A DNA stretch of 64,000 bases from Mesorhizobium sp. 1M-11 (lineage in GTDB: Bacteria; Pseudomonadota; Alphaproteobacteria; Rhizobiales; Rhizobiaceae): the NCBI RefSeq assembly GCF_001303895.1, contig NZ_LJSD01000075.1, forward strand, positions 193,501 to 257,500, written 5' to 3'. How positions within the stretch are numbered: the stretch's first letter is position 1; each line of letters opens with the position of its first letter. The position numbers and the translations under genes were made by a program. The notes below the pieces were generated by a model that did no database searches, had not been told where the DNA came from, and was given only the letters and a program-made list of their open reading frames with translations. This document shows positions 1 to 64,000 of this stretch, piece after piece.

Positions 1-2
1 TG

Positions 3-653
3 CCGCCCAAGGGTCGCAAGCCGGTGTGGCCGACAGTAGGGAGCGACGGCTTGATCGTTTGGCCATCAGGCGACGATGCATTGACGGTGCGGGTCTACAC
101 CATCCGCGCAATCGACACCGTCGCCGGCTGGTTCGATATCGACTTCGTTCTGCACGAAGGCGACCACATGCCGGCTGCCACCTTTGCCGCCAACGCCAAG
201 GCGGGAGAGGTCATCGGCCTGTTCGGCCCCGGCGGCGGCGATGCCTCCGGCCAGCGCAATCTTCTCCTCTTCGGCGACGATACGGCGCTGCCGGCAATCG
301 GGCGGACGCTGGACAATCTCGCGCCCGGAAGCCGAGCCGACGTCTTCATCGAGGTCGACAGCCCCGCCGACACCCTGCCATTGGCCGAGGGCGACAATAT
401 CAACATCACCTGGCTCTATCGGCATGGCCGCGAACCCGGAACCGCCAATCTGCTCTCGCAGGCGTTGCAAAGCCTAGACCAGGCTTCCCTGGCCGATGAC
501 GTCTTCATCTGGGCCGGCTGCGAATTCGGCGATTTCCGCGAGCTTCGCCGCATCGCGCGCAAGGAATGGGGCCTGAAAAAGGATCGTCAGTTGATCGTCG
601 CCTACTGGCGCCGTGGAATATCTGGCGAGGAAGGCGTGAGAAGCGAGGAATAA
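3..653 (+). CDS. Siderophore-interacting protein (FAD-binding), 5' end outside window
   Basis: Probable NAD(P)H- or ferredoxin-linked ferric-siderophore reductase of the SIP family (YqjH/ViuB relatives), which releases iron in the cytoplasm. The reading frame is open from the first bases, so the N-terminal FAD-binding part is cut off. What remains shows the family landmarks in order: RVYTIR, the IDFVLHEGD segment, a glycine-rich GLFGPGGG loop, GDDTALPAIGR of the NAD-binding half, and the C-terminal FIWAGCE...RRIARKEWG...VAYWRRG block. The full-length family is about 250-280 residues, so roughly 50-70 are missing. It converges with the siderophore permease gene, 7 bases away, which supports the role. 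An internal GTG at 24 is not needed as a start. Confidence 0.85.
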   Translation, partial: PPKGRKPVWPTVGSDGLIVWPSGDDALTVRVYTIRAIDTVAGWFDIDFVLHEGDHMPAATFAANAKAGEVIGLFGPGGGDASGQRNLLLFGDDTALPAIGRTLDNLAPGSRADVFIEVDSPADTLPLAEGDNINITWLYRHGREPGTANLLSQALQSLDQASLADDVFIWAGCEFGDFRELRRIARKEWGLKKDRQLIVAYWRRGISGEEGVRSEE

Positions 654-660
654 CCTCGCC

Positions 661-1875
661 TCAGTTGCGGTCGGAAACCAGCGAGATTGCCGGAACAGCC
701 AGAAGCGCAAGCACCCCGGCAGCGGCGAAGAAGATGCCGTAACCGAAATGTTGCGCGGCATAGCCGGCGACCACGCCGCCCGCCATGCCGACCAAGGCAT
801 CCATGCATTGGAACAGCGTGAAATCCACACCGGCCTGTTTTGGGTCCGACCAGCGCATGAACTGCGCATAAAGCGCCACGAAGCCGAGCGCCATGACGCC
901 CGACGAGGCGAGGATCGCCACCACAATCAGCGCGGGCTGCGGGATGCCGCCCATCAGATTGTAGCAGGCGAAGAAGAACAGCCCCGCCGCCTGTAAGACC
1001 AGTGCCAGCACAAGCACGTTGCGCATGCCCCAGGATCTCACCAGGGCGCCGCCAAGCAGGGCCGCCGCCACGCCGACGAACATCGAGCCGATACCGTTGA
1101 TGAGGCCAACGGCGGTCAGGTCGAGCCCGGCGTCGATGAGGAATGGGCCCAGCATGCCGAGCGCCACCTTCTGCGCGACGACATAGATCGCCGCCGCGGC
1201 GAGACCACGCCGGATCTCCGGCCGCTTCAACGCAGTGACCAATGAGGGTACATGCCCGCGCGCCTCTTCCGGCATGATCGGCGTGGGCGCGAACAGGAAC
1301 GGCAGGCCAAGCAGAAGCAACAGGGCAGCCATCGTCCAGATGCCGATCTGCCAGCCGGAAACGTCGACCAGCATCAGGAACAGGCCACCGCCGAGCGCCG
1401 AACCCAGATAGGCGCCGCCAACCTGCGCGGCATTTCCCCAGCCGTGATATTCCTTGGCAAGGCTCTGCACCGCATAGCCGTCGCAGGCGATGTCGACGGT
1501 CGAGGCTGCAAAGGCAACGATGGTGAGCAAGGCAAGCACCGGCAGCACGGCGGCGGGGCCGATCGCGCCGACCGCGAACAGGCCGATCGCCGAAATGAGG
1601 CCGCCGGCAAACACGATTGCCGCGGTGCGGTTACGGCCGTTCGCCGGCAGACGGTAACGCTCCACCGCCGGCGACCACAGGAATTTCAGCGCCCAGGGCA
1701 GCACGATCAGCGACACCAACCCGATGCGGTCGAGCGGCACGCCTTCGCTGCGCATGATAGCCGGCAGGCCGATCCAGGTGATGCCGCCGATCACGCTCTG
1801 GGCGATGTAGAGCCCGCCGACCGCCGTCAGGACGGCGAGCGGCGATCCGGCCTTCCTTGAAACGATACCGTGCAT
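661..1875 (-). CDS. MFS siderophore permease, RhtX/FptX-like
   Basis: Inner-membrane transporter of 404 residues with about 12 hydrophobic segments, most similar by eye to the RhtX/FptX group (rhizobactin 1021 and pyochelin uptake) and more distantly to AmpG. These single-subunit permeases move an intact ferric siderophore from periplasm to cytoplasm in place of an ABC importer. Supporting features are the early GGITWIGLPAIMR segment, the LPWALKFLWSPAVERY motif typical of AmpG/RhtX-type proteins, and DIACDGYAV in the fourth helix region. The ATG overlaps the TGA of the upstream receptor gene by one base (TGATG), so the two are one operon and translation is probably coupled. The substrate cannot be read from the sequence. 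Confidence 0.85.
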   Translation of the reverse strand: MHGIVSRKAGSPLAVLTAVGGLYIAQSVIGGITWIGLPAIMRSEGVPLDRIGLVSLIVLPWALKFLWSPAVERYRLPANGRNRTAAIVFAGGLISAIGLFAVGAIGPAAVLPVLALLTIVAFAASTVDIACDGYAVQSLAKEYHGWGNAAQVGGAYLGSALGGGLFLMLVDVSGWQIGIWTMAALLLLLGLPFLFAPTPIMPEEARGHVPSLVTALKRPEIRRGLAAAAIYVVAQKVALGMLGPFLIDAGLDLTAVGLINGIGSMFVGVAAALLGGALVRSWGMRNVLVLALVLQAAGLFFFACYNLMGGIPQPALIVVAILASSGVMALGFVALYAQFMRWSDPKQAGVDFTLFQCMDALVGMAGGVVAGYAAQHFGYGIFFAAAGVLALLAVPAISLVSDRN

Positions 1876-3989
1876 CAGAACCGGTACCTCAGGCTGCCGA
1901 ACACCGAACGGCCCTCGTCGCGGTAGCAGTTGCCGGCCTGGCAGATCGTGCCCTGCTTGTTGAACAGGTTCTTGGCGTTCACCTGCAGCGTCAGGCCCTG
2001 CATATCGGGATTGCGATAGCCGAAATCATAGGACAGCGCGGCATCGACATAAGTCCGCGCGGCATTCTTGAAGCTGTTGGTGTCGTCGCCATAACTCTCG
2101 CTGGAATAGCGGATGCCTGCGCCGAGACCGAGCCCGGCCAGGGCATCGGCCTCGAACTTGTAGTGGCCCCACAGCGCCAGCACGTCGTTTGGCGTTGCCG
2201 ACAGCTCCTTGCCGATCGTTCCGTCAGCCCCTTTTTCGATCTTCATGCGCAGATGGGTATAGGAAGCGATCACGCCGAAACCATTGTCGAAGGACGCATT
2301 CGCTTCCAGCTCGATGCCGCGTGAGTTGAGGTCCAGCTGGCGCTGGCGCTGATTGCCCTGCTCGTCGAAGGTCGCATCGTAGACGAGACCATCCTTCTGG
2401 CTGATGTCGAAATAGGCGGCGCTGAGAACCGCGTTGGTGTCCGGAATCTCGTATTTGACGCCAACTTCCATCTGCTCGGCCGTCGTCGCTCGCGCCACGC
2501 GGCGGATGTTGGTCACCGGGTCGTAGACGTAGCCCATATTCGGCGAAAACGAGGTCGAGTAATTCGCATAGGGAATGATGCCCCAGTCAGTGCGGTAGGA
2601 GAGCCCGAGCCGCCAAGAAAAGTCGCGGTCGCGCTGCTTTGCCTTGTTGTATTCGGCATCGGTGGAAGCAGTGTCGACCCAGTCATAGCGGCCAGACGCG
2701 AACAGGGTGAAATTATTCCACTCCATCTGGTCGTGCAGATAGGCGCCGGTCTGGTTGAGTTCCTGTCCGCGCGTGAAGGGAACCGGTTGTGCGGCGATGT
2801 CGGCTGCCGAGACATAGGAAATCGCGCTGTGGGAGCCATAACGCGCCCAGCTGTAGTCGAGGCCTGCGACGGCGGTGTGTTTGACTGGCCCCGTATCGAA
2901 CGTGAACTGCGCCATGTTGTCGACGACGAAGTTCTTCATGTCCTCCTTGTAGTGGCCCCAATAACGCTTGAGCGGCTCGTCCGGCCCCGTCGCATAGTGG
3001 AGGCTGTACTCCATGTCGCTGTCGACGGCGTTGTAGCGAAGGTTCTGACGCACCGTCAGCAGGTCGTTGAACCGGTGCTCGAACTCGTAGCCGATGCGGC
3101 CCTGGTTCTGGCGGAAATCGTTCCAGGCAGGATCGCCTTCGTAGAGATCGGAGCGCACGCCATAGGAGGGATTGTAGAAGGAGGCCGTTCCGCCCGTGAC
3201 CGAGCGCGACAGTTCGCCCAGGATGGTGAGCTTGGTGTCTTCGTCCGGCTTGAAGGTGAAAGCAGGCGCGAAATAGGCCTTGTCGTCCGGATAGCCCGGC
3301 AATTCCGTCTCGCTTTTGCGGGCAAGACCGGTGAAGCGGTAGAGCAGGCTCTTGTCCTCGTTCGCCGGGCCGGTGATGTCGAACGCCCCCTGGTAGCGGT
3401 TGTATTCGCCGCCGAGCACTTCGATCTCGCGGAAGTTCTCGTCCTTCGGGCGCTTGGTGATGACGTTGACGATGCCGCCGGGGCCGCTGACGCCATAGAG
3501 CGACGAGGCGGGACCTTTGAGGATGGTGACGCCTTCGATGCCGTAAGGCTCGGTCTTGAACCAGGCGGAAGGGCCGTTGTACTGGCGCAGTCCATCGCGG
3601 AACATGCCGTTGTAGTAGGCCTGGAAGCCGCGCAGGAAAAAGGCGTCGTAGCGGCTGTCGAAGCCATAGGCATTGGGATTGGCGCTGGCGGTGTAGTTGA
3701 GCGCCTCGTTGAGAGAGCGCGGTTTCTGGTCCTCGATCTGGTCTTGTGTGATGACGGTGATCGCCTGCGGGATCTGCACGATCGGCGTATCGACCTTGGT
3801 GCCGTCGCGGTCCTGCTTGGCGACATAGCCGTCCTGTTTCAACGTGTCGCCGCTCTCGGATTCGAGAGTGATCTTTTCGAGCACCGTGGCGTCGCCGTCC
3901 TGGGCTTTTGCAGCCGACATCGGCACCAGCCATAGCGCGCTTCCGAGCGCCAAAATCTCAAGCCGGCGAACCAGTGACTGCGACCCCAT
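1875..3989 (-). CDS. TonB-dependent ferric siderophore receptor (FhuA-like)
   Basis: Outer-membrane gated channel for a ferric siderophore, 704 residues from the chosen ATG. A signal peptide (residues 1-29, ending SAAKA) is followed by a TonB-box-like TVLEKITL, a plug domain (about 55-190, with IPQAITVIT, the DAFFLRGF segment and LKGPASSLYG), and a 22-strand-type barrel ending in the expected terminal Phe (SLRYRF). A CysX5Cys pair near the C-terminus (TICQAGNCYR) is common in FhuA-like receptors. The frame is open 39 codons further upstream, but the ATG at 3989 is preceded by AAGGAG at good distance and gives the signal peptide. An iron-box palindrome lies about 40-55 bases upstream. Siderophore biosynthesis genes are not in the window. 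Confidence 0.93.
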   Translation of the reverse strand: MGSQSLVRRLEILALGSALWLVPMSAAKAQDGDATVLEKITLESESGDTLKQDGYVAKQDRDGTKVDTPIVQIPQAITVITQDQIEDQKPRSLNEALNYTASANPNAYGFDSRYDAFFLRGFQAYYNGMFRDGLRQYNGPSAWFKTEPYGIEGVTILKGPASSLYGVSGPGGIVNVITKRPKDENFREIEVLGGEYNRYQGAFDITGPANEDKSLLYRFTGLARKSETELPGYPDDKAYFAPAFTFKPDEDTKLTILGELSRSVTGGTASFYNPSYGVRSDLYEGDPAWNDFRQNQGRIGYEFEHRFNDLLTVRQNLRYNAVDSDMEYSLHYATGPDEPLKRYWGHYKEDMKNFVVDNMAQFTFDTGPVKHTAVAGLDYSWARYGSHSAISYVSAADIAAQPVPFTRGQELNQTGAYLHDQMEWNNFTLFASGRYDWVDTASTDAEYNKAKQRDRDFSWRLGLSYRTDWGIIPYANYSTSFSPNMGYVYDPVTNIRRVARATTAEQMEVGVKYEIPDTNAVLSAAYFDISQKDGLVYDATFDEQGNQRQRQLDLNSRGIELEANASFDNGFGVIASYTHLRMKIEKGADGTIGKELSATPNDVLALWGHYKFEADALAGLGLGAGIRYSSESYGDDTNSFKNAARTYVDAALSYDFGYRNPDMQGLTLQVNAKNLFNKQGTICQAGNCYRDEGRSVFGSLRYRF

Positions 3990-4030
3990 GTTTTGTCTCC
4001 TTTTTCGAGTGCAGCCTCGCCTCACAAATA

Positions 4031-4045
4031 TGACTATTTGAGTCA
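4031..4045 (-). promoter_or_regulatory. IRO box (RirA-type iron operator)
   Basis: The sequence TGACTATTTGAGTCA is a perfect inverted repeat (5-base arms, 5-base centre) and fits the TGA-N9-TCA iron-responsive operator described for rhizobial RirA. It sits 42-56 bases upstream of the receptor ATG, where it would block the promoter. RirA represses siderophore uptake under iron sufficiency, so the receptor-permease operon should be induced by iron starvation. The motif match is seen; the regulator is inferred. Confidence 0.7.
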
Positions 4046-4226
4046 AGTATATTTGCGCGATTTTGCGATCGCATCCACATCGTGTGGCGGTTGCGCCACT
4101 GCCCACACCGGCGCCGACGACAACGTGAACGGGCTTTTCGCCACGCCGCCTCGCCTTTGCCGTGTTTGCTGCTATGATTTTGAATCGTGAGGCCGCGCCA
4201 TTCCGGCCGGCTTTCCGGAAGAGCCG

Positions 4227-6809
4227 ATGACAGAGCGACCCACATCCGGCACCGATCGCAGCCTGGCGGCACGACTGGCCGCCAGCAGGCTGGCGACGCG
4301 CGCCGTGATCGTCGTCGAGCGCGCCTGGCCTCTGGTGCTGCCCTTCCTGCTTGTCGTCGCGCTATTCTTGTCCGCTGCCTGGCTCGGCCTCTTCACGCGA
4401 CTGCCGGACATGGCCCGACTTGGCCTCGTCGGCCTGTTTGGCATCGCAGCACTTGCCGCGCTTTATCCGTTGCGTTTCTTCAAGCTGCCAACGGCGTCCG
4501 AAATCGACAGCCGCATAGAAACCGCCAATGCCCTGCTGCACAGCCCGGTGCGGGTGCAGACGGATCGGCCAGGCGGTCAGGCAGGTGATTTTGCACAGGC
4601 GCTGTGGCGCGAGCACCAGAAGCGCATGGCCGCCAGGCTCGGCTCGCTGGGTACCGATCTTCCCTCCACCGGCGTCGCCCGGCGCGACCCCTGGGCTGTC
4701 CGCGCGGTTGTCGCGCTGTTGCTGGTGGTTGCGCTGGCCTTTTCTTATGGTCCGCAGGGTGGCCGCGTCGGCGATGCCTTCCTTGCGGCAGGCACGCGTG
4801 ATGCTGTGCCGCCGCGTATCGACGCCTGGGTGACGCCGCCCACCTATACCGGCAAGCCGCCGCTGTTCCTGAGCGCGGACGCCACGCGCAAGGACGCCAC
4901 CTTTACCGTACCGCAGGGCAGCGACGTGACCGTACGCATCACCGGCGGCGCGAATGAGGAAACAGTCGTCTATGACGAGGCGAGTGGCAACAGCCGCGAA
5001 ATCAAGCCCGATGCGCCCGCCGCTTCAGACGCAACCGCCGCTGACCAGCCTGCAATTGCCGATGCTCCACGCCAATTCAATGGAAAGCTCATCGCCGATG
5101 GCGCGCTGGTGCTGAAGTCCGCTGACGACGAGCTTGGCCGCTGGTCCTTCGTCGTGACACCCGACACCGCACCGCAGATCCGCTTCGCCGGCGAGCCGCG
5201 GCGCGCCGCGAACGGGACCGCGGAAATCAACTATCAGATCGATGACGACTACGGTCCGGCAAAAGCGCTCGCGGAGTTCAAGCTCGCCGAGCAGCAGGCG
5301 CCGAACGCCCGCCCGCTCTACGGCGCACCGGAGATGCCGCTGGCATTGCCGCGACGCGGCGCCAAGAACAATGCCGCACGCACCACCAAGGACCTGACCG
5401 ACCATGTCTGGGCGGGCGCAAGCGTTAAGGTGACGCTGGAAGCGGCAGACGGTGCCGGCCAGATTGCCCGCAGCGAAACCAAGACCTGGACCTTGCCGGA
5501 AAGGCCGTTCGCCAACCCGCTGGCGCGTGCCGTCATCGAACAGCGCCGGCTTTTGGCGCTGGATGCCAACGCCAGGCCGCGCGTGCTCGATCTGATGGAT
5601 GCGATCACGCTCCGTCCCGAGGACACGTTCGATTCGATGTCGAACTACCTTGGACTGATGAGCGCCCGCAGCCGCCTGAAGCTTGCCGGCACAGACGACG
5701 AGTTGCGCGGGGTCGTTTCCTATCTATGGGATCTGGCGCTGGGCATCGAGAATGGCAGCCTGTCGAACGCCGAGAAGCGGTTGCGTCAGGCGCAGCAGGC
5801 CTTGCAGGACGCGCTGCAGAACGGCGCCAGCGACGAGGAAATCGACAAGCTCATGAAAGAGCTGCGCCAGGCGATGGCCGATTTCATGCGCGAATTCGCG
5901 CAGCGCAATCCCCAGGGCAAGGAACAGCCGCTGCCGGACGACGCGCGCGTCCTCAGCGAAAACGACCTCAAGCGCATGATGGATCAGATCGAGGACCTGG
6001 CGAAGTCCGGCGATCGTGACAAGGCGCAGCAATTGCTCTCCGAACTGCAGGACATGATGAACAATCTGCGCACGGCCCGCCGCCAGGGCCAGAATCAGCA
6101 GAACAGCGAGATGCGCCAGCAGATGGACAAGCTTGGCGAGATCATGCGCCGCCAGCAGGAGATGATGAACGAGACCTACCGTACCGATCGCCAGCAGCGC
6201 GGCCGGAACGGAGAAGAGGGATCCGAACAGGATATGCCGGGCCAGGAAGGCCAACAGCGGCCGGACAGCAATGAGGGCCAGCAGAATGGCGCCGGTGGCG
6301 ACAAGCCGATGACGCCGGAGGAGTTCGCCGATGCGCTGAAACAGCTGCAGGAAGGCCAGGGCAAGCTCAAGAGCGATCTGGAGAAGCTGAAGAAGGGTCT
6401 GGAAGGCATGGGCCTGGAGCCGAACGAGGGCTTCGGCGAGGCTGGCCGGTCGATGGGTGACGCGGAACAGTCCCTGGGTGGCGGCGAAAGCGGCGCTGCC
6501 GTCGGCCAGCAAGGCCGTGCGCTGGAGGCGCTGCGACGCGGCGCCAAGGACATGATGCAGCAATTGCAGGCGATGCAAGGCGACGACGGCAACGCACAGG
6601 GCACCCGGCAACGCGGTGCCAACCGTGATCCGCTCGACAGACCGACGCGGTCCGATGGTCCAGACGACAACAGTACGGTCAAGGTCCCCGACCAGATCGA
6701 CATGCAGCGTGCCCGCGAGATCCTGGAAGCGATCCGCAAGCGGCTCGGCAATGCGCTGAGCCCGGAAATCGAGCGCAGCTATCTGGAGCGTTTGCTGAAC
6801 CTCAAGTGA
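4227..6809 (+). CDS. TIGR02302/DUF4175 family membrane protein
   Basis: A long (860 residue) protein of a family found mainly in alphaproteobacteria; no biochemical function is established. Two hydrophobic segments near residues 35-55 and 62-80 and a third near 155-175 anchor it, with a large, probably periplasmic, domain following. Residues about 520-850 are low complexity, rich in Met, Gln, Glu, Asp and Gly (for example QQNSEMRQQMDKLGEIMRRQ), and look like coiled coil with disordered linkers. The length and this composition match the family. GGAAGAG precedes the ATG. It is divergent from the siderophore receptor operon and followed by a palindromic repeat. A cell-envelope role is only a guess from topology. 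Confidence 0.85.
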   Translation: MTERPTSGTDRSLAARLAASRLATRAVIVVERAWPLVLPFLLVVALFLSAAWLGLFTRLPDMARLGLVGLFGIAALAALYPLRFFKLPTASEIDSRIETANALLHSPVRVQTDRPGGQAGDFAQALWREHQKRMAARLGSLGTDLPSTGVARRDPWAVRAVVALLLVVALAFSYGPQGGRVGDAFLAAGTRDAVPPRIDAWVTPPTYTGKPPLFLSADATRKDATFTVPQGSDVTVRITGGANEETVVYDEASGNSREIKPDAPAASDATAADQPAIADAPRQFNGKLIADGALVLKSADDELGRWSFVVTPDTAPQIRFAGEPRRAANGTAEINYQIDDDYGPAKALAEFKLAEQQAPNARPLYGAPEMPLALPRRGAKNNAARTTKDLTDHVWAGASVKVTLEAADGAGQIARSETKTWTLPERPFANPLARAVIEQRRLLALDANARPRVLDLMDAITLRPEDTFDSMSNYLGLMSARSRLKLAGTDDELRGVVSYLWDLALGIENGSLSNAEKRLRQAQQALQDALQNGASDEEIDKLMKELRQAMADFMREFAQRNPQGKEQPLPDDARVLSENDLKRMMDQIEDLAKSGDRDKAQQLLSELQDMMNNLRTARRQGQNQQNSEMRQQMDKLGEIMRRQQEMMNETYRTDRQQRGRNGEEGSEQDMPGQEGQQRPDSNEGQQNGAGGDKPMTPEEFADALKQLQEGQGKLKSDLEKLKKGLEGMGLEPNEGFGEAGRSMGDAEQSLGGGESGAAVGQQGRALEALRRGAKDMMQQLQAMQGDDGNAQGTRQRGANRDPLDRPTRSDGPDDNSTVKVPDQIDMQRAREILEAIRKRLGNALSPEIERSYLERLLNLK

Positions 6810-6820
6810 TCACCGGCGGC

Positions 6821-6925
6821 TAGAGCATTTTGTAGCCAAGTGGAATCACTTGGCGTTACAAAAATGCGGCGAAAACAAAAACTTAGAGCGTTTCCGCGTT
6901 TCCGTGAAAAACGGAAACGCTCCAA
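6821..6925. repeat. Intergenic palindromic repeat, family A, copy 1
   Basis: Composite element. The first half has the palindrome CCAAGTGGAATCACTTGG followed by CGTTACAAAAATGCGGCGAAAACAAA; the second half is TTAGAGCGTTTCCGC followed by a hairpin of TTTCCGTGAAAAACGGAAA and GCTC. The same modules recur at 14969, 15071, 29350, 39530 and 62591. It lies between convergent genes (the DUF4175 protein and plsC) and may act as a terminator for either. Confidence 0.9.
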
Positions 6926-6950
6926 AGACCGACTCGATCGAGCGTCGGCG

Positions 6951-7736
6951 TCAGGCAACCCCGAGTTCCGCCAGCCGTTTGGCGGCGGTCGGCGGCAGCG
7001 GTGGCGCATTGTCCGACCCGGCCGCTTCGATCAGAAACGCGTCGCAGGCCGCTTCCGTCTCGCCGATCAGTCGCCGCATGAACTCTTCCTTGTCGAGCCC
7101 CGGTGGAATCGGCGGCAGGAAACGCGCCTTGATGGTACCGGGAAAACGCAGGAACTTGCGACGCGGCCAATAGAGGCCGGCGACATGGGCGACGGGAACC
7201 ACCGGCACGCCGAGCTGCGAATAGAGTTCGACAATGCCGTATTTATAGGCCGGTTCATCGCCCGGCGCGCGGCGCGTTCCTTCGGGATAGATGATGAGCT
7301 GGCGTGGATTGCGCGCCAGCTCCGCCCTGGTGGCGGCAATCACTGCCTTGAGCGCTTTTGAGCGGCTGCCGCGATCGACCGGGATCATCCGCATCTTCAT
7401 GATGTACCAGCCGAAGAAGGGTATCCAGGTCAATTCGCGCTTGAGGATGTAGAGCGGATCCTTGAGATACGGAAAGAAGGCGATGGTATCCCAGAAGGAC
7501 TGGTGCTTCGGCGCCAGGATGAAAGAACCTTCAGGCAGGTTTTCCGTGCCGGTTATCTCGCTCTCGGTGCGGCCGATAACCTTGTAGAGCCACATGCTGG
7601 TTCGCGACCAGAACTTCGGCACGAACCAGGCTCGGTCGCGCGGCGACAGGAAATAATAGGGTGTCCACAGGATCATCTGAACGATGAGACTGAGATAGAA
7701 GACGAAATTGAACGCCAGCGAGCGGATGTAGAGCAT
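6951..7736 (-). CDS. plsC: 1-acyl-sn-glycerol-3-phosphate acyltransferase (PlsC family)
   Basis: Membrane-associated acyltransferase that adds the second acyl chain to lysophosphatidic acid in phospholipid synthesis. The 261-residue protein starts with a hydrophobic segment (residues 5-28) and carries the family blocks: HX4D as HQSFWD, the FPYLKDPLYILKREL block, VDRGSRSKALK, and the substrate block YPEGTRRAPG followed by YKYGIVELY. In relatives plsC-like genes often lie behind ftsE-ftsX-ydcF in the same direction; here a LysR/flavin-protein pair separates it from them. Whether it is the main PlsC or a paralogue (for example OlsA-like) cannot be decided from this window. Confidence 0.88.
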   Translation of the reverse strand: MLYIRSLAFNFVFYLSLIVQMILWTPYYFLSPRDRAWFVPKFWSRTSMWLYKVIGRTESEITGTENLPEGSFILAPKHQSFWDTIAFFPYLKDPLYILKRELTWIPFFGWYIMKMRMIPVDRGSRSKALKAVIAATRAELARNPRQLIIYPEGTRRAPGDEPAYKYGIVELYSQLGVPVVPVAHVAGLYWPRRKFLRFPGTIKARFLPPIPPGLDKEEFMRRLIGETEAACDAFLIEAAGSDNAPPLPPTAAKRLAELGVA

Positions 7737-7837
7737 TCGGGAAGCCTGTGAAGAAGCGCGTGTTCGTTACACCATGAACGGGCAAAAAGGAATGACGGCG
7801 CAGCTTGCCCAATCGACGCTTTGTCCGGCGCTGTTTT

Positions 7838-8743
7838 TCAAATGCCGAGCCCGGCCAGGCGCGCCTTCAGCCGCGGCGCTCCAAAATCCAGGAACGCGCG
7901 CAGCTTGAGCGGTAGCAAGCCACGCCCGGCGTGGACCAGACTGACCGGCCAGGGTTCGGGTTCGAAATCCTCCAGGATCAACTTCAACACACCCGACCGC
8001 ACAGCGTCCGCCACCTGATAGGACAGCACCCTGGCGACACCAACGCCGGCCGCCGCTGCATCGATGGCAGCTTCGGCGGTGTTGATCGTCAGCCGCGATC
8101 GCACGGGCACCGCGATCTCCCTTTGCCCCTCCGTGAATGTCCACGCCGCCGGCAGCGCCAACCGCTCGACAGTCACGCAGTGGTGGGCGCTCAACTCCTG
8201 AGGCGTTCCGGGCACGCCATGGGCTTCGAGATAGGCGGGGCTGGCGCAGGCCACGCGGCGGATCGACCCCACCCTGACCGCGACCATGCTGGAATCCGGC
8301 AAACGTCCGATGCGCACGGCAAGATCGATGTGCTCCTCGACCAGTCGCCGCAACGTATCGGACTGGGTGAGCCTGACATCCACCTCCGGATAGGCAGCCA
8401 GGAAATCCACCACGACCGGCAGCACGTGCAGGCGCCCGAAGACGATGGGGGCCGTCACCACCAGCTCACCCCGTGCCTGGCTGTATTCACCGGCCGCGGC
8501 CTGCTCGGCCTCCTCGACATCTTCCAGGATGCGCCGGCAGGAGGCGAGATAGGAACGTCCTGCTTCGGTCAGCTCGAGCCGGCGGGTCGAGCGGTTGAGC
8601 AGCCGTGTCCCAAGGTGCTTTTCGAGATCGGAAAGCCTGCGGCTCACGGTAGCCAGAGGCATGCCGAGGCCACGGCCTGCAGCCGAGAGGCTGCCGGCTT
8701 CCGCCACGGTCACGAACAGTGACATCGAACCCAGACGATCCAT
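7838..8743 (-). CDS. LysR family transcriptional regulator
   Basis: A 301-residue LysR regulator. The N-terminal winged helix (about 1-60) has the expected pattern (FVTVAEAGSLSAAGRGLGMP, then RLSDLEKHLGTRLLNRSTRR); the rest is a periplasmic-binding-protein-like effector domain. The ATG at 8743 begins MDRLGSMSLF, the usual LysR opening; an open frame 14 codons upstream is not needed. The gene is divergent from the flavin-binding protein gene at 8901, the classic LysR arrangement, so that gene is the probable target. The shared region contains AATATTCGGAAT, a short partly symmetric site. The inducer is unknown. Confidence 0.88.
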   Translation of the reverse strand: MDRLGSMSLFVTVAEAGSLSAAGRGLGMPLATVSRRLSDLEKHLGTRLLNRSTRRLELTEAGRSYLASCRRILEDVEEAEQAAAGEYSQARGELVVTAPIVFGRLHVLPVVVDFLAAYPEVDVRLTQSDTLRRLVEEHIDLAVRIGRLPDSSMVAVRVGSIRRVACASPAYLEAHGVPGTPQELSAHHCVTVERLALPAAWTFTEGQREIAVPVRSRLTINTAEAAIDAAAAGVGVARVLSYQVADAVRSGVLKLILEDFEPEPWPVSLVHAGRGLLPLKLRAFLDFGAPRLKARLAGLGI

Positions 8744-8900
8744 CACTCTTCCAATATTCGGAATAACGCCTTCCAGCAACGCCATCTACTTCTGCAATGC
8801 GAAAGATACCAGTTTCAGACGAATTCGCCGCCCGCAGCCCAATGGCACGCGGCGGCTCGTGCGACTGGCTCTGCCGGGAGCAATGGACAAGGAGACCGCG

Positions 8901-9515
8901 ATGGCCGCCTCATACATCTACGCAAGCGATGTCGCCTTCACACCCACGGTGAAGGCGATCCAGGCCCGCAAGGGATCGCGACAGGCCTATGCTCGCTCGG
9001 AGGAACGTGGCTGGAACCAGGACATAACGCCCGATCTCGCCGCCTTCATCGCGGCGCAGACCAGCATCTTCTTCGCGACCGCCAATGCCGAGGGCCAACC
9101 CTATATCCAGCATCGCGGCGGACCAGCCGGCTTCCTGCACGTGCTTGACCACCGCACCATCGGTTTCGCCGATTTCTCGGGCAACCGACAGTTCATCTCG
9201 CAAGGCAATCTCGCCGACAACGGCAAGGCCTTCCTGTTCCTCATCGATTACATGCTGCGCCAGCGCATCAAGATCTGGGGCGAGGCGCGTGTCGTCGAGA
9301 ACGATCCCGAACTTCTGGCCCGGCTGATGCCTCCGGACTACAAGGCGCGTCCCGAGCAGGTCATCCTGTTCACCGTATCGACCTGGGATGCGAATTGCCC
9401 GCAGCACATTCCGCAGCGTTTCGAAGCGACCGATGTCGCGTCGATCCTCGCCGACCGCGATCGGCGTATTGCCGCCCTCGAGGCGGAGATCACGAAATTG
9501 CGCGCCGGCTCCTAA
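8901..9515 (+). CDS. Pyridoxamine 5'-phosphate oxidase-like flavin protein
   Basis: A 204-residue member of the PNPOx-like split-barrel group, usually FMN-binding; many members are of unknown substrate and are not true PdxH. The core runs from about residue 45 (IAAQTSIFFATANAEGQPYIQHRGGPAGFLHV broken over two strands) through IGFADFSGNRQFISQGNL and the IDYMLRQRIKIWGEARVVE segment, ending in a predicted coiled helix (DRDRRIAALEAEITKLRAG). The ATG at 8901 has AAGGAG six bases upstream; an in-frame ATG at 8883 lacks this. It is divergent from a LysR gene, likely its regulator. Confidence 0.8.
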   Translation: MAASYIYASDVAFTPTVKAIQARKGSRQAYARSEERGWNQDITPDLAAFIAAQTSIFFATANAEGQPYIQHRGGPAGFLHVLDHRTIGFADFSGNRQFISQGNLADNGKAFLFLIDYMLRQRIKIWGEARVVENDPELLARLMPPDYKARPEQVILFTVSTWDANCPQHIPQRFEATDVASILADRDRRIAALEAEITKLRAGS

Positions 9516-9557
9516 AAGGCATCGACCCATCTCAGGTCGCCCATCGGGGCCGTGCGG

Positions 9558-10250
9558 TCAGTCGAGGTCGTGGTTGGCGAAGGCAGGCCGGATCGGCAGG
9601 ACAACGCGGCCCAATGCCAGGAGATATTTGTTGTATTCGGTGAACAGCACCCGGAAGGCGCCCGGCTTGATCAGCCAGCCGCCATTGTCGAGATTGCTGT
9701 TGACCACCGGATAAGGCACCAGCTTCGCGCCCCGCAGAAGCCGGCCCATCTCCAGGAGGCTGCGGGGCATGTGGTAGTTGTTGGTGACAAGGAGGATGCG
9801 GCTGTAGCCATGGGTCTCGACCCACTTGGCGCTCTCCTCGGCATTGCCGATCGTGTCGAGCGCCGCGCGATCGATGTCGATGCAGCACGAAAACAACTGG
9901 GTGTCGCCCTGCGTCGCCCGCTGCAGCTGCTTGCGGCTGGCGGTCGGATGCACCCCGCTGATCAGAAGCCGCGCACCCTTGCCTGATTCGAGCAGGCCGA
10001 TGGCTGCATCGAGCCGCGACTGGCCGCCGGTGAGCACGATGATGGCGTCCGCCGCCTCGGGATCGGCCGGTGTGGTGAGCCGGCTGACATGGCTGGCGAA
10101 CCAGCCGAAACCCAGGAGGTAGAAGGCGATACAGAACAGGACCAGAAGGCTGATATTGCGCACCAGGCGCCACAGCCGGGATGGTCCGCGCGACACGCTG
10201 CGAGTGTCCCGCGCGACTTCGGCCATGTCGGCAGAATCGCGACTGTTCAT
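9558..10250 (-). CDS. YdcF/ElyC family membrane protein (DUF218)
   Basis: A 230-residue protein with one N-terminal transmembrane segment (about 26-48) and a DUF218 domain: AIIVLTGGQSRLDAAIGLL, LLISGVHP, and LLVTNNYHMPRSLLEM with the conserved Asn-Tyr-His block. DUF218 proteins such as SanA and ElyC act in cell-envelope or peptidoglycan-precursor maintenance, but the reaction is not known. The start at ATG 10250 leaves about 97 bases after ftsX; an open frame reaches back into ftsX but gives an uncharacteristic leader. It follows ftsE-ftsX in the same direction, a conserved order in Rhizobiales, so a cell-division or envelope role is reasonable. Confidence 0.8.
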   Translation of the reverse strand: MNSRDSADMAEVARDTRSVSRGPSRLWRLVRNISLLVLFCIAFYLLGFGWFASHVSRLTTPADPEAADAIIVLTGGQSRLDAAIGLLESGKGARLLISGVHPTASRKQLQRATQGDTQLFSCCIDIDRAALDTIGNAEESAKWVETHGYSRILLVTNNYHMPRSLLEMGRLLRGAKLVPYPVVNSNLDNGGWLIKPGAFRVLFTEYNKYLLALGRVVLPIRPAFANHDLD

Positions 10251-10347
10251 GCTTCCATGATTAGTGCCGAATTGCGGCCTTTGGTAGGAAAAAGCACCCT
10301 CCCGCGAGCTGATTTCTGGGCCGCACTGCGTCATAGCCGCCTCTCCG

Positions 10348-11340
10348 TCAGCCGCCGTCGGTCTGGCGCGTATCGAGATCACTCAGATAGGTGATCACTG
10401 TGGCATGCGACGTGGCCGCGGTCAGCGCGCCGATCACCACCACCATCAGGACGACGCCGAGATATCCAGCCCAGCCGATGGCGAAACTGCCGAACAGCGC
10501 AACGGCCTGGTCTGCTTGCGGCGTTGCCATGTTTCGCGATGCCCAGAAGGAAAAGATCAGGAACACGACGATTGCCGCCACGCCGCCGGCTGCCGCTCCC
10601 TTCATGCCGGTAACAAGGAACTGCTGTCGAAACTGGCGGGCAATGAACCGCGCTTCGGCACCGACGAAATGCAGCACCTCGATGATGTGGCCGTTACCCG
10701 CCATCGCGCCGCGCGTGGCGAACACCACCGTCAGCACGGTCGCCGACAGCATGAGCACCAGCACCAGCATGCCGATGGTCACTGTCGTGCGCGCCATGGC
10801 AACCAACCGGTCCACCCAGGTGCGGTGATCGTCCAGCGAGGCGCTGGCGATCGTATTGGTCAGCGCCTCGCGCATGGCTGCGAAATTGGGCGGATTGTTC
10901 TCGTCGATGGTGACAACGACAAGGCGAGGCACCGGCAGCTCGTCGATGTTGAGACCGCTGCCCAGCCATGGCGCCAGCAGGCGCGCGGTGGCATCACGGT
11001 CAACGATGCTGGTGGCTTTGACGCCCGGGAATTTGGCTGCGATCCCGGCTGCACTGGCCAGCGCAGCCTCCATGTCCACCCCGTCGACCGGCTTGATCTG
11101 GATCGTCGCCTCGCGCGAGATCTGGTTCTCCCATACTGCCGCGGTACCCCGCACCAATGTGACCGCGCCGAAGGTGAGGCAGGACAGGAAAGTCATGATG
11201 GCGATGACGAACACCAGTGCGCGGCCGGCGATGTTCTGCGCCGGCACGATGGGCGCCATCTTGCGCTGCGCGCGCTGAGGTGCCTCGGCGCGACGGATCT
11301 CGCCATCTTCGTCTTCGTGATCGGCTGTCATCTCAATCAT
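10348..11340 (-). CDS. ftsX: Cell division protein FtsX
   Basis: Membrane subunit of the FtsEX complex, which uses ATP hydrolysis in the cytoplasm to control periplasmic murein hydrolysis at the septum. The 330-residue protein has the FtsX layout: a hydrophilic, acidic N-terminal tail, transmembrane helix 1 (about 42-65), a periplasmic loop of about 110 residues, then three more helices in the second half. The ATG at 11340 overlaps ftsE by 8 bases; an ATG at 11331 is also possible. The pair is transcribed together with the ydcF-like gene. Confidence 0.9.
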   Translation of the reverse strand: MIEMTADHEDEDGEIRRAEAPQRAQRKMAPIVPAQNIAGRALVFVIAIMTFLSCLTFGAVTLVRGTAAVWENQISREATIQIKPVDGVDMEAALASAAGIAAKFPGVKATSIVDRDATARLLAPWLGSGLNIDELPVPRLVVVTIDENNPPNFAAMREALTNTIASASLDDHRTWVDRLVAMARTTVTIGMLVLVLMLSATVLTVVFATRGAMAGNGHIIEVLHFVGAEARFIARQFRQQFLVTGMKGAAAGGVAAIVVFLIFSFWASRNMATPQADQAVALFGSFAIGWAGYLGVVLMVVVIGALTAATSHATVITYLSDLDTRQTDGG

Positions 11341-11992
11341 AGATGTCCAGTCTCCCTCCCGACAGGATCAGCCGGCGGGCATCGACCTGTTCCATCAGGC
11401 CGAGATCGTGGGTGGCAATGACGACGGCCGTACCGAGACGGTTCAGTTCGATGAACAGCCGAAGCAGCCGCCGCGCCAATTGCGGATCGACATTGCCTGT
11501 CGGCTCGTCGGCGAGCAGGATCTGCGGCTGTTCGATCAGTGCACGTGCGATCGCCGCGCGCTGTTTCTCGCCACCCGACAGCACCGGCGGCAGCACATGC
11601 ATGCGGTCGCCAAGGCCGACCCACTTCAGCAGTTCGACCACGTCGGTGCGATAGCTCGCCTCCTCGCGGCCGCGCACACGCAGAGGCAGCGCCACATTCT
11701 CGTAGGTCGTCATGTGATCCAGCAGTCGGAAATCCTGGAACACCACGCCGATACGGCGGCGCAGATGCGGCAGTTCCTCGCGCGTGATGCGGGCGCGATC
11801 CTTGCCGAAGACGGTGATCAGCCCCCGCGTCGGTTTCAATGACAGGAATAGAAGGCGCAACAACGTCGTCTTGCCGGCACCGGACGGCCCGCTGAGGAAC
11901 TGGAAGGAACGCTCCGGAACATGCAAGGTGATGTCACGGAGAATCTCCGGACCCATGCCGTAGCGGAGGCCGACATTTTCGAAGCGGATCAC
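11333..11992 (-). CDS. ftsE: Cell division ATP-binding protein FtsE
   Basis: ATPase of the FtsEX complex, 219 residues. It has Walker A (GPSGAGKTT), Q-loop, the signature LSGGEKQRAAIARAL and Walker B with FtsE-type ending (ILLADEPTGNVD), followed by the H-loop (VVIATHD). I chose the GTG at 11992 (beginning VIRFENVGLRYG) because the family opens with MIRFENV; the frame runs 32 codons further up, into sequence related to an intergenic repeat, with no family similarity. Shine-Dalgarno support is weak. The gene overlaps ftsX and is divergent from the hypothetical gene at 12247, with a family B repeat in between. Confidence 0.92.
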   Translation of the reverse strand: MIRFENVGLRYGMGPEILRDITLHVPERSFQFLSGPSGAGKTTLLRLLFLSLKPTRGLITVFGKDRARITREELPHLRRRIGVVFQDFRLLDHMTTYENVALPLRVRGREEASYRTDVVELLKWVGLGDRMHVLPPVLSGGEKQRAAIARALIEQPQILLADEPTGNVDPQLARRLLRLFIELNRLGTAVVIATHDLGLMEQVDARRLILSGGRLDIYD

Positions 11993-12039
11993 GTGCGGCG
12001 ACCTGGAACTGTGTTTGGCGGCAGTCCGCCCGTCTCTAA

Positions 12040-12142
12040 CGCATGACCCCGAAGATCGGAACGATTTTCGGAAAGGATCATGCGCCAACTCAAAGTGTTG
12101 GAGCGTCCTTTGCGCGTCCGAATGGACGCGCGGCGCTCTGAG
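12040..12142. repeat. Intergenic palindromic repeat, family B, copy 1
   Basis: Two inverted modules: GCATGACCCCGAAGATCGG...CGATTTTCGGAAAGGATCATGC, and GAGCGTCCTTTGCGCGTCC with GGACGCGCGGCGCTC closing the hairpin. The same two modules occur in opposite orientation at 53145-53250. It lies in the ftsE leader region, between ftsE and the divergent hypothetical gene. Confidence 0.85.
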
Positions 12143-12246
12143 AAACGACCATCGACCGGCATGGTTAACGGCCGGTTAAATTTCGATGCCGACCGCCGCT
12201 GTAAATCGATTCCGGTTGGGAAGCATTAACCATTTTTGTCTACGGA

Positions 12247-12930
12247 ATGGCAACAGACGGCGAACAGAAGCGACCAGGATACAGGATGGCCGATCGCGGC
12301 ACGGCACGCCCGGTTTCCGGCGAAATCATGACCGCGGCCTCATCGGTTCGCAACGGCACCGCCGTGGCCGACGTGGTCGACGCTGATTTCATCGTGCTTG
12401 ATCCTGATTCTGGCGTTCAGTTCGATCGAGCGCCTACGCAGATCCCCTTGGAAGCGGTTGAACCAGCACCGTCACTCGACGGGATGGGCATGCTGCGCAA
12501 AGGTGAAGCAACAGCTGATATGCACGGCGCATCTCATGGCGGGCCACTGTTCTGGGGCGGCGGCGTTGCAATCGCCCTGCTGGCATTCTGGGTCTCGGGT
12601 GGCCACGCCTTGTTTCACAAAGGTGCTTTCTTCGATTCGACCGAGAACGCCGTCACCGCACTCAGCATCTCGGGCGTGAGTTCGCGCGTCGACAGCAGCG
12701 GCCGCAAACCTGTGCTGCTTGTTGACGGCGAGGCCGGCAATGACGGCATGGAAGCAGCCGTGCTGCCACCGCTCGAGATCCGCGTTACCGGCAATGACGG
12801 CCATATCACCCGCTATGGGTTGGGGACATCCGGCCGCACCTTGCCGCCTGGCGAAAGATTTGCCTTTTCCAGCCGGCTCGACCTGCCTAGAAACGGCGTA
12901 ACGGCCGTCTCGGTCACCTTCGCGCGATAG
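12247..12930 (+). CDS. Conserved hypothetical single-span membrane protein (DUF3426-like C-terminus)
   Basis: Function unknown. The 227-residue product has a long polar N-terminal region, one transmembrane helix (about residues 97-120, within LFWGGGVAIALLAFWVSGG) and a C-terminal domain of about 95 residues that resembles the DUF3426-like end of some alphaproteobacterial proteins (PLEIRVTGNDG, then LPPGERFAFSSRLDLP and VSVTFAR). Topology suggests the C-terminal domain faces the periplasm. An ATG at 12286 is an alternative start. The next gene, hpt, begins 47 bases after the stop in the same direction; co-transcription is likely. Confidence 0.65.
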   Translation: MATDGEQKRPGYRMADRGTARPVSGEIMTAASSVRNGTAVADVVDADFIVLDPDSGVQFDRAPTQIPLEAVEPAPSLDGMGMLRKGEATADMHGASHGGPLFWGGGVAIALLAFWVSGGHALFHKGAFFDSTENAVTALSISGVSSRVDSSGRKPVLLVDGEAGNDGMEAAVLPPLEIRVTGNDGHITRYGLGTSGRTLPPGERFAFSSRLDLPRNGVTAVSVTFAR

Positions 12931-12977
12931 TGGCGGCTGCGGCCGTCTTCGGACGCGCGTTTCCAGAAAGGATCTTC

Positions 12978-13520
12978 ATGCCAGTTGTACGGGGCAAGGA
13001 TATCGAGGTTCTGTTTTCGGCGTCGGCGATCGCGCGCCGCAATCTTGAACTCGCCAAGGAGATCGCGGCCCATGATTATCACGACCTCCTGGTCATCTCG
13101 GTCCTGAAGGGTTCCTTCATTTTCGCCGCCGACCTGATCCGCGCCATGCACGATGCCGGGCTGTCGCCGGAGGTCGAGTTCATCTTCATTTCCAGCTATG
13201 GCGCCGGCACCGAAAGCGGCCAGGTGCGCGTATTGCGCGACATCGACAACGAGGTCGCCGGCCGCGACGTGCTCCTGATCGATGACATTCTGGAATCCGG
13301 CAAGACGCTGAAATTCACCCGCGAGCTGATGCTGTCGCGTGGGGCAAAAAGCTGTTCCATTGCCGTGTTGCTGGACAAGCGCATGCGCCGGCAGACGGAC
13401 CTCAACGCCGACTATGTCGGCTTCGACTGCCCGGATTACTTCGTTGTCGGCTACGGCATGGATGTCGGCCACGCCTTCCGCGAACTGCCCTTCGTCGGGG
13501 TGGTGAAAGGCGACGCCTGA
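12978..13520 (+). CDS. hpt: Hypoxanthine phosphoribosyltransferase
   Basis: Purine salvage enzyme making IMP (and GMP) from hypoxanthine (guanine) and PRPP in the cytoplasm; 180 residues, the usual size. It contains VISVLKGSFIFAADLIRAM, the flexible-loop region FISSYGAG, the PRPP-binding motif VLLIDDILESGKTL, and the base-binding ADYVGFDCPDYFVVGYGMD. AAAGGA lies six bases before the ATG at 12978, and this start matches the family; an open frame extends 16 codons upstream without similarity. Confidence 0.93.
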   Translation: MPVVRGKDIEVLFSASAIARRNLELAKEIAAHDYHDLLVISVLKGSFIFAADLIRAMHDAGLSPEVEFIFISSYGAGTESGQVRVLRDIDNEVAGRDVLLIDDILESGKTLKFTRELMLSRGAKSCSIAVLLDKRMRRQTDLNADYVGFDCPDYFVVGYGMDVGHAFRELPFVGVVKGDA

Positions 13521-13605
13521 GCTCGTTCCGTGGCTCTTCGAAAAGAATTCGGGGACCGTCCGGACTTTCAGGAAACGTCAACATTTGCCGGGCAAAGCTC
13601 GGCGC

Positions 13606-13971
13606 ATGACAAAGCTTCTGATCGTCGAGGACGATGAATCCGTCCGCACTCTCGCTGCCCGCGCGCTCGAACGCGCAGGCTACAATATCGACATCGCCGC
13701 CGATGGCGCGCAAGGGCTGGAAAGCATCCGTGCCGCCAACGGCAATTACGATCTGATCGTCTCGGATATCCGCATGCCGGAGATGGACGGCATCGAAATG
13801 GCCAAGGCCGCCGCGGCCGCTTTCCCGGCGCTGAAGATCATGCTGGTGACGGGCTATGCCGATCAGCGCGAGCGTGCGGAGGAATTGAACGGCATCATCC
13901 TGGACGTCGTGCAGAAGCCTTTTACCCTGGCCGAAATCCGCGACCGCGTCGGCCGCGCGCTGGCGGCCTGA
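13606..13971 (+). CDS. Single-domain response regulator (CpdR-like receiver)
   Basis: A 121-residue stand-alone CheY-type receiver with no output domain. All phosphorylation residues are present: Asp9/Asp10, the phospho-acceptor Asp54 (LIVSDIRMP), Thr82 (MLVTGYAD) and Lys104 (VVQKPF). Single receivers of this type in alphaproteobacteria include CpdR, which links phosphorylation to ClpXP proteolysis; the resemblance (RALERAGY, MDGIE, KPFTL) is suggestive but not decisive. The ATG at 13606 is preferred to a TTG 7 codons upstream. It lies 85 bases after hpt; no kinase gene is adjacent. Confidence 0.83.
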   Translation: MTKLLIVEDDESVRTLAARALERAGYNIDIAADGAQGLESIRAANGNYDLIVSDIRMPEMDGIEMAKAAAAAFPALKIMLVTGYADQRERAEELNGIILDVVQKPFTLAEIRDRVGRALAA

Positions 13972-14005
13972 CGGCGCACAATTCCACTGACGTCAGCAGG
14001 CGAGC

Positions 14006-14956
14006 CTACGCACTCGCCTTGTCCAGCTCATCGATATCGGCCGGCTTGAGCGTGAGCGACGCGGCGCGCACTAGGCTTGCCATCTGCTCCGGCGTGGTCG
14101 CGCTGGCGATCGGCGCTGTCACGCCTGGACGTGCGATCACCCAGGCAAGCGCGACTTCTGCCGGCTTGGCCGCATGCCGCCCGGCGACAGCATCGAGCGC
14201 TGCCAGGATGCGCATGCCCCGTTTGTTGAGATATCTATCAATGTCTCCGCCGCGCGCGGCGCTTTTGCCGAGATCGGCCTTGCTGCGGTACTTTCCTGAC
14301 AGAAATCCCCTGGCGAGGCTGAAATAGGTGATGACGCCGAGCTCCTCCGCCATGCAGAGATCGCGCAGCGGACCGTCATAGGAAGCGCGGTCGTAGAGAT
14401 TGTATTCCGGTTGCAGCACCTCGTAGCGCGGCAGATTGCGCAGCTTGGCCACATCGAGAGCGGCCCGAAGCTGACCTGCGTCCAGATTGGAGCAGCCGAT
14501 ATGGCGAACCTTGCCCTTGGCAAGGAGCTTCTCATAGGCGCCAAGCGTTTCCTCGTAAGGCACCGTCGGATCGGGCCAATGCGAAAGATAGAGATCGATG
14601 GCGTCGGTCTGCAGGCGCTTCAGCGAGGCTTCCACCGCCTGTTCGATATGGGCGGCGGAAAGGTCCCTCTTGCCCTGCCCCATATCTGCACCGACTTTGG
14701 TGATGACGACCACCTTGTCACGAGTGCCCCGCGCCTCCATCCACCTGCCGATGATGGTTTCCGATTCGCCGCCCTTGTTGCCGGGCACCCAGCGCGAATA
14801 GGCGTCGGCCGTGTCGATGGCGTTGAGGCCGCCATCGACAAAACGGTCGAGCAGATCGAAGGACGTCTTCTCGTCAGCAGTCCAGCCGAAGACATTGCCG
14901 CCCAGTACGAGCGGCGCGATTTCGAGGTCGGTTCGACCGAGCAAACGTCTGTTCAA
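14006..14956 (-). CDS. Aldo/keto reductase
   Basis: NAD(P)H-dependent oxidoreductase of the AKR superfamily, 316 residues in a (beta/alpha)8 barrel. The catalytic tetrad is visible: Asp and Tyr in AIDTADAYSRW, Lys in VVVITKVGAD, His in LYLSHWPDP. The nucleotide-binding region near the end (APIASATTPEQM) fits. The start is TTG at 14956, supported by AGGGAG seven bases upstream; no ATG gives a complete barrel. A family A repeat begins exactly at the end of this Shine-Dalgarno sequence, so its leader may have been reshaped. Substrate unknown. Confidence 0.87.
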   Translation of the reverse strand: MNRRLLGRTDLEIAPLVLGGNVFGWTADEKTSFDLLDRFVDGGLNAIDTADAYSRWVPGNKGGESETIIGRWMEARGTRDKVVVITKVGADMGQGKRDLSAAHIEQAVEASLKRLQTDAIDLYLSHWPDPTVPYEETLGAYEKLLAKGKVRHIGCSNLDAGQLRAALDVAKLRNLPRYEVLQPEYNLYDRASYDGPLRDLCMAEELGVITYFSLARGFLSGKYRSKADLGKSAARGGDIDRYLNKRGMRILAALDAVAGRHAAKPAEVALAWVIARPGVTAPIASATTPEQMASLVRAASLTLKPADIDELDKASA

Positions 14957-14968
14957 GATTGATCTCCC

Positions 14969-15071
14969 TAGAGCATTTTGTAGCCAGGTGGAATCACCTG
15001 GCGTTACAAAAATGCGGCGAAAACAAACTTAGAGCGTTTCCGCGTTTCCGTAAAAAACGGAAACGCTCTAA
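14969..15071. repeat. Intergenic palindromic repeat, family A, copy 2
   Basis: Nearly the same as the element at 6821: palindrome CCAGGTGGAATCACCTGG (a compensated version of the other copy), then CGTTACAAAAATGCGGCG, AAACAAA, and the TTTCCGTAAAAAACGGAAA hairpin. Compensatory changes in the first palindrome between the two copies suggest selection for the hairpin in RNA or DNA. Confidence 0.9.
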
Positions 15072-15175
15072 GAGCAATTCCAGGAAAAGTGCGCAGCGGT
15101 TTTCCGCCCCGGAATTGCGCAAAAAACAAAGGATTAGAGCGTTCCCGCGTTTCCGCAAAAACGGAAACGCTCTAA
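15071..15175. repeat. Intergenic palindromic repeat, family A variant, copy 3 (tandem)
   Basis: Follows copy 2 head to tail. It starts with the alternative first module (AGAGCAATTCCAGGAAAAG...GGAATTGCG, an imperfect stem) and ends with the same GTTTCCGCAAAAACGGAAACGCTC hairpin. This module pairing is shared with copies at 29350, 39530 and 62591. Confidence 0.9.
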
Positions 15176-15211
15176 TGCCGGCGGGTGCCGATACCAGCAG
15201 GAAGCTAGGGA

Positions 15212-15766
15212 CTATCGCCGAGCGTTCAATGGGCCAGAAGTGTTTTCGGGCGGGACGATCAGCCGCGCCACCTCTTCCAGCCAGCGATCGCGAATGCCAA
15301 GCGCTTCGAGATGCTGGATGGTGTTGAGCACATAGTCCTCATTGACACCGGACTGGCCGACAGCACCGCGTACGACGGTGGCGGCCTCCGCTTCATCGAG
15401 TGAGCCTGCATATTGCTCGTGGCCACGGTCGGCGACATAGGTCACCGCATCCGCCATGCGGCCGTCCTCCAGTGCCACCTTCACCCAGCGTTCGAGATAG
15501 ACGTTGGTGACCAGTTCACGCTCGCGCAGATAGGCGATGACCTCGTCGCGCAACTCGCCAGGCACCCGGAAAGCCAGCCCGATGCAGGAACCGCCGCGGT
15601 CGAGGCCAAGCACCAGACCCGGTCTTTCGCGGGTGCCGCGATGGACGAAGGAATAGACGCAGAGCGAACGCCGATAGCCATGCAGGCGTGCTCTTTGCGT
15701 CTCGACATGCGCGAAACCGGGGCGCCAGATCAGCGAACCGTAGCCAAAAACCCAAAAATCGCCCAT
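15212..15766 (-). CDS. Gamma-glutamylcyclotransferase (ChaC-like)
   Basis: A 184-residue member of the ChaC/GGCT-like fold, predicted to cleave glutathione to 5-oxoproline and Cys-Gly in the cytoplasm. The substrate-binding motif is at the start (WVFGYGSLIWRPGF), followed by RARLHGYRRSLC and the strand-rich core (GLVLGLDRGGSCIGLAFRV), with VTNVYLERWV and NTIQHLEALGI near the end. The ATG at 15766 puts the YGSL motif at residues 8-12, as in the family; the open frame upstream comes from a repeat. A short repeat unit (15778-15828) lies in its leader. Confidence 0.87.
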   Translation of the reverse strand: MGDFWVFGYGSLIWRPGFAHVETQRARLHGYRRSLCVYSFVHRGTRERPGLVLGLDRGGSCIGLAFRVPGELRDEVIAYLRERELVTNVYLERWVKVALEDGRMADAVTYVADRGHEQYAGSLDEAEAATVVRGAVGQSGVNEDYVLNTIQHLEALGIRDRWLEEVARLIVPPENTSGPLNARR

Positions 15767-15777
15767 ATCGCCAAGCC

Positions 15778-15828
15778 TAAAGCATGATCCCGAAAAGTCG
15801 TGGACTTTTTGGACAAAGATCATGCGAC
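15778..15828. repeat. Short palindromic repeat, family C
   Basis: AGCATGATCCCGAAAAGTC...GGACTTTTTGGACAAAGATCATGC forms a long imperfect hairpin with GCATGATC/GATCATGC ends. Related ends are seen at 12040 and near 49260-49286. It sits between the divergent cyclotransferase and DUF2125 genes. Confidence 0.8.
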
Positions 15829-15940
15829 AAGCAAAGAGACAGGGCGGAATGTCGTTTCTTCTTCATCGCGTTCCGCATCAAATCATTTCGACCGGGATGG
15901 TCGCCGTTCCGGTTCTTTCTGCGTTATCGAGGGCCACAGC

Positions 15941-16939
15941 ATGACGTCAAGTGACCAGAGCAAGCCAAAACGTCGGCGCTGGCTGCCCAAACTGATCTTG
16001 GCCCTGCTTGTTCTGTTCGGCCTCTACAGCGCCGGCTGGTACTGGTTGGCCGGGCGCGTCAGGAGCGATGCCACGAGCACCGTCACTGCCCTGGCGGCCA
16101 AGGGAATCAATGCCGACTGCGCCAATCTGACGGTAAGCGGCTATCCGCTGCATTTCACGGTCACCTGCGATGCGCTTGCCTACCAGGACGATTCCAGGAA
16201 CATAGCCGCGGCTGCCGGTGGAGTAATTGCCACGGCGAGCCTGGCCCAGCCGCTGGTACCGAACGTCAATCTCGACGGGCCGCTGCGCACCTCCGTGCCG
16301 GGCACGCTGCCGCTGTGGATCGACTGGGACCAGCTGGACATCAGTGGACGCCTGTGGTGGCCCCTGCCCAGCCGTGTCTCGGTGACCGCCGAGGGTTTCA
16401 ACGGCCAGACCGACCCGGCCGACGAGACCGATCCGGTCCAGCTGTTCAGCGTCGGCCAGCTCACCGCCACGGCCAGCCCCACCGGCCAGGACCTTGTGCT
16501 CACCCATGATTTCACAGATCTTGAGATTGATGCCCATACCATCGGTGGCCGGGTGCTGCCGCCTTTCAGCGGCAAGGGCGACGCCACGGTGAAGAACGGC
16601 ATCGCCATGCTGAACACACCGCCGAAGAGCCTGCGTGGTCAATCCGCCGAAATCAGGAATCTTGAACTGTTCTCCGGCGAGGCGCGCATCGTTCTCGCGG
16701 GGCCGGTCGCGGTCGATGCCGACGGGTTGATCGACGCCACGCTCAACATCAAGCTGCAGAACCCGAAGGCGGTTGCGGCCATTCTCGCCACGGCCATCCC
16801 TGAACAGGCGAGCCAGATCCAGCAGGGTTTCGCCGCCCTTTCCATGCTCGGCAACGAACCGACGATGCCGCTGAAAGTGGTGAAGGGCCGCGCCTCTCTG
16901 GGATTCATTCCGTTGGGGATGATTAAGCCGGTCGAGTAG
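15941..16939 (+). CDS. DUF2125 family protein
   Basis: Function unknown. A 332-residue protein with a basic N-terminus (SKPKRRRWLPK), one signal-anchor helix (about 17-36) and a large exported domain of beta-rich repeats, consistent with DUF2125 of alphaproteobacteria. Two cysteines (in NADCANLTVSG and FTVTCDAL) are about 20 residues apart and could form a disulphide in the periplasm. The ATG at 15941 is the natural start. The gene converges on tyrC, with a strong shared hairpin between them. Confidence 0.8.
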   Translation: MTSSDQSKPKRRRWLPKLILALLVLFGLYSAGWYWLAGRVRSDATSTVTALAAKGINADCANLTVSGYPLHFTVTCDALAYQDDSRNIAAAAGGVIATASLAQPLVPNVNLDGPLRTSVPGTLPLWIDWDQLDISGRLWWPLPSRVSVTAEGFNGQTDPADETDPVQLFSVGQLTATASPTGQDLVLTHDFTDLEIDAHTIGGRVLPPFSGKGDATVKNGIAMLNTPPKSLRGQSAEIRNLELFSGEARIVLAGPVAVDADGLIDATLNIKLQNPKAVAAILATAIPEQASQIQQGFAALSMLGNEPTMPLKVVKGRASLGFIPLGMIKPVE

Positions 16940-16942
16940 GGC

Positions 16943-16985
16943 AGTAGGCAGTAGAGAATTATCGCCCTATTGCCTACTGCCTACT
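16943..16985. terminator. Hairpin between convergent DUF2125 gene and tyrC
   Basis: Perfect 12-base arms, AGTAGGCAGTAG (16943-16954) and CTACTGCCTACT (16974-16985), with a 19-base loop. The arms themselves contain direct GCAGTAG repeats. There is no clear T-run, so bidirectional termination is inferred from position. Confidence 0.6.
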
Positions 16986-16995
16986 CCCGACTGCC

Positions 16996-17928
16996 TCACT
17001 TGCTGGGATGCTCCACCACCTGGCGTCCGAAGTCGGGAACGTCGATGTCCTGGCCGGCCTGGATGATCGAACGGCGGATGGCGCGGGTGCGGGTGAACAG
17101 GTCGAACAGCTTGTCACCGTCGCCCCAGCGGATCGCTCTTTGCAACGAAGACAGATCCTCCGAGAAACGCGCCAGCATCTCCAGGATGGCATCCTTGTTG
17201 TGCAGGCATACGTCCCGCCACATGGTCGGGTCCGAGGCGGCCAGACGGGTGAAGTCGCGGAAACCCGAGGCCGAATATTTGATGACCTCGGACTTCGTCA
17301 CATTCTCCAGATCGTCGGCCGTGCCGACGATGTTGTAGGCGATGATGTGCGGCAGATGCGAAACGATGGCGAGCGTCATGTCGTGATGCTCGGGCGTCAT
17401 GGTGTCGATGTTCGAACCGCAACGGCGCCAGAACTCCGTCAGCTTCTCCAACGCTTCCGGGTCGGTATCCGGCAGTGGCGTGAAAATGCACCAACGGTTG
17501 TCGAACAGGTCCGGAAAACCGGCGTCGGGGCCGGAATTCTCGGTGCCGGCGAGAGGATGGCCGGGAATGAAATGCACGCCTTCCGGCACGAAGGGCGACA
17601 TCTGCGCGATCACCGACTGCTTGGTGGAGCCGACATCGGTAAGGATCGCCCCCTTTTTGAGAGCCGGCGCGATCTCCTCGGCCACAGTGCCGGAAGCGCC
17701 TACCGGCACCGAGACGATAACGAGGTCGGCGTCGCGCACCGCCGCCTTTGCATCGGTCGTATAGCTGTCTCCAAGCTTCAGATCCTCGGCGCGTTTCAGC
17801 GTTTCCGGGCGGCGGGTGGAGATGGCGATATGGCGGGCGAGGCCTTCGCGACGCACCACGCGCGCGAGCGAGGAGCCAATCAGGCCGATGCCGATCAGGG
17901 CGATCTTTTCAAACAGAGGTTCGGGCAT
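16996..17928 (-). CDS. tyrC: Prephenate/arogenate (cyclohexadienyl) dehydrogenase
   Basis: NAD(P)-dependent oxidative decarboxylation step of tyrosine synthesis; 310 residues. The N-terminal Rossmann motif is IGIGLIGSSLARVVRREG, then VIVSVPVGAS and the active-site region FIPGHPLAGTENSGPDAG with the catalytic His. The C-terminal helical dimerisation domain contains MTPEHHDMTLAIVSHLPH and FRDFTRLAASDPTMWRD. It lacks a chorismate mutase domain, as is usual for the TyrC type. It follows hisC by four bases in the same direction, forming a tyrosine-synthesis operon in which HisC can supply the aromatic aminotransferase step. Confidence 0.9.
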   Translation of the reverse strand: MPEPLFEKIALIGIGLIGSSLARVVRREGLARHIAISTRRPETLKRAEDLKLGDSYTTDAKAAVRDADLVIVSVPVGASGTVAEEIAPALKKGAILTDVGSTKQSVIAQMSPFVPEGVHFIPGHPLAGTENSGPDAGFPDLFDNRWCIFTPLPDTDPEALEKLTEFWRRCGSNIDTMTPEHHDMTLAIVSHLPHIIAYNIVGTADDLENVTKSEVIKYSASGFRDFTRLAASDPTMWRDVCLHNKDAILEMLARFSEDLSSLQRAIRWGDGDKLFDLFTRTRAIRRSIIQAGQDIDVPDFGRQVVEHPSK

Positions 17929-17932
17929 TTCT

Positions 17933-19042
17933 TCAGCTTTTCAGGAATTCAGCGAGTGCGGCGACCACGCCGCGGTTGGCTTCTTCGGTTCCGACCGTCA
18001 TTCGCAGCGCGTTGGGAAAACCGTAGCCGGCAACGCGCCGCAGAATATAGCCTCGCTCACACAGATATTCGTCCGCTGCCGGCGCCGAGTGTTTCCGATC
18101 ATCGGGAAAATGGATCAGGATGAAGTTGCCGACGCTGGGGGTTACACGCAGGCCGAGCCTGGTCAGTTCGTCGGTCAGCCACGGCACCCAGGTCTCGATA
18201 TGCTGCACCGAACGCTCGACATGGGCGCGATCGCGCATTGCTGCCTCGCCCGCAGCGATCGCGGTGGCACTGACGTTGAAGGGATCGCGCACGCGCTCGA
18301 GCACGTCGACGACATGCGCCGGCGCATAGGACCAGCCGATGCGCGCGCCGCCGAGACCATGCACCTTGGAGAAGGTGCGCGTCATGACGACATTCTCGTT
18401 ACCCGCGACCAGCTCGACGCCGGCCTCGTAATCGTTCCGGCGCACGAATTCGGCATAGGCCGCGTCCAGCACCAGGAGCACGGTCCTGGGCAAACCGGCA
18501 TGCAGGCGCCGCACTTCCTCGAAGGGAATGTAGGTGCCTGTCGGATTGTTCGGATTGGCCAGGAAAACCATCTTCGTGCGCGGCGTGACGGCCGAAAGTA
18601 TGGCGTCGACGTCGACAAGCTCGCCCGCTTCCTTCGCTACCACCGGCGTCGCGCCGGCCGCCAGGATGAAGATCGGGTAAGCCAGAAATCCATGTTCCGT
18701 ATAGATCGCCTCGTCACCGGATCCCAGATAGATGCGCGCCAGCAGGCCAAGCACCTCGTCGGAGCCGTTGAAGCACTGGATGTTGGCGATGTTGAGCCCA
18801 TGCGTATCGGCGATGGCCTGGCGCAGCTTCGTCGCCTGGCCGTCAGGATAGCGCTCCAGCCCGGCGGCAGCCTCCTGCGCGGCCTCGACTGCCTTCGGCG
18901 ACGGTCCGAGCGGGTTCTCGTTGGCGGAGAGCTTATGGACCTTGGCGGCACCATGTGCCGCACCCTTGCCCGGCACATAGGCCTCGATATCCAGGATACC
19001 GGCACGAGGTTGCGGACGAAGCGGATCGGTTGCCTTGGTCAT
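17933..19042 (-). CDS. hisC: Histidinol-phosphate / aromatic aminotransferase
   Basis: PLP-dependent class I/II aminotransferase, 369 residues. Landmarks are [13 protein letters not shown], the pyridine-ring Asp region ([14 protein letters not shown], then [11 protein letters not shown]) and the Schiff-base lysine in [15 protein letters not shown]. The coupling to tyrC suggests that it serves tyrosine/phenylalanine synthesis as well as, or instead of, histidine. The ATG at 19042 gives the family-like start ([14 protein letters not shown] follows); the frame upstream runs into the metA leader region without similarity. It is divergent from metA. Confidence 0.9.
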
Positions 19043-19160
19043 GTCGAAAGTCCGTGATTGACGCCTCCGACCGGAGGCTCCGGCGGAAATACCGTCCGCA
19101 CCACTGAATGTCGAGGAAAACCGGAACCATGACGGGGCCGGCCCAACGTTCGAGCATCGA

Positions 19161-19189
19161 TTGACGCCATCGCTTGGTCGGCGTATTAG
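19161..19189 (+). promoter_or_regulatory. Sigma-70-type promoter of metA
   Basis: TTGACG (19161-19166), 17-base spacer, TATTAG (19184-19189). Transcription would start near 19196, just before the SAM-II element, as expected for a riboswitch leader. Confidence 0.6.
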
Positions 19190-19202
19190 CAGGACATCGA
19201 TC

Positions 19203-19255
19203 CGTGGTGATTTGGCCGGTCGGCTTGCAGCCACGTTAAATAAGTCGCTAAAGGG
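19203..19255 (+). ncRNA. SAM-II riboswitch
   Basis: Cis-acting S-adenosylmethionine sensor in the metA leader. The sequence carries the SAM-II consensus in order: P1 stem CGTGG (19203-19207) with CCACG (19231-19235), the GGTGATTTG block, GGCTTGCAGCCAC, GTTAAATAAG and GTCGCTAAAGG at the 3' end, where the pseudoknot forms. SAM-II elements in alphaproteobacteria precede metA, metX and related genes. An intrinsic terminator follows directly, pointing to transcriptional control: high SAM, less metA. Confidence 0.92.
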
Positions 19256-19270
19256 CCGTTTGCGATCCGT

Positions 19271-19307
19271 AAACCGGCTTTGCGACAGCAATGCCGGTTT
19301 TGTTTTT
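19271..19307 (+). terminator. Intrinsic terminator in metA leader
   Basis: Stem AAACCGGC (19271-19278) with GCCGGTTT (19293-19300), then TTGTTTTTT. It lies between the SAM-II element and the metA GTG, so it is the probable expression platform. It also shows that the ATG at 19291, inside the 3' arm, is not the true start. Confidence 0.75.
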
Positions 19308-19320
19308 TGGAGTTCGCAAA

Positions 19321-20244
19321 GTGCCGATCAAGATCCCGAACCAGCTCCCCGCCCGTGAAGTTCTTGTCAAAGAGGGCGTGTCCATCATGGACGAGCAGAC
19401 CGCCCTGCGCCAAGACATCCGCCCGCTGCAGATCGGCCTGCTCAACCTGATGCCCAACAAGATCAGGACGGAGACGCAGTTTGCCCGGCTGATCGGCGCG
19501 ACGCCGTTGCAGGTCGAACTGACCCTGGTGCGCATCGGCAATCACAAGGCCAAGAATACGTCCGAAGAACATCTGATCACCTTCTACCAGACGTGGGAGG
19601 AGGTGAAGGAACGCAAATTCGACGGCTTCATCATCACCGGTGCGCCGGTGGAATTGTTGCCATTCGAGGACGTGACATACTGGGACGAACTCAAGCAGAT
19701 CCTCGACTGGACGAAGACAAACGTCCATTCGTCTTTTTTCATCTGTTGGGGAGCCATGGCCGCCGCCTGGCATTTCCACCAGGTCCCGAAACACACGCTG
19801 GAAGAGAAGGCGTTCGGCGTCTTCCGCCACCGCAACAACGCGCCCGCCTCCCCCTATCTCTCCGGTTTCTCCGATGATTTTGCGATTCCCGTGTCTCGCT
19901 GGACCGAAGTGCGTACAGCCGACATCCCGGCAGGCTCCGGCCTGGAGCTGCTGATGGATTCGGAAGAGACGGGCCCGAGCCTGCTCGCCGAGCAGACCGG
20001 CAACCGCCTCTATATGTTCAACCACATCGAATATGACTCAACCTCGCTCAAGGAAGAGTATGACCGCGACGTCACCGCCGGCGTATCGATCGCTGTGCCG
20101 CACGAGTATTATCCGGACGACGACCCCAAGCGTCCGCCGCTGAACCGTTGGCGTTCGCATGCCCATCTGCTGTTCGGCAACTGGATCAACAGCGTCTATC
20201 AGACCACCGCCTACGACGCGGAAAATATCGGAAAAGAAGGCTAG
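19321..20244 (+). CDS. metA: Homoserine O-acetyltransferase (MetA family, Glu111 type)
   Basis: First committed step of methionine synthesis: acylation of homoserine. 307 residues from the GTG at 19321, which follows GGAG by 8 bases and begins [10 protein letters not shown] like MetA of E. coli (MPIRVPDELP). The catalytic Cys142 (FFICWGAM), the His-Glu pair (FNHIEYD) and the C-terminal [12 protein letters not shown] block are present. Residue 111 is Glu ([10 protein letters not shown]), where E. coli has Gly. Glu111 is known to specify acetyl-CoA in this family, so the product is probably O-acetylhomoserine despite the usual succinyltransferase label. Controlled by the SAM-II leader and closed by a strong terminator. 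Confidence 0.93.
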
Positions 20245-20254
20245 AGATGCCGAA

Positions 20255-20284
20255 ACCGCGCTCGATTGCCGAGCGCGGTCTTTC
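20255..20284 (+). terminator. Intrinsic terminator of metA
   Basis: A perfect 10-base stem ACCGCGCTCG / CGAGCGCGGT with a 5-base loop, followed by CTTTC, 10 bases after the metA stop. The T-run is short. Confidence 0.7.
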
Positions 20285-20312
20285 AATGGCGGTCCTTACA
20301 GGCCTGTCGAGC

Positions 20313-21179
20313 CTACGCGGCAGCAGCGCGGTGTTCGCGGAAGGCGCAGGCAATAGTGCGCAACGCGTCGCGCGAGCGCTGGTCGGTCAGCGTCGAATGC
20401 AGCACGATTTCCGAAGACGGCAGCGGCGGCAGATTGAACTTGCGGCTAACTTCGATGGTCCCGACCGGCGCAAGCCGCTCGGAGAATACGGCCATAGCAA
20501 GCCCTGCCGACACCGCTGCCATGACCACCGACGAGCCGCCACCCAGGAACACCTCGGTCCACGATATGCCGGCATCGTCGAGCGCGTGAGTGCCGATGTC
20601 GCGCACGCCGCATGCCGGTGACAAGGCAGCAAGCCGCATCGGCTCGCCCGGACGGCAATGGAAACTGGGGGCGGCGAACCAGCCGAAATGCTCCGGCCCC
20701 AGCACCTCGCCATCGCGTCGATCGTCCTCGCGCCGTACGATCGCGGCATCCAGCTCCCCACGGTCGAATGCATCGAGCAGATTGCGCGAATTGTCGACCT
20801 GCACCTCGATGGTCAACGCCGGATCATGTTCGTTGAGGCGCGCCAGCAATGTCGTTACTTCCGGACCGGCGACATGGGCTGCGATGCCCAGCGCAAAACG
20901 GCGGGCGCAAGAGGAGAGGCCTGCAACGGCACGGTCATGCGCGGCGAGAAAGTCGCGTGCCGGCTGGATGAACACCGCCCCTTCCGCCGAAAGCCGCACG
21001 TGGCGCGGCGTGCGTTCGATCAGCTTGCGGCCAATCCTCTCCTCGAGCCGTTTGAGTTTCACGCTGATCGCTGCCTGCGTCGTGCCCAATGCGTCTGCAG
21101 CGCGGGTGAAGCTCTGAAGGTCGGCAACCATGACAAAGGCCTGCACGGCCTCCACGTCTAGTGACAACATTGTCAGCAT
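20313..21179 (-). CDS. LysR family transcriptional regulator
   Basis: A 288-residue LysR protein. The DNA-binding domain (about 1-65) contains FVMVADLQSFTRAADALGTT, AAISVKLKRLEERIGRKLIE and RTPRHVRLSAEG; the remainder is the effector-binding domain. It is divergent from the DHA2-type efflux pump gene (136 bases between starts), so it probably controls the pump. An ATG at 21170 is an equally possible start; neither has a clear Shine-Dalgarno sequence. The ligand is unknown. Confidence 0.86.
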   Translation of the reverse strand: MLTMLSLDVEAVQAFVMVADLQSFTRAADALGTTQAAISVKLKRLEERIGRKLIERTPRHVRLSAEGAVFIQPARDFLAAHDRAVAGLSSCARRFALGIAAHVAGPEVTTLLARLNEHDPALTIEVQVDNSRNLLDAFDRGELDAAIVRREDDRRDGEVLGPEHFGWFAAPSFHCRPGEPMRLAALSPACGVRDIGTHALDDAGISWTEVFLGGGSSVVMAAVSAGLAMAVFSERLAPVGTIEVSRKFNLPPLPSSEIVLHSTLTDQRSRDALRTIACAFREHRAAAA

Positions 21180-21315
21180 ACCAATTTGTTATCTCTGAAA
21201 TAGATTTACATTGCATTTTCATATGTTCAAGTTGCGACCATCTGAAATTCGAATTTCGCACCGCAACTGAGCGGCGTGGGCGTGGACATCGCCTCCGCCG
21301 ATGCCGGAGGTTTTG

Positions 21316-22872
21316 ATGAATACCCCCAGTAGAAACGGCCTCGTGCTCGCCGCCGTTTGTCTGTCTGCCTTGATGTTCGGCCTGGAGATCTCCAGCGTGC
21401 CGGTGATCCTGCCAACGCTGGAACGCGTGCTGCAGGCCGATTTCAAGGCCATGCAGTGGATCATGAATGCCTACACCATCGCCTGCACCACCGTGCTGAT
21501 GGCAACCGGCACTTTCGCCGACCGCTTCGGCAGGAAGTTGGTTTTTGCCATAACGGTCGCGGCCTTCGGCCTGACCTCGCTGATGTGCGGGCTTGCGCCC
21601 AACACCTCGCTGCTGATCGCGGCCCGTTTTCTGCAGGGCATGGCCGGCGGGGCGATGTTCATCTGTTCGATCGCCATTCTTTCGCACCAGTTCCAGGACG
21701 GCAGGGAACGCGGCAGGGCCTTCGCCATCTGGGGCGTGATCGCCGGCATCGGTCTCGGTTTCGGCCCGATCATCGGAGGCGGCATCGTGGCCCTGTCGAC
21801 CTGGCAGTGGGTCTTTCTCGTCCATGCGCCGCTGGCGGTGCTCTGCATGGTCCTCACCTATGTCGGCGTCTCCGAATCGCGCGACCCGCAAGCCAAGAAG
21901 CTCGACATTCTGGGCATCGTCCTTCTCAGTGCCGCTGTCTTCGGCCTGGCCTATTACATCACCCAGGCTCCTGATTTCGGTGGCTTCTTGAGCCCCGCTG
22001 CCCTGGCCATCGCTGCAGCGACGATCGTCGGCTTCATCGCATTCGTCCTGGTGGAACGCTATCATGCCCACCCGATGTTCGACTTTTCGGTGTTCAGGAT
22101 CCGCGATTTCTCCGGCGCGATAATCGGCTGCATCGGCATGAACTTCAGCTACTGGCCGTTCATGATCTACCTGCCGATCTATTTCGCGGTCGGTCTCGGC
22201 TATGAGAGCACCACGACAGGCCTCGCTTTGCTTGCCTATACGGTTCCTTTCCTGGTGATGCCGCCCATTGCCCAGTACCTGCTGGTCCGCTTCAACGCGC
22301 GCATCGTCATCCCGCTCGGCCTGTTCACCATCGGCCTCGGCTTCGTCCTGATGTGGCTGGGTTCTGCTGCCGAAGCGGCAAGCGGCCTCACTGTCCTGCC
22401 CGGCGCGCTGGTTTCCGGCATCGGCCTCGGTCTGACCACGACGCCCGCCACCAACATGACGACCGGTTCAGTGCCGGCGAGCCGCGCCGGCATGGCTTCC
22501 GGCATCGACACCAGTGCCCGGCTGATCGCGCTCGCCATCAACATCGCCGTCATGGGCTTTGTTCTCGTCGAAGGCATCCTGCACGGGTTGAAGAAGGGCC
22601 TGCCGGACGCGTTCGACGGGGTCGACCTCCGTGCGGTCGCCGAAAAGATCGCCGCCGGCAACACCGCGGCATTGCAGGATACCACTCGACAGGGCCTGAC
22701 TGTGCCGACGGACGTCGTCCACTCCGCACTCGTCGAAGGCTTCGGCTGGGTGATGCTTTACGGCGGCCTCGGCGTCTGGGTTCTGGCGGCGCTGTCTTTC
22801 GCCATCTTCGGTTCGAGCAAGGCCGGCGCCATCCCCGTATCCGAAGCGCGGGCGGGGACACATGGTCTCTGA
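21316..22872 (+). CDS. MFS drug/solute efflux transporter (DHA2, EmrB/QacA type)
   Basis: Inner-membrane proton antiporter of 518 residues with about 14 predicted helices, the DHA2 layout. Motif A after helix 2 is GTFADRFGRKLVF, and motif C-like glycine-rich sequence is seen in helix 5 (GVIAGIGLGFGPIIGG). GGAGG lies five bases before the ATG at 21316, which is better placed than the in-frame ATG at 21301. There is no adjacent membrane-fusion partner, so it may export to the periplasm only. Likely regulated by the divergent LysR protein. Confidence 0.88.
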   Translation: MNTPSRNGLVLAAVCLSALMFGLEISSVPVILPTLERVLQADFKAMQWIMNAYTIACTTVLMATGTFADRFGRKLVFAITVAAFGLTSLMCGLAPNTSLLIAARFLQGMAGGAMFICSIAILSHQFQDGRERGRAFAIWGVIAGIGLGFGPIIGGGIVALSTWQWVFLVHAPLAVLCMVLTYVGVSESRDPQAKKLDILGIVLLSAAVFGLAYYITQAPDFGGFLSPAALAIAAATIVGFIAFVLVERYHAHPMFDFSVFRIRDFSGAIIGCIGMNFSYWPFMIYLPIYFAVGLGYESTTTGLALLAYTVPFLVMPPIAQYLLVRFNARIVIPLGLFTIGLGFVLMWLGSAAEAASGLTVLPGALVSGIGLGLTTTPATNMTTGSVPASRAGMASGIDTSARLIALAINIAVMGFVLVEGILHGLKKGLPDAFDGVDLRAVAEKIAAGNTAALQDTTRQGLTVPTDVVHSALVEGFGWVMLYGGLGVWVLAALSFAIFGSSKAGAIPVSEARAGTHGL

Positions 22873-22874
22873 CT

Positions 22875-22918
22875 GAGCGGTTTCTCCGCTCGGAAGTCGT
22901 CCCGCCGACAACGGGGCG
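22875..22918. terminator. Tandem hairpins between convergent efflux and ABC transporter genes
   Basis: GAGCGG-TTTCT-CCGCTC (22875-22891), then CCGCC-GACAACGG-GGCGG in the next 30 bases. The position between two convergent stops suggests termination; there is no good T-run. Confidence 0.4.
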
Positions 22919-22927
22919 GCTTCTGTC

Positions 22928-24799
22928 TCAATTGACGCGTTCGACCTTTTCGTCGGCACCGTCATGCCCAGCGGCGCTGCCATTGCGCCTGGCACCGTTC
23001 CCGTTGCGCTTGTGCGCGCGGATCACCGGCGGCGGCTCCAGTGCACCGGCCCGCACCCGCGGCGGCTTCAGCGCCGGCAGATCCGAGCATTTGATGATGC
23101 TGAGCGCACGCGGAAAGAAGTTATAGTTGTGCTGGCCGCGGCCGATATTGATGATCCCGGCCTTGGGCAGATGCTTGCCCAGCATGGCGAACACGCGCTT
23201 GACGACGGTGCCGCTGAATGTGTCCATCGCCTCGTCGATGACCACCCAGTCCGGCTTCTGCAGGGCGAGCCGGGCAAAGGCCACCAGCCGCTGTTCCTCC
23301 TCGTTGAGTTCTCTGTCCCAGCGTGCGTGACGATCAAGCGACGACGCAAGATGATCGAGGCCGGCCTCGGCCAGAACACCGGTGACGCTTGCATCATCGA
23401 TACCCGTCATGCCGTCGATCAACATCTCGCGCAGCGTGCCCGGCGCGAAGTACGGCGTGCGCGGCACGAAGGCGAGATTGGCACCTGCCGGCATGCCGAT
23501 ACGCCCCGCCCCCCAGGGCCATAGCCCTGCCACCGCACGGAAGAACAGCGTCTTGCCGGCACTCGGATCGCCGGTGATCAGCACGTGCTCTCCCGGTTCG
23601 ATCCTCACCGACTTTTCCGCAAGCCTCGAACAGCCCGACGTCGCTCCGACGATCAGGTCTTCGAACACCATGGTGCCGTCCTTGGTTTCGAACACCTGGA
23701 TGTGCTGTTCGCCGCCATGCAACTGGTCGGCCTCCTTCAGCGCCATGCGGAAGTCGGCGACGCGCATCAGCGTGGCGCGCCAGTCGGCGATCCCGCCGAT
23801 ATTGTTCACGAACCAGCGCAGCGAGGAATGGACCTGGTTGAAAGCACCGACCGCCATCATCAGCCCGCCGAAGGTGATGTCGCCGGCGAAGTAGACAGGC
23901 GCCGCCACCAGGATCGGTGCAACCACGGTGATCCAGCCATAGGTGTCGGTGACCCAGCCGAGATTGATCTGGGCGCGGAAGATTCGCATGATCGAGGCGA
24001 CCAGTGCGGCGAGATCGGTGGCCAACCGCCGTTTCTCGCTCGCTTCACCGCGGGAGAGCGTGATGGCATCGATGTTCTCGTTCACGCGCACCATGGAAAA
24101 GCGCAGGTCCGCCTCGCGCGCATAACGGTCGCTGTTGAGCCCGATGAGGGGCCGCCCCACCAGCCAGCTCAGCCAGGACGCGATCCCGGCATACAGGAAC
24201 GCCGCCCAGACCATGTAACCCGGGATGGCGATGGCATGTCCGCCGATGTTGAAGACGAAACCCGAGGAAAGCGCCCACAGGACACCGACAAAGGACACCA
24301 GCAGGATGATGGACTGCAATAGACCCACGCCAAGGTCGGTCGACAAGTCGGAAAGATGTCCCGCATCCTGCTGCATGCGCTGGTCGGGATTGACCCCGAT
24401 CGCCCCCGCATTGGCGACCCGGAAGGCGCGGTTCGGCTTCAGCCACTCCTCGACCAGGTCGGTCGTCAGAGATTCGCGCAGCTTCAGCCGGAAGCGCTGA
24501 TTGAGCCACTGCTGGCCGATGTTGAGCACGAGCAGCCCGCCGGCAATCATCGCGAAGACGACCAGTTGATCGAGGAAGGCGGTTAGATCCCGCCGCTGCA
24601 GGGAATCGTAGAAAGGCTGGTTCCAGCGGTTGAGCAGGATCTGGCCATAGGCCGTGGCGAGGATGACCGCGAGAATACCACCGGCGAAGATCAGCAGCGC
24701 ACGGCGTCCCGGCGAGGTGTTCAACCCTTGCCGCACCGTCGCCAGCTGATCCCGAAGGCTGCTCATTTCGGCCTGAACGGTGCCGGTGGTGTCGCTCAT
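22928..24799 (-). CDS. ABC transporter, fused permease-ATPase (YddA/ABCD-like)
   Basis: A 623-residue half-transporter with an ABC_membrane_2-type membrane domain (helices about 34-55, 78-98, 165-190, 200-225 and more) and a C-terminal ATPase. Walker A is ITGDPSAGKTLFF. The signature region reads ELNEEEQRLVAFARLAL instead of LSGGQ, and the segment after Walker B is VVIDEAMDTFSG rather than DEATSALD. Such variation is frequent in this SbmA/YddA/ABCD-related group, but here the motif is far from canonical. The tail is rich in Arg, Gly and Asn. AGGAG precedes the ATG at 24799, which overlaps the TGA of the methyltransferase gene (ATGA). The substrate is unknown. Confidence 0.85.
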   Translation of the reverse strand: MSDTTGTVQAEMSSLRDQLATVRQGLNTSPGRRALLIFAGGILAVILATAYGQILLNRWNQPFYDSLQRRDLTAFLDQLVVFAMIAGGLLVLNIGQQWLNQRFRLKLRESLTTDLVEEWLKPNRAFRVANAGAIGVNPDQRMQQDAGHLSDLSTDLGVGLLQSIILLVSFVGVLWALSSGFVFNIGGHAIAIPGYMVWAAFLYAGIASWLSWLVGRPLIGLNSDRYAREADLRFSMVRVNENIDAITLSRGEASEKRRLATDLAALVASIMRIFRAQINLGWVTDTYGWITVVAPILVAAPVYFAGDITFGGLMMAVGAFNQVHSSLRWFVNNIGGIADWRATLMRVADFRMALKEADQLHGGEQHIQVFETKDGTMVFEDLIVGATSGCSRLAEKSVRIEPGEHVLITGDPSAGKTLFFRAVAGLWPWGAGRIGMPAGANLAFVPRTPYFAPGTLREMLIDGMTGIDDASVTGVLAEAGLDHLASSLDRHARWDRELNEEEQRLVAFARLALQKPDWVVIDEAMDTFSGTVVKRVFAMLGKHLPKAGIINIGRGQHNYNFFPRALSIIKCSDLPALKPPRVRAGALEPPPVIRAHKRNGNGARRNGSAAGHDGADEKVERVN

Positions 24800-25581
24800 C
24801 GCCGCTCCGCTCCTGGAACCCCCAAAGCACTGTTGTCCTGTCTTCGACGACCGAGCCGCGTCGCCCCTTGTGGCGAAAACACCGGCACGAAGACACGACG
24901 CGATGCACGCTGTGCGACCGGCACGCCCTGGTAGAGTCGCTTCTGTGCCGACACGGCAATGACGCCGGAAAAGATCGGCCACATACGACGCCCGGCACTT
25001 TCGAACAGCGATTGGAAGCGCATCATGAAACGGCGCTGCGATGGCGGGAAATAAAGCCCATCCGACCAGGCGGCCGGCGTGAAGTTCGCTTCCCGCAGCA
25101 ATTCGGCGATCTGTCCACGCGAATAGGGCCGGCCTGTGCCGAAAGGCGTGTGTTCGAAACGCGCCCACACACCGCGCCGGTTCGGGACGACGATGACGAC
25201 GTGGCCTGCCGGCGCCAATACCCGCCAGACTTCATTCAGCGTCTCGCGCGGATTTTCCGTGTGCTCCAGCGAGTGGATGAGCAACATGCGGTCGATGGAT
25301 GAATCGACCAGCGGCAACTCTTCGTCGAAGACCAGCGCGGTTGCCGACGGACCGGCAGACGGCCACACCACGGCGCCCTGGGTTGCGGGCATGAAGGCAA
25401 GTGCCCGTTCTGCATCGGCGCCGAAGCGTTCCAGCCAGGGCAGCGCGTAACCCAGCCCCACCAGCCTTTCGTTGGGCACGGAAGCCCAGATCGACGACAG
25501 CGCCATGGTGATCGAACGCTCGGCCAGTTGTCCGAGCGGCGAGGCATAGAAGGAGCGCAGGTCGACAATATCCGAATGCAT
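24796..25581 (-). CDS. SAM-dependent methyltransferase (class I)
   Basis: A 261-residue protein with a class I methyltransferase core: MALSSIW...[13 protein letters not shown] in place of the usual glycine-rich motif [23 protein letters not shown] (motif IV region) and [20 protein letters not shown] (post-motif). The C-terminal part is basic. The ATG at 25581 begins [12 protein letters not shown], the usual opening of these proteins next to gloB. It is translationally coupled (ATGA) to the downstream ABC transporter and divergent from gloB, so its substrate could be linked to either; neither is proven. Confidence 0.8.
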
Positions 25582-25733
25582 GGGCTGGGACCGTATCTGC
25601 GGGAAGGCTGGAGTCAACAAACTGCGGCGCTGACGACCGTATCTTCGGGACAAGTAGGATCGAGGCGACATCTTTAAAGGGTGACAGGAACCGCCGAGCA
25701 CCCTATCTGTGCGGACGACAAGGGAGACCGGCG

Positions 25734-26501
25734 ATGGCGATCGAAATCGAACAGTTCATGTGCCGCCAGGACAATTTCGGCGTGCTCCTGCGCGAGCCGA
25801 AGAGCGGCGCGGTGGCTCTTGTCGACGCGCCGGAGGAGGCTACTATCCTGGCCGCCGTGAAGCGCACCGGCTGGACGCCGAAAACCATCCTCACCACGCA
25901 CCACCATACCGACCATGTCGAGGCCAATCTGGCACTGAAGCAGCGTTTCGGCCTCGAAATCATCGGCCCGGAACTCGAAAAAGCCAAGATCCCCGGCGTT
26001 GACCGTACCGTAAAGGGCGGTGACAGTTTCAAGCTGGGTGAAGAAACGGTCGAAGTGATCTCCACGCCTGGCCATACCGCCGGCCACATATCCTACTATT
26101 TCCCGCAATCAGGGGTCGTCTTCACCGCCGACACGCTGTTTGCGCTGGGTTGCGGCCGCCTGTTCGAGGCGCCGGCAGCGGTGATGTTCGAATCGTTGAA
26201 GAAGCTCGCCGCGCTGCCGGCCGAAACGAAGGTTTATTGCGGCCACGAATACACATTGTCGAATGCCCGTTTCGCGCTGACTGTCGACCCGACCAATTCG
26301 GCCTTGAAAGAGCGTGCCGCGAAAATCGAGAAGCTCCGCGCTGCCGACAAGCCGACCTTGCCGACGACGATCGGCGAGGAGCTGTCCACCAACCCGTTCC
26401 TGCGCTGGCACGACCCGGCGATCCGCCGCCATCTCGGCATGGAAAAGGCGAGCGACGCCGAGGTCTTCGCCGAAATCCGCAAGCGCAAGGACGTTTTTTG
26501 A
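25734..26501 (+). CDS. gloB: Hydroxyacylglutathione hydrolase (glyoxalase II)
   Basis: Hydrolyses S-lactoylglutathione to lactate and glutathione in methylglyoxal detoxification. The 255-residue product has the metallo-beta-lactamase metal site: THHHTDH (residues 55-61), His114 in TPGHTAGH, Asp133 in [13 protein letters not shown] and His171 in YCGHEYT. The C-terminal HAGH domain follows, with [12 protein letters not shown]. This is the normal size. GAGACC precedes the ATG. The cupin gene follows after two bases, so they are one operon. Confidence 0.94.
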
Positions 26502-26503
26502 AC

Positions 26504-26929
26504 ATGACGCCAGCCGAAATCATCACGGCCCTCGACATGCAGCCGCACCCGGAGGGCGGTTGGTATGTCGAGACCTTTCGCGATGCGCCAGAAGGCGGAC
26601 GCGGCTGTTCGACGGCGATTTATTTTCTGCTCGAACGCGGCCAGGTTTCAGCCTGGCACCGGGTCAAGGATGCTTCGGAAATCTGGCATTACCATGCCGG
26701 CGCTCCATTGGAGCTGTCATTGCATCGGGAGGGCCATGGCGTGACCCGGCATGTGCTGGGCAGCGATCTTGTCGCCGGTGAGCGGCCGCAGGTCGTGGTG
26801 CCGGCTGGGTGGTGGCAGACGGCGGTGAGCCTCGGCGACTGGACGCTGGTCGGCTGCACCGTGGCACCGGGTTTCGATTTTTCCGCGTTCGAGATGGCCG
26901 CACCCGGCTGGCAGCCGAAGACTTGTTAG
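26504..26929 (+). CDS. Cupin family protein (DUF985)
   Basis: A 141-residue single-domain cupin of the DUF985 type; the reaction is not established. Characteristic segments are HPEGGWYVETFRD at the start, AIYFLLERGQVSAWHRV, ASEIWHYHAGAPLEL with candidate metal-binding histidines, and VVVPAGWWQTAVSLGDW near the end. It starts two bases after gloB and its stop overlaps the stop of the convergent YhhN gene. Confidence 0.85.
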   Translation: MTPAEIITALDMQPHPEGGWYVETFRDAPEGGRGCSTAIYFLLERGQVSAWHRVKDASEIWHYHAGAPLELSLHREGHGVTRHVLGSDLVAGERPQVVVPAGWWQTAVSLGDWTLVGCTVAPGFDFSAFEMAAPGWQPKTC

Positions 26930-27600
26930 ATCGCGAACAGAAAGCCCAGCGTGATCGCCAGTTGCGCCAGATAGTAGAGCGCCCACACCGCGTAGCGCAT
27001 CCAGACTCTGTGCCGTTCCACGGTTTCGGCCAGGAATTTTTCGATGGCCAGCAACGCATCGGAAGCCATGAACAACACTGCTCCACCCATCACCAGCGCA
27101 TCACCGGTGATTAGCGCCGTCACGCCCATGGCGAAGATGGCGGCGACATAGACGGCGACTGGAATTTTCAGGTCGGAGCCGATCCGTGGCCACAGCAACC
27201 GCAGCATGCCGAACGCGAAAGCGGCCATGACGAAAGCCGCCATGATGTGCCAAGGGGCCTCTGTCAGCGTCGAGAGACCGCTGCCGGCAGCAATGAACAG
27301 GGCGACATAGGCAAGATGCGCGGCAAGGAAGCTGCCCAACCCGCCGAGGAATGCCTTGTCGCCGTCTTGCGACAGGAATGCGTCGCCTAGAGCGCTTAGC
27401 GCCAGCGCTGCGACGAGCAGCATTGGTCCGCCTTGGAGATAGGCGAGCGCGGCGAGCAACCCGACAGCCAGTGTCTTGGCCGCCGAGCGCTTCAACGACG
27501 GCGGCCTGTCGATGGCAAAGGCATAAAGCACCGCCGCAACGATCGAAAAAATCAATGTGCCGTTCGGCGTCGCTTCGATGCCGCCAGGAAAGGGCATCAT
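26926..27600 (-). CDS. YhhN family membrane protein (lysoplasmalogenase-like)
   Basis: A 224-residue protein with seven to eight transmembrane helices of the YhhN/TMEM86 family. Animal TMEM86B and some bacterial relatives hydrolyse lysoplasmalogens; in an alphaproteobacterium the substrate is uncertain. The family acidic motif is visible in LSALGDAFLSQDGDKAFLGG, and a second conserved Asp in FMASDALLAIEKF. The ATG at 27600 overlaps the TGA of the EamA gene (ATGA), so the two are coupled. Confidence 0.85.
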   Translation of the reverse strand: MMPFPGGIEATPNGTLIFSIVAAVLYAFAIDRPPSLKRSAAKTLAVGLLAALAYLQGGPMLLVAALALSALGDAFLSQDGDKAFLGGLGSFLAAHLAYVALFIAAGSGLSTLTEAPWHIMAAFVMAAFAFGMLRLLWPRIGSDLKIPVAVYVAAIFAMGVTALITGDALVMGGAVLFMASDALLAIEKFLAETVERHRVWMRYAVWALYYLAQLAITLGFLFAI

Positions 27601-28487
27601 GCGCCGGCTCCGTTCTCGACTGGCCGGCGCCTGCCGAACAACAGTGATTTGGCCGCCAGCACGGCGCCGCCTGTGATCAGCACGCAGGCTGCAAGGATAC
27701 GCAGGCTGGGATCCGCGAAACCGGCGGCGATCAGCACCAGCGTGGACAGAAGCGGCGCGGCATAGCTCGCTGCACCCAGCACCTGGATATTGCCGCGTTT
27801 CACGCCGATGTCCCAGGCATAGAAGGCAGCCCCAACCGGCATCAGGCCGAGGCCGAGTACGGCCAGCCACTGGCCGGCATTTGCCGGCCACACGGTCTGT
27901 TCAAGCAGCAGATGGCAGATCAGGGACAACACCGACGTCGCCAGGCAGAACCAGGTGACGATGGTGGTAGGAACCGATGGAAAGCGCCGCGACAGCAGCG
28001 AATAGGACGACCACAGCACCGCGCAGACCGCCGCCATTGCATAGCCGAACCCATAGTGTGCATCGAAGGCGAGCCCGCCACCCTTGGTGACAATGAGGAA
28101 CGTGCCGGCAAGGCCAAGCAACGCACCGGCGACATGATTCCATGCCAGCTTTTCGCCCGGCATCAGCGCCGAACCCAGCACGATGAGCAGCGGCCACAGA
28201 TAAGCGATCAGACTCGCTTCAACTGCCGGCGCGTTGCGCAAAGCTGTAAAGTAAAAGAAATGATAGCCGAACAGGCCGGCAATGCCGATCACCCAGACGA
28301 TCGCCGGGACCGGCTCCCGTTTTGCCGCCGGCATGAAAAGCCTGGCCACCAGACCGACACAGGTGCCGATGGCAAAGGTGATGGCCGAAAGCTGGAAGGG
28401 CGGCATCGTGCCGGAAGCATCGGTGAGCAGCGCCAACAGCGCCCACATCGCCACGGCCGAAAAACCTATCAGTGTCGCGCGCCCCAT
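27597..28487 (-). CDS. EamA/DMT family transporter (YddG-like)
   Basis: A 296-residue inner-membrane exporter with ten helices in two EamA repeats (residues about 5-135 and 150-285). Resemblance to YddG-type aromatic amino-acid exporters comes from the opening SAVAMWALLALLT, FFYFTALRNAPAVEASLIAY and the second repeat's VGAAFYAWDIGVKRGNIQ. The ATG at 28487 has GGAGGGG just upstream. It is followed by the coupled YhhN gene. The substrate remains inferred. Confidence 0.82.
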   Translation of the reverse strand: MGRATLIGFSAVAMWALLALLTDASGTMPPFQLSAITFAIGTCVGLVARLFMPAAKREPVPAIVWVIGIAGLFGYHFFYFTALRNAPAVEASLIAYLWPLLIVLGSALMPGEKLAWNHVAGALLGLAGTFLIVTKGGGLAFDAHYGFGYAMAAVCAVLWSSYSLLSRRFPSVPTTIVTWFCLATSVLSLICHLLLEQTVWPANAGQWLAVLGLGLMPVGAAFYAWDIGVKRGNIQVLGAASYAAPLLSTLVLIAAGFADPSLRILAACVLITGGAVLAAKSLLFGRRRPVENGAGA

Positions 28488-28516
28488 ATCCCCTCCGGTG
28501 GCGCGTCTTCGCACGC

Positions 28517-29302
28517 CTAGCTTTTCGCCTCGAACCGTCGCGCCCTGACGGTGATCGTGCCGATCTCCGTGCCGACGGTGGCGTGGATGGGCGCATATAT
28601 CCCGGTTTGGCCGAGCGGCGCAAACGTCACCATGATCTTCGAACGGTCGCGCAGGAACTTCAACGCCTTGCGCCGCTGCGCATAACCGGACACCGGCTGA
28701 AAGGTCATCCGGCAGGTCACGGTTGGTCCCTGGTAGCCCTTGACTGCCATCTTGCCCTTGGTCCCTGGCGTCAGCACAAGATTGGCGCGCATCTCGCCGT
28801 CATACATCTTCACCGTGCGTCCGCAGACATCATCCAGGCTGTCGGCGCGGATCACCGTGGCAGCGATCGGATCGGTGACACCTTTCAAGTCGCCGGTGCC
28901 AAGCGGCAGCCAGTCGTCGCCACGTGGCTTCGGCGGTGGCAAAACCTTGGAGGAGGATACCCCGCCGCCGGAAAAGCGGATGTCGACCATCGAGACCTTC
29001 TTGCCCGACGTATAGTCCGCGCGAAATGCCTGCGGCTGGATGCCGGAGCGCGAGAAGCGGCCCGTCGCCGTCAGCGTACCGGTCGTGTCGTCGAAGATCA
29101 GCGCCAGGCCGGCTGCCGACGCGCTGCCGTCGATCGTGTATTTGTCGCCCTCGTAGCGGCTGTCGAAACTCGACCGCGCCACGGTGATGCCGAGGAAGGA
29201 AATCGTATATTCGCCGTGGAAAGCTTCCGCGGCGGAGGCGGCAGACGTGGCGAAAAGGGTGCCGGCAAGCAGAGCAGCAAGGACAGGGGTCGGGCACGGC
29301 AT
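28517..29302 (-). CDS. DUF3108 family exported protein
   Basis: Function unknown. A 261-residue protein with a signal peptide (about 1-25, ending SAASAAE) and a beta-rich DUF3108 domain that begins FHGEYTISFLGITVARSSF and continues through GLALIFDDTTGTLTATG; the second half includes TVTCRMTFQPVSGYAQRR. Two cysteines (DVCGR and VTCR) may pair. AAAGGA precedes the ATG at 29302. A family A repeat begins 48 bases upstream of the start. Confidence 0.8.
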   Translation of the reverse strand: MPCPTPVLAALLAGTLFATSAASAAEAFHGEYTISFLGITVARSSFDSRYEGDKYTIDGSASAAGLALIFDDTTGTLTATGRFSRSGIQPQAFRADYTSGKKVSMVDIRFSGGGVSSSKVLPPPKPRGDDWLPLGTGDLKGVTDPIAATVIRADSLDDVCGRTVKMYDGEMRANLVLTPGTKGKMAVKGYQGPTVTCRMTFQPVSGYAQRRKALKFLRDRSKIMVTFAPLGQTGIYAPIHATVGTEIGTITVRARRFEAKS

Positions 29303-29349
29303 CGAAACGTCGGTCCTTTCAAGGTCGGCTACAAGCAGCCTGGATGTCC

Positions 29350-29446
29350 CTGGAGCGTTCCGCTTTTCGCGGAAATGCTCCAACTCTTTGTTTCTACGCA
29401 ATTCCGGACGCAAAACCGCTGCGCACTTTTGCTGGAATTGCTCTGG
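29350..29446. repeat. Intergenic palindromic repeat, family A variant, copy 4
   Basis: Reverse orientation relative to copies 2 and 3: GGAGCGTTCCGCTTTTCGCGGAAATGCTCC hairpin first, then the CGCAATTCCGGACG...CTGGAATTGCTC module. The hairpin loop differs from the other copies but the stem is kept. It lies in the leader of the DUF3108 gene. Confidence 0.85.
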
Positions 29447-29628
29447 CGACTTCTCAAACTGCCAAATCCGGCGAATCTATGGGGCGCCGTCAAGGCTTCT
29501 GGTGGTCTGACGCATGGGTTGTCCCTCAACGCCGCAAATGCTGTTGCGTTGCACCATCAGCCTGTGAAATATGCATCCTGCAAGACGCCGGAGAGCCGGC
29601 GAACCAAAATTTGACCCGGAGAGGCCTT
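29447..29628. other. Rest of the DUF3108-bioY intergenic region
   Basis: The divergent gap 29303-29628 is 326 bases; after the repeat nothing is recognisable. I looked for a BioR operator (TTATNNATAA type) before bioY and found none. A GGAGAGG Shine-Dalgarno sequence ends the region. Confidence 0.5.
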
Positions 29629-30210
29629 ATGAACGCTCCCGCCGCAGCTTCCACCACTTTCGTTCCCTTGCGCCTTGCCGGCCGCTCGCTGACCGTCCAG
29701 GCGGTCGCGGTCTTCCTGGGCACGCTGTTCCTTGCTGCTTCTTCCTGGATCGAGGTGCCGATGTTCCCGGTGCCGATGACCATGCAGACTTTCGCCGTCA
29801 CCTTGGTGGGTGCGCTTTTTGGCTGGCGCCTCGGCCTCGTCACTGTTCTCGCCTGGCTGGGTGAAGCCGCCATCGGCTTCCCGGTTCTGGCCGGCGGCGC
29901 CGGCGGCCTCGCCTACTTCGCCGGCCCGACCGCCGGCTATCTCGCTGCCTTCCCGATCGCCGCTGCATTCGTCGGCTGGCTGGCCGAGCGTGGCTGGACC
30001 GCCGAAGGCCGTCTGGTCCGCAACGTCGTCGCCATGCTCGCCGGCAACGCCTTCATCCTGGTGTTCGGCACGCTGGTGCTGGCCGGCATGATCGGCGCGG
30101 AAAAGGCCTATACGTTCGGCTTCGCCCCGTTCGTGCTCGGCGGCATCCTGAAGGCCGTTCTGGCCACCGCGACCATCGAAGCGGTACGCCGCGGCAAGAT
30201 TTCGCTCTGA
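29629..30210 (+). CDS. bioY: Biotin transporter BioY (S component)
   Basis: Integral membrane biotin-binding subunit of 193 residues with six helices. The family blocks are visible: SSWIEVPMFPVPMTMQTFAVTLVG split over helices 1-2, GFPVLAGGAGGLAYFAGPTAGYL (the substrate-site glycine-rich segment) and a C-terminal LVLAGMIG...FVLGGILKAVLA. BioY can work alone or with BioMN/ECF subunits; bioM and bioN are not in the window. ATG at 29629 follows GGAGAGG. The DUF1284 gene lies 21 bases downstream and is probably co-transcribed. Confidence 0.92.
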   Translation: MNAPAAASTTFVPLRLAGRSLTVQAVAVFLGTLFLAASSWIEVPMFPVPMTMQTFAVTLVGALFGWRLGLVTVLAWLGEAAIGFPVLAGGAGGLAYFAGPTAGYLAAFPIAAAFVGWLAERGWTAEGRLVRNVVAMLAGNAFILVFGTLVLAGMIGAEKAYTFGFAPFVLGGILKAVLATATIEAVRRGKISL

Positions 30211-30231
30211 TATTGCTTTCGCGGAGCTGAC

Positions 30232-30678
30232 GTGACCGTCCGCATCCGCGCGCACCACCTGCTGTGCATGCTGACCTATGTCGGCAAGGGCTACAGCGAA
30301 GCCTTTACCAAGGGCTACGACACGGTGGTGCAACGGCTGAGCAGCGGCGAGGACATGCTCCTCGTCGCAGGCCCGGACGACATCTGCCTGCCCTTGCTGG
30401 GCGATGCAGCCCCCCATTGCTTCCGGGACACCGTACCTGAACGCGATCGGCTTGCCGCCAATGCGGTCGAGACCCTTATTGGACGCCCGATCCGAGACGG
30501 CGAGCGTTTTTCCCTCGATGCGCCGATGATAAAACGCATGCGCGCGGCCTTTCATGCCGGAATCACGCGCCAGGCCTGCCACGGCTGCGAATGGTTCGAT
30601 CTGTGCAGCACCATCGCCGATTCCGGCTTCCACGATGTGCGTCTCAACCGCCATCGCATCCCCTCTGAGTCACGCTGA
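30232..30678 (+). CDS. DUF1284 family cysteine-rich protein
   Basis: A 148-residue protein starting with GTG. The family opening RIRAHHLLCMLTYVGKGYS is clear. Six cysteines (12, 52, 63, 116, 119, 125) and several histidines, with CHGCEWFDLC near the C-terminus, look like a metal or iron-sulphur site, but no activity is known to me. It follows bioY closely, which raises the possibility of a link with biotin uptake or with biotin synthase iron-sulphur chemistry; this is only context. Confidence 0.75.
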   Translation: MTVRIRAHHLLCMLTYVGKGYSEAFTKGYDTVVQRLSSGEDMLLVAGPDDICLPLLGDAAPHCFRDTVPERDRLAANAVETLIGRPIRDGERFSLDAPMIKRMRAAFHAGITRQACHGCEWFDLCSTIADSGFHDVRLNRHRIPSESR

Positions 30679-30738
30679 TCACCAGCCCGGACACCTATCT
30701 CAGTCCTCAGGCCCGGCTCTAGCTTCATCTGCACTTGA

Positions 30739-30764
30739 AATAATAGAGTACACACTCCATTATT
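30739..30764. promoter_or_regulatory. Operator-like palindrome
   Basis: AATAATAGAGT and ACTCCATTATT flank ACAC: 11-base arms with one mismatch around a 4-base centre. It is the most AT-rich stretch nearby and lies 43 bases upstream of the membrane protein start at 30807. Size and symmetry fit a TetR-, PadR- or GntR-type dimer site; no such regulator gene is adjacent. Confidence 0.5.
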
Positions 30765-30806
30765 AATGAGGATACGCCCCCTCATCGTCGAAAGCTCGTC
30801 CAGCAG

Positions 30807-31808
30807 ATGCCGCCCGCAAAGCGCCGTCCTATCGTCCTGGCCATATCGCTCGTGCTGCTTGCGCCTCTTGTCGGCGAGTGGCTGCTTGGCAATCAGCCGA
30901 TAACAAGCCTCGGCAGCATTGTCCTGCTTGCTCCCTTATACGGATGCGGCGCGCTTCTGGTTCGCGAGACCTCACGCCACCTCGGCCGTGGCTGGCTGAC
31001 GATCCTCCTCCTCGCCGCTGCCTATGCCCTGCTGGAAGAAGGCCCGATCGACCAGATGCTCTGGAACCCGCACTATGGCGGTATCGACATGGCCGTCGCC
31101 TATGCGGATACGCGCATCGATGCGCTCGGCACCAGCATCGGCCTCATCCAGGATGTTCTGACGCTCCACACGATCTGGAGCATCGCCGTACCGATCGCCT
31201 TGATCGAGGCCTTCGACCCTGCACCGAAGCGGCCCTGGCTCGGAGCATTCGGCGTAGCCATTGCCACAGCGGTTTTCTTCGCCGGCTCGGCCTTCCTGAC
31301 CTACAGCCAGATCGAATCGGAGAAATTCATCGCCACGCCGAGCCAGTTCGCCGCCGCAAGTCTTGCCATTGTCGCCCTTGTGATTGCCGCCTTCGCAATT
31401 CCAGCACCGTCACGTCAGACAGCAATGCTGCCCCCCTCGCCGCGGATGATTGGCCTGGCGAGCTTCTTCCTCACCAGCCTGCTGATGGCGCGGGACTTCA
31501 TTGCCGAACTGACGTCTGGATGGTCTGTCGTCGGGCTCTGGTGCGTTCTCATCGCAGCCGGCATCGCACTTGTCCTGCGGTGGTCCAGTTCTCCACAATG
31601 GGGCATGGTTCACAAGACGGCACTCGCCGGCGGCGCCTTGATGACTTACGTCTGGGTCGGGTGCGTGCAGGCTCAATCTCTGGGTATCCCCGTCGTGGTT
31701 GCCGTGACCGGCAACGTCGTCTTCGGCCTGGGCGCGATCGTCTTGTTTTTTCTGGCGATGCGCGCCATACGCCGGACTGGCTTGGGGCGAGCGGCTGCCT
31801 TACCTTGA
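30807..31808 (+). CDS. Polytopic membrane protein of unknown function
   Basis: I do not recognise a characterised family. The 333-residue product has about nine predicted transmembrane helices, an early LLVRETSRHLGRGW segment, and a striking AAYALLEEGPIDQMLWNPHYGG motif after helix 3: paired glutamates followed by a conserved-looking Asn-Pro, reminiscent in style of membrane proteins with an EE motif such as CPBP proteases, though the remaining CPBP histidine motifs are not evident. The start at ATG 30807 is preceded by GTCCAGCAG, a poor Shine-Dalgarno sequence. A strong palindrome sits just upstream, suggesting dedicated regulation. It stands alone between the bioY pair and rpmB. Confidence 0.6.
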   Translation: MPPAKRRPIVLAISLVLLAPLVGEWLLGNQPITSLGSIVLLAPLYGCGALLVRETSRHLGRGWLTILLLAAAYALLEEGPIDQMLWNPHYGGIDMAVAYADTRIDALGTSIGLIQDVLTLHTIWSIAVPIALIEAFDPAPKRPWLGAFGVAIATAVFFAGSAFLTYSQIESEKFIATPSQFAAASLAIVALVIAAFAIPAPSRQTAMLPPSPRMIGLASFFLTSLLMARDFIAELTSGWSVVGLWCVLIAAGIALVLRWSSSPQWGMVHKTALAGGALMTYVWVGCVQAQSLGIPVVVAVTGNVVFGLGAIVLFFLAMRAIRRTGLGRAAALP

Positions 31809-31910
31809 AAAACCTGCTCGACAGGTGATAGATCGCACCGACCTGCGGTGGATCGAAGCGTGCGAGCTGTGCCACTGCTGGTGACAGGCTGGTTCCCAAG
31901 CCGAACAACG

Positions 31911-31939
31911 CTTGACGCACCGGCCAAATGCCACTATGG
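31911..31939 (+). promoter_or_regulatory. Promoter of rpmB
   Basis: CTTGAC (31911-31916), a 17-base spacer and CTATGG (31934-31939) match the rhizobial housekeeping consensus CTTGAC-N17-CTATAT well. It is 94 bases before the rpmB start, leaving a leader of about 85 bases. Confidence 0.75.
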
Positions 31940-32032
31940 AACGCCAACTTTTTCCTTGAGGCCGCCGAAAGCACCGCGCGCCATTTGGCGCGGCTCGAAG
32001 GTTTGGCCCGGTATGAACTGAAGGTAGCAAAA

Positions 32033-32329
32033 ATGTCCCGCGCTTGCGAACTCACCGGCAAAGCCGTCCAGACCGGTAACAATGTGAGCCACGCCAACAA
32101 CAAGACCCGGCGTCGCTTCCTGCCGAACCTGGTCAATGTCACGCTGATCTCGGAAGCGCTGAACCAGAACGTTCGCCTGCGCATTTCGGCCAACGCGCTG
32201 CGTTCGGTCGAGCACCGCGGCGGCCTCGACGCCTTCCTGGCCAAGGCCAGCGAGAAGGAGCTGTCGCAGCGCGCTCGCCTGCTGAAGAAGCAGATCGCCA
32301 AGAAGACCGCCGAGCAGGCCGCGGCCTGA
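32033..32329 (+). CDS. rpmB: Ribosomal protein bL28
   Basis: Large-subunit ribosomal protein, 98 residues, the alphaproteobacterial length. It begins [20 protein letters not shown] and continues with [21 protein letters not shown] and the basic/alanine-rich C-terminal helix. The ATG at 32033 is the standard start. A consensus promoter lies upstream and two hairpins lie downstream, before the preQ1-type element of the next gene. Confidence 0.96.
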
Positions 32330-32336
32330 TTGCTTT

Positions 32337-32400
32337 CAGGCGGGGGACGACCGCCTGAGCATCGGATTGGCCAGCGCATAGCTTGAACCGTCCGATGCTC
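32337..32400 (+). other. Two adjacent hairpins after rpmB
   Basis: CAGGCGG (32337-32343) pairs with CCGCCTG (32351-32357). Directly after, GAGCATCGGA (32357-32366) pairs perfectly with TCCGATGCTC (32391-32400). No T-run follows either. They could be a Rho-linked terminator or mRNA-stabilising structure for rpmB, or a dispersed repeat of the GAGCATCGGA type. Confidence 0.5.
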
Positions 32401-32439
32401 GAATGAAGGATGCGCCGCCCGTCCCGGCCAGGCGCTCCG

Positions 32440-32470
32440 CTGGTTCCATTACCCAGGATAAAAAAATGCG
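32440..32470 (+). ncRNA. preQ1-I riboswitch candidate overlapping the start codon
   Basis: The pattern aligns with preQ1 class I: P1 CTGG (32440-32443) with CCAG (32453-32456); loop opening TTC; a CCC whose first C (32452) is the residue that pairs with preQ1; then ATAAAAAA, identical to the A-rich strand of the B. subtilis queC element; then ATG. The loop bases CAT (32447-32449) would pair with ATG (32466-32468) to form P2, so ligand binding would hide the start codon. The downstream gene transports queuosine precursors, the expected target. Confidence 0.72.
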
Positions 32471-33149
32471 TTTCTTTTCGCAGTATTTGCCCTTCGTGAT
32501 CGCCATGGCGCTTGTCGTCGTGGCCTCGAACATCCTTGTCCAGTTCCCGATGCAGGGACAGGTCGGGGTGCTGTCGCTGGCCGATATCCTGACCTGGGGC
32601 GCCTTCACCTATCCTTTCGCCTTCCTCGTCACGGATCTCGCCAATCGTCGCTACGGACCGGCTGTGGCGCGTCGGATCGTCTTCGTCGGCTTCATGGCTG
32701 CCGTGATTTGCTCCATCGTGGCACCGCCACTTCTGTTCCGTGCCGGCTTAATCGAATTCGACACTGCCGCCGCCCGCCTGGTGCGTATCGCATGCGCTTC
32801 CGGTGCCGCCTTCCTCACCGCGCAGCTTCTGGATGTCACCGTGTTCAACTGGCTGCGTCGCCAGAGCTGGTGGCGCGCACCGATCTTCGGCACGCTGGTG
32901 GGCTCGGTGTTCGATACGCTGATCTTCTTCTCGATCGCCTTTTCCGCCGCTTTCGCCTTCATCGGCCCTGACGACGCTTTCGCGTTGGAGAATGCGCCAC
33001 TGCTCGGCATATTCCCTGTGGAAACCATGCGCTGGGTGTCCTGGGCTTTGGGCGACCTGTCGGTGAAGCTGATCATCGCCGTCTTCGCGCTGATCCCCTA
33101 CCGCCTGATCGCCGCACGCTGGAGCCAGCCGGCAACGGTCCAGCCTTGA
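32466..33149 (+). CDS. yhhQ: Queuosine precursor transporter (YhhQ/VUT family)
   Basis: Inner-membrane importer of preQ0/preQ1 for the queuosine modification of tRNA. 227 residues with six helices; the family blocks are VVVASNILVQ, DILTWGAFTYPFAFLVTDLANRRYG, the aromatic/basic RRQSWWRAPIFGTLVGSVFDT and the late WVSWALGDLSVKLIIAVFALIPYR. The ATG at 32466 lies at the end of the preQ1-type element, with AGGA of the P1/J region acting as Shine-Dalgarno. The TTG start of the next gene overlaps its stop. Confidence 0.88.
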   Translation: MRFFSQYLPFVIAMALVVVASNILVQFPMQGQVGVLSLADILTWGAFTYPFAFLVTDLANRRYGPAVARRIVFVGFMAAVICSIVAPPLLFRAGLIEFDTAAARLVRIACASGAAFLTAQLLDVTVFNWLRRQSWWRAPIFGTLVGSVFDTLIFFSIAFSAAFAFIGPDDAFALENAPLLGIFPVETMRWVSWALGDLSVKLIIAVFALIPYRLIAARWSQPATVQP

Positions 33150-33820
33150 TCCCCTGGGAGCAGCTCGACGCCGCCAGGACGCCTGACGGCAAGCAGGAGC
33201 TGCGGCTGAAACGGCGCGGCAGTGAATTCTCGATCATGCTCGGCTCCAACGAGCTGATGAACAGCCGTCTGAGTGGATCGGAGGAAGCGCTCGCCCGGCT
33301 CTCGCTGGAGAAACTCGGCAGGCGCGACCGCATCCATGTCCTTATCGGCGGTCTCGGCATGGGCTTCACCTTGCGCGCCGCTCTCGCCGAACTTGGCGGT
33401 CAGGCAAAGGTCACCGTCGCCGAACTGGTGCCAGCCGTCATTGCCTGGGCGCGCGGTCCGATGGCCGCCATCTTCGATGGTTGCCTCGACGATCCACGCG
33501 TCACCGTCAGGCAAGGCGATGTCACCCGTCTGATCGATGCCGCCCGTCACGAATTCGATGCCATCCTGCTCGATGTCGACAATGGCCCCGAGGGGCTGAC
33601 CCAGGACAGCAACGACACGCTCTACAGTTTTGGCGGTCTCAAGGCTGCCCGCGACGCGCTGAGACCGGGTGGCGTTCTGGCTGTCTGGTCCTCCGGTCCT
33701 GATCGCGGCTTCACACGTCGGCTGCAGCAGAGCGGTTTCGCAGCCGAAGCCGTCACGGTGCGCGCCCACGGCAAGCGCGGCGCCAAGCATACCATCTGGC
33801 TCGCCGTTAAACCGCGCTAA
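33146..33820 (+). CDS. Spermidine synthase-like methyltransferase-fold protein
   Basis: A 224-residue protein with a Rossmann-like SAM-binding fold of the spermidine-synthase type: VLIGGLGMGFTLRAAL (glycine-rich loop), VTVAELVPAVIAWARGPM, VRQGDVTRLI and FDAILLDVDNGPEGL in place of the polyamine synthase active site. It is shorter than SpeE and lacks its N-terminal domain, so aminopropyl transfer is unlikely; the reaction is unknown. The best start is TTG at 33146, overlapping the yhhQ stop (TTGA); no ATG occurs before residue 31. Coupling with yhhQ is plausible. Confidence 0.72.
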   Translation: MIPWEQLDAARTPDGKQELRLKRRGSEFSIMLGSNELMNSRLSGSEEALARLSLEKLGRRDRIHVLIGGLGMGFTLRAALAELGGQAKVTVAELVPAVIAWARGPMAAIFDGCLDDPRVTVRQGDVTRLIDAARHEFDAILLDVDNGPEGLTQDSNDTLYSFGGLKAARDALRPGGVLAVWSSGPDRGFTRRLQQSGFAAEAVTVRAHGKRGAKHTIWLAVKPR

Positions 33821-33844
33821 GGCTTGTGGCAGCGGCAAGATGGG

Positions 33845-34219
33845 TCACTTCGGCGGCTGCAGCGGTCCAAAGAAGCCGATGATGCTCTCGATGCGGTTGC
33901 CGTCCGGGCTGAGCATGGCGATATCGAGGCCCTCCGGCAGCTCCGTGCCGTCGGCCTCGACGACACGCCAGCCAAAACGCGCGATATCGTGATGAATGTC
34001 GACCGCGGTGGTGCGTACGATCCGGGCACCGGGACGGCCGGCCCTCACCCTGACGATATGGGCGAGCAACTCTTCCGCACTTGTCGTGTCCGCACGCGGA
34101 TCGGTATAGGTCGCGTCCTTGGCCCAGACGGCGTGCAGAAGCGTTGCGCGCCGCGCATCGTCGGGTTCGTTCCAGACGGCGCAATAGCGATCGATCAGGT
34201 CCGTGGCATTTGAGGGCAT
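33845..34219 (-). CDS. SnoaL-like (NTF2 fold) protein
   Basis: A 124-residue NTF2-fold protein, function unknown. The pattern IDRYCAVWNEPDDARRATLLHAVWAKDATYTDP is the usual opening helix and first strand of SnoaL-like domains; the middle has VRAGRPGARIVRTTAVDIHHD and the end IESIIGFFG. Such proteins include small isomerases and hydrolases as well as non-catalytic binders. It converges with the spermidine synthase-like gene and lies upstream of, but is not clearly co-transcribed with, the esterase gene cluster. Confidence 0.75.
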   Translation of the reverse strand: MPSNATDLIDRYCAVWNEPDDARRATLLHAVWAKDATYTDPRADTTSAEELLAHIVRVRAGRPGARIVRTTAVDIHHDIARFGWRVVEADGTELPEGLDIAMLSPDGNRIESIIGFFGPLQPPK

Positions 34220-34271
34220 CGGCCAGCCTCGAAGCGTGCAGACACCAGCCTACATTGGGGCAGTGACGCTC

Positions 34272-35309
34272 TCAATCCTCGCTGAGGATGAATTCCAGAT
34301 AGAGATTGCGCTGCAGGATCGAGTGGTTGTCGTCGGAGACCAGCGACACGATCAGCTTGCCGTCCTCGCGCCGCCACACGTCCATGCCTTCCATATTGTC
34401 TATCTGGTAAGCCATGTCGGCCTCCAGAAGCACGGAGCCATCGGCAACCTTGTCCTTGGCGATCTCGGCGCCGGCGATACGGCGCAGTCGCATCTTGACG
34501 CCGCCGGCCATCGAGAAGGAACGCTCCAGGAGCAGCAGGTCACCACTGGGAAGGAATGCGCCATCGGTGATGTCGAACTCGCCATTGCGGCGCACTTTGA
34601 AGATGCCCTTGCCGGGCCCTTCGATGATGGCAGCGTAGATATTGCCATCCTTGTCGAGGCTCTTTTCGGACACCACCACCAGCGCGCCTTTCAACGGCCC
34701 GTCGACCGGCGCGCGCGTCACCGTTTCGAAGCCGCGGTTTCTGCGCAGCTCGTTCTCCGGCACCACGAAATCGAGCAGCTTGAACGGCGCCTTCATGCCG
34801 GCCGGGTCGATCTTGAATTGCGCGACGCGATGGTTGCGCTCGAAACCGACAGTGGCAACGTCGCCCTTGACGTTGAGGCCTTCGGCGTCGACTTCCCATT
34901 TCTTGTCGATCGGCTGGCCCGCCTCATCCACCATCTGCTGCATGGTGAAGTTGAAGATGGCGAAAGGCTGACCTTGCGCCATGCGTGCGATCGAACCGAA
35001 ATACCAGAAGCCTGTGTCGGTCACGCCAATGAAGTCGCCGCCCGGATTGAGGAAACGGAAAGCCGACAGCGCGCCGAAATCGCGCGAAGAACCGGTCATT
35101 TCCAGCCCGCCGACGAATTCCAGCGGTCCGAACGTCTTCTCGTCACGCCCGATATGGAATTGCTGGATCTGCCGTACGCTGATTTCGACCGGTTCGACTG
35201 CCTGGCGGGTTGCCGCCGAAACCGACGAAGTAGCCAAAAGGCCAGCCATGGAGAGAGAAGAAAAGAGCCGGAGCCATCTTGGCATCGACACCCGCCCTAA
35301 ATGGCTCAC
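34272..35309 (-). CDS. Esterase-like activity of phytase family protein, exported
   Basis: A 345-residue exported protein with the beta-propeller-like phytase/esterase domain (PF13449 type): [59 protein letters not shown] and [18 protein letters not shown]. The N-terminus gives a signal peptide (ending SVSAAT). The start is either GTG at 35309, which overlaps the cobT stop (GTGA), or ATG at 35285. It is transcribed after cobS-cobT; a role in cobalamin metabolism is not implied by the sequence. Confidence 0.8.
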
Positions 35310-37204
35310 GAAGCGCGCCTGAAGCCGCCGCGGCGCATGTCGCGAGCAGTCTCCTCGCCGAACAGTGAGGCAAGCTGCTCGGTCATGGCGCCGGCCAGTT
35401 CTTCGGCATCGACGATGGTGACGGCGCGGCGATAATAGCGCGTCACGTCATGGCCGATGCCGATGGCCAGCAGTTCCACCGGAGAACGATCTTCGATCAG
35501 CTCGATGACGGCGCGCAGATGCCGTTCCAGATAGTTGCCCGGGTTGACCGAAAGCGTGGAATCGTCGACCGGCGCGCCATCCGAGATCATCATCAGGATC
35601 TTGCGCTGCTCGGGCCGACCGATGAGGCGGTTGTGCGCCCACAACAGCGCCTCGCCGTCGATGTTTTCCTTGAGCAGGCCTTCGCGCATCATCAGGCCGA
35701 GATTGCGGCGCGCGCGCCGCCAAGGCGCGTCGGCCGACTTGTAGACGATGTGACGCAGATCATTAAGGCGACCGGGCGCCGGCGGCTTGCCGTCTTTCAA
35801 CCACTTCTCGCGCGCCTGCCCGCCCTTCCAGGCTCGCGTGGTGAAGCCGAGGATTTCCACCGAGACGCCGCAACGCTCCAGCGTACGCGCCAGGATGTCG
35901 GCGCAGGTCGCCGCCACCGTGATCGGTCGCCCGCGCATGGAGCCTGAATTGTCGAGCACCAGCGACACCACGGTGTCCCGGAACTTCGTGTCGCGCTCCT
36001 GCTTGAAAGAGAGCGGCTGCATCGGATCGATGACGACGCGCACCAGACGTGCCGGATCGAGATAACCTTCTTCGAGGTCGAAGTCCCACGAGCGGTTCTG
36101 CTGCGCCATCAGCCGGCGCTGCAGGCGGTTGGCTAGCCGGCCCACCACGCCCTGCAGGTTGGCGAGCTGCTTGTCCAGGAAGGCGCGCAAACGGTCGAGC
36201 TCTTCCTCGTCGCACAATTCCTCGGCGCCCACCGTCTCGTCGAAGGCGGTGGTGAATATCTTGTAGTCAACGTCCTTCGAGATCGTGGCGAAAGGATTGT
36301 CGTTGCGCTTGGCTTCGCCCGGCGTCTCGGCATCGGCCTCTTCTTCGTCGGACAAATCCTGCGAAGTCGCGTCCGTGGCCTCGGCCTCGGCGGAGTCCTC
36401 GTCATCGTCGGAGGCGTCGGCATCCTCGGCCTGCGACTGGTCGGAGCCGGAATCGTCTTCGCCGCCTTCCTCGCTCTGCTCCTCGCCCTGCGGCTGGTTG
36501 TCGTCGTCGTCCTCGGTCTCGTCCGTTTCCTGGTCGTCGCCGAGTTCCTCGGCCATTTCCATGGAAGCGAGCATCTCGCGCACGACGCGGGCGAAGGCCT
36601 GCTGGTCTTCCAGCTTTCCAGCCAGTCCGTCGAGGTCGGTACCGGCCTTGTCCTCGACCCAGGGACGCCAGAGATCGACCATGCGTTCGCCGCTCTTCGG
36701 CACGGCGCGGCCGGTCAGCTTTTCGCGGACCATCAATGCCAGCGCTTCCTCGAGCGGCGCATCGGCGCGATCGCGCACATCGGCCAGATTGGCCTTGGCG
36801 TATTTGTCTTCCAGCATCGTGCCGATGTTGTCAGCAACGCCGGCCATCATGCGCGAGCCGATCGCCTCGACGCGGGCCTGCTCGACGGCATCGAAGATCG
36901 CGCGCGCCTGCTTGCCTTCCGGCGCCAGTTTGGTGTGGATGCGGGTATCGTGACAGGCACGCTTCAGCGCCATGGAATCGCCGAGGCCGCGGGTCACCGC
37001 GATGTCGACGGATGAAGCCTTCTTCGGCAATTCCGGCAGGCGGGCGCGGCTGCCGGCCAGCGCCGGACGCTCCTTGGCAAAGCCGACTTCCATCTCCTTG
37101 TCACCGGAGATGGCGCGCATGCACACGGTCACGGCACGCTTGAAAGCGTCCGTGTCCGAGCCGTTCTTCGGCTTGTTGCGCGTGTTGTCGCCGGGGCCGG
37201 CCAT
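35306..37204 (-). CDS. cobT: Cobaltochelatase subunit CobT
   Basis: One of three subunits (CobN, CobS, CobT) that insert cobalt into hydrogenobyrinic acid a,c-diamide in aerobic cobalamin synthesis. The 632-residue protein has a helical N-terminal region, a long acidic linker (about residues 215-300, runs of Asp, Glu, Ser and Gln), and a C-terminal von Willebrand A-like domain with the MIDAS motif [11 protein letters not shown] and later [15 protein letters not shown]. It begins 12 bases after cobS. CobN is not in the window, as is common in Rhizobiales, where it lies with the main cob cluster. Confidence 0.95.
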
Positions 37205-37216
37205 GGAATTTCCTGT

Positions 37217-38203
37217 TTAGCCAAGCACCACATTGGCGGCGCTTTCCGGCAGATCCTCACCGAAGGCGCGCTGATAGAATTCGGCCACCACCGAACGTTC
37301 CAGCTCGTCGCACTTGTTCAGGAAGGTCAGCCGGAACGCCATGCCGACATTGCCGAAGATCTCGGCATTTTCGGCCCAGGTGATCACCGTACGCGGGCTC
37401 ATGACGGTCGACAGGTCGCCATTGATGAAGGCCGAACGCGTCATGTCGGCAACGCGCACCATCTTGTTGACGATGTCCTTGCCCTTGTCGTTCTTGTAAT
37501 GCTTGGCCTTGGCCAGCACGATAGCGACTTCGTTGTCGTGCGGCAGGTAGTTCAGCGTGGTCACGATCGACCAGCGGTCCATCTGCGCCTGGTTGATCTG
37601 CTGCGTGCCATGGTAGAGGCCGGTGGTATCGCCGAGGCCGACCGTGTTGGCAGTGGCAAACAGCCGGAAGGCCGGATGCGGGCGGATGACGCGGCTCTGG
37701 TCGAGCAGCGTCAGACGGCCGGAGCTTTCCAGCACGCGCTGGATGACGAACATCACGTCCGGGCGGCCGGCATCATATTCATCGAAGCACAGCGCGACAT
37801 TGTGCTGGTAGGCCCAGGGCAGGATGCCGTCACGGAATTCGGTGACCTGCATGCCTTCCTTGACGACGATGGCGTCCTTGCCGACGAGATCGATACGGCT
37901 GACATGGCTGTCGAGGTTGACGCGCACGCAAGGCCAGTTGAGGCGGGCGGCCACCTGCTCGATATGCGTCGACTTGCCGGTGCCGTGATAGCCCGACACC
38001 ATGACGCGGCGGTTGTAGGCAAAGCCGGCCAGGATCGCCATGGTGGTGTGCTGGTCGAACAGATAGTCCGGATCGATATCCGGTACATGTTCGGTGGCTA
38101 CCGAATAGGCTGGCACGACCATCTTGGATTCGAAGCCGAATTTTTCCTTCACCGACACCGTCGTGTCGGGCAGGTTGGCGATATCGCGATCGACCTTGTT
38201 CAT
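37217..38203 (-). CDS. cobS: Cobaltochelatase subunit CobS
   Basis: AAA+ ATPase that forms a ring complex with CobT and drives CobN-dependent cobalt insertion. 328 residues; Walker A is [14 protein letters not shown], Walker B is [13 protein letters not shown], and sensor regions include [16 protein letters not shown]. The start at ATG 38203 ([13 protein letters not shown]) matches the usual rhizobial CobS; the frame extends 15 codons upstream without similarity. The terminator of the J-protein gene lies just upstream, so cobS has its own promoter. Confidence 0.95.
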
Positions 38204-38270
38204 GCGTCTCAACGTCTCCACGGGCGAAGCGTTGCGCTTCGCCGGCAACCCAAATTGTTCGGGGCGGTCA

Positions 38271-38307
38271 TAAAACCTTTTCCAACCCGAGGAAAGTTGG
38301 AAAAAGG
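38271..38307 (-). terminator. Intrinsic terminator of the J-domain gene
   Basis: Read on the minus strand: CCTTTTTCCAAC, a 9-base loop, GTTGGAAAAGG, then TTTTAT. It lies 24 bases after the J-domain gene stop and separates it from cobS. Confidence 0.75.
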
Positions 38308-38330
38308 CACGACCTCAGCTCAACTTGAGC

Positions 38331-38960
38331 TCAACACAGGCCAGCCTGCTTGAGCACGCGATAGGCTTGCAGCACATCGCGGAACCGGTCTTCCGAACCT
38401 CTGTCGCCGCCATTCGCATCCGGATGGTGGCGTTTCACGAGTTCCTTATACCGCGCCTTGATCTCTTGGCCAGTCGCCTTTGCGTCAAGACCAAGCGTTT
38501 CCAGCGCCTTGGCCTCAAGCGGCCTCGCCTTGCGTTCGCGCGGGGCGCCACGATCGCGCGGCTCGTTGAACAGGTTGTAGGGGTCGCGCATGCGGTTGTA
38601 GTAGCCGGCGCGGCCGGAGCGCTGCTTCGCGAAATCGGGCGCGGTATGAGTGCCGCCGTTGCTGCCCCCATTCGTGCCCATGGTCCAGGTCGGGCGGTGG
38701 CCGGTCGCCGCTTCCTTCTGGAACCGCGCGATCTCGGAATCGGGAACGCCCGAAAAATAGTTGAAACCCTTGTTGTATTCGCGCACGTGGTCGAAGCAGA
38801 ACTTGAAGTACTGCCCCTCGGCCATGCGTCCCACCGGCGCACGGTGCGTGCCCGGCTCCTTGCAGCCGTCCCACTGGCAGACCGGTGCGCGCGACTTCAG
38901 CTCCGCGTCCTTTTCCGGGCGAATGCGGAGTTTTTCGAAATATTTTGGATAGGGCTTCAT
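38331..38960 (-). CDS. C-terminal J-domain protein with N-terminal Cys/His cluster
   Basis: A 209-residue DnaJ-like co-chaperone candidate. The J domain is at the C-terminus (about 151-207) with the HPD motif at 179-181 (KRHHPDANGG), so it can be expected to stimulate DnaK. The N-terminal half is unrelated to DnaJ and holds Cys28, Cys33 and a CFDH block (Cys55, His58) that could bind a metal. It lies upstream of cobS and divergent from bolA, a conserved neighbourhood in Rhizobiales. It ends with its own terminator. Confidence 0.88.
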   Translation of the reverse strand: MKPYPKYFEKLRIRPEKDAELKSRAPVCQWDGCKEPGTHRAPVGRMAEGQYFKFCFDHVREYNKGFNYFSGVPDSEIARFQKEAATGHRPTWTMGTNGGSNGGTHTAPDFAKQRSGRAGYYNRMRDPYNLFNEPRDRGAPRERKARPLEAKALETLGLDAKATGQEIKARYKELVKRHHPDANGGDRGSEDRFRDVLQAYRVLKQAGLC

Positions 38961-39000
38961 CTGACCCCATTTATGGGCTGTTCGCCCGGCGATACAAGAA

Positions 39001-39029
39001 TTGACATTTCGGCGATGATCGCCCTAACC
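39001..39029 (+). promoter_or_regulatory. Possible promoter of bolA
   Basis: TTGACA (39001-39006), 17-base spacer, CTAACC (39024-39029). The -35 is good, the -10 weak. Confidence 0.4.
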
Positions 39030-39117
39030 GCTGAATCGCGGCTTAAACAGGGCGAACGGCAGCCGGCCGGCGACGAAAATATTGGCGATCACGCCTATGT
39101 GGTGAAGGAGAACGGCA

Positions 39118-39420
39118 ATGTCCATGCAGACGGCGATGGAAAAAAAGCTCATCGACGCTTTTGCGCCTGAGAGATTGGCCGTTGTCAACGAGAGCCACCT
39201 TCATGCCGGTCATCATCATGTCGAGAGCGGCCACCATGCCACCTTCGACGGGACTGGCGAGACGCATTTCCGCATCCGCATCGTTTCGCCCGCCTTTTCC
39301 GGCCTGAACCGCATCGAACGCCACCGCGCCGTCAACGCGCTGCTCGCCGATGAGCTGAAGGCCGGCCTGCACGCACTGGCCATCGAACCAGCCGCCCCAG
39401 GCGAAAAAACGCGCTGGTAG
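39118..39420 (+). CDS. bolA: BolA family protein
   Basis: A 100-residue BolA/IbaG-type protein, which in many bacteria partners with monothiol glutaredoxins in iron-sulphur cluster handling or acts as a DNA-binding morphogene. It has the alpha/beta core with LAVVNESHLHAGHHHVESG, ETHFRIRIVSPAFSGLNRIERHR (with the FxGxxxVxRHR-like motif) and DELKAGLHALAI. A histidine-rich stretch (HAGHHHVESGHH) stands out and could bind iron or another metal. GAAGGAG precedes the ATG. Divergent from the J-domain gene. Confidence 0.9.
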   Translation: MSMQTAMEKKLIDAFAPERLAVVNESHLHAGHHHVESGHHATFDGTGETHFRIRIVSPAFSGLNRIERHRAVNALLADELKAGLHALAIEPAAPGEKTRW

Positions 39421-39495
39421 CAGTTCCACCCCACATAAACGCAGCCACCGACAAAAGCGAAAACTGGCCGCCTGGCCGGCGTCACCTGCCTGTTA

Positions 39496-39521
39496 CATAT
39501 ATCCACTAATCTGGATATATG
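39496..39521. promoter_or_regulatory. Palindromic operator candidate at arsR
   Basis: CATATATCC (39496-39504) and GGATATATG (39513-39521) are perfect 9-base arms around ACTAATCT. The right arm ends on the candidate arsR start codon ATG (39519-39521). Position and symmetry fit an ArsR autorepressor site. Confidence 0.6.
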
Positions 39522-39974
39522 GATACGCCAGAGCAATTCCAGGAAAAGTGTGCGACCGTTTTCCATCCGGAATTGCGAAAAAACAAAGAGTTAGAGCGCT
39601 TCCGCGTTTCCGTGAAAAACGAAAACGCCCTAACGATCATCGAGGCACTTTCGGCACTCGCGCAGCCGACACGTCTTGGCGTGTTCCGTGCATTGGTCGC
39701 GGTCGAGCCCCAAGCCATCCCGGCCGGGGAATTGGCCAGACGAAGCGTCGTTCCTCAAAACACCATGTCGGCGCACCTGGCGGTGCTGATGCGTGCCGGG
39801 CTTGTCGCGAGCGAACGTCGAGGCCGTTCCATCCTCTACCGTGCCAGTCTCCCCGCCTTCCAGGCGCTCGTGACGTCGCTGGTCAGGGATTGCTGCGATG
39901 GCCGGCCCGAACTTTGCGCGCCTCTGCTTTCCCAATTCTCGCCATGCCATGTTTCCAAAGGAGCCCTGCCATGA
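39519..39974 (+). CDS. arsR: ArsR family repressor with repeat-derived N-terminus
   Basis: A winged-helix metalloregulator of 151 residues from the first ATG. The conserved ArsR domain starts only near residue 40 (IIEALSALAQPTRLGVFRALV) and contains LARRSVVPQNTMSAHLAVLMRAGLV (recognition helix region) and GRSILYRAS. No ArsR-type CXC site is in the DNA-binding helix; Cys pairs near the end (DCCDGRPELC, then PCHVSKG) could sense arsenite. Residues about 4-37 are encoded by a family A repeat, absent from normal relatives. Translation may instead start downstream, for example at a GTG near 39612, but no Shine-Dalgarno is obvious. The stop overlaps the arsC ATG (ATGA). Confidence 0.8.
   Translation: MDTPEQFQEKCATVFHPELRKNKELERFRVSVKNENALTIIEALSALAQPTRLGVFRALVAVEPQAIPAGELARRSVVPQNTMSAHLAVLMRAGLVASERRGRSILYRASLPAFQALVTSLVRDCCDGRPELCAPLLSQFSPCHVSKGALP
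39530..39633. repeat. Intergenic palindromic repeat, family A variant, copy 5 (inside arsR frame)
   Basis: AGAGCAATTCCAGGAAAAG...CGGAATTGCG module followed by TTAGAGCGCTTCCGCG and TTTCCGTGAAAAACGAAAA. The 3' hairpin has decayed (GAAAACG instead of GGAAACG). It is read in frame without a stop from the ATG at 39519 into the ArsR domain. Confidence 0.88.
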
Positions 39975-40495
39975 CGCAAGACACCTACAACGTCCTTTTC
40001 CTGTGTACCGCCAATTCATCCCGTTCGATCCTCGCCGAGTCAATTTTGCGCAAGGATGGCGCACCGCGTTTTAAGGCGCATTCCGCCGGCAGCTATCCGA
40101 AGGGTGAGATCAATCCTTTCGCGCTGAAGGTACTCGAAAGCTACAATTACCCGACCGATGGCTTTCGCTCGAAAAGCTGGGACGAATTCTCCGATGCCAA
40201 AGCCGCATCGATGGATTTCATTTTCACCGTTTGCGACGATGCTGCCGGCGAGCAATGTCCGGTCTGGCCAGGCCATCCTGCAACAGCGCATTGGGGCATC
40301 GACGACCCCTCTCTGGTCACCGGGACAGACATCGACAAGGAAGCGGCTTTCGTTACCGCATTCAAATACATGCGTAACCGTATCTCGCTGTTCCTGGCGC
40401 TGCCCCTGGACACGTTGGACCATCTTGCCGTTTCCAGCCATCTTGGCGAGATCGGCAAGACGGAGGGCGCTTCGGCAAAGATCGCCAAGACATGA
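39971..40495 (+). CDS. arsC: Arsenate reductase / low-molecular-weight phosphatase family
   Basis: A 174-residue protein of the LMW tyrosine phosphatase fold, reducing arsenate to arsenite in this context. The catalytic P-loop is FLCTANSSRSI (CX5R, Cys12 and Arg18); the general-acid Asp lies in GIDDPS (about 111). Cys88 and Cys96 (TVCDDAAGEQCPVWPG) are the pair used for thioredoxin-type disulphide relay in this ArsC class. It is coupled by ATGA to arsR and precedes the aquaporin gene. Confidence 0.9.
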   Translation: MTQDTYNVLFLCTANSSRSILAESILRKDGAPRFKAHSAGSYPKGEINPFALKVLESYNYPTDGFRSKSWDEFSDAKAASMDFIFTVCDDAAGEQCPVWPGHPATAHWGIDDPSLVTGTDIDKEAAFVTAFKYMRNRISLFLALPLDTLDHLAVSSHLGEIGKTEGASAKIAKT

Positions 40496-40638
40496 GCCGG
40501 GCGCCCAATCCCGGCTTGAGCTGAATCTTGAAACAATTCCTCCGAAAGACAGGCTAGTCGCCGAACAGCTGGGTGATCAGAATTGCTTCATGGATCGCTG
40601 GCTGGATCGATGAAGCTGGCGCTGGGGCACTGGGGGAA

Positions 40639-41349
40639 ATGAGCGAACCGCTTTGGAGACGGCTGGCCGCCGAAGCGCTGGCGACAGCGCTGCTGCTCGC
40701 CACTGTTGTCGGCTCGACTATCATGGGCACGACGCTGGCGCCGAACAATCCGGCCCTTGCCCTCCTTGTCACCTCGACCTCCACCGGCGGCATGCTGTTC
40801 GTGCTGATTTCCGCCTTCGGACCGGTGTCGGGCGCGCATATCAATCCCATCGTCAGCTTGGGGCTTGCCGCTTCCGGCGACTTCGCCTGGCGCGAATGCT
40901 TCCCCTACATTGTCGCTCAGGTCACCGGCGCGATCATCGGCATCTGGGCAGCGCATGCGATGTTCGAGCTGCCGGTGCTGCAGCTCTCTGCGACAGCGCG
41001 CGACAGTTTCGGCATGTGGCTCTCGGAAGCGGTGGCGACATTCGGCCTGTTGCTGGTCGTGCTGGGCTGCGTCGCGCGCAGGCCCACCGCGATTGCCGGA
41101 GCGGTCGGTCTCTACATCGCAGCCGCCTACTGGTTCACCGCGTCCTCATCCTTCGCCAATCCCGCCATGACGCTTGCCCGCGCCTTCACGGCAACGGCAG
41201 CAGGCATCAGGCTTGCCGATGTCGCCGGCTGGATCATTGCGCAGAGCCTCGGCGCCTTCGCCGCATTCCTGGTCGCACGGCTGTTGTGGCCAAGGCTTAC
41301 CGCAGCTTCTGAGCCTCTTGCTGCTGAATCTCTACGGACGCCGGCCTGA
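40639..41349 (+). CDS. aqpS: Aquaglyceroporin (AqpS-like), arsenite channel
   Basis: A 236-residue MIP channel with six helices. The two half-helix motifs are AHINPIVSL (NPI at 69-71, where NPA is usual) and FANPAMTLAR (NPA at 174-176, followed by the selectivity-filter Arg). In Sinorhizobium meliloti an aquaglyceroporin, AqpS, in the ars operon lets arsenite produced by ArsC leave the cell down its gradient; gene order here is arsR-arsC-aqpS. GGGGGAA precedes the ATG at 40639. The last 53 bases overlap the end of the convergent CBS-domain gene. Confidence 0.85.
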   Translation: MSEPLWRRLAAEALATALLLATVVGSTIMGTTLAPNNPALALLVTSTSTGGMLFVLISAFGPVSGAHINPIVSLGLAASGDFAWRECFPYIVAQVTGAIIGIWAAHAMFELPVLQLSATARDSFGMWLSEAVATFGLLLVVLGCVARRPTAIAGAVGLYIAAAYWFTASSSFANPAMTLARAFTATAAGIRLADVAGWIIAQSLGAFAAFLVARLLWPRLTAASEPLAAESLRTPA

Positions 41350-42223
41350 TCCTGATCCGCGCGATGCGGTTCTTGTCACGCTTCATCACCACGAAGCGTT
41401 TGCCGTGGAAAGTGAAGGCCTGCTTCTCCTCGGGAATCGACTGCGTCTCGTGGATAACGAGGCCGGCGATCGTCGTGGCCTCTTCGTCCGGCAGCGCCCA
41501 CCCCAAAGCCCGGTTGAGGTCGCGGATCGACACCATGCCTTCCACCACCACCGAGCCGTCGGCCTCCTGCTTCACGCCCTGGACATCGATGTCGTGTTCG
41601 TCGGAGATCTCGCCGACGATTTCCTCGATGATGTCTTCCAGCGTCAGCAGACCCTCCACCTCGCCGTACTCGTCGACGACGATGGCGATATGGGCCCTGC
41701 GGCGCAGGAAGGCGTTGAGCTGCTCCTCCAGGCTGGTCGTGTCCGGCACGAACCAGGGTTTCGCCGCGATCTTCAGGATGTCGATCCGCGAAAAATCGTT
41801 GTCCACTTCGTTAAGCGCGCGCAGCAGGTCCTTTGCATGCAGGATGCCGACAATGTTGTCGAGCGAACTCTTCCACAGCGGCAGCCTTGTATGCGGACTC
41901 TGCAGAACTTCGCGTACGATCGCTTCGGGCGCGTTGTCGGCATTGACGGAGCGCATATTGGTGCGGTGAACCATGACGTCGGAGACCTCGAGCTCGCGCA
42001 GCGCCAGAAGCGCCTCGACGCGATTGCGGTCTTCCTTCATGGCTTTGGCCTCGCTCCGCAGCCGCGAGATCACCGCACGCGCCTCTTGCTGGGTCAGGCG
42101 CCGCCGCTTCAGGCTGATCAGTTGCAGACCGAAGGAAGCAAGCAGCGGCTTGCGGAACAGGACGGCAAGCAGCGCCAGGACAAGCAGCGCGCCGGCAACG
42201 ATCCATCCCGCCGTCCCGGTCAT
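41297..42223 (-). CDS. CBS-pair/CorC_HlyC protein lacking the DUF21 membrane domain
   Basis: Related to CNNM/CorC-type (HlyC/CorC) transporters, but only 308 residues instead of about 430. It has one N-terminal transmembrane helix (residues 7-24), a basic/charged linker ([22 protein letters not shown]), two CBS motifs from [17 protein letters not shown] to [22 protein letters not shown], and the C-terminal transporter-associated domain ([20 protein letters not shown] to IRIRP). The usual multi-helix DUF21 domain is absent and not encoded upstream, where aroB ends. It is therefore more likely a membrane-tethered regulatory protein than a transporter. The ATG overlaps the aroB stop (ATGA); its 3' end overlaps aqpS. 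Confidence 0.82.
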
Positions 42224-43335
42224 TCGAGGCTGTCTCGCAGGAATGCCACGACTTCCGAGGCGGGCACATCCTTGGCGATGAAGGACTGGCCGATGCCGCG
42301 CGTCAGGATGAAGGTAAGCGCACCGCGCGACACCTTCTTGTCCTGTGTGATGTAATCGAAGAGCTTGTCCGCGTCCGGCAATTCGCCTGGGATGTCCGCG
42401 ACGCGTGTCGGCAAGCCAACGGCCTTCAGATGCGCCTCGACACGGGTCGCGTCATCGGGGCTTGCCAGGTTCAGTCGTGCGGAGAAACGGTGCGCCAGCA
42501 CCATACCGATCGACACGCCCTCACCGTGCACCAGCCTCGCGCCGTCATAGGCAGTCGCCGCCTCCAGCGCATGGCCGAAGGTGTGGCCGAGATTGAGCAG
42601 GGCGCGGTCGCCTGTTTCGAATTCGTCACGCGCCACCACATCGGCCTTGGCGCGGCATGCCTCGGCAATCGCCTCGATGCGGGCATCGCCACCGGCAAAG
42701 ACCTCCTGCCAGTTCTTTTCCAGCCAGGCGAAGAAGGCGGGTCGGTCGATCAAGCCGTATTTGGCAAGTTCCGCATAGCCGGCGCGGAACTCGCGGATCG
42801 GCAGCGTGTCGAGCACGCTGCTGTCGGCCAGCACCAGCTTCGGTTGGTGAAACACGCCGATCAGGTTCTTGCCACGGGCACTGTTGATGCCGGTCTTGCC
42901 GCCGACGGAGGAATCGACCTGAGCAAGCAGCGAGGTCGGCATCTGTACGAAATCCATGCCGCGCCGCACGATACCGGCAGCAAAGCCGGCCAGATCGCCG
43001 ATGACACCGCCGCCGAACGCAACGACCGCATCGCGCCGTTCCAGCTTGGCGCCGAGAACCGCATCGATGACCTCCTGCAGGTGATCGAAGCTCTTGGTCT
43101 TTTCCCCGGCTGGCAGCGTTATGGTGGCGGTAACGGCCACGCCACCGCTTTCCAGCCCGTTCTTCAGCGTCTCGAGATGGTTTGCCGCGACATTCTCGTC
43201 GGTGACGATTGCCACCCTGGTCCCCGGCAAGCGGGTCGAAACTGCTTCGCCGGCGCGGGCGATGAGGCCTGGCCCGATCAGGATATCATAGGCGCGGTCA
43301 CCTAGGCCGACCTCGACAGTGACGGTCTTGCTCAT
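42220..43335 (-). CDS. aroB: 3-dehydroquinate synthase
   Basis: Second step of the shikimate pathway: DAHP to 3-dehydroquinate, NAD- and metal-dependent. 371 residues. Visible are [12 protein letters not shown], the NAD-binding [21 protein letters not shown], the active-site [23 protein letters not shown], and metal ligands in [13 protein letters not shown] and the later [11 protein letters not shown]. The start at ATG 43335 overlaps the aroK stop (ATGA). The same frame is open further upstream across aroK, but that is a shadow of aroK, not a fusion. Confidence 0.95.
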
Positions 43336-43940
43336 GATGCCTGCCCCTCGCCCGCCGTCGTCTGGATGTTGAAATGACCACAGAGCGCCGCGATCACTTC
43401 CTCGGCGATCACTTCCTTGCGTTCGTCGCGGGTCGGCACGGTGATGTCGGCCAATGCATAGGTTGGATAGCGATCGTCCATCAGTTTCCGCAGCGTGGCG
43501 CGCGGGTTGGGGGTCTTCAGGAGCGGTCGGTTCTGCTTCTTGGAGACCCGCTCCATCAGAAGATCGAGATCTGCCTTCAGCCACACCGAAATGCCATGCC
43601 CGGCGATCGCCTCGCGCGTCTGTGCGTTCATGAAGGCGCCGCCACCGGTGGAAAGCACCTGCGGCCCTTGTTCCAGCAGGCGCAGAATGACCCGCTGCTC
43701 CAGGGCGCGGAATTCCGTCTCGCCATAGCGTTCGAACAGCTCCGGGATGGTCATGCGCGACACATCCTCGATCTCCTGATCGCTGTCGATGAAGTTGAGC
43801 CCGAGCATCCCGGCCGTCTTGCGGCCGATCGCCGTCTTGCCGGCGCCCATCAGCCCGACAAACACGATGGAGCGGCCGCCGAGCCGCTCGGTCAGCGCGA
43901 CACGGCTTTCGTCCTGCGAAATGGCGGCTTGCGGGTTCAT
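43332..43940 (-). CDS. aroK: Shikimate kinase
   Basis: ATP-dependent phosphorylation of shikimate. 202 residues, with an N-terminal extension of about 24 residues typical of rhizobial AroK. P-loop [13 protein letters not shown], the shikimate-binding Asp in FIDSDQEIE, the GGG motif STGGGAFM and the lid-region Arg in [10 protein letters not shown] are all present. First gene of the coupled aroK-aroB-CBS operon, whose three junctions (two ATGA overlaps) imply linked translation. Divergent from the small membrane protein and xerD. Confidence 0.95.
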
Positions 43941-44085
43941 TGCCGGCGTATCGACATGAAAAGCCCCTTTGCGTCAAGCTGCCTGCGGCGCAACACGCCT
44001 TCGCCCGCCCTTGAAATGGCGGAATCGCCGTCCCATAACGGGACGTCTCCTGCAACACCATAGAATCAAGGCGCCACTCGAACCC

Positions 44086-44238
44086 ATGCCGACCCTGTTC
44101 CGCCTCGTCGTGACCCTGGCGATCCTGGCCGGCCTGACCTATGGCGCGATGTTCGCACTGGTGATGTTCGTTTCGCCCAAGCAGGCCGAGCTTTCGGTGC
44201 GCATCCCGGCCGAAAAACTGAACCCGAAGAAAAACTAG
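44086..44238 (+). CDS. Small membrane protein (50 residues)
   Basis: A 50-residue protein with one transmembrane helix (about residues 6-29) and a short basic tail ending NPKKN. The ATG at 44086 and the stop 20 bases before xerD make an operon with xerD likely. Small proteins of this type at the aroK-xerD junction are, as I recall, conserved in Rhizobiales, but no function is known. Confidence 0.7.
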
Positions 44239-44258
44239 TCAGCGAAAGAGCCTGCGCC

Positions 44259-45173
44259 ATGAGCAGTGCCGTCCGCATCGAAGCTTTCCTCGAGATGATG
44301 AGCGCCGAGCGGGGCGCCGCCGAAAACACGCTAGCCAGCTATCGCCGCGATCTCGAAGATGCTGCCTCCGCGATCAAGGGCGGGCTGGCCAATGCCACCT
44401 CGGGCGACATCCGCACCTATCTTGACGGCGTCGCAGCGCAGGGTTTTGCACCAACCTCGCAGGCACGCAAGCTTTCGGCGCTGCGCCAGTTCTTCAAGTT
44501 TCTCTACGCGGAGGGCCTGCGCCAGGACGACCCCACCGGTACGCTGGACAGCCCCAAGAAGGGGCGTCCATTGCCGAAGACGATGGGCGAAGCCGAAGCC
44601 GGCCGCCTGCTCGACCGTGCTGCCGCCGAGGTGGCGGAACCGCCGCCGGGCAGCGACAGTCTCTCTGCGCTCAGGCTGCATGCGCTGGTGGAAGTGCTCT
44701 ACGCCACAGGCTTGCGCGTTTCGGAACTGGTTGGCCTGCCGGTGACGGTGGCGCAGCGCGACGACCGCTTCTTCATGGTGCGCGGCAAGGGCAACAAGGA
44801 GCGGATGGTGCCACTTTCGGCCAAGGCCCGTACCGCCATGACGGCCTGGCTCGCGGCACGCACCAAGGTGCCCGCTTATGCGGAAAGCGCCTTCCTGTTT
44901 CCGTCTTCGTCCGACAGTGGCCACCTGCCGCGCCAGGTCTTCGCACGCGACCTCAAGGGCCTGGCCGCTCGCGCCGGCATCGCTGCGTCGAAGATATCGC
45001 CGCACGTTCTGCGACATGCTTTTGCCAGCCATCTCCTGCAGAACGGGGCCGACCTGCGCGCCGTACAGCAATTGCTGGGACATGCCGATATCTCGACCAC
45101 CCAGATTTACACCCATGTGCTGGAGGAAAGGCTGGTTCGGCTGGTCAACGATCACCATCCGCTTGCCGACTAG
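44259..45173 (+). CDS. xerD: Site-specific tyrosine recombinase XerD
   Basis: Chromosome-dimer resolution recombinase acting with XerC at dif. 304 residues with an N-terminal SAM-like domain and a catalytic domain carrying the full set: Arg153 (ATGLRVSEL), Lys178 (GKGNKERMV), His249 and Arg252 (SPHVLRHAF), His275 (LLGHADIS) and the nucleophile Tyr284 (TQIYTHV). Chromosomal position between core genes and an aroK neighbour indicate the housekeeping recombinase rather than a mobile integrase. Confidence 0.92.
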
Positions 45174-45269
45174 GCCCGGTATCGCTATGTGAGGGCAACG
45201 TTTCATAGCTCGGAACTGCCGTTACGGCTTCCTGTCCTTCTGTTTTCCGGCGCAGCGGTCCCCTCACGA

Positions 45270-46220
45270 ATGTACAATTATCTCGACTTCGAAAAACCGG
45301 TTCAGGATCTCGAGGGCAAGATCCTCGAATTGAAGAAGCTCGCCGAAAGCGGCGAGGCTGTCGATGTCGCCGACGAGATCACGCGGCTGGAAAAGCGCGC
45401 GCGCGATGCGTTGCGCGAGGCCTACAAGGCGTTGACCCCGTGGCAGAAGGTGCAGGTGGCGCGCCACCCCGACCGGCCGCACTGCCTCGACTACATCAAA
45501 GGCCTGTTCACCGACTTCACGCCGCTGGCCGGCGACCGCGGCTTCGGCGAAGACCAGGCCATTGTCGGCGGTTTCGCCCGCTTTCGCGGAGAATCGGTCG
45601 CCGTCATCGGTCAGGAAAAAGGCTCCGATACCGCCAGCCGTCTGAAGCACAATTTCGGCTCGGTTCGGCCCGAGGGCTACCGCAAGGCGGTGCGCCTGAT
45701 GGAACTGGCCGACCGTTTCAAGGTGCCGCTGGTCACGCTGGTCGACACCGCAGGCGCTTTCCCGGGTGTCGATGCAGAAGAGCGTGGCCAGGCCGAAGCG
45801 ATCGCCCGCTCCACTTCCGCGGGCCTGGCGCTGAAAGTGCCGTCGATCTCGATCGTCATCGGCGAAGGCGGTTCGGGGGGAGCTATTGCGATTGCCACCG
45901 CGAACCGCGTCTACATGCTCGAACACGCCATCTATTCGGTGATTTCGCCCGAAGGTGCTGCTTCCATTCTGTGGCGCGACACCACGCGCTCCAAGGACGC
46001 GGCGACGAACATGAAGATCACCGCACAGGATCTGCTCGAGCTCAAGATCATCGACGCCATCATTCCCGAACCGCTCGGCGGCGCCCATCGCGAACCCGAG
46101 AAGGTGATCGGCGCCACCGGTGATCTGGTCGCCAAGACGATGCAGGAATTCGCCGGCTCCAACGCCGATTTCCGCGAACAGCGCCGCGAGAAATACCTCG
46201 CCATGGGCCGCTCGCTCTAG
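45270..46220 (+). CDS. accA: Acetyl-CoA carboxylase carboxyltransferase subunit alpha
   Basis: Catalyses carboxyl transfer from biotin to acetyl-CoA, with AccD, in fatty acid synthesis. 316 residues, normal length. It begins MYNYLDFEKPVQDLEGKI and includes ARHPDRPHCLDYIK, VIGQEKGSDT, the TLVDTAGAFPGVDAEERGQAEAIARS oxyanion region (broken here for length at VDAEERG) and GEGGSGGAIAIA. The ATG at 45270 is the family start. It lies alone, about 100 bases after xerD. Confidence 0.95.
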   Translation: MYNYLDFEKPVQDLEGKILELKKLAESGEAVDVADEITRLEKRARDALREAYKALTPWQKVQVARHPDRPHCLDYIKGLFTDFTPLAGDRGFGEDQAIVGGFARFRGESVAVIGQEKGSDTASRLKHNFGSVRPEGYRKAVRLMELADRFKVPLVTLVDTAGAFPGVDAEERGQAEAIARSTSAGLALKVPSISIVIGEGGSGGAIAIATANRVYMLEHAIYSVISPEGAASILWRDTTRSKDAATNMKITAQDLLELKIIDAIIPEPLGGAHREPEKVIGATGDLVAKTMQEFAGSNADFREQRREKYLAMGRSL

Positions 46221-46478
46221 CTGTCTCGCCCGGAGCGGCCGATACCACGATCCGAGCGGCCGTTTAACAGCGCGGCCTTGCAGCCCAAAATGTGGCGAAG
46301 AACCTGTTTTTCGCCACAAAATTGCCGTGGCTTTCGGTTCAGTCACTTTGTCGGGAAGACTGCTGGCACCGCTTGCAGTAAGGAAATTTCAAGGTTAACG
46401 GGCTTAGGGTCCATCGATGTTCGGCGCAGCCCCGGGCCTGAGGTCCGTGGTGCACAATTGGAAGACGACAGCGCATCC

Positions 46479-47765
46479 ATGTTCGCGAAACTCGCACGCA
46501 CCAGTTTCCTGATCAGCGTTCTTGCCGTGGCCGGCTGCAACGAAAAGTCGATGACTGATTTCGTCCCGCAGGGCGCCACCAAACAGTTGCCGGAAAAGAT
46601 CCTGGCTTCGATGCGCTCCAAGGGCATGAACCGCGACGCCCCGATCGTCGGACGTATCTTCAAGGAAGAGAATGTCGTCGAGGTCTGGAAGCAGAAGACC
46701 AACGGCCGCTACGACATCATCGCCACCTATCCGATCTGCCGCTATTCCGGCAAGCTCGGCCCCAAATACACCGAGGGCGACCGCCAGGCACCGGAAGGTT
46801 TCTACACCGTGCGCCCCGGCCAAATGAACCCGAAATCCGGCTATCATCTCTCCTTCAACATAGGCTATCCGAACAGCTACGATCGCGCCAACGGCCGCAC
46901 CGGCTCGAACCTGATGGTGCACGGCGCCTGTTCGTCGTCGGGCTGCTATTCGATGAACGATCCGCAGATCGAAGAGATCTACGCCTTCGCCCGTGACGCC
47001 TTCAAAGGCGGCCAGACCGAATTCCAGATCCAGGCTTTCCCCTTCCGCATGACCGCCGCCAACATGGCGCGGTACCGCAACGACCCGAACTACGAGTTCT
47101 GGAAGATGCTGAAGGTGGGTTACGACAATTTCGAAATCACCAAGGTGCCGCCTAAGGTCGACGTCTGCGAGAAGCGCTACGTCTTCAATCAGGTCGCGCC
47201 CGATGGTCAGAAATTCAATCCGACCGGTGCCTGCCCGATCAGCACCACGCCGGACCCGCTGAAAGTGGCCTACGCCAACTATCAGAAAAATTATGACTCG
47301 GCCTTCGCCAGTGCGATGAGCAGCTCCACGCCCGCGCCAAAGGCTTCGATCGCCGGCATCAAGGAAGCCAACGTCGTTTCCGACTGGACCAAGCGCCGCG
47401 CCCGTGGTGAGCGCGTCACCATCGAGCCGCCGTCAATGAACCACGACGGAACCGTGACGGAAAACTCGACCCGCATGGGCCGCATCGATTCGCCGGCGGG
47501 ACGCAAGATGGCGGCACTCGATGCCGAAAAGGCCGCCAAGAAGAAGGCCGAGGACGAAAAGCTGGCGGCCGTCGCCGCCGCCAAGGCCGAGAAGGAGCGC
47601 GCCAAGGCCGAAGCTCTGGCCGCCAAGGAAGCGGCCAAGGAAAAGGCTTCGGAACCGGTGGAGACCTTGACGGCCCAGGTTCAGCCTGCACCGGAGGTGC
47701 CGGTCGAAGACGAAAGCCGTCTGTCGAAGGTGAAGAAGAAGCTGCTTGGCATGTTCGGCGGCTGA
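46479..47765 (+). CDS. L,D-transpeptidase lipoprotein (YkuD/YafK-like)
   Basis: A 428-residue periplasmic enzyme predicted to form or cut L,D-type peptidoglycan cross-links or attach proteins to murein. The signal sequence ends in a lipobox (LAVAGC, Cys20). The YkuD domain (about 55-200) has the active-site motif HGACSSSGCYSM (His148 and Cys156). The C-terminal third (about 330-415) is a charged Ala/Lys/Glu-rich helix (AEKAAKKKAEDEKLAAVAAA), which may reach through or along the cell wall. The ATG at 46479 gives the lipoprotein signal; the frame upstream is non-coding in character. The 258-base gap before it shows no other gene. Confidence 0.9.
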   Translation: MFAKLARTSFLISVLAVAGCNEKSMTDFVPQGATKQLPEKILASMRSKGMNRDAPIVGRIFKEENVVEVWKQKTNGRYDIIATYPICRYSGKLGPKYTEGDRQAPEGFYTVRPGQMNPKSGYHLSFNIGYPNSYDRANGRTGSNLMVHGACSSSGCYSMNDPQIEEIYAFARDAFKGGQTEFQIQAFPFRMTAANMARYRNDPNYEFWKMLKVGYDNFEITKVPPKVDVCEKRYVFNQVAPDGQKFNPTGACPISTTPDPLKVAYANYQKNYDSAFASAMSSSTPAPKASIAGIKEANVVSDWTKRRARGERVTIEPPSMNHDGTVTENSTRMGRIDSPAGRKMAALDAEKAAKKKAEDEKLAAVAAAKAEKERAKAEALAAKEAAKEKASEPVETLTAQVQPAPEVPVEDESRLSKVKKKLLGMFGG

Positions 47766-47773
47766 GCCGGCAT

Positions 47774-48028
47774 ATGCCGCAGGAAACCGCTTCCCCCACC
47801 GAGACGCCCGCCGTCTATGACCTGAAAGGGCTGAACTGCCCCTTGCCGGTCCTGAAGGCACGCAAGCGACTGGCCGACATGCAGCCCGGCGGCCTGCTGT
47901 GGCTGGAAACCACCGACCCGCTGGCCGTCATCGACATCCCCGCCTTCTGCACCGACAGCGGCCACCGACTGGTCGAGACGGCCGCCATATCGGGCGGCCA
48001 TCGTTTCCTGGTGGAACGCAGAGGCTAA
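47774..48028 (+). CDS. TusA-like sulphur carrier protein
   Basis: An 84-residue TusA/SirA-fold protein. The sulphur-accepting cysteine is in the CPXP motif (GLNCPLPVLKARK, Cys22). A second cysteine (AFCTDSGH) is typical of the family. In relatives such proteins pass persulphide sulphur for thio-modified tRNA or cofactors; the partner is unknown here. It starts 8 bases after the L,D-transpeptidase stop and its stop overlaps that of the convergent metallochaperone gene by 4 bases. Confidence 0.88.
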   Translation: MPQETASPTETPAVYDLKGLNCPLPVLKARKRLADMQPGGLLWLETTDPLAVIDIPAFCTDSGHRLVETAAISGGHRFLVERRG

Positions 48029-49134
48029 CGCCCGGCAATCGCCAGCGGATTGTTCGTCAGGGCATCGCGGTCCGGCGTGTCGATGGCGGGACGATCGGTC
48101 AGTGCCGAAAACAGCCGTCGCACATAATCTTCCGGCATATCGAGCGTGATCAGCACCAGCCGCGTGCCGCGCTGGCCGTCTGGCCATGCCGGCAGCCGCG
48201 CCGGCGGATGCAGCAGCTTCTGCACGCCATGAACGACCAATGGCCGCGCCGGATCTTCCTTCAGCTCGATCACGCCCTTCATGCGCAGCAGATGTTCGCC
48301 ATGCGTGGAGCGCAGCAGATCGAAAAACATATCGATTGCCGCGAACGCCACCGGGCCGTCATGCACGAGTGAGAAGGTCTTCACGCGCGAATCATGACGA
48401 TGCCCGTGGTGGTGGTGATCATGATCGTGGTGTTCGTCATGATCGTGATGGTGATGTTCGTCCTGCTCCGCCTCGCCGAGCCAGCGCTCGACATCGGCGC
48501 CTTTGGTGGCCGGATTGTAGAGGCCGCAATCGAGCAAAGCCGCCGCATTGGCTTCCCCGACATCGAGAAGCCGGGCACCCGGATTGATTGCCTTCAGCCG
48601 CGCCGTCAGTGCCGTGATCTGCCCGGCGTCGACGAGATCGGATTTGGCGAGAACCAGCCGATCGGCCATCGCCACCTGCTTCAGCGCTTCGAGATGCGCG
48701 TCCAGCGTCGCTGTACCGTTGACCGCATCCACCAGCGCGACGACGCCGTCGAGGCGGAAGGCCTGCACCAGCGCCGGATGCGCCATGATCGATTGCAGCA
48801 CCGGTGCCGGATCGGCCAGGCCCGTCGTCTCAATGACCACGCGTGCCAGTTTCTCGATGCGCCCGGTCTGCAGGCGGTCGACGAGGTCGGCCAGCGTGTC
48901 GACCAGTTCGCCACGCACCGTGCAGCACAGGCAGCCGTCGGAAAGCTGGATGATGCCGTCCGAGGCCTGCTCGACCAGCAGATGGTCGATCGCCACCTCG
49001 CCATATTCATTGATGATGACGGCAGTGTCGGTGAGCGCGGGATCTTTCAGGAGGCGATTGAGCAGCGTGGTCTTGCCGGCGCCGAGAAACCCGGTCACCA
49101 CCCTGACGGGAATGGGAAAGTTCGCACCCATCAT
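48025..49134 (-). CDS. COG0523 G3E GTPase, metallochaperone (CobW/ZigA-like)
   Basis: A 369-residue GTPase. Walker A is TGFLGAGKTTLLNRL (residues 14-28), the family metal motif GCLCC at 67-71, ETTGLADP and the base-specificity AKSDLVD are present, and the C-terminal CobW_C domain ends RLVLITLDMP. Between the domains (about 227-247) is a loop made almost entirely of His and Asp, a probable zinc, cobalt or nickel store. COG0523 includes CobW, zinc-starvation proteins and others; no Zur box was seen upstream, so the metal is open. The upstream leader contains repeat remnants. Confidence 0.87.
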   Translation of the reverse strand: MMGANFPIPVRVVTGFLGAGKTTLLNRLLKDPALTDTAVIINEYGEVAIDHLLVEQASDGIIQLSDGCLCCTVRGELVDTLADLVDRLQTGRIEKLARVVIETTGLADPAPVLQSIMAHPALVQAFRLDGVVALVDAVNGTATLDAHLEALKQVAMADRLVLAKSDLVDAGQITALTARLKAINPGARLLDVGEANAAALLDCGLYNPATKGADVERWLGEAEQDEHHHHDHDEHHDHDHHHHGHRHDSRVKTFSLVHDGPVAFAAIDMFFDLLRSTHGEHLLRMKGVIELKEDPARPLVVHGVQKLLHPPARLPAWPDGQRGTRLVLITLDMPEDYVRRLFSALTDRPAIDTPDRDALTNNPLAIAGR

Positions 49135-49151
49135 ACCACCTGCCTCGCCAT

Positions 49152-49286
49152 CAGAACGTTTCCGCTCTTTCGGAAACGCTGTGGCTCTTTGTCTTGTCGC
49201 ATGACAGGCGGCGGATGCCGCCTCTTTGCCCGGAAAGCCCGCAGCTTTTTTGCTGCACCGACCTTTCGGTTCGGGATCATGCTCTA
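49152..49286. repeat. Remnants of palindromic repeats (families A and C)
   Basis: GAACGTTTCCGCTCTTTCGGAAACGCTG (49153-49180) is a shortened family A hairpin; GGTTCGGGATCATGCTCTAG at the other end is the family C end in reverse. Between them is GCAGC-TTTTTT-GCTGC. Together they fill the gap between the metallochaperone and the carboxypeptidase gene, whose stop codon lies at the edge. Confidence 0.7.
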
Positions 49287-50495
49287 GTTGGCCACCTTGA
49301 CCGGCTGATCGCCCTGCATGCCGGCCGCAACCGGTGCTGCAATCACCGGCACCGGTCTATCCGGCCGCCAGGCGGGAACCGGCACCTTAGCCGCCTTGCC
49401 ACCTTCGGGAGCCGTGTCAGCGACCTCGATGCGGCCGATCATCGCCCTTGGAACCGGCCCTGTCGCACCGCCGAGGCTGACCGCCAACAGCTTGGGATTG
49501 ACGAGCTTTTCGCGCCAGGGCGATTTCGGCGCATTGGCGTCCGCAGCCGGAGCCGCCTCGGATTGTGCCTCTTTCGGCTGCTTCTTGCAGACTTCTTCCT
49601 GCATGTCGTTGACCGCCAGCGTATCGCCATAGGGCTGCAGCGCAGCGAGATTGACGGCCGCCGTCATCGACGTGCCGAACCCCTGGTCGAGCAGCTTCGC
49701 GGCCGCATCGGCGCGCGCGAGCGCAGATTTTTCGCCCAGCACCACGGCGGCCAGCGTGCGGCCGTTGCGTGTCGCCGTGCCGACCATGTTGTAGCCCGAC
49801 GGGCAGACGAAACCGGTCTTCATGCCGGTAGCGCCGGGATAGCGGCCGACCAGCAGATTGTAGTTGGGGATCTTTTTCTTGCCGATCGACAGGCCCTCGA
49901 TCGAAAACCACGGCTGATACTGCGGAAAATCGCGGCGCAGCGCCGTCACCAGCAGCGCAATGTCGCGTGCGGTCGTGTACTGATCAGGCGAGAACAGGCC
50001 ATTGGGATTGACGAAATGCGTGCCGCTCATGCCGAGACGGGCGGCCGTGGCGTTCATGCGCACGGCGAAGTCTTCCTGCGAACCGCCAATGTTCTCGCCG
50101 ATCGCCATGGCGACATCGTTGGCCGACTTGGTGATCATGACCTTGACCGCCGTGTCGAGCCTCAGCACCGAACCCGGCTTGAAGCCCATCTTCGATGGCG
50201 GCTGGCTGCTGGCCAGTTTGGTCATGCGGATCGGCGAACTGAGCGCCACCTCGCCATCGGCGATCGCCTTGAAGGCGACATAGGCGGTCATCAGCTTGGT
50301 CAGCGAAGCCGGATACCAGCGCTTGAAAGCATCCTGATGCTCGAGCACGCGGCCGCTGTCGAGGTCGAACAGGACGGTCGGATTGGCTTGGGCCTGCTGC
50401 GTTGCCAAGGCAGCGGCAAACGCCGCGCCGGCCGCCAGAATCTTGAACAAATGCCTTGGCCTCATCATCCGTTCCGAAATCGCTCTTGCCGTCAT
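49284..50495 (-). CDS. D-alanyl-D-alanine carboxypeptidase (PBP5/6 family)
   Basis: Periplasmic serine enzyme trimming pentapeptide side chains of peptidoglycan; 403 residues. Signal peptide about 1-37 (ending QQAQAN). The three penicillin-binding motifs are in order: SLTK (PASLTKLMTAY), SAN (ITKSANDVAMAIGE) and KTG (MKTGFVCPSGY). The C-terminal region is Ala/Pro-rich and lacks the typical amphipathic PBP5 anchor. The ATG at 50495 has GGAG upstream and starts the signal peptide; the frame reaches further up without similarity. Divergent from the amidohydrolase gene. Confidence 0.92.
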   Translation of the reverse strand: MTARAISERMMRPRHLFKILAAGAAFAAALATQQAQANPTVLFDLDSGRVLEHQDAFKRWYPASLTKLMTAYVAFKAIADGEVALSSPIRMTKLASSQPPSKMGFKPGSVLRLDTAVKVMITKSANDVAMAIGENIGGSQEDFAVRMNATAARLGMSGTHFVNPNGLFSPDQYTTARDIALLVTALRRDFPQYQPWFSIEGLSIGKKKIPNYNLLVGRYPGATGMKTGFVCPSGYNMVGTATRNGRTLAAVVLGEKSALARADAAAKLLDQGFGTSMTAAVNLAALQPYGDTLAVNDMQEEVCKKQPKEAQSEAAPAADANAPKSPWREKLVNPKLLAVSLGGATGPVPRAMIGRIEVADTAPEGGKAAKVPVPAWRPDRPVPVIAAPVAAGMQGDQPVKVAN

Positions 50496-50672
50496 TGCCC
50501 TGGTCTCCGTAAGATTTGCCAACGGATCGCCAGGTTTCGTCATCCAGCCGACTCCCGGCCGCAACGCTGCGCTGCTATCTAGCCTATGTGACATCACCAA
50601 GGCAAAGCATCGGGCGATCACAATTCTGTCCACGCCGGGTTAACAACCGGACCAATAGCGAGTTTGAGACCT

Positions 50673-51836
50673 ATGCCCATTCTGAACCGCGCCGCCGAAC
50701 TGCAAGAAGAGGTCGCCGGCTGGCGTCGTCACATCCACCAGAAGCCGGAACTGAATTTCGACGTCTTCGAGACCGCGGCCTTCGTCACCGAAAAGCTGAA
50801 GGAGTTCGGCTGCGATGAGGTGGTGACCGGCATCGGCAAGACCGGCGTGGTCGGCATCATCCGCGGCGGCAAGGGCAATGGCTCCACCGTCGGCCTGCGC
50901 GCCGACATGGACGCGCTGCCCATCACCGAGATCACCGGCAAGCCTTACGCCTCGCAGACGCCGGGCAAGATGCACGCCTGCGGCCACGATGGCCACACCG
51001 CCATGCTGCTGGGTGCGGCCAAATATCTCGCGGAGACCCGCAATTTCGCGGGTTCCGTCGCGGTCATCTTCCAGCCTGCCGAGGAAGGCGGCGGCGGCGG
51101 CAACGAGATGGTCAAGGACGGCATGATGGACCGTTTCGGCATCGCCAAGGTGTTTGGCATGCATAATATGCCGGGCCTGCCCGTCGGCCAGTTCGCCATC
51201 CGTCCGGGCCCGATCATGGCGGCGACCGCCGAGTTCACCATTCGCGTCAAGGGCCGGGGCGGCCATGCGGCGATGCCGCACGGCACGATCGACCCGATCG
51301 TCATCGCCAGCCAATTGGTCGGCGCGCTGCAGACGATTGCCTCGCGCAACACCGATCCTATCGAATCGGTCGTCGTCTCGGTCACCAAATTCCATGCCGG
51401 CGACGCCTACAACGTCATCCCGGAAATCGCCGAGATCGCCGGCACGGTGCGCTCGCTGAAAAAGGATGTGGGCAAGAAGGCCGAGGAGCGCATGCGCCAG
51501 CTCTGCGCCGGCATTGCCGCGGCCCACGACACGACGATCGAGGTCGACTACGACGCCAATTATCCCGTCACTTTCAACCATCCCGACGAGACCGTCTTTT
51601 CCAGCGACGTTGCCGCCGAAGTGGCCGGCGACGCGCAGGTGCAGCGCGCGATCCAGCCGGTGATGGGCGGTGAGGACTTCTCCTACATGCTGGAAGCGCG
51701 CCCCGGTGCCTTCATCTTCATCGGCAACGGCGACACCGCCGGCTTGCACCACCCTGCCTACGACTTCAACGATGAGGTCATCCCGCACGGCGTGAGCTAC
51801 TGGGTGAGGCTGGCCGAAAAAGCGCTGGCCGCCTGA
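50673..51836 (+). CDS. M20 family amidohydrolase (hippurate hydrolase-like)
   Basis: A 387-residue zinc amidohydrolase, cytoplasmic, acting on N-acyl amino acids or similar amides. Family motifs: RRHIHQKPEL, GLRADMDALPI, CGHDGHTAMLLG (metal-binding Cys/His), FQPAEEGGGGGNEMV with the catalytic and metal Glu, FGMHNMPGLP, and VMGGEDFSYML. The glycine run after the catalytic glutamates is common in the hippurate hydrolase branch. ATG at 50673 is preferred to the in-frame TTG at 50664. A REP-like hairpin and the tRNA gene follow. Confidence 0.9.
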   Translation: MPILNRAAELQEEVAGWRRHIHQKPELNFDVFETAAFVTEKLKEFGCDEVVTGIGKTGVVGIIRGGKGNGSTVGLRADMDALPITEITGKPYASQTPGKMHACGHDGHTAMLLGAAKYLAETRNFAGSVAVIFQPAEEGGGGGNEMVKDGMMDRFGIAKVFGMHNMPGLPVGQFAIRPGPIMAATAEFTIRVKGRGGHAAMPHGTIDPIVIASQLVGALQTIASRNTDPIESVVVSVTKFHAGDAYNVIPEIAEIAGTVRSLKKDVGKKAEERMRQLCAGIAAAHDTTIEVDYDANYPVTFNHPDETVFSSDVAAEVAGDAQVQRAIQPVMGGEDFSYMLEARPGAFIFIGNGDTAGLHHPAYDFNDEVIPHGVSYWVRLAEKALAA

Positions 51837-51857
51837 TCGCCAAGCATTCGCGCCTGT

Positions 51858-51884
51858 CCTCTCCCCTCGCAAAACGGGGAGAGG
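51858..51884. terminator. REP-like hairpin after the amidohydrolase gene
   Basis: CCTCTCCCC and GGGGAGAGG, 9-base perfect arms with a 9-base loop, 21 bases after the stop. No T-run; similar CCTCTCCCC hairpins are common in Rhizobiales intergenic DNA. Confidence 0.5.
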
Positions 51885-51998
51885 TGTCGCGCATACGGGC
51901 AACTGAGAACATAACGCACCATGTCGCTTGGCTGCGGCCGCCCATTGCAGCCGGACTGCATCACCCCGCGGCGAACCTTCCGATTTGGCCACTCGGCA

Positions 51999-52027
51999 CT
52001 TGGCGAAGCGGCGTGAAACGGCTATGT
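51999..52027 (+). promoter_or_regulatory. Promoter of tRNA-Arg
   Basis: CTTGGC (51999-52004), a 17-base spacer, CTATGT (52022-52027), then the tRNA 5' end 13 bases later. Close to the rhizobial CTTGAC-N17-CTATAT consensus. Confidence 0.7.
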
Positions 52028-52039
52028 GTTCGCCCGCGT

Positions 52040-52116
52040 GGTCCCGTAGCTCAGTAGGATAGAGCGGCAGATTCCTAATCTGTAGGTCACAGGTTCGATT
52101 CCTGTCGGGATCACCA
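52040..52116 (+). tRNA. tRNA-Arg (anticodon CCT)
   Basis: Complete cloverleaf. Acceptor arms GGTCCCG/CGGGATC (one G-U), D stem GCTC/GAGC with GG in the loop, anticodon stem GCAGA/TCTGT with loop TTCCTAA (anticodon CCT, reads AGG), T stem ACAGG/CCTGT with loop TTCGATT, discriminator A and an encoded CCA (52114-52116). tRNA-Arg(CCT) is often an integration target, but no integrase or duplicated 3' end is seen here. Confidence 0.97.
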
Positions 52117-52415
52117 CTCAAGCCCTTGAAATACACCTTAATTTTGAGACGCTCGACATGGTGACGGGCGCAAACGTACCTCCCATTCCTGCCGGCCCTC
52201 CATTGTGATCTTGCTGACCTTGCACGCAGCGTTCATTGAAGTGCCCGATTTAGAGGCTGTAGTCCGAATCGGGCGGGCATGATGCTCACACAAGGGGATC
52301 GCAACTATGGCTGAGTTCTTGCTTCAGATGCCATCGCCTGTGGCGGTATTTGTCGCAGCGTCGGCAGCGGGATTTTGATCCATGCCGGCTTGAAGTTGGA
52401 TTTCGAAAGGTTGGA
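52117..52415. other. Gene-free region after tRNA-Arg
   Basis: 299 bases with no supported gene. It contains one hairpin, GCCCGATT (52243-52250) with AATCGGGC (52267-52274), without a T-run. I see no repeat of the tRNA 3' end within it. Confidence 0.5.
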
Positions 52416-52694
52416 ATGACGAAAATGTTTCTCGCGGCAGTTTCCCTGATTGCCGCCTCTGTACCTGCATTTGCGGATGAAGAATGCTGGCCGGTCAAGA
52501 AAACAGTCTGGACGTTGGACGGAACCGCGATGCTCATTGAAGAGGCGCGTTGTACCGAAGAAGATAACACCTACGTCGTGAGAGACGTGCGGCGGGGAGA
52601 AACGCGGGAGATATCGCAGGACGACCTCTTCCCCGTCGATCCGTTCCAGCAAGACGGGAAAGCATCGGACACCCCTGCGCCATCGAGCAATTGA
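52416..52694 (+). CDS. Small exported protein of unknown function
   Basis: A 92-residue product with a clear signal peptide (about 1-18, MTKMFLAAVSLIAASVPAFA) and a short acidic mature part with two cysteines (EECWPVKK and EARCTEED), possibly disulphide-linked. AAAGG lies upstream of the ATG at 52416. I do not recognise a family. The small membrane protein gene follows 48 bases later. Confidence 0.6.
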   Translation: MTKMFLAAVSLIAASVPAFADEECWPVKKTVWTLDGTAMLIEEARCTEEDNTYVVRDVRRGETREISQDDLFPVDPFQQDGKASDTPAPSSN

Positions 52695-52742
52695 CGACAG
52701 CTCAGCTTTGATTGGGCCCACTTCGATTGGCAGAGAATTGCA

Positions 52743-52907
52743 ATGCCCATCCTGTTTTTGCTGCCGCTGGGTGCGTTGTTCAGCTTTGCGGCAGCGTGCC
52801 TGACGAAGGGGCGCGCCCGGTACGCGTATGTCGCGATTGGCTGTTTGATGTCGGCTATCTGGCTTCTGTATGTGGTGCTGCTGATCAATCTGGAGCTGCC
52901 GGACTGA
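52743..52907 (+). CDS. Small two-helix membrane protein (54 residues)
   Basis: The ATG at 52743 opens a 54-codon frame ending TGA. The product has two hydrophobic stretches (about 3-19 and 28-47) separated by a basic turn (TKGRARY), a helical-hairpin topology. There is an AGAGAA-type sequence upstream but no strong Shine-Dalgarno. No family recognised; probably co-transcribed with the small exported protein. Confidence 0.5.
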   Translation: MPILFLLPLGALFSFAAACLTKGRARYAYVAIGCLMSAIWLLYVVLLINLELPD

Positions 52908-52997
52908 CACCAGTCGATATCCGGTATTTTCTATAATCGCGCAGCAGCCGCTTTCCGGCACAGTTTCATGAGTAGCCCTTAATCGCAGCCGCCCTCG

Positions 52998-53129
52998 CTA
53001 GGGCGTCGGCTGTTTTGGGGTCAGATCCTGCGGCTGATCGCGCAGGACGCGCAGTTCGTACCACAGAGCGTTGAGAATGCCGACCGTGGCGGCGAGGCCG
53101 AGGCCGAGTATCCAGGCAAAGTACCACAT
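52998..53129 (-). CDS. cydX: Cytochrome bd oxidase small subunit CydX
   Basis: A 43-residue single-helix protein starting MWYFAWILGLGLAATVGILN, nearly the same as the E. coli CydX opening (MWYFAWILG). CydX stabilises the haem site of cytochrome bd. AGGAGG is spaced seven bases from the ATG at 53129; the ATG two codons upstream is too close to it. It is downstream of cydB in the same direction, but a 105-base palindromic repeat separates them. Confidence 0.9.
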   Translation of the reverse strand: MWYFAWILGLGLAATVGILNALWYELRVLRDQPQDLTPKQPTP

Positions 53130-53144
53130 GGCCATTCCTCCTTT

Positions 53145-53250
53145 TAGAGCGCCGCGCGTCCATTTGGACGCGCAAAGGACGCTCTAACATTTTGAATCTA
53201 CACATCGTGCTTTCCGAAAATCGAAACCGATTTTCGGGCCGATGTGCTAG
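53145..53250. repeat. Intergenic palindromic repeat, family B, copy 2
   Basis: Reverse orientation of the element at 12040: GAGCGCCGCGCGTCC-ATTT-GGACGCGCAAAGGACGCTC hairpin, then a CACATCG...CGATGTG stem enclosing CCGAAAATCG/CGATTTTCGG. It fills the cydB-cydX gap, overlapping the cydB stop region. Confidence 0.88.
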
Positions 53251-54398
53251 TAAGCGTGATCCGCGTCGTGGATGTCCTTTTCGCTCACCTTGCCCCACAG
53301 CACTCGGTAGACCCACGCGGTGTAGAGCAAGATGAGCGGCAGGAAGATCGCGGTGGCGAACAGCATGTTGCGCAGCGTCGCCCGGCTGGACGAGGCGTCG
53401 AACACAGCCAGCGAATGGCCGGGATTGGTGCTCGACGGCAGGATGATCGGGAACATCGCCAGCCCGACCGTGGCGATGATGCAGACGATCGAAAGCTGCG
53501 ATGCGAAGAAGGTCAGACCGGCCTTGCGTGCGCGGAAGCCTGCTGCGGCCACCAATGGCAGCAGAATGCCGAGCAACGGCACCAGCCACAGAAGCGGCAT
53601 GTTCTGGAAATTACGCAGCCACGCCCCGGCATTCTCGGCAACCGTCTTGCGCAGCGGATTGGATGGTCCGTCCCAGACGATCGGGCTCGTCACCTCGTAG
53701 CCGCCGAACCAACCGAGGAAAATGAAGACGCCGCCCAGCGCGAACAGGACCGCGGCCAGCAGTGCCGCCTTCGGGCCGATCGCTGCGGCACGCTCGCCGA
53801 CCACCCCGTCCGCCTTGAAGGCGAGCCACGCTGCGCCATGCATGACCAGCATCGCCACCGACACCAGCCCGCAGAAGATCGCCAGCGGGTTGAGCAGGCC
53901 AAACAGGTTCCCCTCATAGATCGGGCGCAGATCATCCGTGAAATGGAAAGGCACGCCCTGCAGGACATTGCCGATCGCGACCCCGAAGATCAGGGCCGGC
54001 ACCGCGCCGCCGATGAACAATGCCCAATCCCAGTTGTTGCGCCAGCGCTGGCTGTCGCGCTTGGAACGGTATTTGAATCCGACCGGCCGCAGGATCAGCG
54101 CGAACAGCACAAGGAACATCGCCAGGTAGAAACCCGAGAAGCTCATCGCGTAAAGCGCGGGCCAGGCAGCGAAGATCGCGCCGCCGCCGAGGATGAACCA
54201 CACCTGATTGCCTTCCCAGACCGGACCGACGGTGTTGATGGCGACGCGGCGTTCGATGTCGGTCTTTGCCACGAAAGGAAGCAGGACACCCACCCCCATG
54301 TCGAAACCGTCCGTCACGGCAAAGGCGATCAGCAGAACGCCCAGCAAAATCCACCAGATCAGGCGAAGCGTGGTGTAGTCGAAAAGAAACTCGATCAT
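53247..54398 (-). CDS. cydB: Cytochrome bd ubiquinol oxidase subunit II
   Basis: Membrane subunit of the high-oxygen-affinity cytochrome bd terminal oxidase; 383 residues, about eight to nine helices. Family blocks: IWWILLGVLLIAFAVTDGFDMGVGVLLPF, NTVGPVWEGNQVWFILGGGAIFAAWP, and the late FPIILPSSTNPGHSLAVFDASSS. It follows cydA by 24 bases and precedes cydX. Confidence 0.95.
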   Translation of the reverse strand: MIEFLFDYTTLRLIWWILLGVLLIAFAVTDGFDMGVGVLLPFVAKTDIERRVAINTVGPVWEGNQVWFILGGGAIFAAWPALYAMSFSGFYLAMFLVLFALILRPVGFKYRSKRDSQRWRNNWDWALFIGGAVPALIFGVAIGNVLQGVPFHFTDDLRPIYEGNLFGLLNPLAIFCGLVSVAMLVMHGAAWLAFKADGVVGERAAAIGPKAALLAAVLFALGGVFIFLGWFGGYEVTSPIVWDGPSNPLRKTVAENAGAWLRNFQNMPLLWLVPLLGILLPLVAAAGFRARKAGLTFFASQLSIVCIIATVGLAMFPIILPSSTNPGHSLAVFDASSSRATLRNMLFATAIFLPLILLYTAWVYRVLWGKVSEKDIHDADHAY

Positions 54399-54422
54399 AT
54401 CCGTGTTCCTTGATCCAGGTGC

Positions 54423-55982
54423 CTATTCCGCGGGAACAAGTGTGGCGCTGCGCGAGATCTCGGCATGTTCAGTTGCCGGCCCTTTGGCTATGGCGGCCAG
54501 CATGAGCCGGACTTCGATGACGGCGAGCGTGCCGTAGACCAGCGTGAAGCCGAGTATGGTAATGATGAGATCGCTGATGCCGAGCTGTGAGGTTGCAAGG
54601 AAAGTCGGCAACACGCCTTCGATGACCCAGGGCTGGCGGCCGAACTCGGCCACGAACCAGCCGACCTCGACTGCTATCCAGGGAAGAGGCATGGCGAACA
54701 GCGCCATGCGGAACAGCCAGCGCGGCGCCGGAGCCTCGCGCATCGTGTACCAGAGAGACGTCAGGAACACCGCGAGCAGCAGGAAACCGCACGCCACCAT
54801 GATGCGGAACGTGAAGAAGATCGCCGGAACGGTGGGCACCGTATCCCACGCTGCCTGCTTGATCTGCTCCTCCGTCGCCTGGCGTGGATCGGCGACATAA
54901 CGCTTCAGAAGCAGCGCGTAGCCAAGATCGGCACGGGTTGCGTCGAAGCTTGCTCGAGCGGCGGCATTGTTGCGGTCGGCCTTCAACTGTTCCAGCGCAT
55001 CATAGGCGGGAATGCCGTCGCGGATGCGCTTTTCGGCGCGTTCCACCAGCTCGAATATGCCGGGAATCTGCTTGTCGATCGAACGCGTGCCGATCAGTCC
55101 CATCACCCAGGGAATCCGGATCGCGAAATGCGTGGTCTTGTCCTGCATGTCGGGAATGCCGATGGCCGTGAAGGAAGCGGGCGCCGGCTCGGTTTCCCAC
55201 ATGGCCTCCATGGCGGCCAGTTTCATTTTCTGGTTGTCGGTGATCTCGTAGCCGCTCTCGTCGCCGAGCACGATCACGGACAGAGCCGACGCCGTGCCGA
55301 AGGCGGCGGCGATCACGAAGGAACGCTTGGCCAGTTCGATATGGCGTCCGCGCAGCATGTAGAAGGCCGAGATGCCAAGCACGAAGGTCGCACCACAGAC
55401 GTAGCCGGCGGACACCGTATGGACGAATTTCGCCTGTGCGACCGGGTTGAACAGAACTGCAATGAAGTCGGTGACTTCCATGCGCATCGTGTCGGTGTTG
55501 AAGGCAGCTCCGACCGGGTTCTGCATCCAGCCATTGGCGATCAGGATCCACAGCGCTGAGAAGTTGGTGCCGAGCGCGACGAGCCAGGTGACGGCAAGAT
55601 GCGCCCGGGCGGAAAGCTTCTCCCAGCCGAAGAAGAACAGTCCGACGAATGTGGCTTCCAGGAAGAAAGCCATCAGGCCCTCGATGGCGAGCGGCGCGCC
55701 GAAGACATCGCCGACATAGTGCGAATAGAAGGCCCAGTTCATTCCGAACTGGAATTCCATCGTGATGCCTGTCGCGACACCGAGCGCGAAGTTGATACCG
55801 AACAGCACGCCCCAGAACTTGGTCATGTCGCGCCAGATGGTTCGCTCGGTCATGACATAGACCGTCTCCATCATTGCGATCATGATGGAGAGACCGAGGG
55901 TCAGCGGCACGAACAGGAAGTGATACATCGCGGTCAGCGCAAATTGCAGGCGCGACAATTCGACGAGTAGCGGATCGGTCAT
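54423..55982 (-). CDS. cydA: Cytochrome bd ubiquinol oxidase subunit I
   Basis: Haem-bearing subunit that oxidises quinol and reduces oxygen to water without proton pumping. 519 residues. Candidate haem ligands are His21 (TAMYHFLFVP) and His188 (KFVHTVSAGY), with the conserved Met in the later helix; acidic residues for haem access are in APLAIEGLMAFFLE. The quinol-site region includes GRQPWVIEGVLPT. The Q-loop is of the short type. The gene is divergent from cydDC, with a 128-base gap in which I see no clear FNR/FixK (TTGAT-N4-ATCAA) site. Confidence 0.95.
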   Translation of the reverse strand: MTDPLLVELSRLQFALTAMYHFLFVPLTLGLSIMIAMMETVYVMTERTIWRDMTKFWGVLFGINFALGVATGITMEFQFGMNWAFYSHYVGDVFGAPLAIEGLMAFFLEATFVGLFFFGWEKLSARAHLAVTWLVALGTNFSALWILIANGWMQNPVGAAFNTDTMRMEVTDFIAVLFNPVAQAKFVHTVSAGYVCGATFVLGISAFYMLRGRHIELAKRSFVIAAAFGTASALSVIVLGDESGYEITDNQKMKLAAMEAMWETEPAPASFTAIGIPDMQDKTTHFAIRIPWVMGLIGTRSIDKQIPGIFELVERAEKRIRDGIPAYDALEQLKADRNNAAARASFDATRADLGYALLLKRYVADPRQATEEQIKQAAWDTVPTVPAIFFTFRIMVACGFLLLAVFLTSLWYTMREAPAPRWLFRMALFAMPLPWIAVEVGWFVAEFGRQPWVIEGVLPTFLATSQLGISDLIITILGFTLVYGTLAVIEVRLMLAAIAKGPATEHAEISRSATLVPAE

Positions 55983-56110
55983 CAGGCGTCCCCTATAGGC
56001 GTCACGACGCTCACTATAAGACGAGCATAATATGATGAATACAATAGCTTACCCCGTGCCTCTTCGCCGCAAGCCCGGATGAACAACAGGTAGAGACCCC
56101 AGCAAGGCAG

Positions 56111-57730
56111 ATGAGCCCAGCCCCGAAACGGATATTCTCTGACAGCCAGATGGCATCCGGTATGCTCACGCTGGCACGTTCGCTGGCGGTTGGCGGGTTG
56201 CGCGGCACACTTTTGCTGCAGATATTGCGCACTGTGTTGCGCCTGGTTTTTGCCGGCACGCTGGCAATCTTTGCCGGCGTCATGATTGAAGCCGAAGCCG
56301 TCTCGGTCCCGGTGGTTGTTGTTGGCCTTGCCACGCTGCTTCTCGCGGTGCTGGTCGGTCTTTTTGCCGATCGGCAGCAGGCCGCGGCAGAATTTTCCGT
56401 GGCCCAGGGGCTGCGTGAAAGCGCCCGGGAAAAGCTGGCCGCAATGCCAGCGCGAACAGTTCAGGCCCTGCCCGCAGGCGCTCTGATTGCAGGTCTCCAG
56501 CGCTACCCGGAAGCGCTGTCGGCACTTGTCGTCGGCCATCGCGCCGCTGCTCTCATGCTGGGCATCGTTCCGGTTCTGGTGGTGTGTGCAATCGTCGCGG
56601 TGTCCTGGCAGGCGGCCTTGGCGCTGCTTTTTGCCACGCCCGTCATGATCGCCTTCTTCATTCTGGTCGGCGGCACAATCCATGCCCGGGCACAACATCA
56701 GGAACGCGCCTTCGGGCAACTCGCGACGCAATTCGACGACCGCATCCGCACATTGCCGACCATTCTGTCCGCACATGGCGTGGATCACGAACGCAGGAAG
56801 CTGGCGGTCAGGATGGCGGCTTATGCGGACAGCACCATGAACATGCTGAAGGTGGCTTTCCTCAATGCCGGTGTCATCGATTTCTTCTCATCGCTTTCGA
56901 TCGCCATTCTGGCGGTCTTCCTCGGCCTGGGCCATCTCAAGCTGGTCGACATTCCCGGCTTCTCAGGCATGCAGCTGTGGCAGAGCCTTTTCATCCTCAT
57001 GCTGGCACCTGAGTTCTTCGCGCCTTTCCGCCGCTATGCGGAGCAGTATCACGCCAAGGCGGAAGGCAATGCGGCCGCCCTGGCGATGGATGGCTTCCTG
57101 GCCGGGCCGGCCACCCTCGATCAGACGATGCCCCTCGCCTTCGACCGATTCGAAGGTGACTTGCGCCTACCTCCGAAAGGGATCGTGGCGATTGTCGGCG
57201 AAAGCGGAGCCGGGAAATCGACACTGTTGCGCCGGCTTGCCGGCATCGAGACGCCGGCGGGCGCAAGGCGCGCGCAGCCGGATCCGGCATTTGTGAAAGG
57301 CGTCGACTGGATCTCGACCGACACGCCCATTCAAGCCGGCACGCTCGCGGATGCGCTTTCCTGGAACCGGGCCGAGCATACCCCGGCAAAGGTGTTGTCT
57401 GCGGCGGAGCGCGTCCTACTGCTGGACGACACTTTGCTGCCGGGCGGGCTGGACGCGCGGATAAGGGCTGGCGGCGAAAACCTGTCGGGCGGGCAGCGCC
57501 TCAGGCTCGGCGTTGCGCGCGCGCTCATATCCGATCGCCCGATTTTTGCCGACGAACCAACCGCCAAGCTCGATGTTGCCAACGCCGCTCGCGTCAGGGA
57601 CGCCCTGGCGGATTGTGCTTGCGAAAGGCTAGTGGTCGTGGCGACCCATGACCCGGAATTGAAAGCTCTGGCTGTGCTGGTTATCGACCTCGACCGGCGA
57701 AGGTCCAGCCAACGGGAAGTCGCGGTATGA
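56111..57730 (+). CDS. cydD: Thiol reductant ABC exporter subunit CydD
   Basis: Half-transporter of CydDC, which exports glutathione/cysteine or binds haem to allow cytochrome bd assembly. 539 residues: a six-helix membrane domain and an ATPase with Walker A IVGESGAGKSTLLRR, signature NLSGGQRLRLGVARALI and Walker B PIFADEPTAKLD. CydD precedes CydC as usual; the stop overlaps the cydC ATG (ATGA). AAGG lies before the ATG at 56111. Divergent from cydAB, not in one operon with it as in many relatives. Confidence 0.9.
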   Translation: MSPAPKRIFSDSQMASGMLTLARSLAVGGLRGTLLLQILRTVLRLVFAGTLAIFAGVMIEAEAVSVPVVVVGLATLLLAVLVGLFADRQQAAAEFSVAQGLRESAREKLAAMPARTVQALPAGALIAGLQRYPEALSALVVGHRAAALMLGIVPVLVVCAIVAVSWQAALALLFATPVMIAFFILVGGTIHARAQHQERAFGQLATQFDDRIRTLPTILSAHGVDHERRKLAVRMAAYADSTMNMLKVAFLNAGVIDFFSSLSIAILAVFLGLGHLKLVDIPGFSGMQLWQSLFILMLAPEFFAPFRRYAEQYHAKAEGNAAALAMDGFLAGPATLDQTMPLAFDRFEGDLRLPPKGIVAIVGESGAGKSTLLRRLAGIETPAGARRAQPDPAFVKGVDWISTDTPIQAGTLADALSWNRAEHTPAKVLSAAERVLLLDDTLLPGGLDARIRAGGENLSGGQRLRLGVARALISDRPIFADEPTAKLDVANAARVRDALADCACERLVVVATHDPELKALAVLVIDLDRRRSSQREVAV

Positions 57731-59385
57731 GCGTCTTCATTTCGCCTGAAGAGAACAAAGGTGAGGCTCCACGCGGCTCGATCTTCTGGTGGCGCCTGGC
57801 CGTACTGCTTGCGCTGGTGGCGCTGTTCGCGAGCATCCTGCTGACCGGCGTTTCGGTCTGGTTTCTTGGCGCGGTCGCCTTGGCCGGTGCGGGCGGCGCG
57901 GCCTACACCTTCAATTTCCACTTCCCGGCGGCGTTGATCCGGTTGTTCGCCATGGCGCGCACGGCAGCCAAATACGGTGAGCGTCTTGCCGGACACAAGG
58001 CGGCACTGCTCGACCAGGTGTCCCGCCGCGCGATGTTGTTCTCGGCGATGGCTGCAGCACCAAGGGTGCGCAGCGTGAGTTGGCAACTCGGCGACCAGGA
58101 CAGGCTCGCGGATTTTATCGACGATGTCGAAAATCTGGATTTCGCCAAGCTCAGGGTGCAGTTGCCACTATTGGCAACGGCCACCGGCCTTGCCTTTGCT
58201 GTCGCCGCCACGCTTTTTGTCGCCCCCATGGCTCTGGTCGTGGTTTTGCCAATTCTGCTCGGCGTCGCCGCCTGTGCACGTTGGCTTCTGCCAAGCTTGG
58301 CACAGGATTGGCATTTCGCCCGCCTTCGCAGGCGTGCGGCAGGCAGACGGCTTGGCACAGCACTTGGCGCGGTCGTTCCACTGCAGGCGGAGCACGCCTG
58401 GCCGGAGACGTTGACCACATCATTCGCCGCGCTTTCAAGGGCTGACGCGCGGTTGCTCCTGTCGCGGCGCAGGATGGCCTTTGCGGATGCGCTTGTTGGC
58501 TTGCTTGGCCCCATCGCCAGCCTGGCAGTCCTGGGATCCGCATGGCTGAATGGTCAACGCGGAGACGCATTGCTCGCCGCCGCATTTGTCGCCTTCGCCT
58601 GGCTGGCCCTGGGCGAGATCGCGCAAGGCGCTTCGCGCATTCTTCATGCCCGTGTCAAAGAGGGCGCCGCATCGAAAGCGCTAAAGGCGTGGACCGCAGG
58701 CACGTCGCCTGACGATGCGCCGGCGCGCTCTCGACCTTTCCACTTGAGCAGATTGGAAATCATCGCGTTGCGACGTTGCGCACCGAACGGAAGGCCACTC
58801 GGCGGCACGGTGGATTTGATCCTGGAAGCCGGACGACCAACGGTGCTTTCCGGACCAAGCGGCTGCGGCAAGACATCCTTGTTGAAGCAGGTCGCCGGGT
58901 GGCTGGAGGCCGACGGCGGTGGAACGCTGATTGGCGACGGCATCGAGCTTGCGGCTTCCTCACGCAGGAAGCTCGCCTATCTTGGATTGCACGACGCGGC
59001 CGTGCTTTCGGATTCGGTTCGTGAGAATTTGTTCGCACCGGATGCAGCCGACGCCGAACGCTGGGCGGCACTCAATGTCGTCGAGCTTGGCGAGCGCGTT
59101 CGGCTCGCGGGCGGGCTTGATGGATGGATCACCCAAGACACGCTTTCATTGGGGGAGGCGCATCGGCTCAACCTTGCGCGCGCCTTGCTGAGCCCGCTTC
59201 CCATGATCCTGCTCGACGAACCAGGCGAACATCTGGACGGGGAACAGGCTCGCCGCATTGCCGAGCGCTTGATCGCCCGCCTTCAGGACCGCATCCTGCT
59301 TGTCTCCAGCCATAAGGCATCCGATGCTTGGGGAGCCGCGCAAGAGCTCAAGTTTGATGGGCTCGCCCTTCAGAGAGCCGAATAA
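57727..59385 (+). CDS. cydC: Thiol reductant ABC exporter subunit CydC
   Basis: Partner of CydD, 552 residues. The membrane domain has the CydC-type opening with MARTAAKYGERLAGHKAALLD. The ATPase keeps Walker A (LSGPSGCGKTSLLKQ) and Walker B (PMILLDEPGEHLDGE) but the signature motif reads TLSLGEAHRLNLARALL, lacking the LSGGQ glycines, and the segment after Walker B is EPGEHLD. In a heterodimer one degenerate site is tolerated, so CydD probably carries the main catalytic signature. Coupled to cydD by ATGA. Confidence 0.9.
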   Translation: MSVFISPEENKGEAPRGSIFWWRLAVLLALVALFASILLTGVSVWFLGAVALAGAGGAAYTFNFHFPAALIRLFAMARTAAKYGERLAGHKAALLDQVSRRAMLFSAMAAAPRVRSVSWQLGDQDRLADFIDDVENLDFAKLRVQLPLLATATGLAFAVAATLFVAPMALVVVLPILLGVAACARWLLPSLAQDWHFARLRRRAAGRRLGTALGAVVPLQAEHAWPETLTTSFAALSRADARLLLSRRRMAFADALVGLLGPIASLAVLGSAWLNGQRGDALLAAAFVAFAWLALGEIAQGASRILHARVKEGAASKALKAWTAGTSPDDAPARSRPFHLSRLEIIALRRCAPNGRPLGGTVDLILEAGRPTVLSGPSGCGKTSLLKQVAGWLEADGGGTLIGDGIELAASSRRKLAYLGLHDAAVLSDSVRENLFAPDAADAERWAALNVVELGERVRLAGGLDGWITQDTLSLGEAHRLNLARALLSPLPMILLDEPGEHLDGEQARRIAERLIARLQDRILLVSSHKASDAWGAAQELKFDGLALQRAE

Positions 59386-59450
59386 GAGTTCGAACCCGTC
59401 GTCAGGCACCTTACGCGAATGCGCCATCATGGCTCAGGCGCCGCGATTGC

Positions 59451-60350
59451 TCACCCGACCGCATCCCGCAACAGTCCCTCCAGCCAATCTGCGAAAACGT
59501 GGAGGCGGCGGGAAAGGTGCTGCCGGGTGGGATAGAGGATGGTCATGGCCATCGGTTCGGCCCTGTAGCCGGGCATCACCTCCACCAGCTCGCCCGCCTC
59601 GAGCTGCGGACGGACATCGTAGGCGGGGATCTGAATCAGCCCCAACCCGGCGAGGCAGCAGGCGATGTAGGCCTCGGCGCTGTTGGCCGTGACCCGGCTG
59701 CGCATCGGCCGCGCCATCAGGACGCCCTTCTCCAACCACTCCCATTCTTCGACCCGGCCGGTCGAGGGAGAGGCATAGTTGACCGCCCAATGATCGCCTA
59801 GGTCATCCGGCGTTATCGGCCTGCCGTGGCGTTCGAGATAGGAGGGGCTGGCGACATTGATGAGCGGCAACTGCCCGATCGAACGGGCGATCAGGCCGGA
59901 ATCGGCGAGTTCGCCAACCCGCAGGACGCAATCGACGCTGTCCTCTATCAGGTTGACGGCGCGATCGGTGACGCCGAGCTCGACATTGATCTCGGGATAC
60001 TGCTCGAGGAAGGCCGGCAGGGAGGGAATGACGATGAGCCGCCCGATGCGTCCCGGCACATCGATCTTCAGCCGGCCCGAGGGTTTCGATGCCGCATGCC
60101 TGAACAGGCCTTCCGTCTCTTCGACATCGGCTATCAGGCCGAGACAGCGCTCGTAGAAGGCGGTGCCGTCCTGGGTCGGCGACACCTGCCGTGTCGTGCG
60201 GTGCAGCAGGCGCGCGCCGAGACGGTCTTCCAGCTCGATGACCGCCGCTGAGACGGACGAACGCGGCATGCCCAGAGTAGCCGCCGCGCGCGTGAAGCTG
60301 GAGCATTCGACAACGCGTGTGAAGATGCGGAACAGATCTATGCGGTCCAC
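59451..60350 (-). CDS. LysR family transcriptional regulator
   Basis: A 299-residue LysR protein of the DsdC/CrgA-like group. The helix-turn-helix region (about 1-60) includes FTRVVECSSFTRAAATLGMPRS and ELEDRLGARLLHRTTRQV; the effector domain contains RLKIDVPGRIGRLIVIPSL and CVLRVGELADSG. It is divergent from the SDR gene, which it probably regulates. Confidence 0.9.
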   Translation of the reverse strand: MDRIDLFRIFTRVVECSSFTRAAATLGMPRSSVSAAVIELEDRLGARLLHRTTRQVSPTQDGTAFYERCLGLIADVEETEGLFRHAASKPSGRLKIDVPGRIGRLIVIPSLPAFLEQYPEINVELGVTDRAVNLIEDSVDCVLRVGELADSGLIARSIGQLPLINVASPSYLERHGRPITPDDLGDHWAVNYASPSTGRVEEWEWLEKGVLMARPMRSRVTANSAEAYIACCLAGLGLIQIPAYDVRPQLEAGELVEVMPGYRAEPMAMTILYPTRQHLSRRLHVFADWLEGLLRDAVG

Positions 60351-60484
60351 CGACTGCTTCCTTCAATTGGTATCTGTTTCTGACAAGTGATGTCAGTTTC
60401 GTCCACTTTATCATGAAATTCCAGACGATAGATTTTGGCAAGGCGACGCCAAGCGGCGCCGCACGAGGCAAAGGAGGCCACTCA

Positions 60485-61258
60485 ATGACCGATCACAGCA
60501 TCAAGGGCAAAACCGTTCTCATCGCCGGAGGCGCAAAGAACCTAGGCGGACTGATCGCCCGCGACCTCGCCGCGCATGGCGCGAAAGCCGTTGCCATCCA
60601 TTACAACAGCGCAGCAACCAAAGCCGACGCCGATGCCACCCTTGCCGCTGTGAAGGCTACAGGTGCCAAGGCAGTGGCTTTCCAGGCGGATCTCACCACG
60701 GCGGGCGCTATTGAAAAACTGTTTGCGGACGTGGTTGCAGCGGTCGGCAGGCCCGACATCGCCATCAACACCGTCGGCAAGGTGCTGAAGAAGCCGATGG
60801 TCGAGATCTCGGAAGCCGAATATGACGCGATGAGTGCGGTGAACGCCAAGACGGCCTTCTTCTTCCTCAAGGAGGCGGGCCGGCACGTCAGCGACAACGG
60901 CAAGATCTGCACGCTGGTGACCTCGTTGCTCGGCGCCTTCACGCCCTTCTATTCCAGCTATGCCGGCACCAAGGCACCGGTCGAGCATTTCACGCGCGCG
61001 GCTTCCAAGGAGTTCGGCGAGCGCGGCATCTCGGTGACAGCGATCGGACCCGGGCCGATGGACACGCCTTTCTTCTACCCGGCAGAGGGCGCGGATGCGG
61101 TCGCCTATCACAAGACGGCTGCGGCCCTTTCGAATTTCTCGAAAACCGGCCTGACCGACATCCAGGATATCGTGCCATGGATCCGAATGCTGGTCTCGGA
61201 AGGCTGGTGGATGACAGGCCAAACCATCCTCGTCAACGGCGGCTACACCACCAAGTAA
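60485..61258 (+). CDS. Short-chain dehydrogenase/reductase
   Basis: A 257-residue classical SDR. Cofactor motif VLIAGGAKNLGGLIARDLAA is a GxxxGxG variant with Asn; strand 4 has DIAINTVGKV; catalytic Ser/Tyr/Lys are in LVTSLLGAFTPFYSSYAGTKAPVE (YxxxK). The C-terminal WWMTGQTILVNGGYT is typical. AAAGGAGG precedes the ATG at 60485. A divergent LysR gene suggests inducible expression. Substrate unknown. Confidence 0.9.
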   Translation: MTDHSIKGKTVLIAGGAKNLGGLIARDLAAHGAKAVAIHYNSAATKADADATLAAVKATGAKAVAFQADLTTAGAIEKLFADVVAAVGRPDIAINTVGKVLKKPMVEISEAEYDAMSAVNAKTAFFFLKEAGRHVSDNGKICTLVTSLLGAFTPFYSSYAGTKAPVEHFTRAASKEFGERGISVTAIGPGPMDTPFFYPAEGADAVAYHKTAAALSNFSKTGLTDIQDIVPWIRMLVSEGWWMTGQTILVNGGYTTK

Positions 61259-61273
61259 GCCCTTGTTCCATCA

Positions 61274-61314
61274 CAAGCGGAGTTCTTCGCAAAGCCTGTG
61301 AAGAACCCCGCTTG
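61274..61314 (+). terminator. Long hairpin after the SDR gene
   Basis: CAAGCGG-A-GTTCTTC and GAAGAAC-C-CCGCTTG form a 14-pair stem with one A-C mismatch and an 11-base loop, 16 bases after the stop. No T-run follows. Confidence 0.55.
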
Positions 61315-61377
61315 CAACGATTGCGGTCAGGGCGGGTCGGTGTTCAATTTGGCGTTGTCTTTTTCGAGGGGAGTGAG

Positions 61378-62568
61378 ATGACCGGGAACCATGCTCTGCT
61401 GCGGCGCCGTGACGGCCACCATGCGCGCGTCACCTTCGAGGAGCTGTTCTTCGATCTCGTCTATGTCTTCGCCGTCACCCAGCTCAGCCACGAGCTGTTG
61501 ACGAACCTGACGCCGACCGGGGTCATCGAAACCCTGATCCTGTGGTTCGCGGTCTGGCTCGGCTGGCAGTATACGTGCTGGTTCACCAACTGGTTCGACC
61601 CCGAGACACCGCGCATCCGCGGTGCGCTGTTCGCGGTGATGCTCGCGGCGCTAGTCATGGCCTCGGCCATACCGGGGGCCTTCGGTGATCGCGGCCTGGT
61701 CTTTGCGCTCGCCTATGTCGCAATACAGGTCGGCCGCACGGCTTATGTCGTCTGGGAACTGGGAGCGAACCATCCGCTTTCCGCCAACTACCGGCGCATG
61801 CTCGGCTGGCTTTCGATCGCGGCGGTGTTCTGGATCGCCGGGGCCTTTGCCGAACACTGGACCCGCGCGGGGCTATGGGCAATAGCGATCGCCTGTGAGT
61901 ATCTGTCGCCGATGTTCGGCTTTGCCCTGCCCGGGTTGGGCCGTTCGAGGACAAGCGACTGGACCATCGAGGGCGGGCACCTGGCGGAACGCTGCCAGCT
62001 GTTCGTCATCGTGGCGCTCGGCGAAACCTTGCTTGCAACGGGCGCAACGCTGGGGCGTGCGGAGGTATGGGAACCCGCCGTGCTTTCGGCCCTGCTCGCC
62101 ACCTTCCTCGGCACGCTGGCGATGTGGTGGCTGTATTTCGGTACGTCGAGCAAGGACGCCACCGAAACCATCACCCATTCCGACGATCCTGGCCGGCTCG
62201 GCGCCTATTTCCACTATATCCATGCCGTCCTGATCGGCGGGATCATCGCCACGGCCGTCGGCAACGACCTGGTGCTCGCCCACCCACATGACGGATTGAA
62301 GACGGCCTATGCGCTGACACTGTGCGGCGGGCCGGCGATCTATCTTCTGGGCAGCGCCATCTACAAGAAGGTGGTGTATGGCACCGTGCCGGTTTCCCAC
62401 ATAGCCGCTATCGCAGCGCTCGCGGCGCTGTTTCCCGTCGCATTCGGCGTGGATCTTCTGACCATGGGGCGGCTGACCACCATCGTCATGCTGGCCGCAA
62501 GTCTCTGGGAGAACCGGTTGGCAAACCGACGCCGTGCAACACATGACGCCCAGAAAGCGATGCACTGA
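61378..62568 (+). CDS. ltrA: Low temperature requirement protein A (LtrA)
   Basis: A 396-residue membrane protein with about twelve helices of the LtrA family, named from a Listeria mutant unable to grow in the cold; the biochemical role is unknown. The N-terminal signature is HHARVTFEELFFDLVYVFAV, followed by WTNWFDPETPRIRG in the loop, AERCQLFVIVALGETLLATG and a HSDDPGRLGAYFHYIHAVLIGG segment. GAGGGGAG precedes the ATG at 61378. Confidence 0.88.
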   Translation: MTGNHALLRRRDGHHARVTFEELFFDLVYVFAVTQLSHELLTNLTPTGVIETLILWFAVWLGWQYTCWFTNWFDPETPRIRGALFAVMLAALVMASAIPGAFGDRGLVFALAYVAIQVGRTAYVVWELGANHPLSANYRRMLGWLSIAAVFWIAGAFAEHWTRAGLWAIAIACEYLSPMFGFALPGLGRSRTSDWTIEGGHLAERCQLFVIVALGETLLATGATLGRAEVWEPAVLSALLATFLGTLAMWWLYFGTSSKDATETITHSDDPGRLGAYFHYIHAVLIGGIIATAVGNDLVLAHPHDGLKTAYALTLCGGPAIYLLGSAIYKKVVYGTVPVSHIAAIAALAALFPVAFGVDLLTMGRLTTIVMLAASLWENRLANRRRATHDAQKAMH

Positions 62569-62590
62569 GCTTGCTCGACGTGCGGCTCTC

Positions 62591-62692
62591 GAGCGATCCC
62601 AGGAAAAGTGTGTAACGGTTTTCCGTCCGGAATTGCGAATAAACAAAAGTTAGAGCGTTTCCGCGTTTCCGTGAAAAACGGAAACGCTCTAG
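62591..62692. repeat. Intergenic palindromic repeat, family A variant, copy 6
   Basis: GATCCCAGGAAAAGTGTG...CCGGAATTGCG module, then TTAGAGCGTTTCCGC and the hairpin TTTCCGTGAAAAACGGAAA ending GCTCTAG. The last bases (CTAG) supply the stop codon of the convergent diguanylate cyclase. Confidence 0.9.
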
Positions 62693-64000
62693 GCTCGCAT
62701 GCGTTCGCTATCCTTGCCGCTGGCTCTACCGGCCATGGTGGCGGGCGCAATTGAGACACGGTTGCGGCCGTCCGACTTCGCCCGGTAGAGCGCCTTGTCC
62801 GCGCGCTCCACCAGATGGCGCCAGTCGCGCGGTCCCCGCTTGCCGCAGGCGACGCCGAAGCTGGCAGTGATGGCAATCTGACGACCCTCGGAGAGGGTGA
62901 ACCGATGGTCCTGCAACTTGCCGCGAATGGTTTCAGCGAGGTGCCCGGCCTGGTCGATGTCCGAACAGGAAAACAGCAGGGCGAATTCTTCACCGCCGAA
63001 ACGGGCTACGACACAATCGATCGGTACTTCCCGCTTCAGAAGCCTGGCCGTCTCGACCAACACGCGGTCACCCGCGAGATGGCCATGCGTATCGTTGATG
63101 CCCTTGAAGTGGTCTATGTCGATCATGATCAGACCCAGCGCATCCTCTGCCGGCAATCCATCGTCGCCATTCTGGGCGATGTAGTCCAGCGTACGCCGGT
63201 TCAGCACGCCGGTCAGACCATCCGTCTCCGCCTGCAATCGCAGCTCACTGGTCAGCGATGCGCGCTCACGCATGCGGCCCTGAAGCACGTCGATTGCATC
63301 GAACAAACGCGCCATTTCGCCCGCACCGCCGGGATCTGACCTGGCCGCAAGCGGGCGATCCTCCGCCAGACCGATAACCTCCTCGCGTGCCTGCAGCAAC
63401 GGGCGAAAAACGTCGCGCCGTACCGATAAAAGCACTCCAACCAGTACGCCAAGCACGATCGCGGTCGCCAGCGAGACGGTGGCGAGAAGTCGCAGCGCGG
63501 CATCGCGCTCGGCGGCGACCCTGGATACGGTTTTATCAAGAAAGGCTGTCCGATAATCCTCGACCGACTTCATGGTCGGCACAAAGGCTTTGGTCAATTC
63601 GACCGCAGTGATGGGATAATCGCTGGAATCCTTGCCCTGCTTGATGATCGCATCGACCATGTCCATGCCGATCCCGAAGAAGAGTGTATCGATGACCGCC
63701 TGGTTCCCGGCGAGGTCGGGCATGGCGTTGGGAGCCGTCTGGCCGCGCAGCATGTGCCAGATCTGGTTGATACGCCCCTGATCCCGGCGTGCATCGATGA
63801 TGTTTTCCAGCGGGATGCGCTGGCGCGTCGCAAGTGGCGCGATCACTTCAGAAGCTATGCGGCCGCCATATTCGCGCAGATCCGCCAGCATCTGGCCGAC
63901 GAGCACGGGCTCCGACAATCCACTGTCATGGCCGGTCAACTCATTCGCATGCCATGTCACCACCGCGCGAAAACGGTCCGAGGCGGCGAACATCGCTTCG
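62689..64000 (-). CDS. GGDEF diguanylate cyclase, membrane-anchored, 5' end outside window
   Basis: Synthesises cyclic di-GMP. The frame is still open at the last base, so the N-terminus is missing; at least 436 residues are present. An extracytoplasmic helical sensor region is followed by a transmembrane helix (ATVSLATAIVLGVLVGVLLSV), a HAMP-like segment, and a GGDEF domain (QAETDGLTGVLNRRTLDYI, DIDHFKGINDTHGHLAGDRVL). The active site is FGGEEF, so it should be active. The RxxD inhibitory site upstream of it is absent (PIDC in its place). The stop codon TAG is part of the adjacent repeat. Confidence 0.9.
   Translation of the reverse strand, partial: EAMFAASDRFRAVVTWHANELTGHDSGLSEPVLVGQMLADLREYGGRIASEVIAPLATRQRIPLENIIDARRDQGRINQIWHMLRGQTAPNAMPDLAGNQAVIDTLFFGIGMDMVDAIIKQGKDSSDYPITAVELTKAFVPTMKSVEDYRTAFLDKTVSRVAAERDAALRLLATVSLATAIVLGVLVGVLLSVRRDVFRPLLQAREEVIGLAEDRPLAARSDPGGAGEMARLFDAIDVLQGRMRERASLTSELRLQAETDGLTGVLNRRTLDYIAQNGDDGLPAEDALGLIMIDIDHFKGINDTHGHLAGDRVLVETARLLKREVPIDCVVARFGGEEFALLFSCSDIDQAGHLAETIRGKLQDHRFTLSEGRQIAITASFGVACGKRGPRDWRHLVERADKALYRAKSDGRNRVSIAPATMAGRASGKDSERMRA

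Follow-up and report, generated by a model that had tools for sequence, protein, structure and literature searches.

The type III class of preQ1-I riboswitches was reportedly defined in a paper of 2014. In Bacillus subtilis the preQ1-I loop starts with UUC, as does that of the element described here, but it is longer and its P2 is formed by CUA and UAG. The solved type III structure is that of the Escherichia coli yhhQ aptamer (Schroeder 2023, PMC10622847). In E. coli K-12 the yhhQ leader reads ATTGGG-TTCCCTCAC-CCCAAT, with a tail ending in AAAAAGG and then TACAAT-ATG, and the residue numbers quoted from that paper fit this leader. As described there, C14 is the specificity base and C8 forms a triple with A28-U11. 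In Kiliushik 2024 (PMC11625349), the consensus that is given occludes AAGG.

The stretch of DNA analysed (hereafter the window) consists of 64,000 nucleotides from Mesorhizobium sp. 1M-11. It contains an rpmB ORF (31928-32329) followed by a 110-base spacer and then by the element, CTGGTTCCATTACCCAGGATAAAAAAATGC, at 32440-32469. As read in the sequence, the ATG within the element is the start of a 227-aa transporter ORF, yhhQ/QPTR (32466-33149, + strand). Its product scored 103.9 bits with TIGR00697 (cut-off 50.95) and 96.3 bits with Pfam Vut_1, which bears out the earlier naming of the gene as that of a queuosine-precursor transporter. In Rhizobium sp. NLR16a the annotated yhhQ start is the ATG of the element, and there too rpmB lies upstream. 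The p3 replicon of that strain (NZ_CP072868), called a plasmid, has rpmB, dxr, cobS/cobT and hemA aboard and is perhaps a chromosomal fragment or a chromid. In the window, the spacer between rpmB and the element holds two perfect inverted repeats (32336-32400; 8 and 10 bases per arm, no T-run), and a similar one was seen at another locus (L222). At the other end of yhhQ, a TTG overlapping the stop codon (TTGA, 33146-33149) could serve as the start of the following ORF (224 aa, spermidine-synthase-like), which suggests coupled translation of the two genes.

The base order of the element is CTGG (from 32440), TTC (32444), CAT (32447), T (32450), A (32451), C (32452), CCAG (32453), GATAAAAAA (32457) and ATG (32466). 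All the strings on which the original prediction relied (CTGG/CCAG, TTC, CAT, CCC and ATG) are present, with five bases between TTC and CCC. This order is shown to provide the strands for a hairpin P1 (CUGG, 32440-32443, with CCAG, 32453-32456, + strand as for all that follow), a loop UUCCAUNAC, an A-rich tail and a CAU complementary to the AUG. The loop would comprise L1, UUC (32444-32446, positions 5-7 of the element; UGC or UGG in relatives), the 5' strand of P2, i.e. the anti-start-codon CAU (32447-32449), and L2 together with the predicted ligand-reading C (UAC, 32450-32452; C at 32452), which aligns with C14 of E. coli; this C was fixed by the search patterns, so that its invariance is no independent count. 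Aligned by eye to the description of the E. coli structure, the A-rich tail GAUAAAAAA (32457-32465) is the putative L3, and its final A (32465) the predicted ligand-contacting residue, A27 in E. coli. The 3' strand of P2 would be the start codon itself (AUG, 32466-32468), followed by a C (32469) which is unpaired with C7 in this TTC version. A likely Shine-Dalgarno (SD) sequence, AGGA (32455-32458), lies half within P1.

The hairpin alone is of ordinary stability (z -0.46; 56 of 200 shuffles fold equally well), and a folding program without pseudoknot prediction preferred another fold for 32430-32480. The sequence is nevertheless far from common: a degenerate 29-mer derived from relatives, with up to three mismatches allowed, matched once in the window and not at all in 100 shuffles. 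The window's own genome has one strong copy, since a covariance model (whose building rows included the window's own sequence) found a single strong site of 52.3 bits (E 7e-12), the runner-up being at 17.1 bits. Out of 33 distinct elements, model R1 used the 26 that are 30 bases long.

To follow the element among relatives, 151 genomes were drawn evenly from the GTDB family of the window; 143 had a YhhQ match and 140 were examined (G086, G185 and G194 were left out). The element precedes yhhQ in 131 of the 140, with one yhhQ per genome, and is absent in nine. All 131 have the ATG and at least five A before it (the pattern required four); AGGA is present in 111, the remaining ones varying at positions 18-19. 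In a larger set of 139 plus 80 loci, some genomes being counted twice, 214 of the 219 loci fitted a loose element pattern before yhhQ, 213 with CTGG/CCAG and all with the ATG and with CAT, where the pattern permitted C[AG][TC]. A set of 158 distinct stretches showed no variation at 22 of the first 29 positions, many of them fixed by the selecting pattern, and had A at position 12 in 150 cases; the 25 bases upstream of the element, on which no pattern constraint bore, reached only 0.02-0.81 bits per position. It is therefore confirmed that the window has a real, conserved element before yhhQ.

Outside the family no further case of the element came to light in the order, class and phylum samples. 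Strong matches in 199 genomes of the order were confined to the family; the best of the weaker ones (28.4 bits) was in a genome without YhhQ match (G393), another, of 23.7 bits in G249, lay on a different contig from yhhQ, and inspection by eye of 130 bases upstream of yhhQ at 24 loci from other families of the order revealed no element. Among 289 genomes of the class, 21 matches were obtained besides our own, none above 26.6 bits. Loci were available for 19 of them, and YhhQ was matched in none of the flanks examined; the nine viewed as alignments all either deviated in the loop (shorter, longer or altered) or lacked the tail. A pattern search of 398 phylum genomes placed 11 of 11 family matches at yhhQ and none of the eight matches found elsewhere; the reversed-pattern control gave five matches, against these eight. 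In viral contigs the hairpin pattern matched 18 times, never with an A-run and ATG behind it, phages gave no match with the one loop version searched, and a plasmid collection had the TGG version in two records and the TTC version in none. Before yhhQ in two small genomes of one genus, G170 and G066 (1.5 and 1.1 Mb), apparently decayed remnants of the element were noticed by eye.

Three loop versions occur among the 131 family elements: TTC (67), TGG (53) and TGC (11). The base following the ATG was G in 11/11 TGC elements (8/8 in-frame ones), C in 53/53 TGG elements, and A (28), C (25) or T (14) but never G in the 67 TTC elements; the baseline given by 42 annotated Rhizobium genes, a small set, was A 24, G 7, C 7 and T 4. 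The second amino acid varied (11 kinds in the TTC group, 4 in the TGC and 4 in the TGG group), and because it is unconserved, selection acts on the nucleotide. The comparison shows that the putative pseudoknot gains a covarying fourth pair, between position 7 and the base after the AUG, in the UGC and UGG loops. For pair counts, 27 of 35 distinct elements were taken. In the 12 of them with G at position 6 all pairs form, a score reached by none of 500 shuffles, and sliding the partner by one to three columns lowered pairing from 100% to 25-48%. When all 27 were considered, of which 15 (the TTC ones) lack the fourth pair, 5 of 500 shuffles reached the observed score. P1 was paired in 99.1% of cells, with G4-C14 in 27/27; one element has a broken pair, and P1 shows no covariation within the family. 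The three CAU:AUG pairs never vary in the 27 elements, hence no covariation there either. The covariation proposed as a check in the original prediction, for P1 and for the CAT/ATG pair, was consequently not seen within the family, and it is the base next to the ATG that covaries. The proposed CAT/ATG pseudoknot itself is supported and is extended by this base in two of the three loop versions, the window staying at three pairs.

The independence of these changes was assessed on a quickly built YhhQ tree without bootstrap, whose 140 rows were translated in the YhhQ-match frame and stripped of their N-terminal residues. On this tree there are 12 changes of loop state; the TGC label changes eight times, and supported branches require at least four of these changes, whereas the label TGG changes four times among element bearers. 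Within the TTC rows, the base after the ATG changes 26 times and never to G. Supported independent pairs differing in TGC were four out of four with G after the ATG and none against (sign test p 0.125), or three out of three without the out-of-frame members described below; for TGG there were two supported pairs, of which on average 1.5 agreed and none disagreed. Independent support for the covariation thus comes from few events, with no counter-example found.

The gene content of the family was examined for the queuosine pathway. QueA was found in 149 of the 151 genomes, and the two that lack it (G066, which has one of the decayed-looking remnants, and G150) are both among the nine element-less ones; the chance of this is 36/9730, about 0.004 (by hand, ignoring kinship). 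These two facts make the function fit that of a preQ1 switch. Of the 151 genomes, 85 have a QueF match above the Pfam cut-off, or 84 by a stricter count (a 27.9-bit match in G150 was counted as absent). A convincing QueC, defined by E<1e-15 since most matches above the Pfam cut-off were short and partial, was found in 47; the window's genome has QueF and no convincing QueC. Among the 131 element bearers, 36 have QueF and QueC, 37 QueF alone and 58 neither, the corresponding figures for the nine element-less genomes being three with both and six with neither. In G183, G065 and G152, QueF, QueC and QueA are all present and yet there is no element, so that its absence is not due to gene loss alone. 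In the 140 genomes a convincing QueC never occurs without QueF. It seems that de novo synthesis was lost stepwise, QueC and then QueF, while YhhQ and QueA persisted. A genome with QueA and without QueF needs external preQ1, which makes preQ1 the compound common to all bearers. According to PMC11570991, Bartonella species encode only tgt of the pathway and are predicted to be queuine salvagers; G150 probably belongs to this genus.

The reading we favour, with a probability of about 0.84, is that the element is a translational preQ1 riboswitch, built as an H-type preQ1-I pseudoknot nearest to type III, in which the start codon takes the place of the SD sequence in P2. As originally proposed, a preQ1 architecture of class I in which the pseudoknot involves the start codon is the best reading of the locus; the identity of the ligand and the switching itself are inferred from homology. 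In such a switch preQ1 would pair with the C at 32452 and be contacted by the A before the AUG. Its binding would stack P1 on P2, with the AUG locked in P2 and half of the AGGA in P1; when preQ1 is plentiful, initiation would be blocked, YhhQ synthesis would stop and import would fall. When preQ1 is lacking, a P2 of three or four pairs would be weak and open, the A-rich tail would be free and the ribosome could initiate.

At least in its UGC and UGG versions, the same start-codon pseudoknot might instead sense preQ0, queuine or a base resembling guanine. These two deviate from the UU motif of type III: the residue equivalent to E. coli U7, which according to PMC10622847 contacts the ligand-reading A27, is replaced by G in 64 of the 131 elements. 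Relatives of YhhQ are moreover described, in PMC11570991, as transporters of preQ0, preQ1 or queuine. With QueF present and a convincing QueC missing, the window's genome could be importing preQ0 as its precursor. By the thresholds used here, however, preQ0 would be useless to the 58 bearers without QueF and QueC, and QueA, kept in all 131 bearers, points to preQ1 as the common compound. Each QueF/QueC state also includes all three loop versions. A ligand other than preQ1 appears unlikely to us.

Two further explanations were weighed. The extreme conservation, the AGGA, the A-rich spacer and the ordinary stability of a short hairpin would also suit a conserved initiation hairpin or the site of a repressor protein, without a metabolite pocket; but such a site leaves unexplained why base 7 changes together with the first base of codon 2 while the second amino acid varies, as well as the likeness to the aptamer that E. 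coli has before this gene, and we give it very little credit. Less probable still, indeed close to nil, is an upstream ORF encoding W-F-H-H/Y/N-P-G-stop, whose NAY codons, read by queuosine tRNAs, would sense the Q status. Many members do contain the frame TGG TTC CAT NAC CCA GGA TAA. An upstream start codon is in this frame at 64 of 131 loci, no excess over the two other frames (63 and 71), the second codon is missing in eight ACC and five CTC members, and a base is inserted in five; the upstream ORF was rejected on these grounds.

The putative start-codon preQ1 switch has a few members of unusual layout. In 128 of the 131 family elements the ATG shares the reading frame of the YhhQ match; the three others (in G161, G083 and G099) are all of the TGC version and all devoid of AGGA, and they have an in-frame ATG 13 bases downstream of the element's ATG, with another at 7 in G099. 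Their AUGG is still complementary to the loop, and AUGGA may be the SD sequence of the later ATG. These genomes could illustrate a move from start-codon to ribosome-site sequestration. The idea that members without AGGA initiate in an SD-less manner was dropped, as three of the four members with C for G after CCAG proved to be the out-of-frame ones. We regard it as an even bet that the family possesses a separate preQ1-I subtype in which the initiation codon roofs the pocket, codon 2 is under selection for RNA structure and the P2 strand can switch roles. In this subtype the A of the AUG would be in the ceiling of the pocket, with the preceding A touching preQ1, and the platform could slip between hiding the start codon and hiding the ribosome site, as in these three genomes.

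In the open-access literature searched, no preQ1 switch was found described in Rhizobiaceae, nor one that pairs with a start codon; a term search of Corbino 2005, on alpha-proteobacterial motifs, gave no mention of yhhQ. The 2014 type III set may already include an alpha-proteobacterial member. The sequence evidence indicates a real, conserved start-codon variant of the preQ1-I riboswitch, undescribed within that literature. RF00522 (PreQ1), the Rfam family for class I preQ1 aptamers, matches neither the element nor the E. coli yhhQ leader: around the element, which does not reach the gathering cut-off of 39 bits, nothing of preQ1 type matched at E<=10, nor did anything at E<=10 in the K-12 leader; RF00522 was above cut-off in one of 14 control genomes. 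The Rfam hit that had been proposed as a check was therefore not obtained, but because the E. coli leader is equally unmatched this silence is without weight and refutes nothing. Such switches would consequently be under-counted, as the model misses the E. coli leader and the relatives described here. At gathering scores, Rfam found in the window only a SAM-II riboswitch and one tRNA; the former (SAM_alpha, 19194-19271, + strand, 79.3 bits) is directly 5' of an ORF at 19291, presumably MetA. If our reading is true, a change of one base pair turned an expression platform that hides the ribosome-binding site, as in E. coli, into one that hides the start codon; selection for RNA structure acts inside a coding sequence, at codon 2; and preQ1 control extends to numerous bacteria associated with soil and plants, a large group in which many members, judging from their gene content, depend on imported precursor.

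How does the element compare with the known systems? It resembles SAM-II and other direct-occlusion riboswitches in that the 3' strand of an H-type pseudoknot lies in the ribosome-binding site; in the scheme given in PMC10907184 the occluded strand is the ribosome-binding site, whereas here it would be the start codon. With the type II preQ1-I riboswitch of B. subtilis it shares the H-type pseudoknot and the A-rich L3 (PMC11625349), but the B. subtilis switch controls transcription termination, unlike the translational control proposed here. The likeness to B. subtilis put forward in the original prediction therefore holds for class I membership and not for the nearest relative, which is the type III aptamer of E. 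coli yhhQ; the short loop is explained by this kinship.

Between the E. coli yhhQ leader and the element of the window, the common features are the UU after P1, the AC before the P1 3' strand, the oligo-A before P2 and a three-pair P2, and the gene is the same; the K-12 loop TTCCCTCAC and that of the window, TTCCATNAC, have one fixed difference. With the numbering of PMC10622847, E. coli U6 U7 C8 C9 C10 U11 N12 A13 C14 correspond to U5 U6 C7 C8 A9 U10 N11 A12 C13 here, and A26 A27 A28 G29 G30 to A25 A26 A27 U28 G29. The sole differing pair among these residues is C10-G29, replaced by A9-U28, which turns AAGG into AAUG: P2 pairs the SD sequence AAGG, six bases 5' of the ATG, in E. coli, and would pair AAUG, i.e. 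the start codon, in the element. L3 is shorter in the element, versions with a UGC or UGG loop have a fourth pair that reaches codon 2, and P1 has two compensatory pair differences by eye (U-A for G-C and C-G for U-A). By analogy with E. coli C8, a C7 kept for a similar triple would explain why TTC elements avoid G after the ATG, and the loops with G6 would spend position 7 on the fourth pair instead. As for the features of type III, the G-C pair closing P1 below the pocket is found in 27/27 distinct elements, UU after the P1 5' strand in the window and in 67 of 131 elements (UG in the 64 others) and AC before the P1 3' strand in the window; the A-run lies directly before P2, and the element before yhhQ. 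Where type III occludes AAGG, the predicted P2 strand here is AAUG, which serves as start codon in the window as well as in 128 of 131 family elements; for this reason the element is placed beside type III and not within it. From these sequence comparisons we conclude that it is a putative preQ1-I variant of the start-codon type, adjacent to type III.
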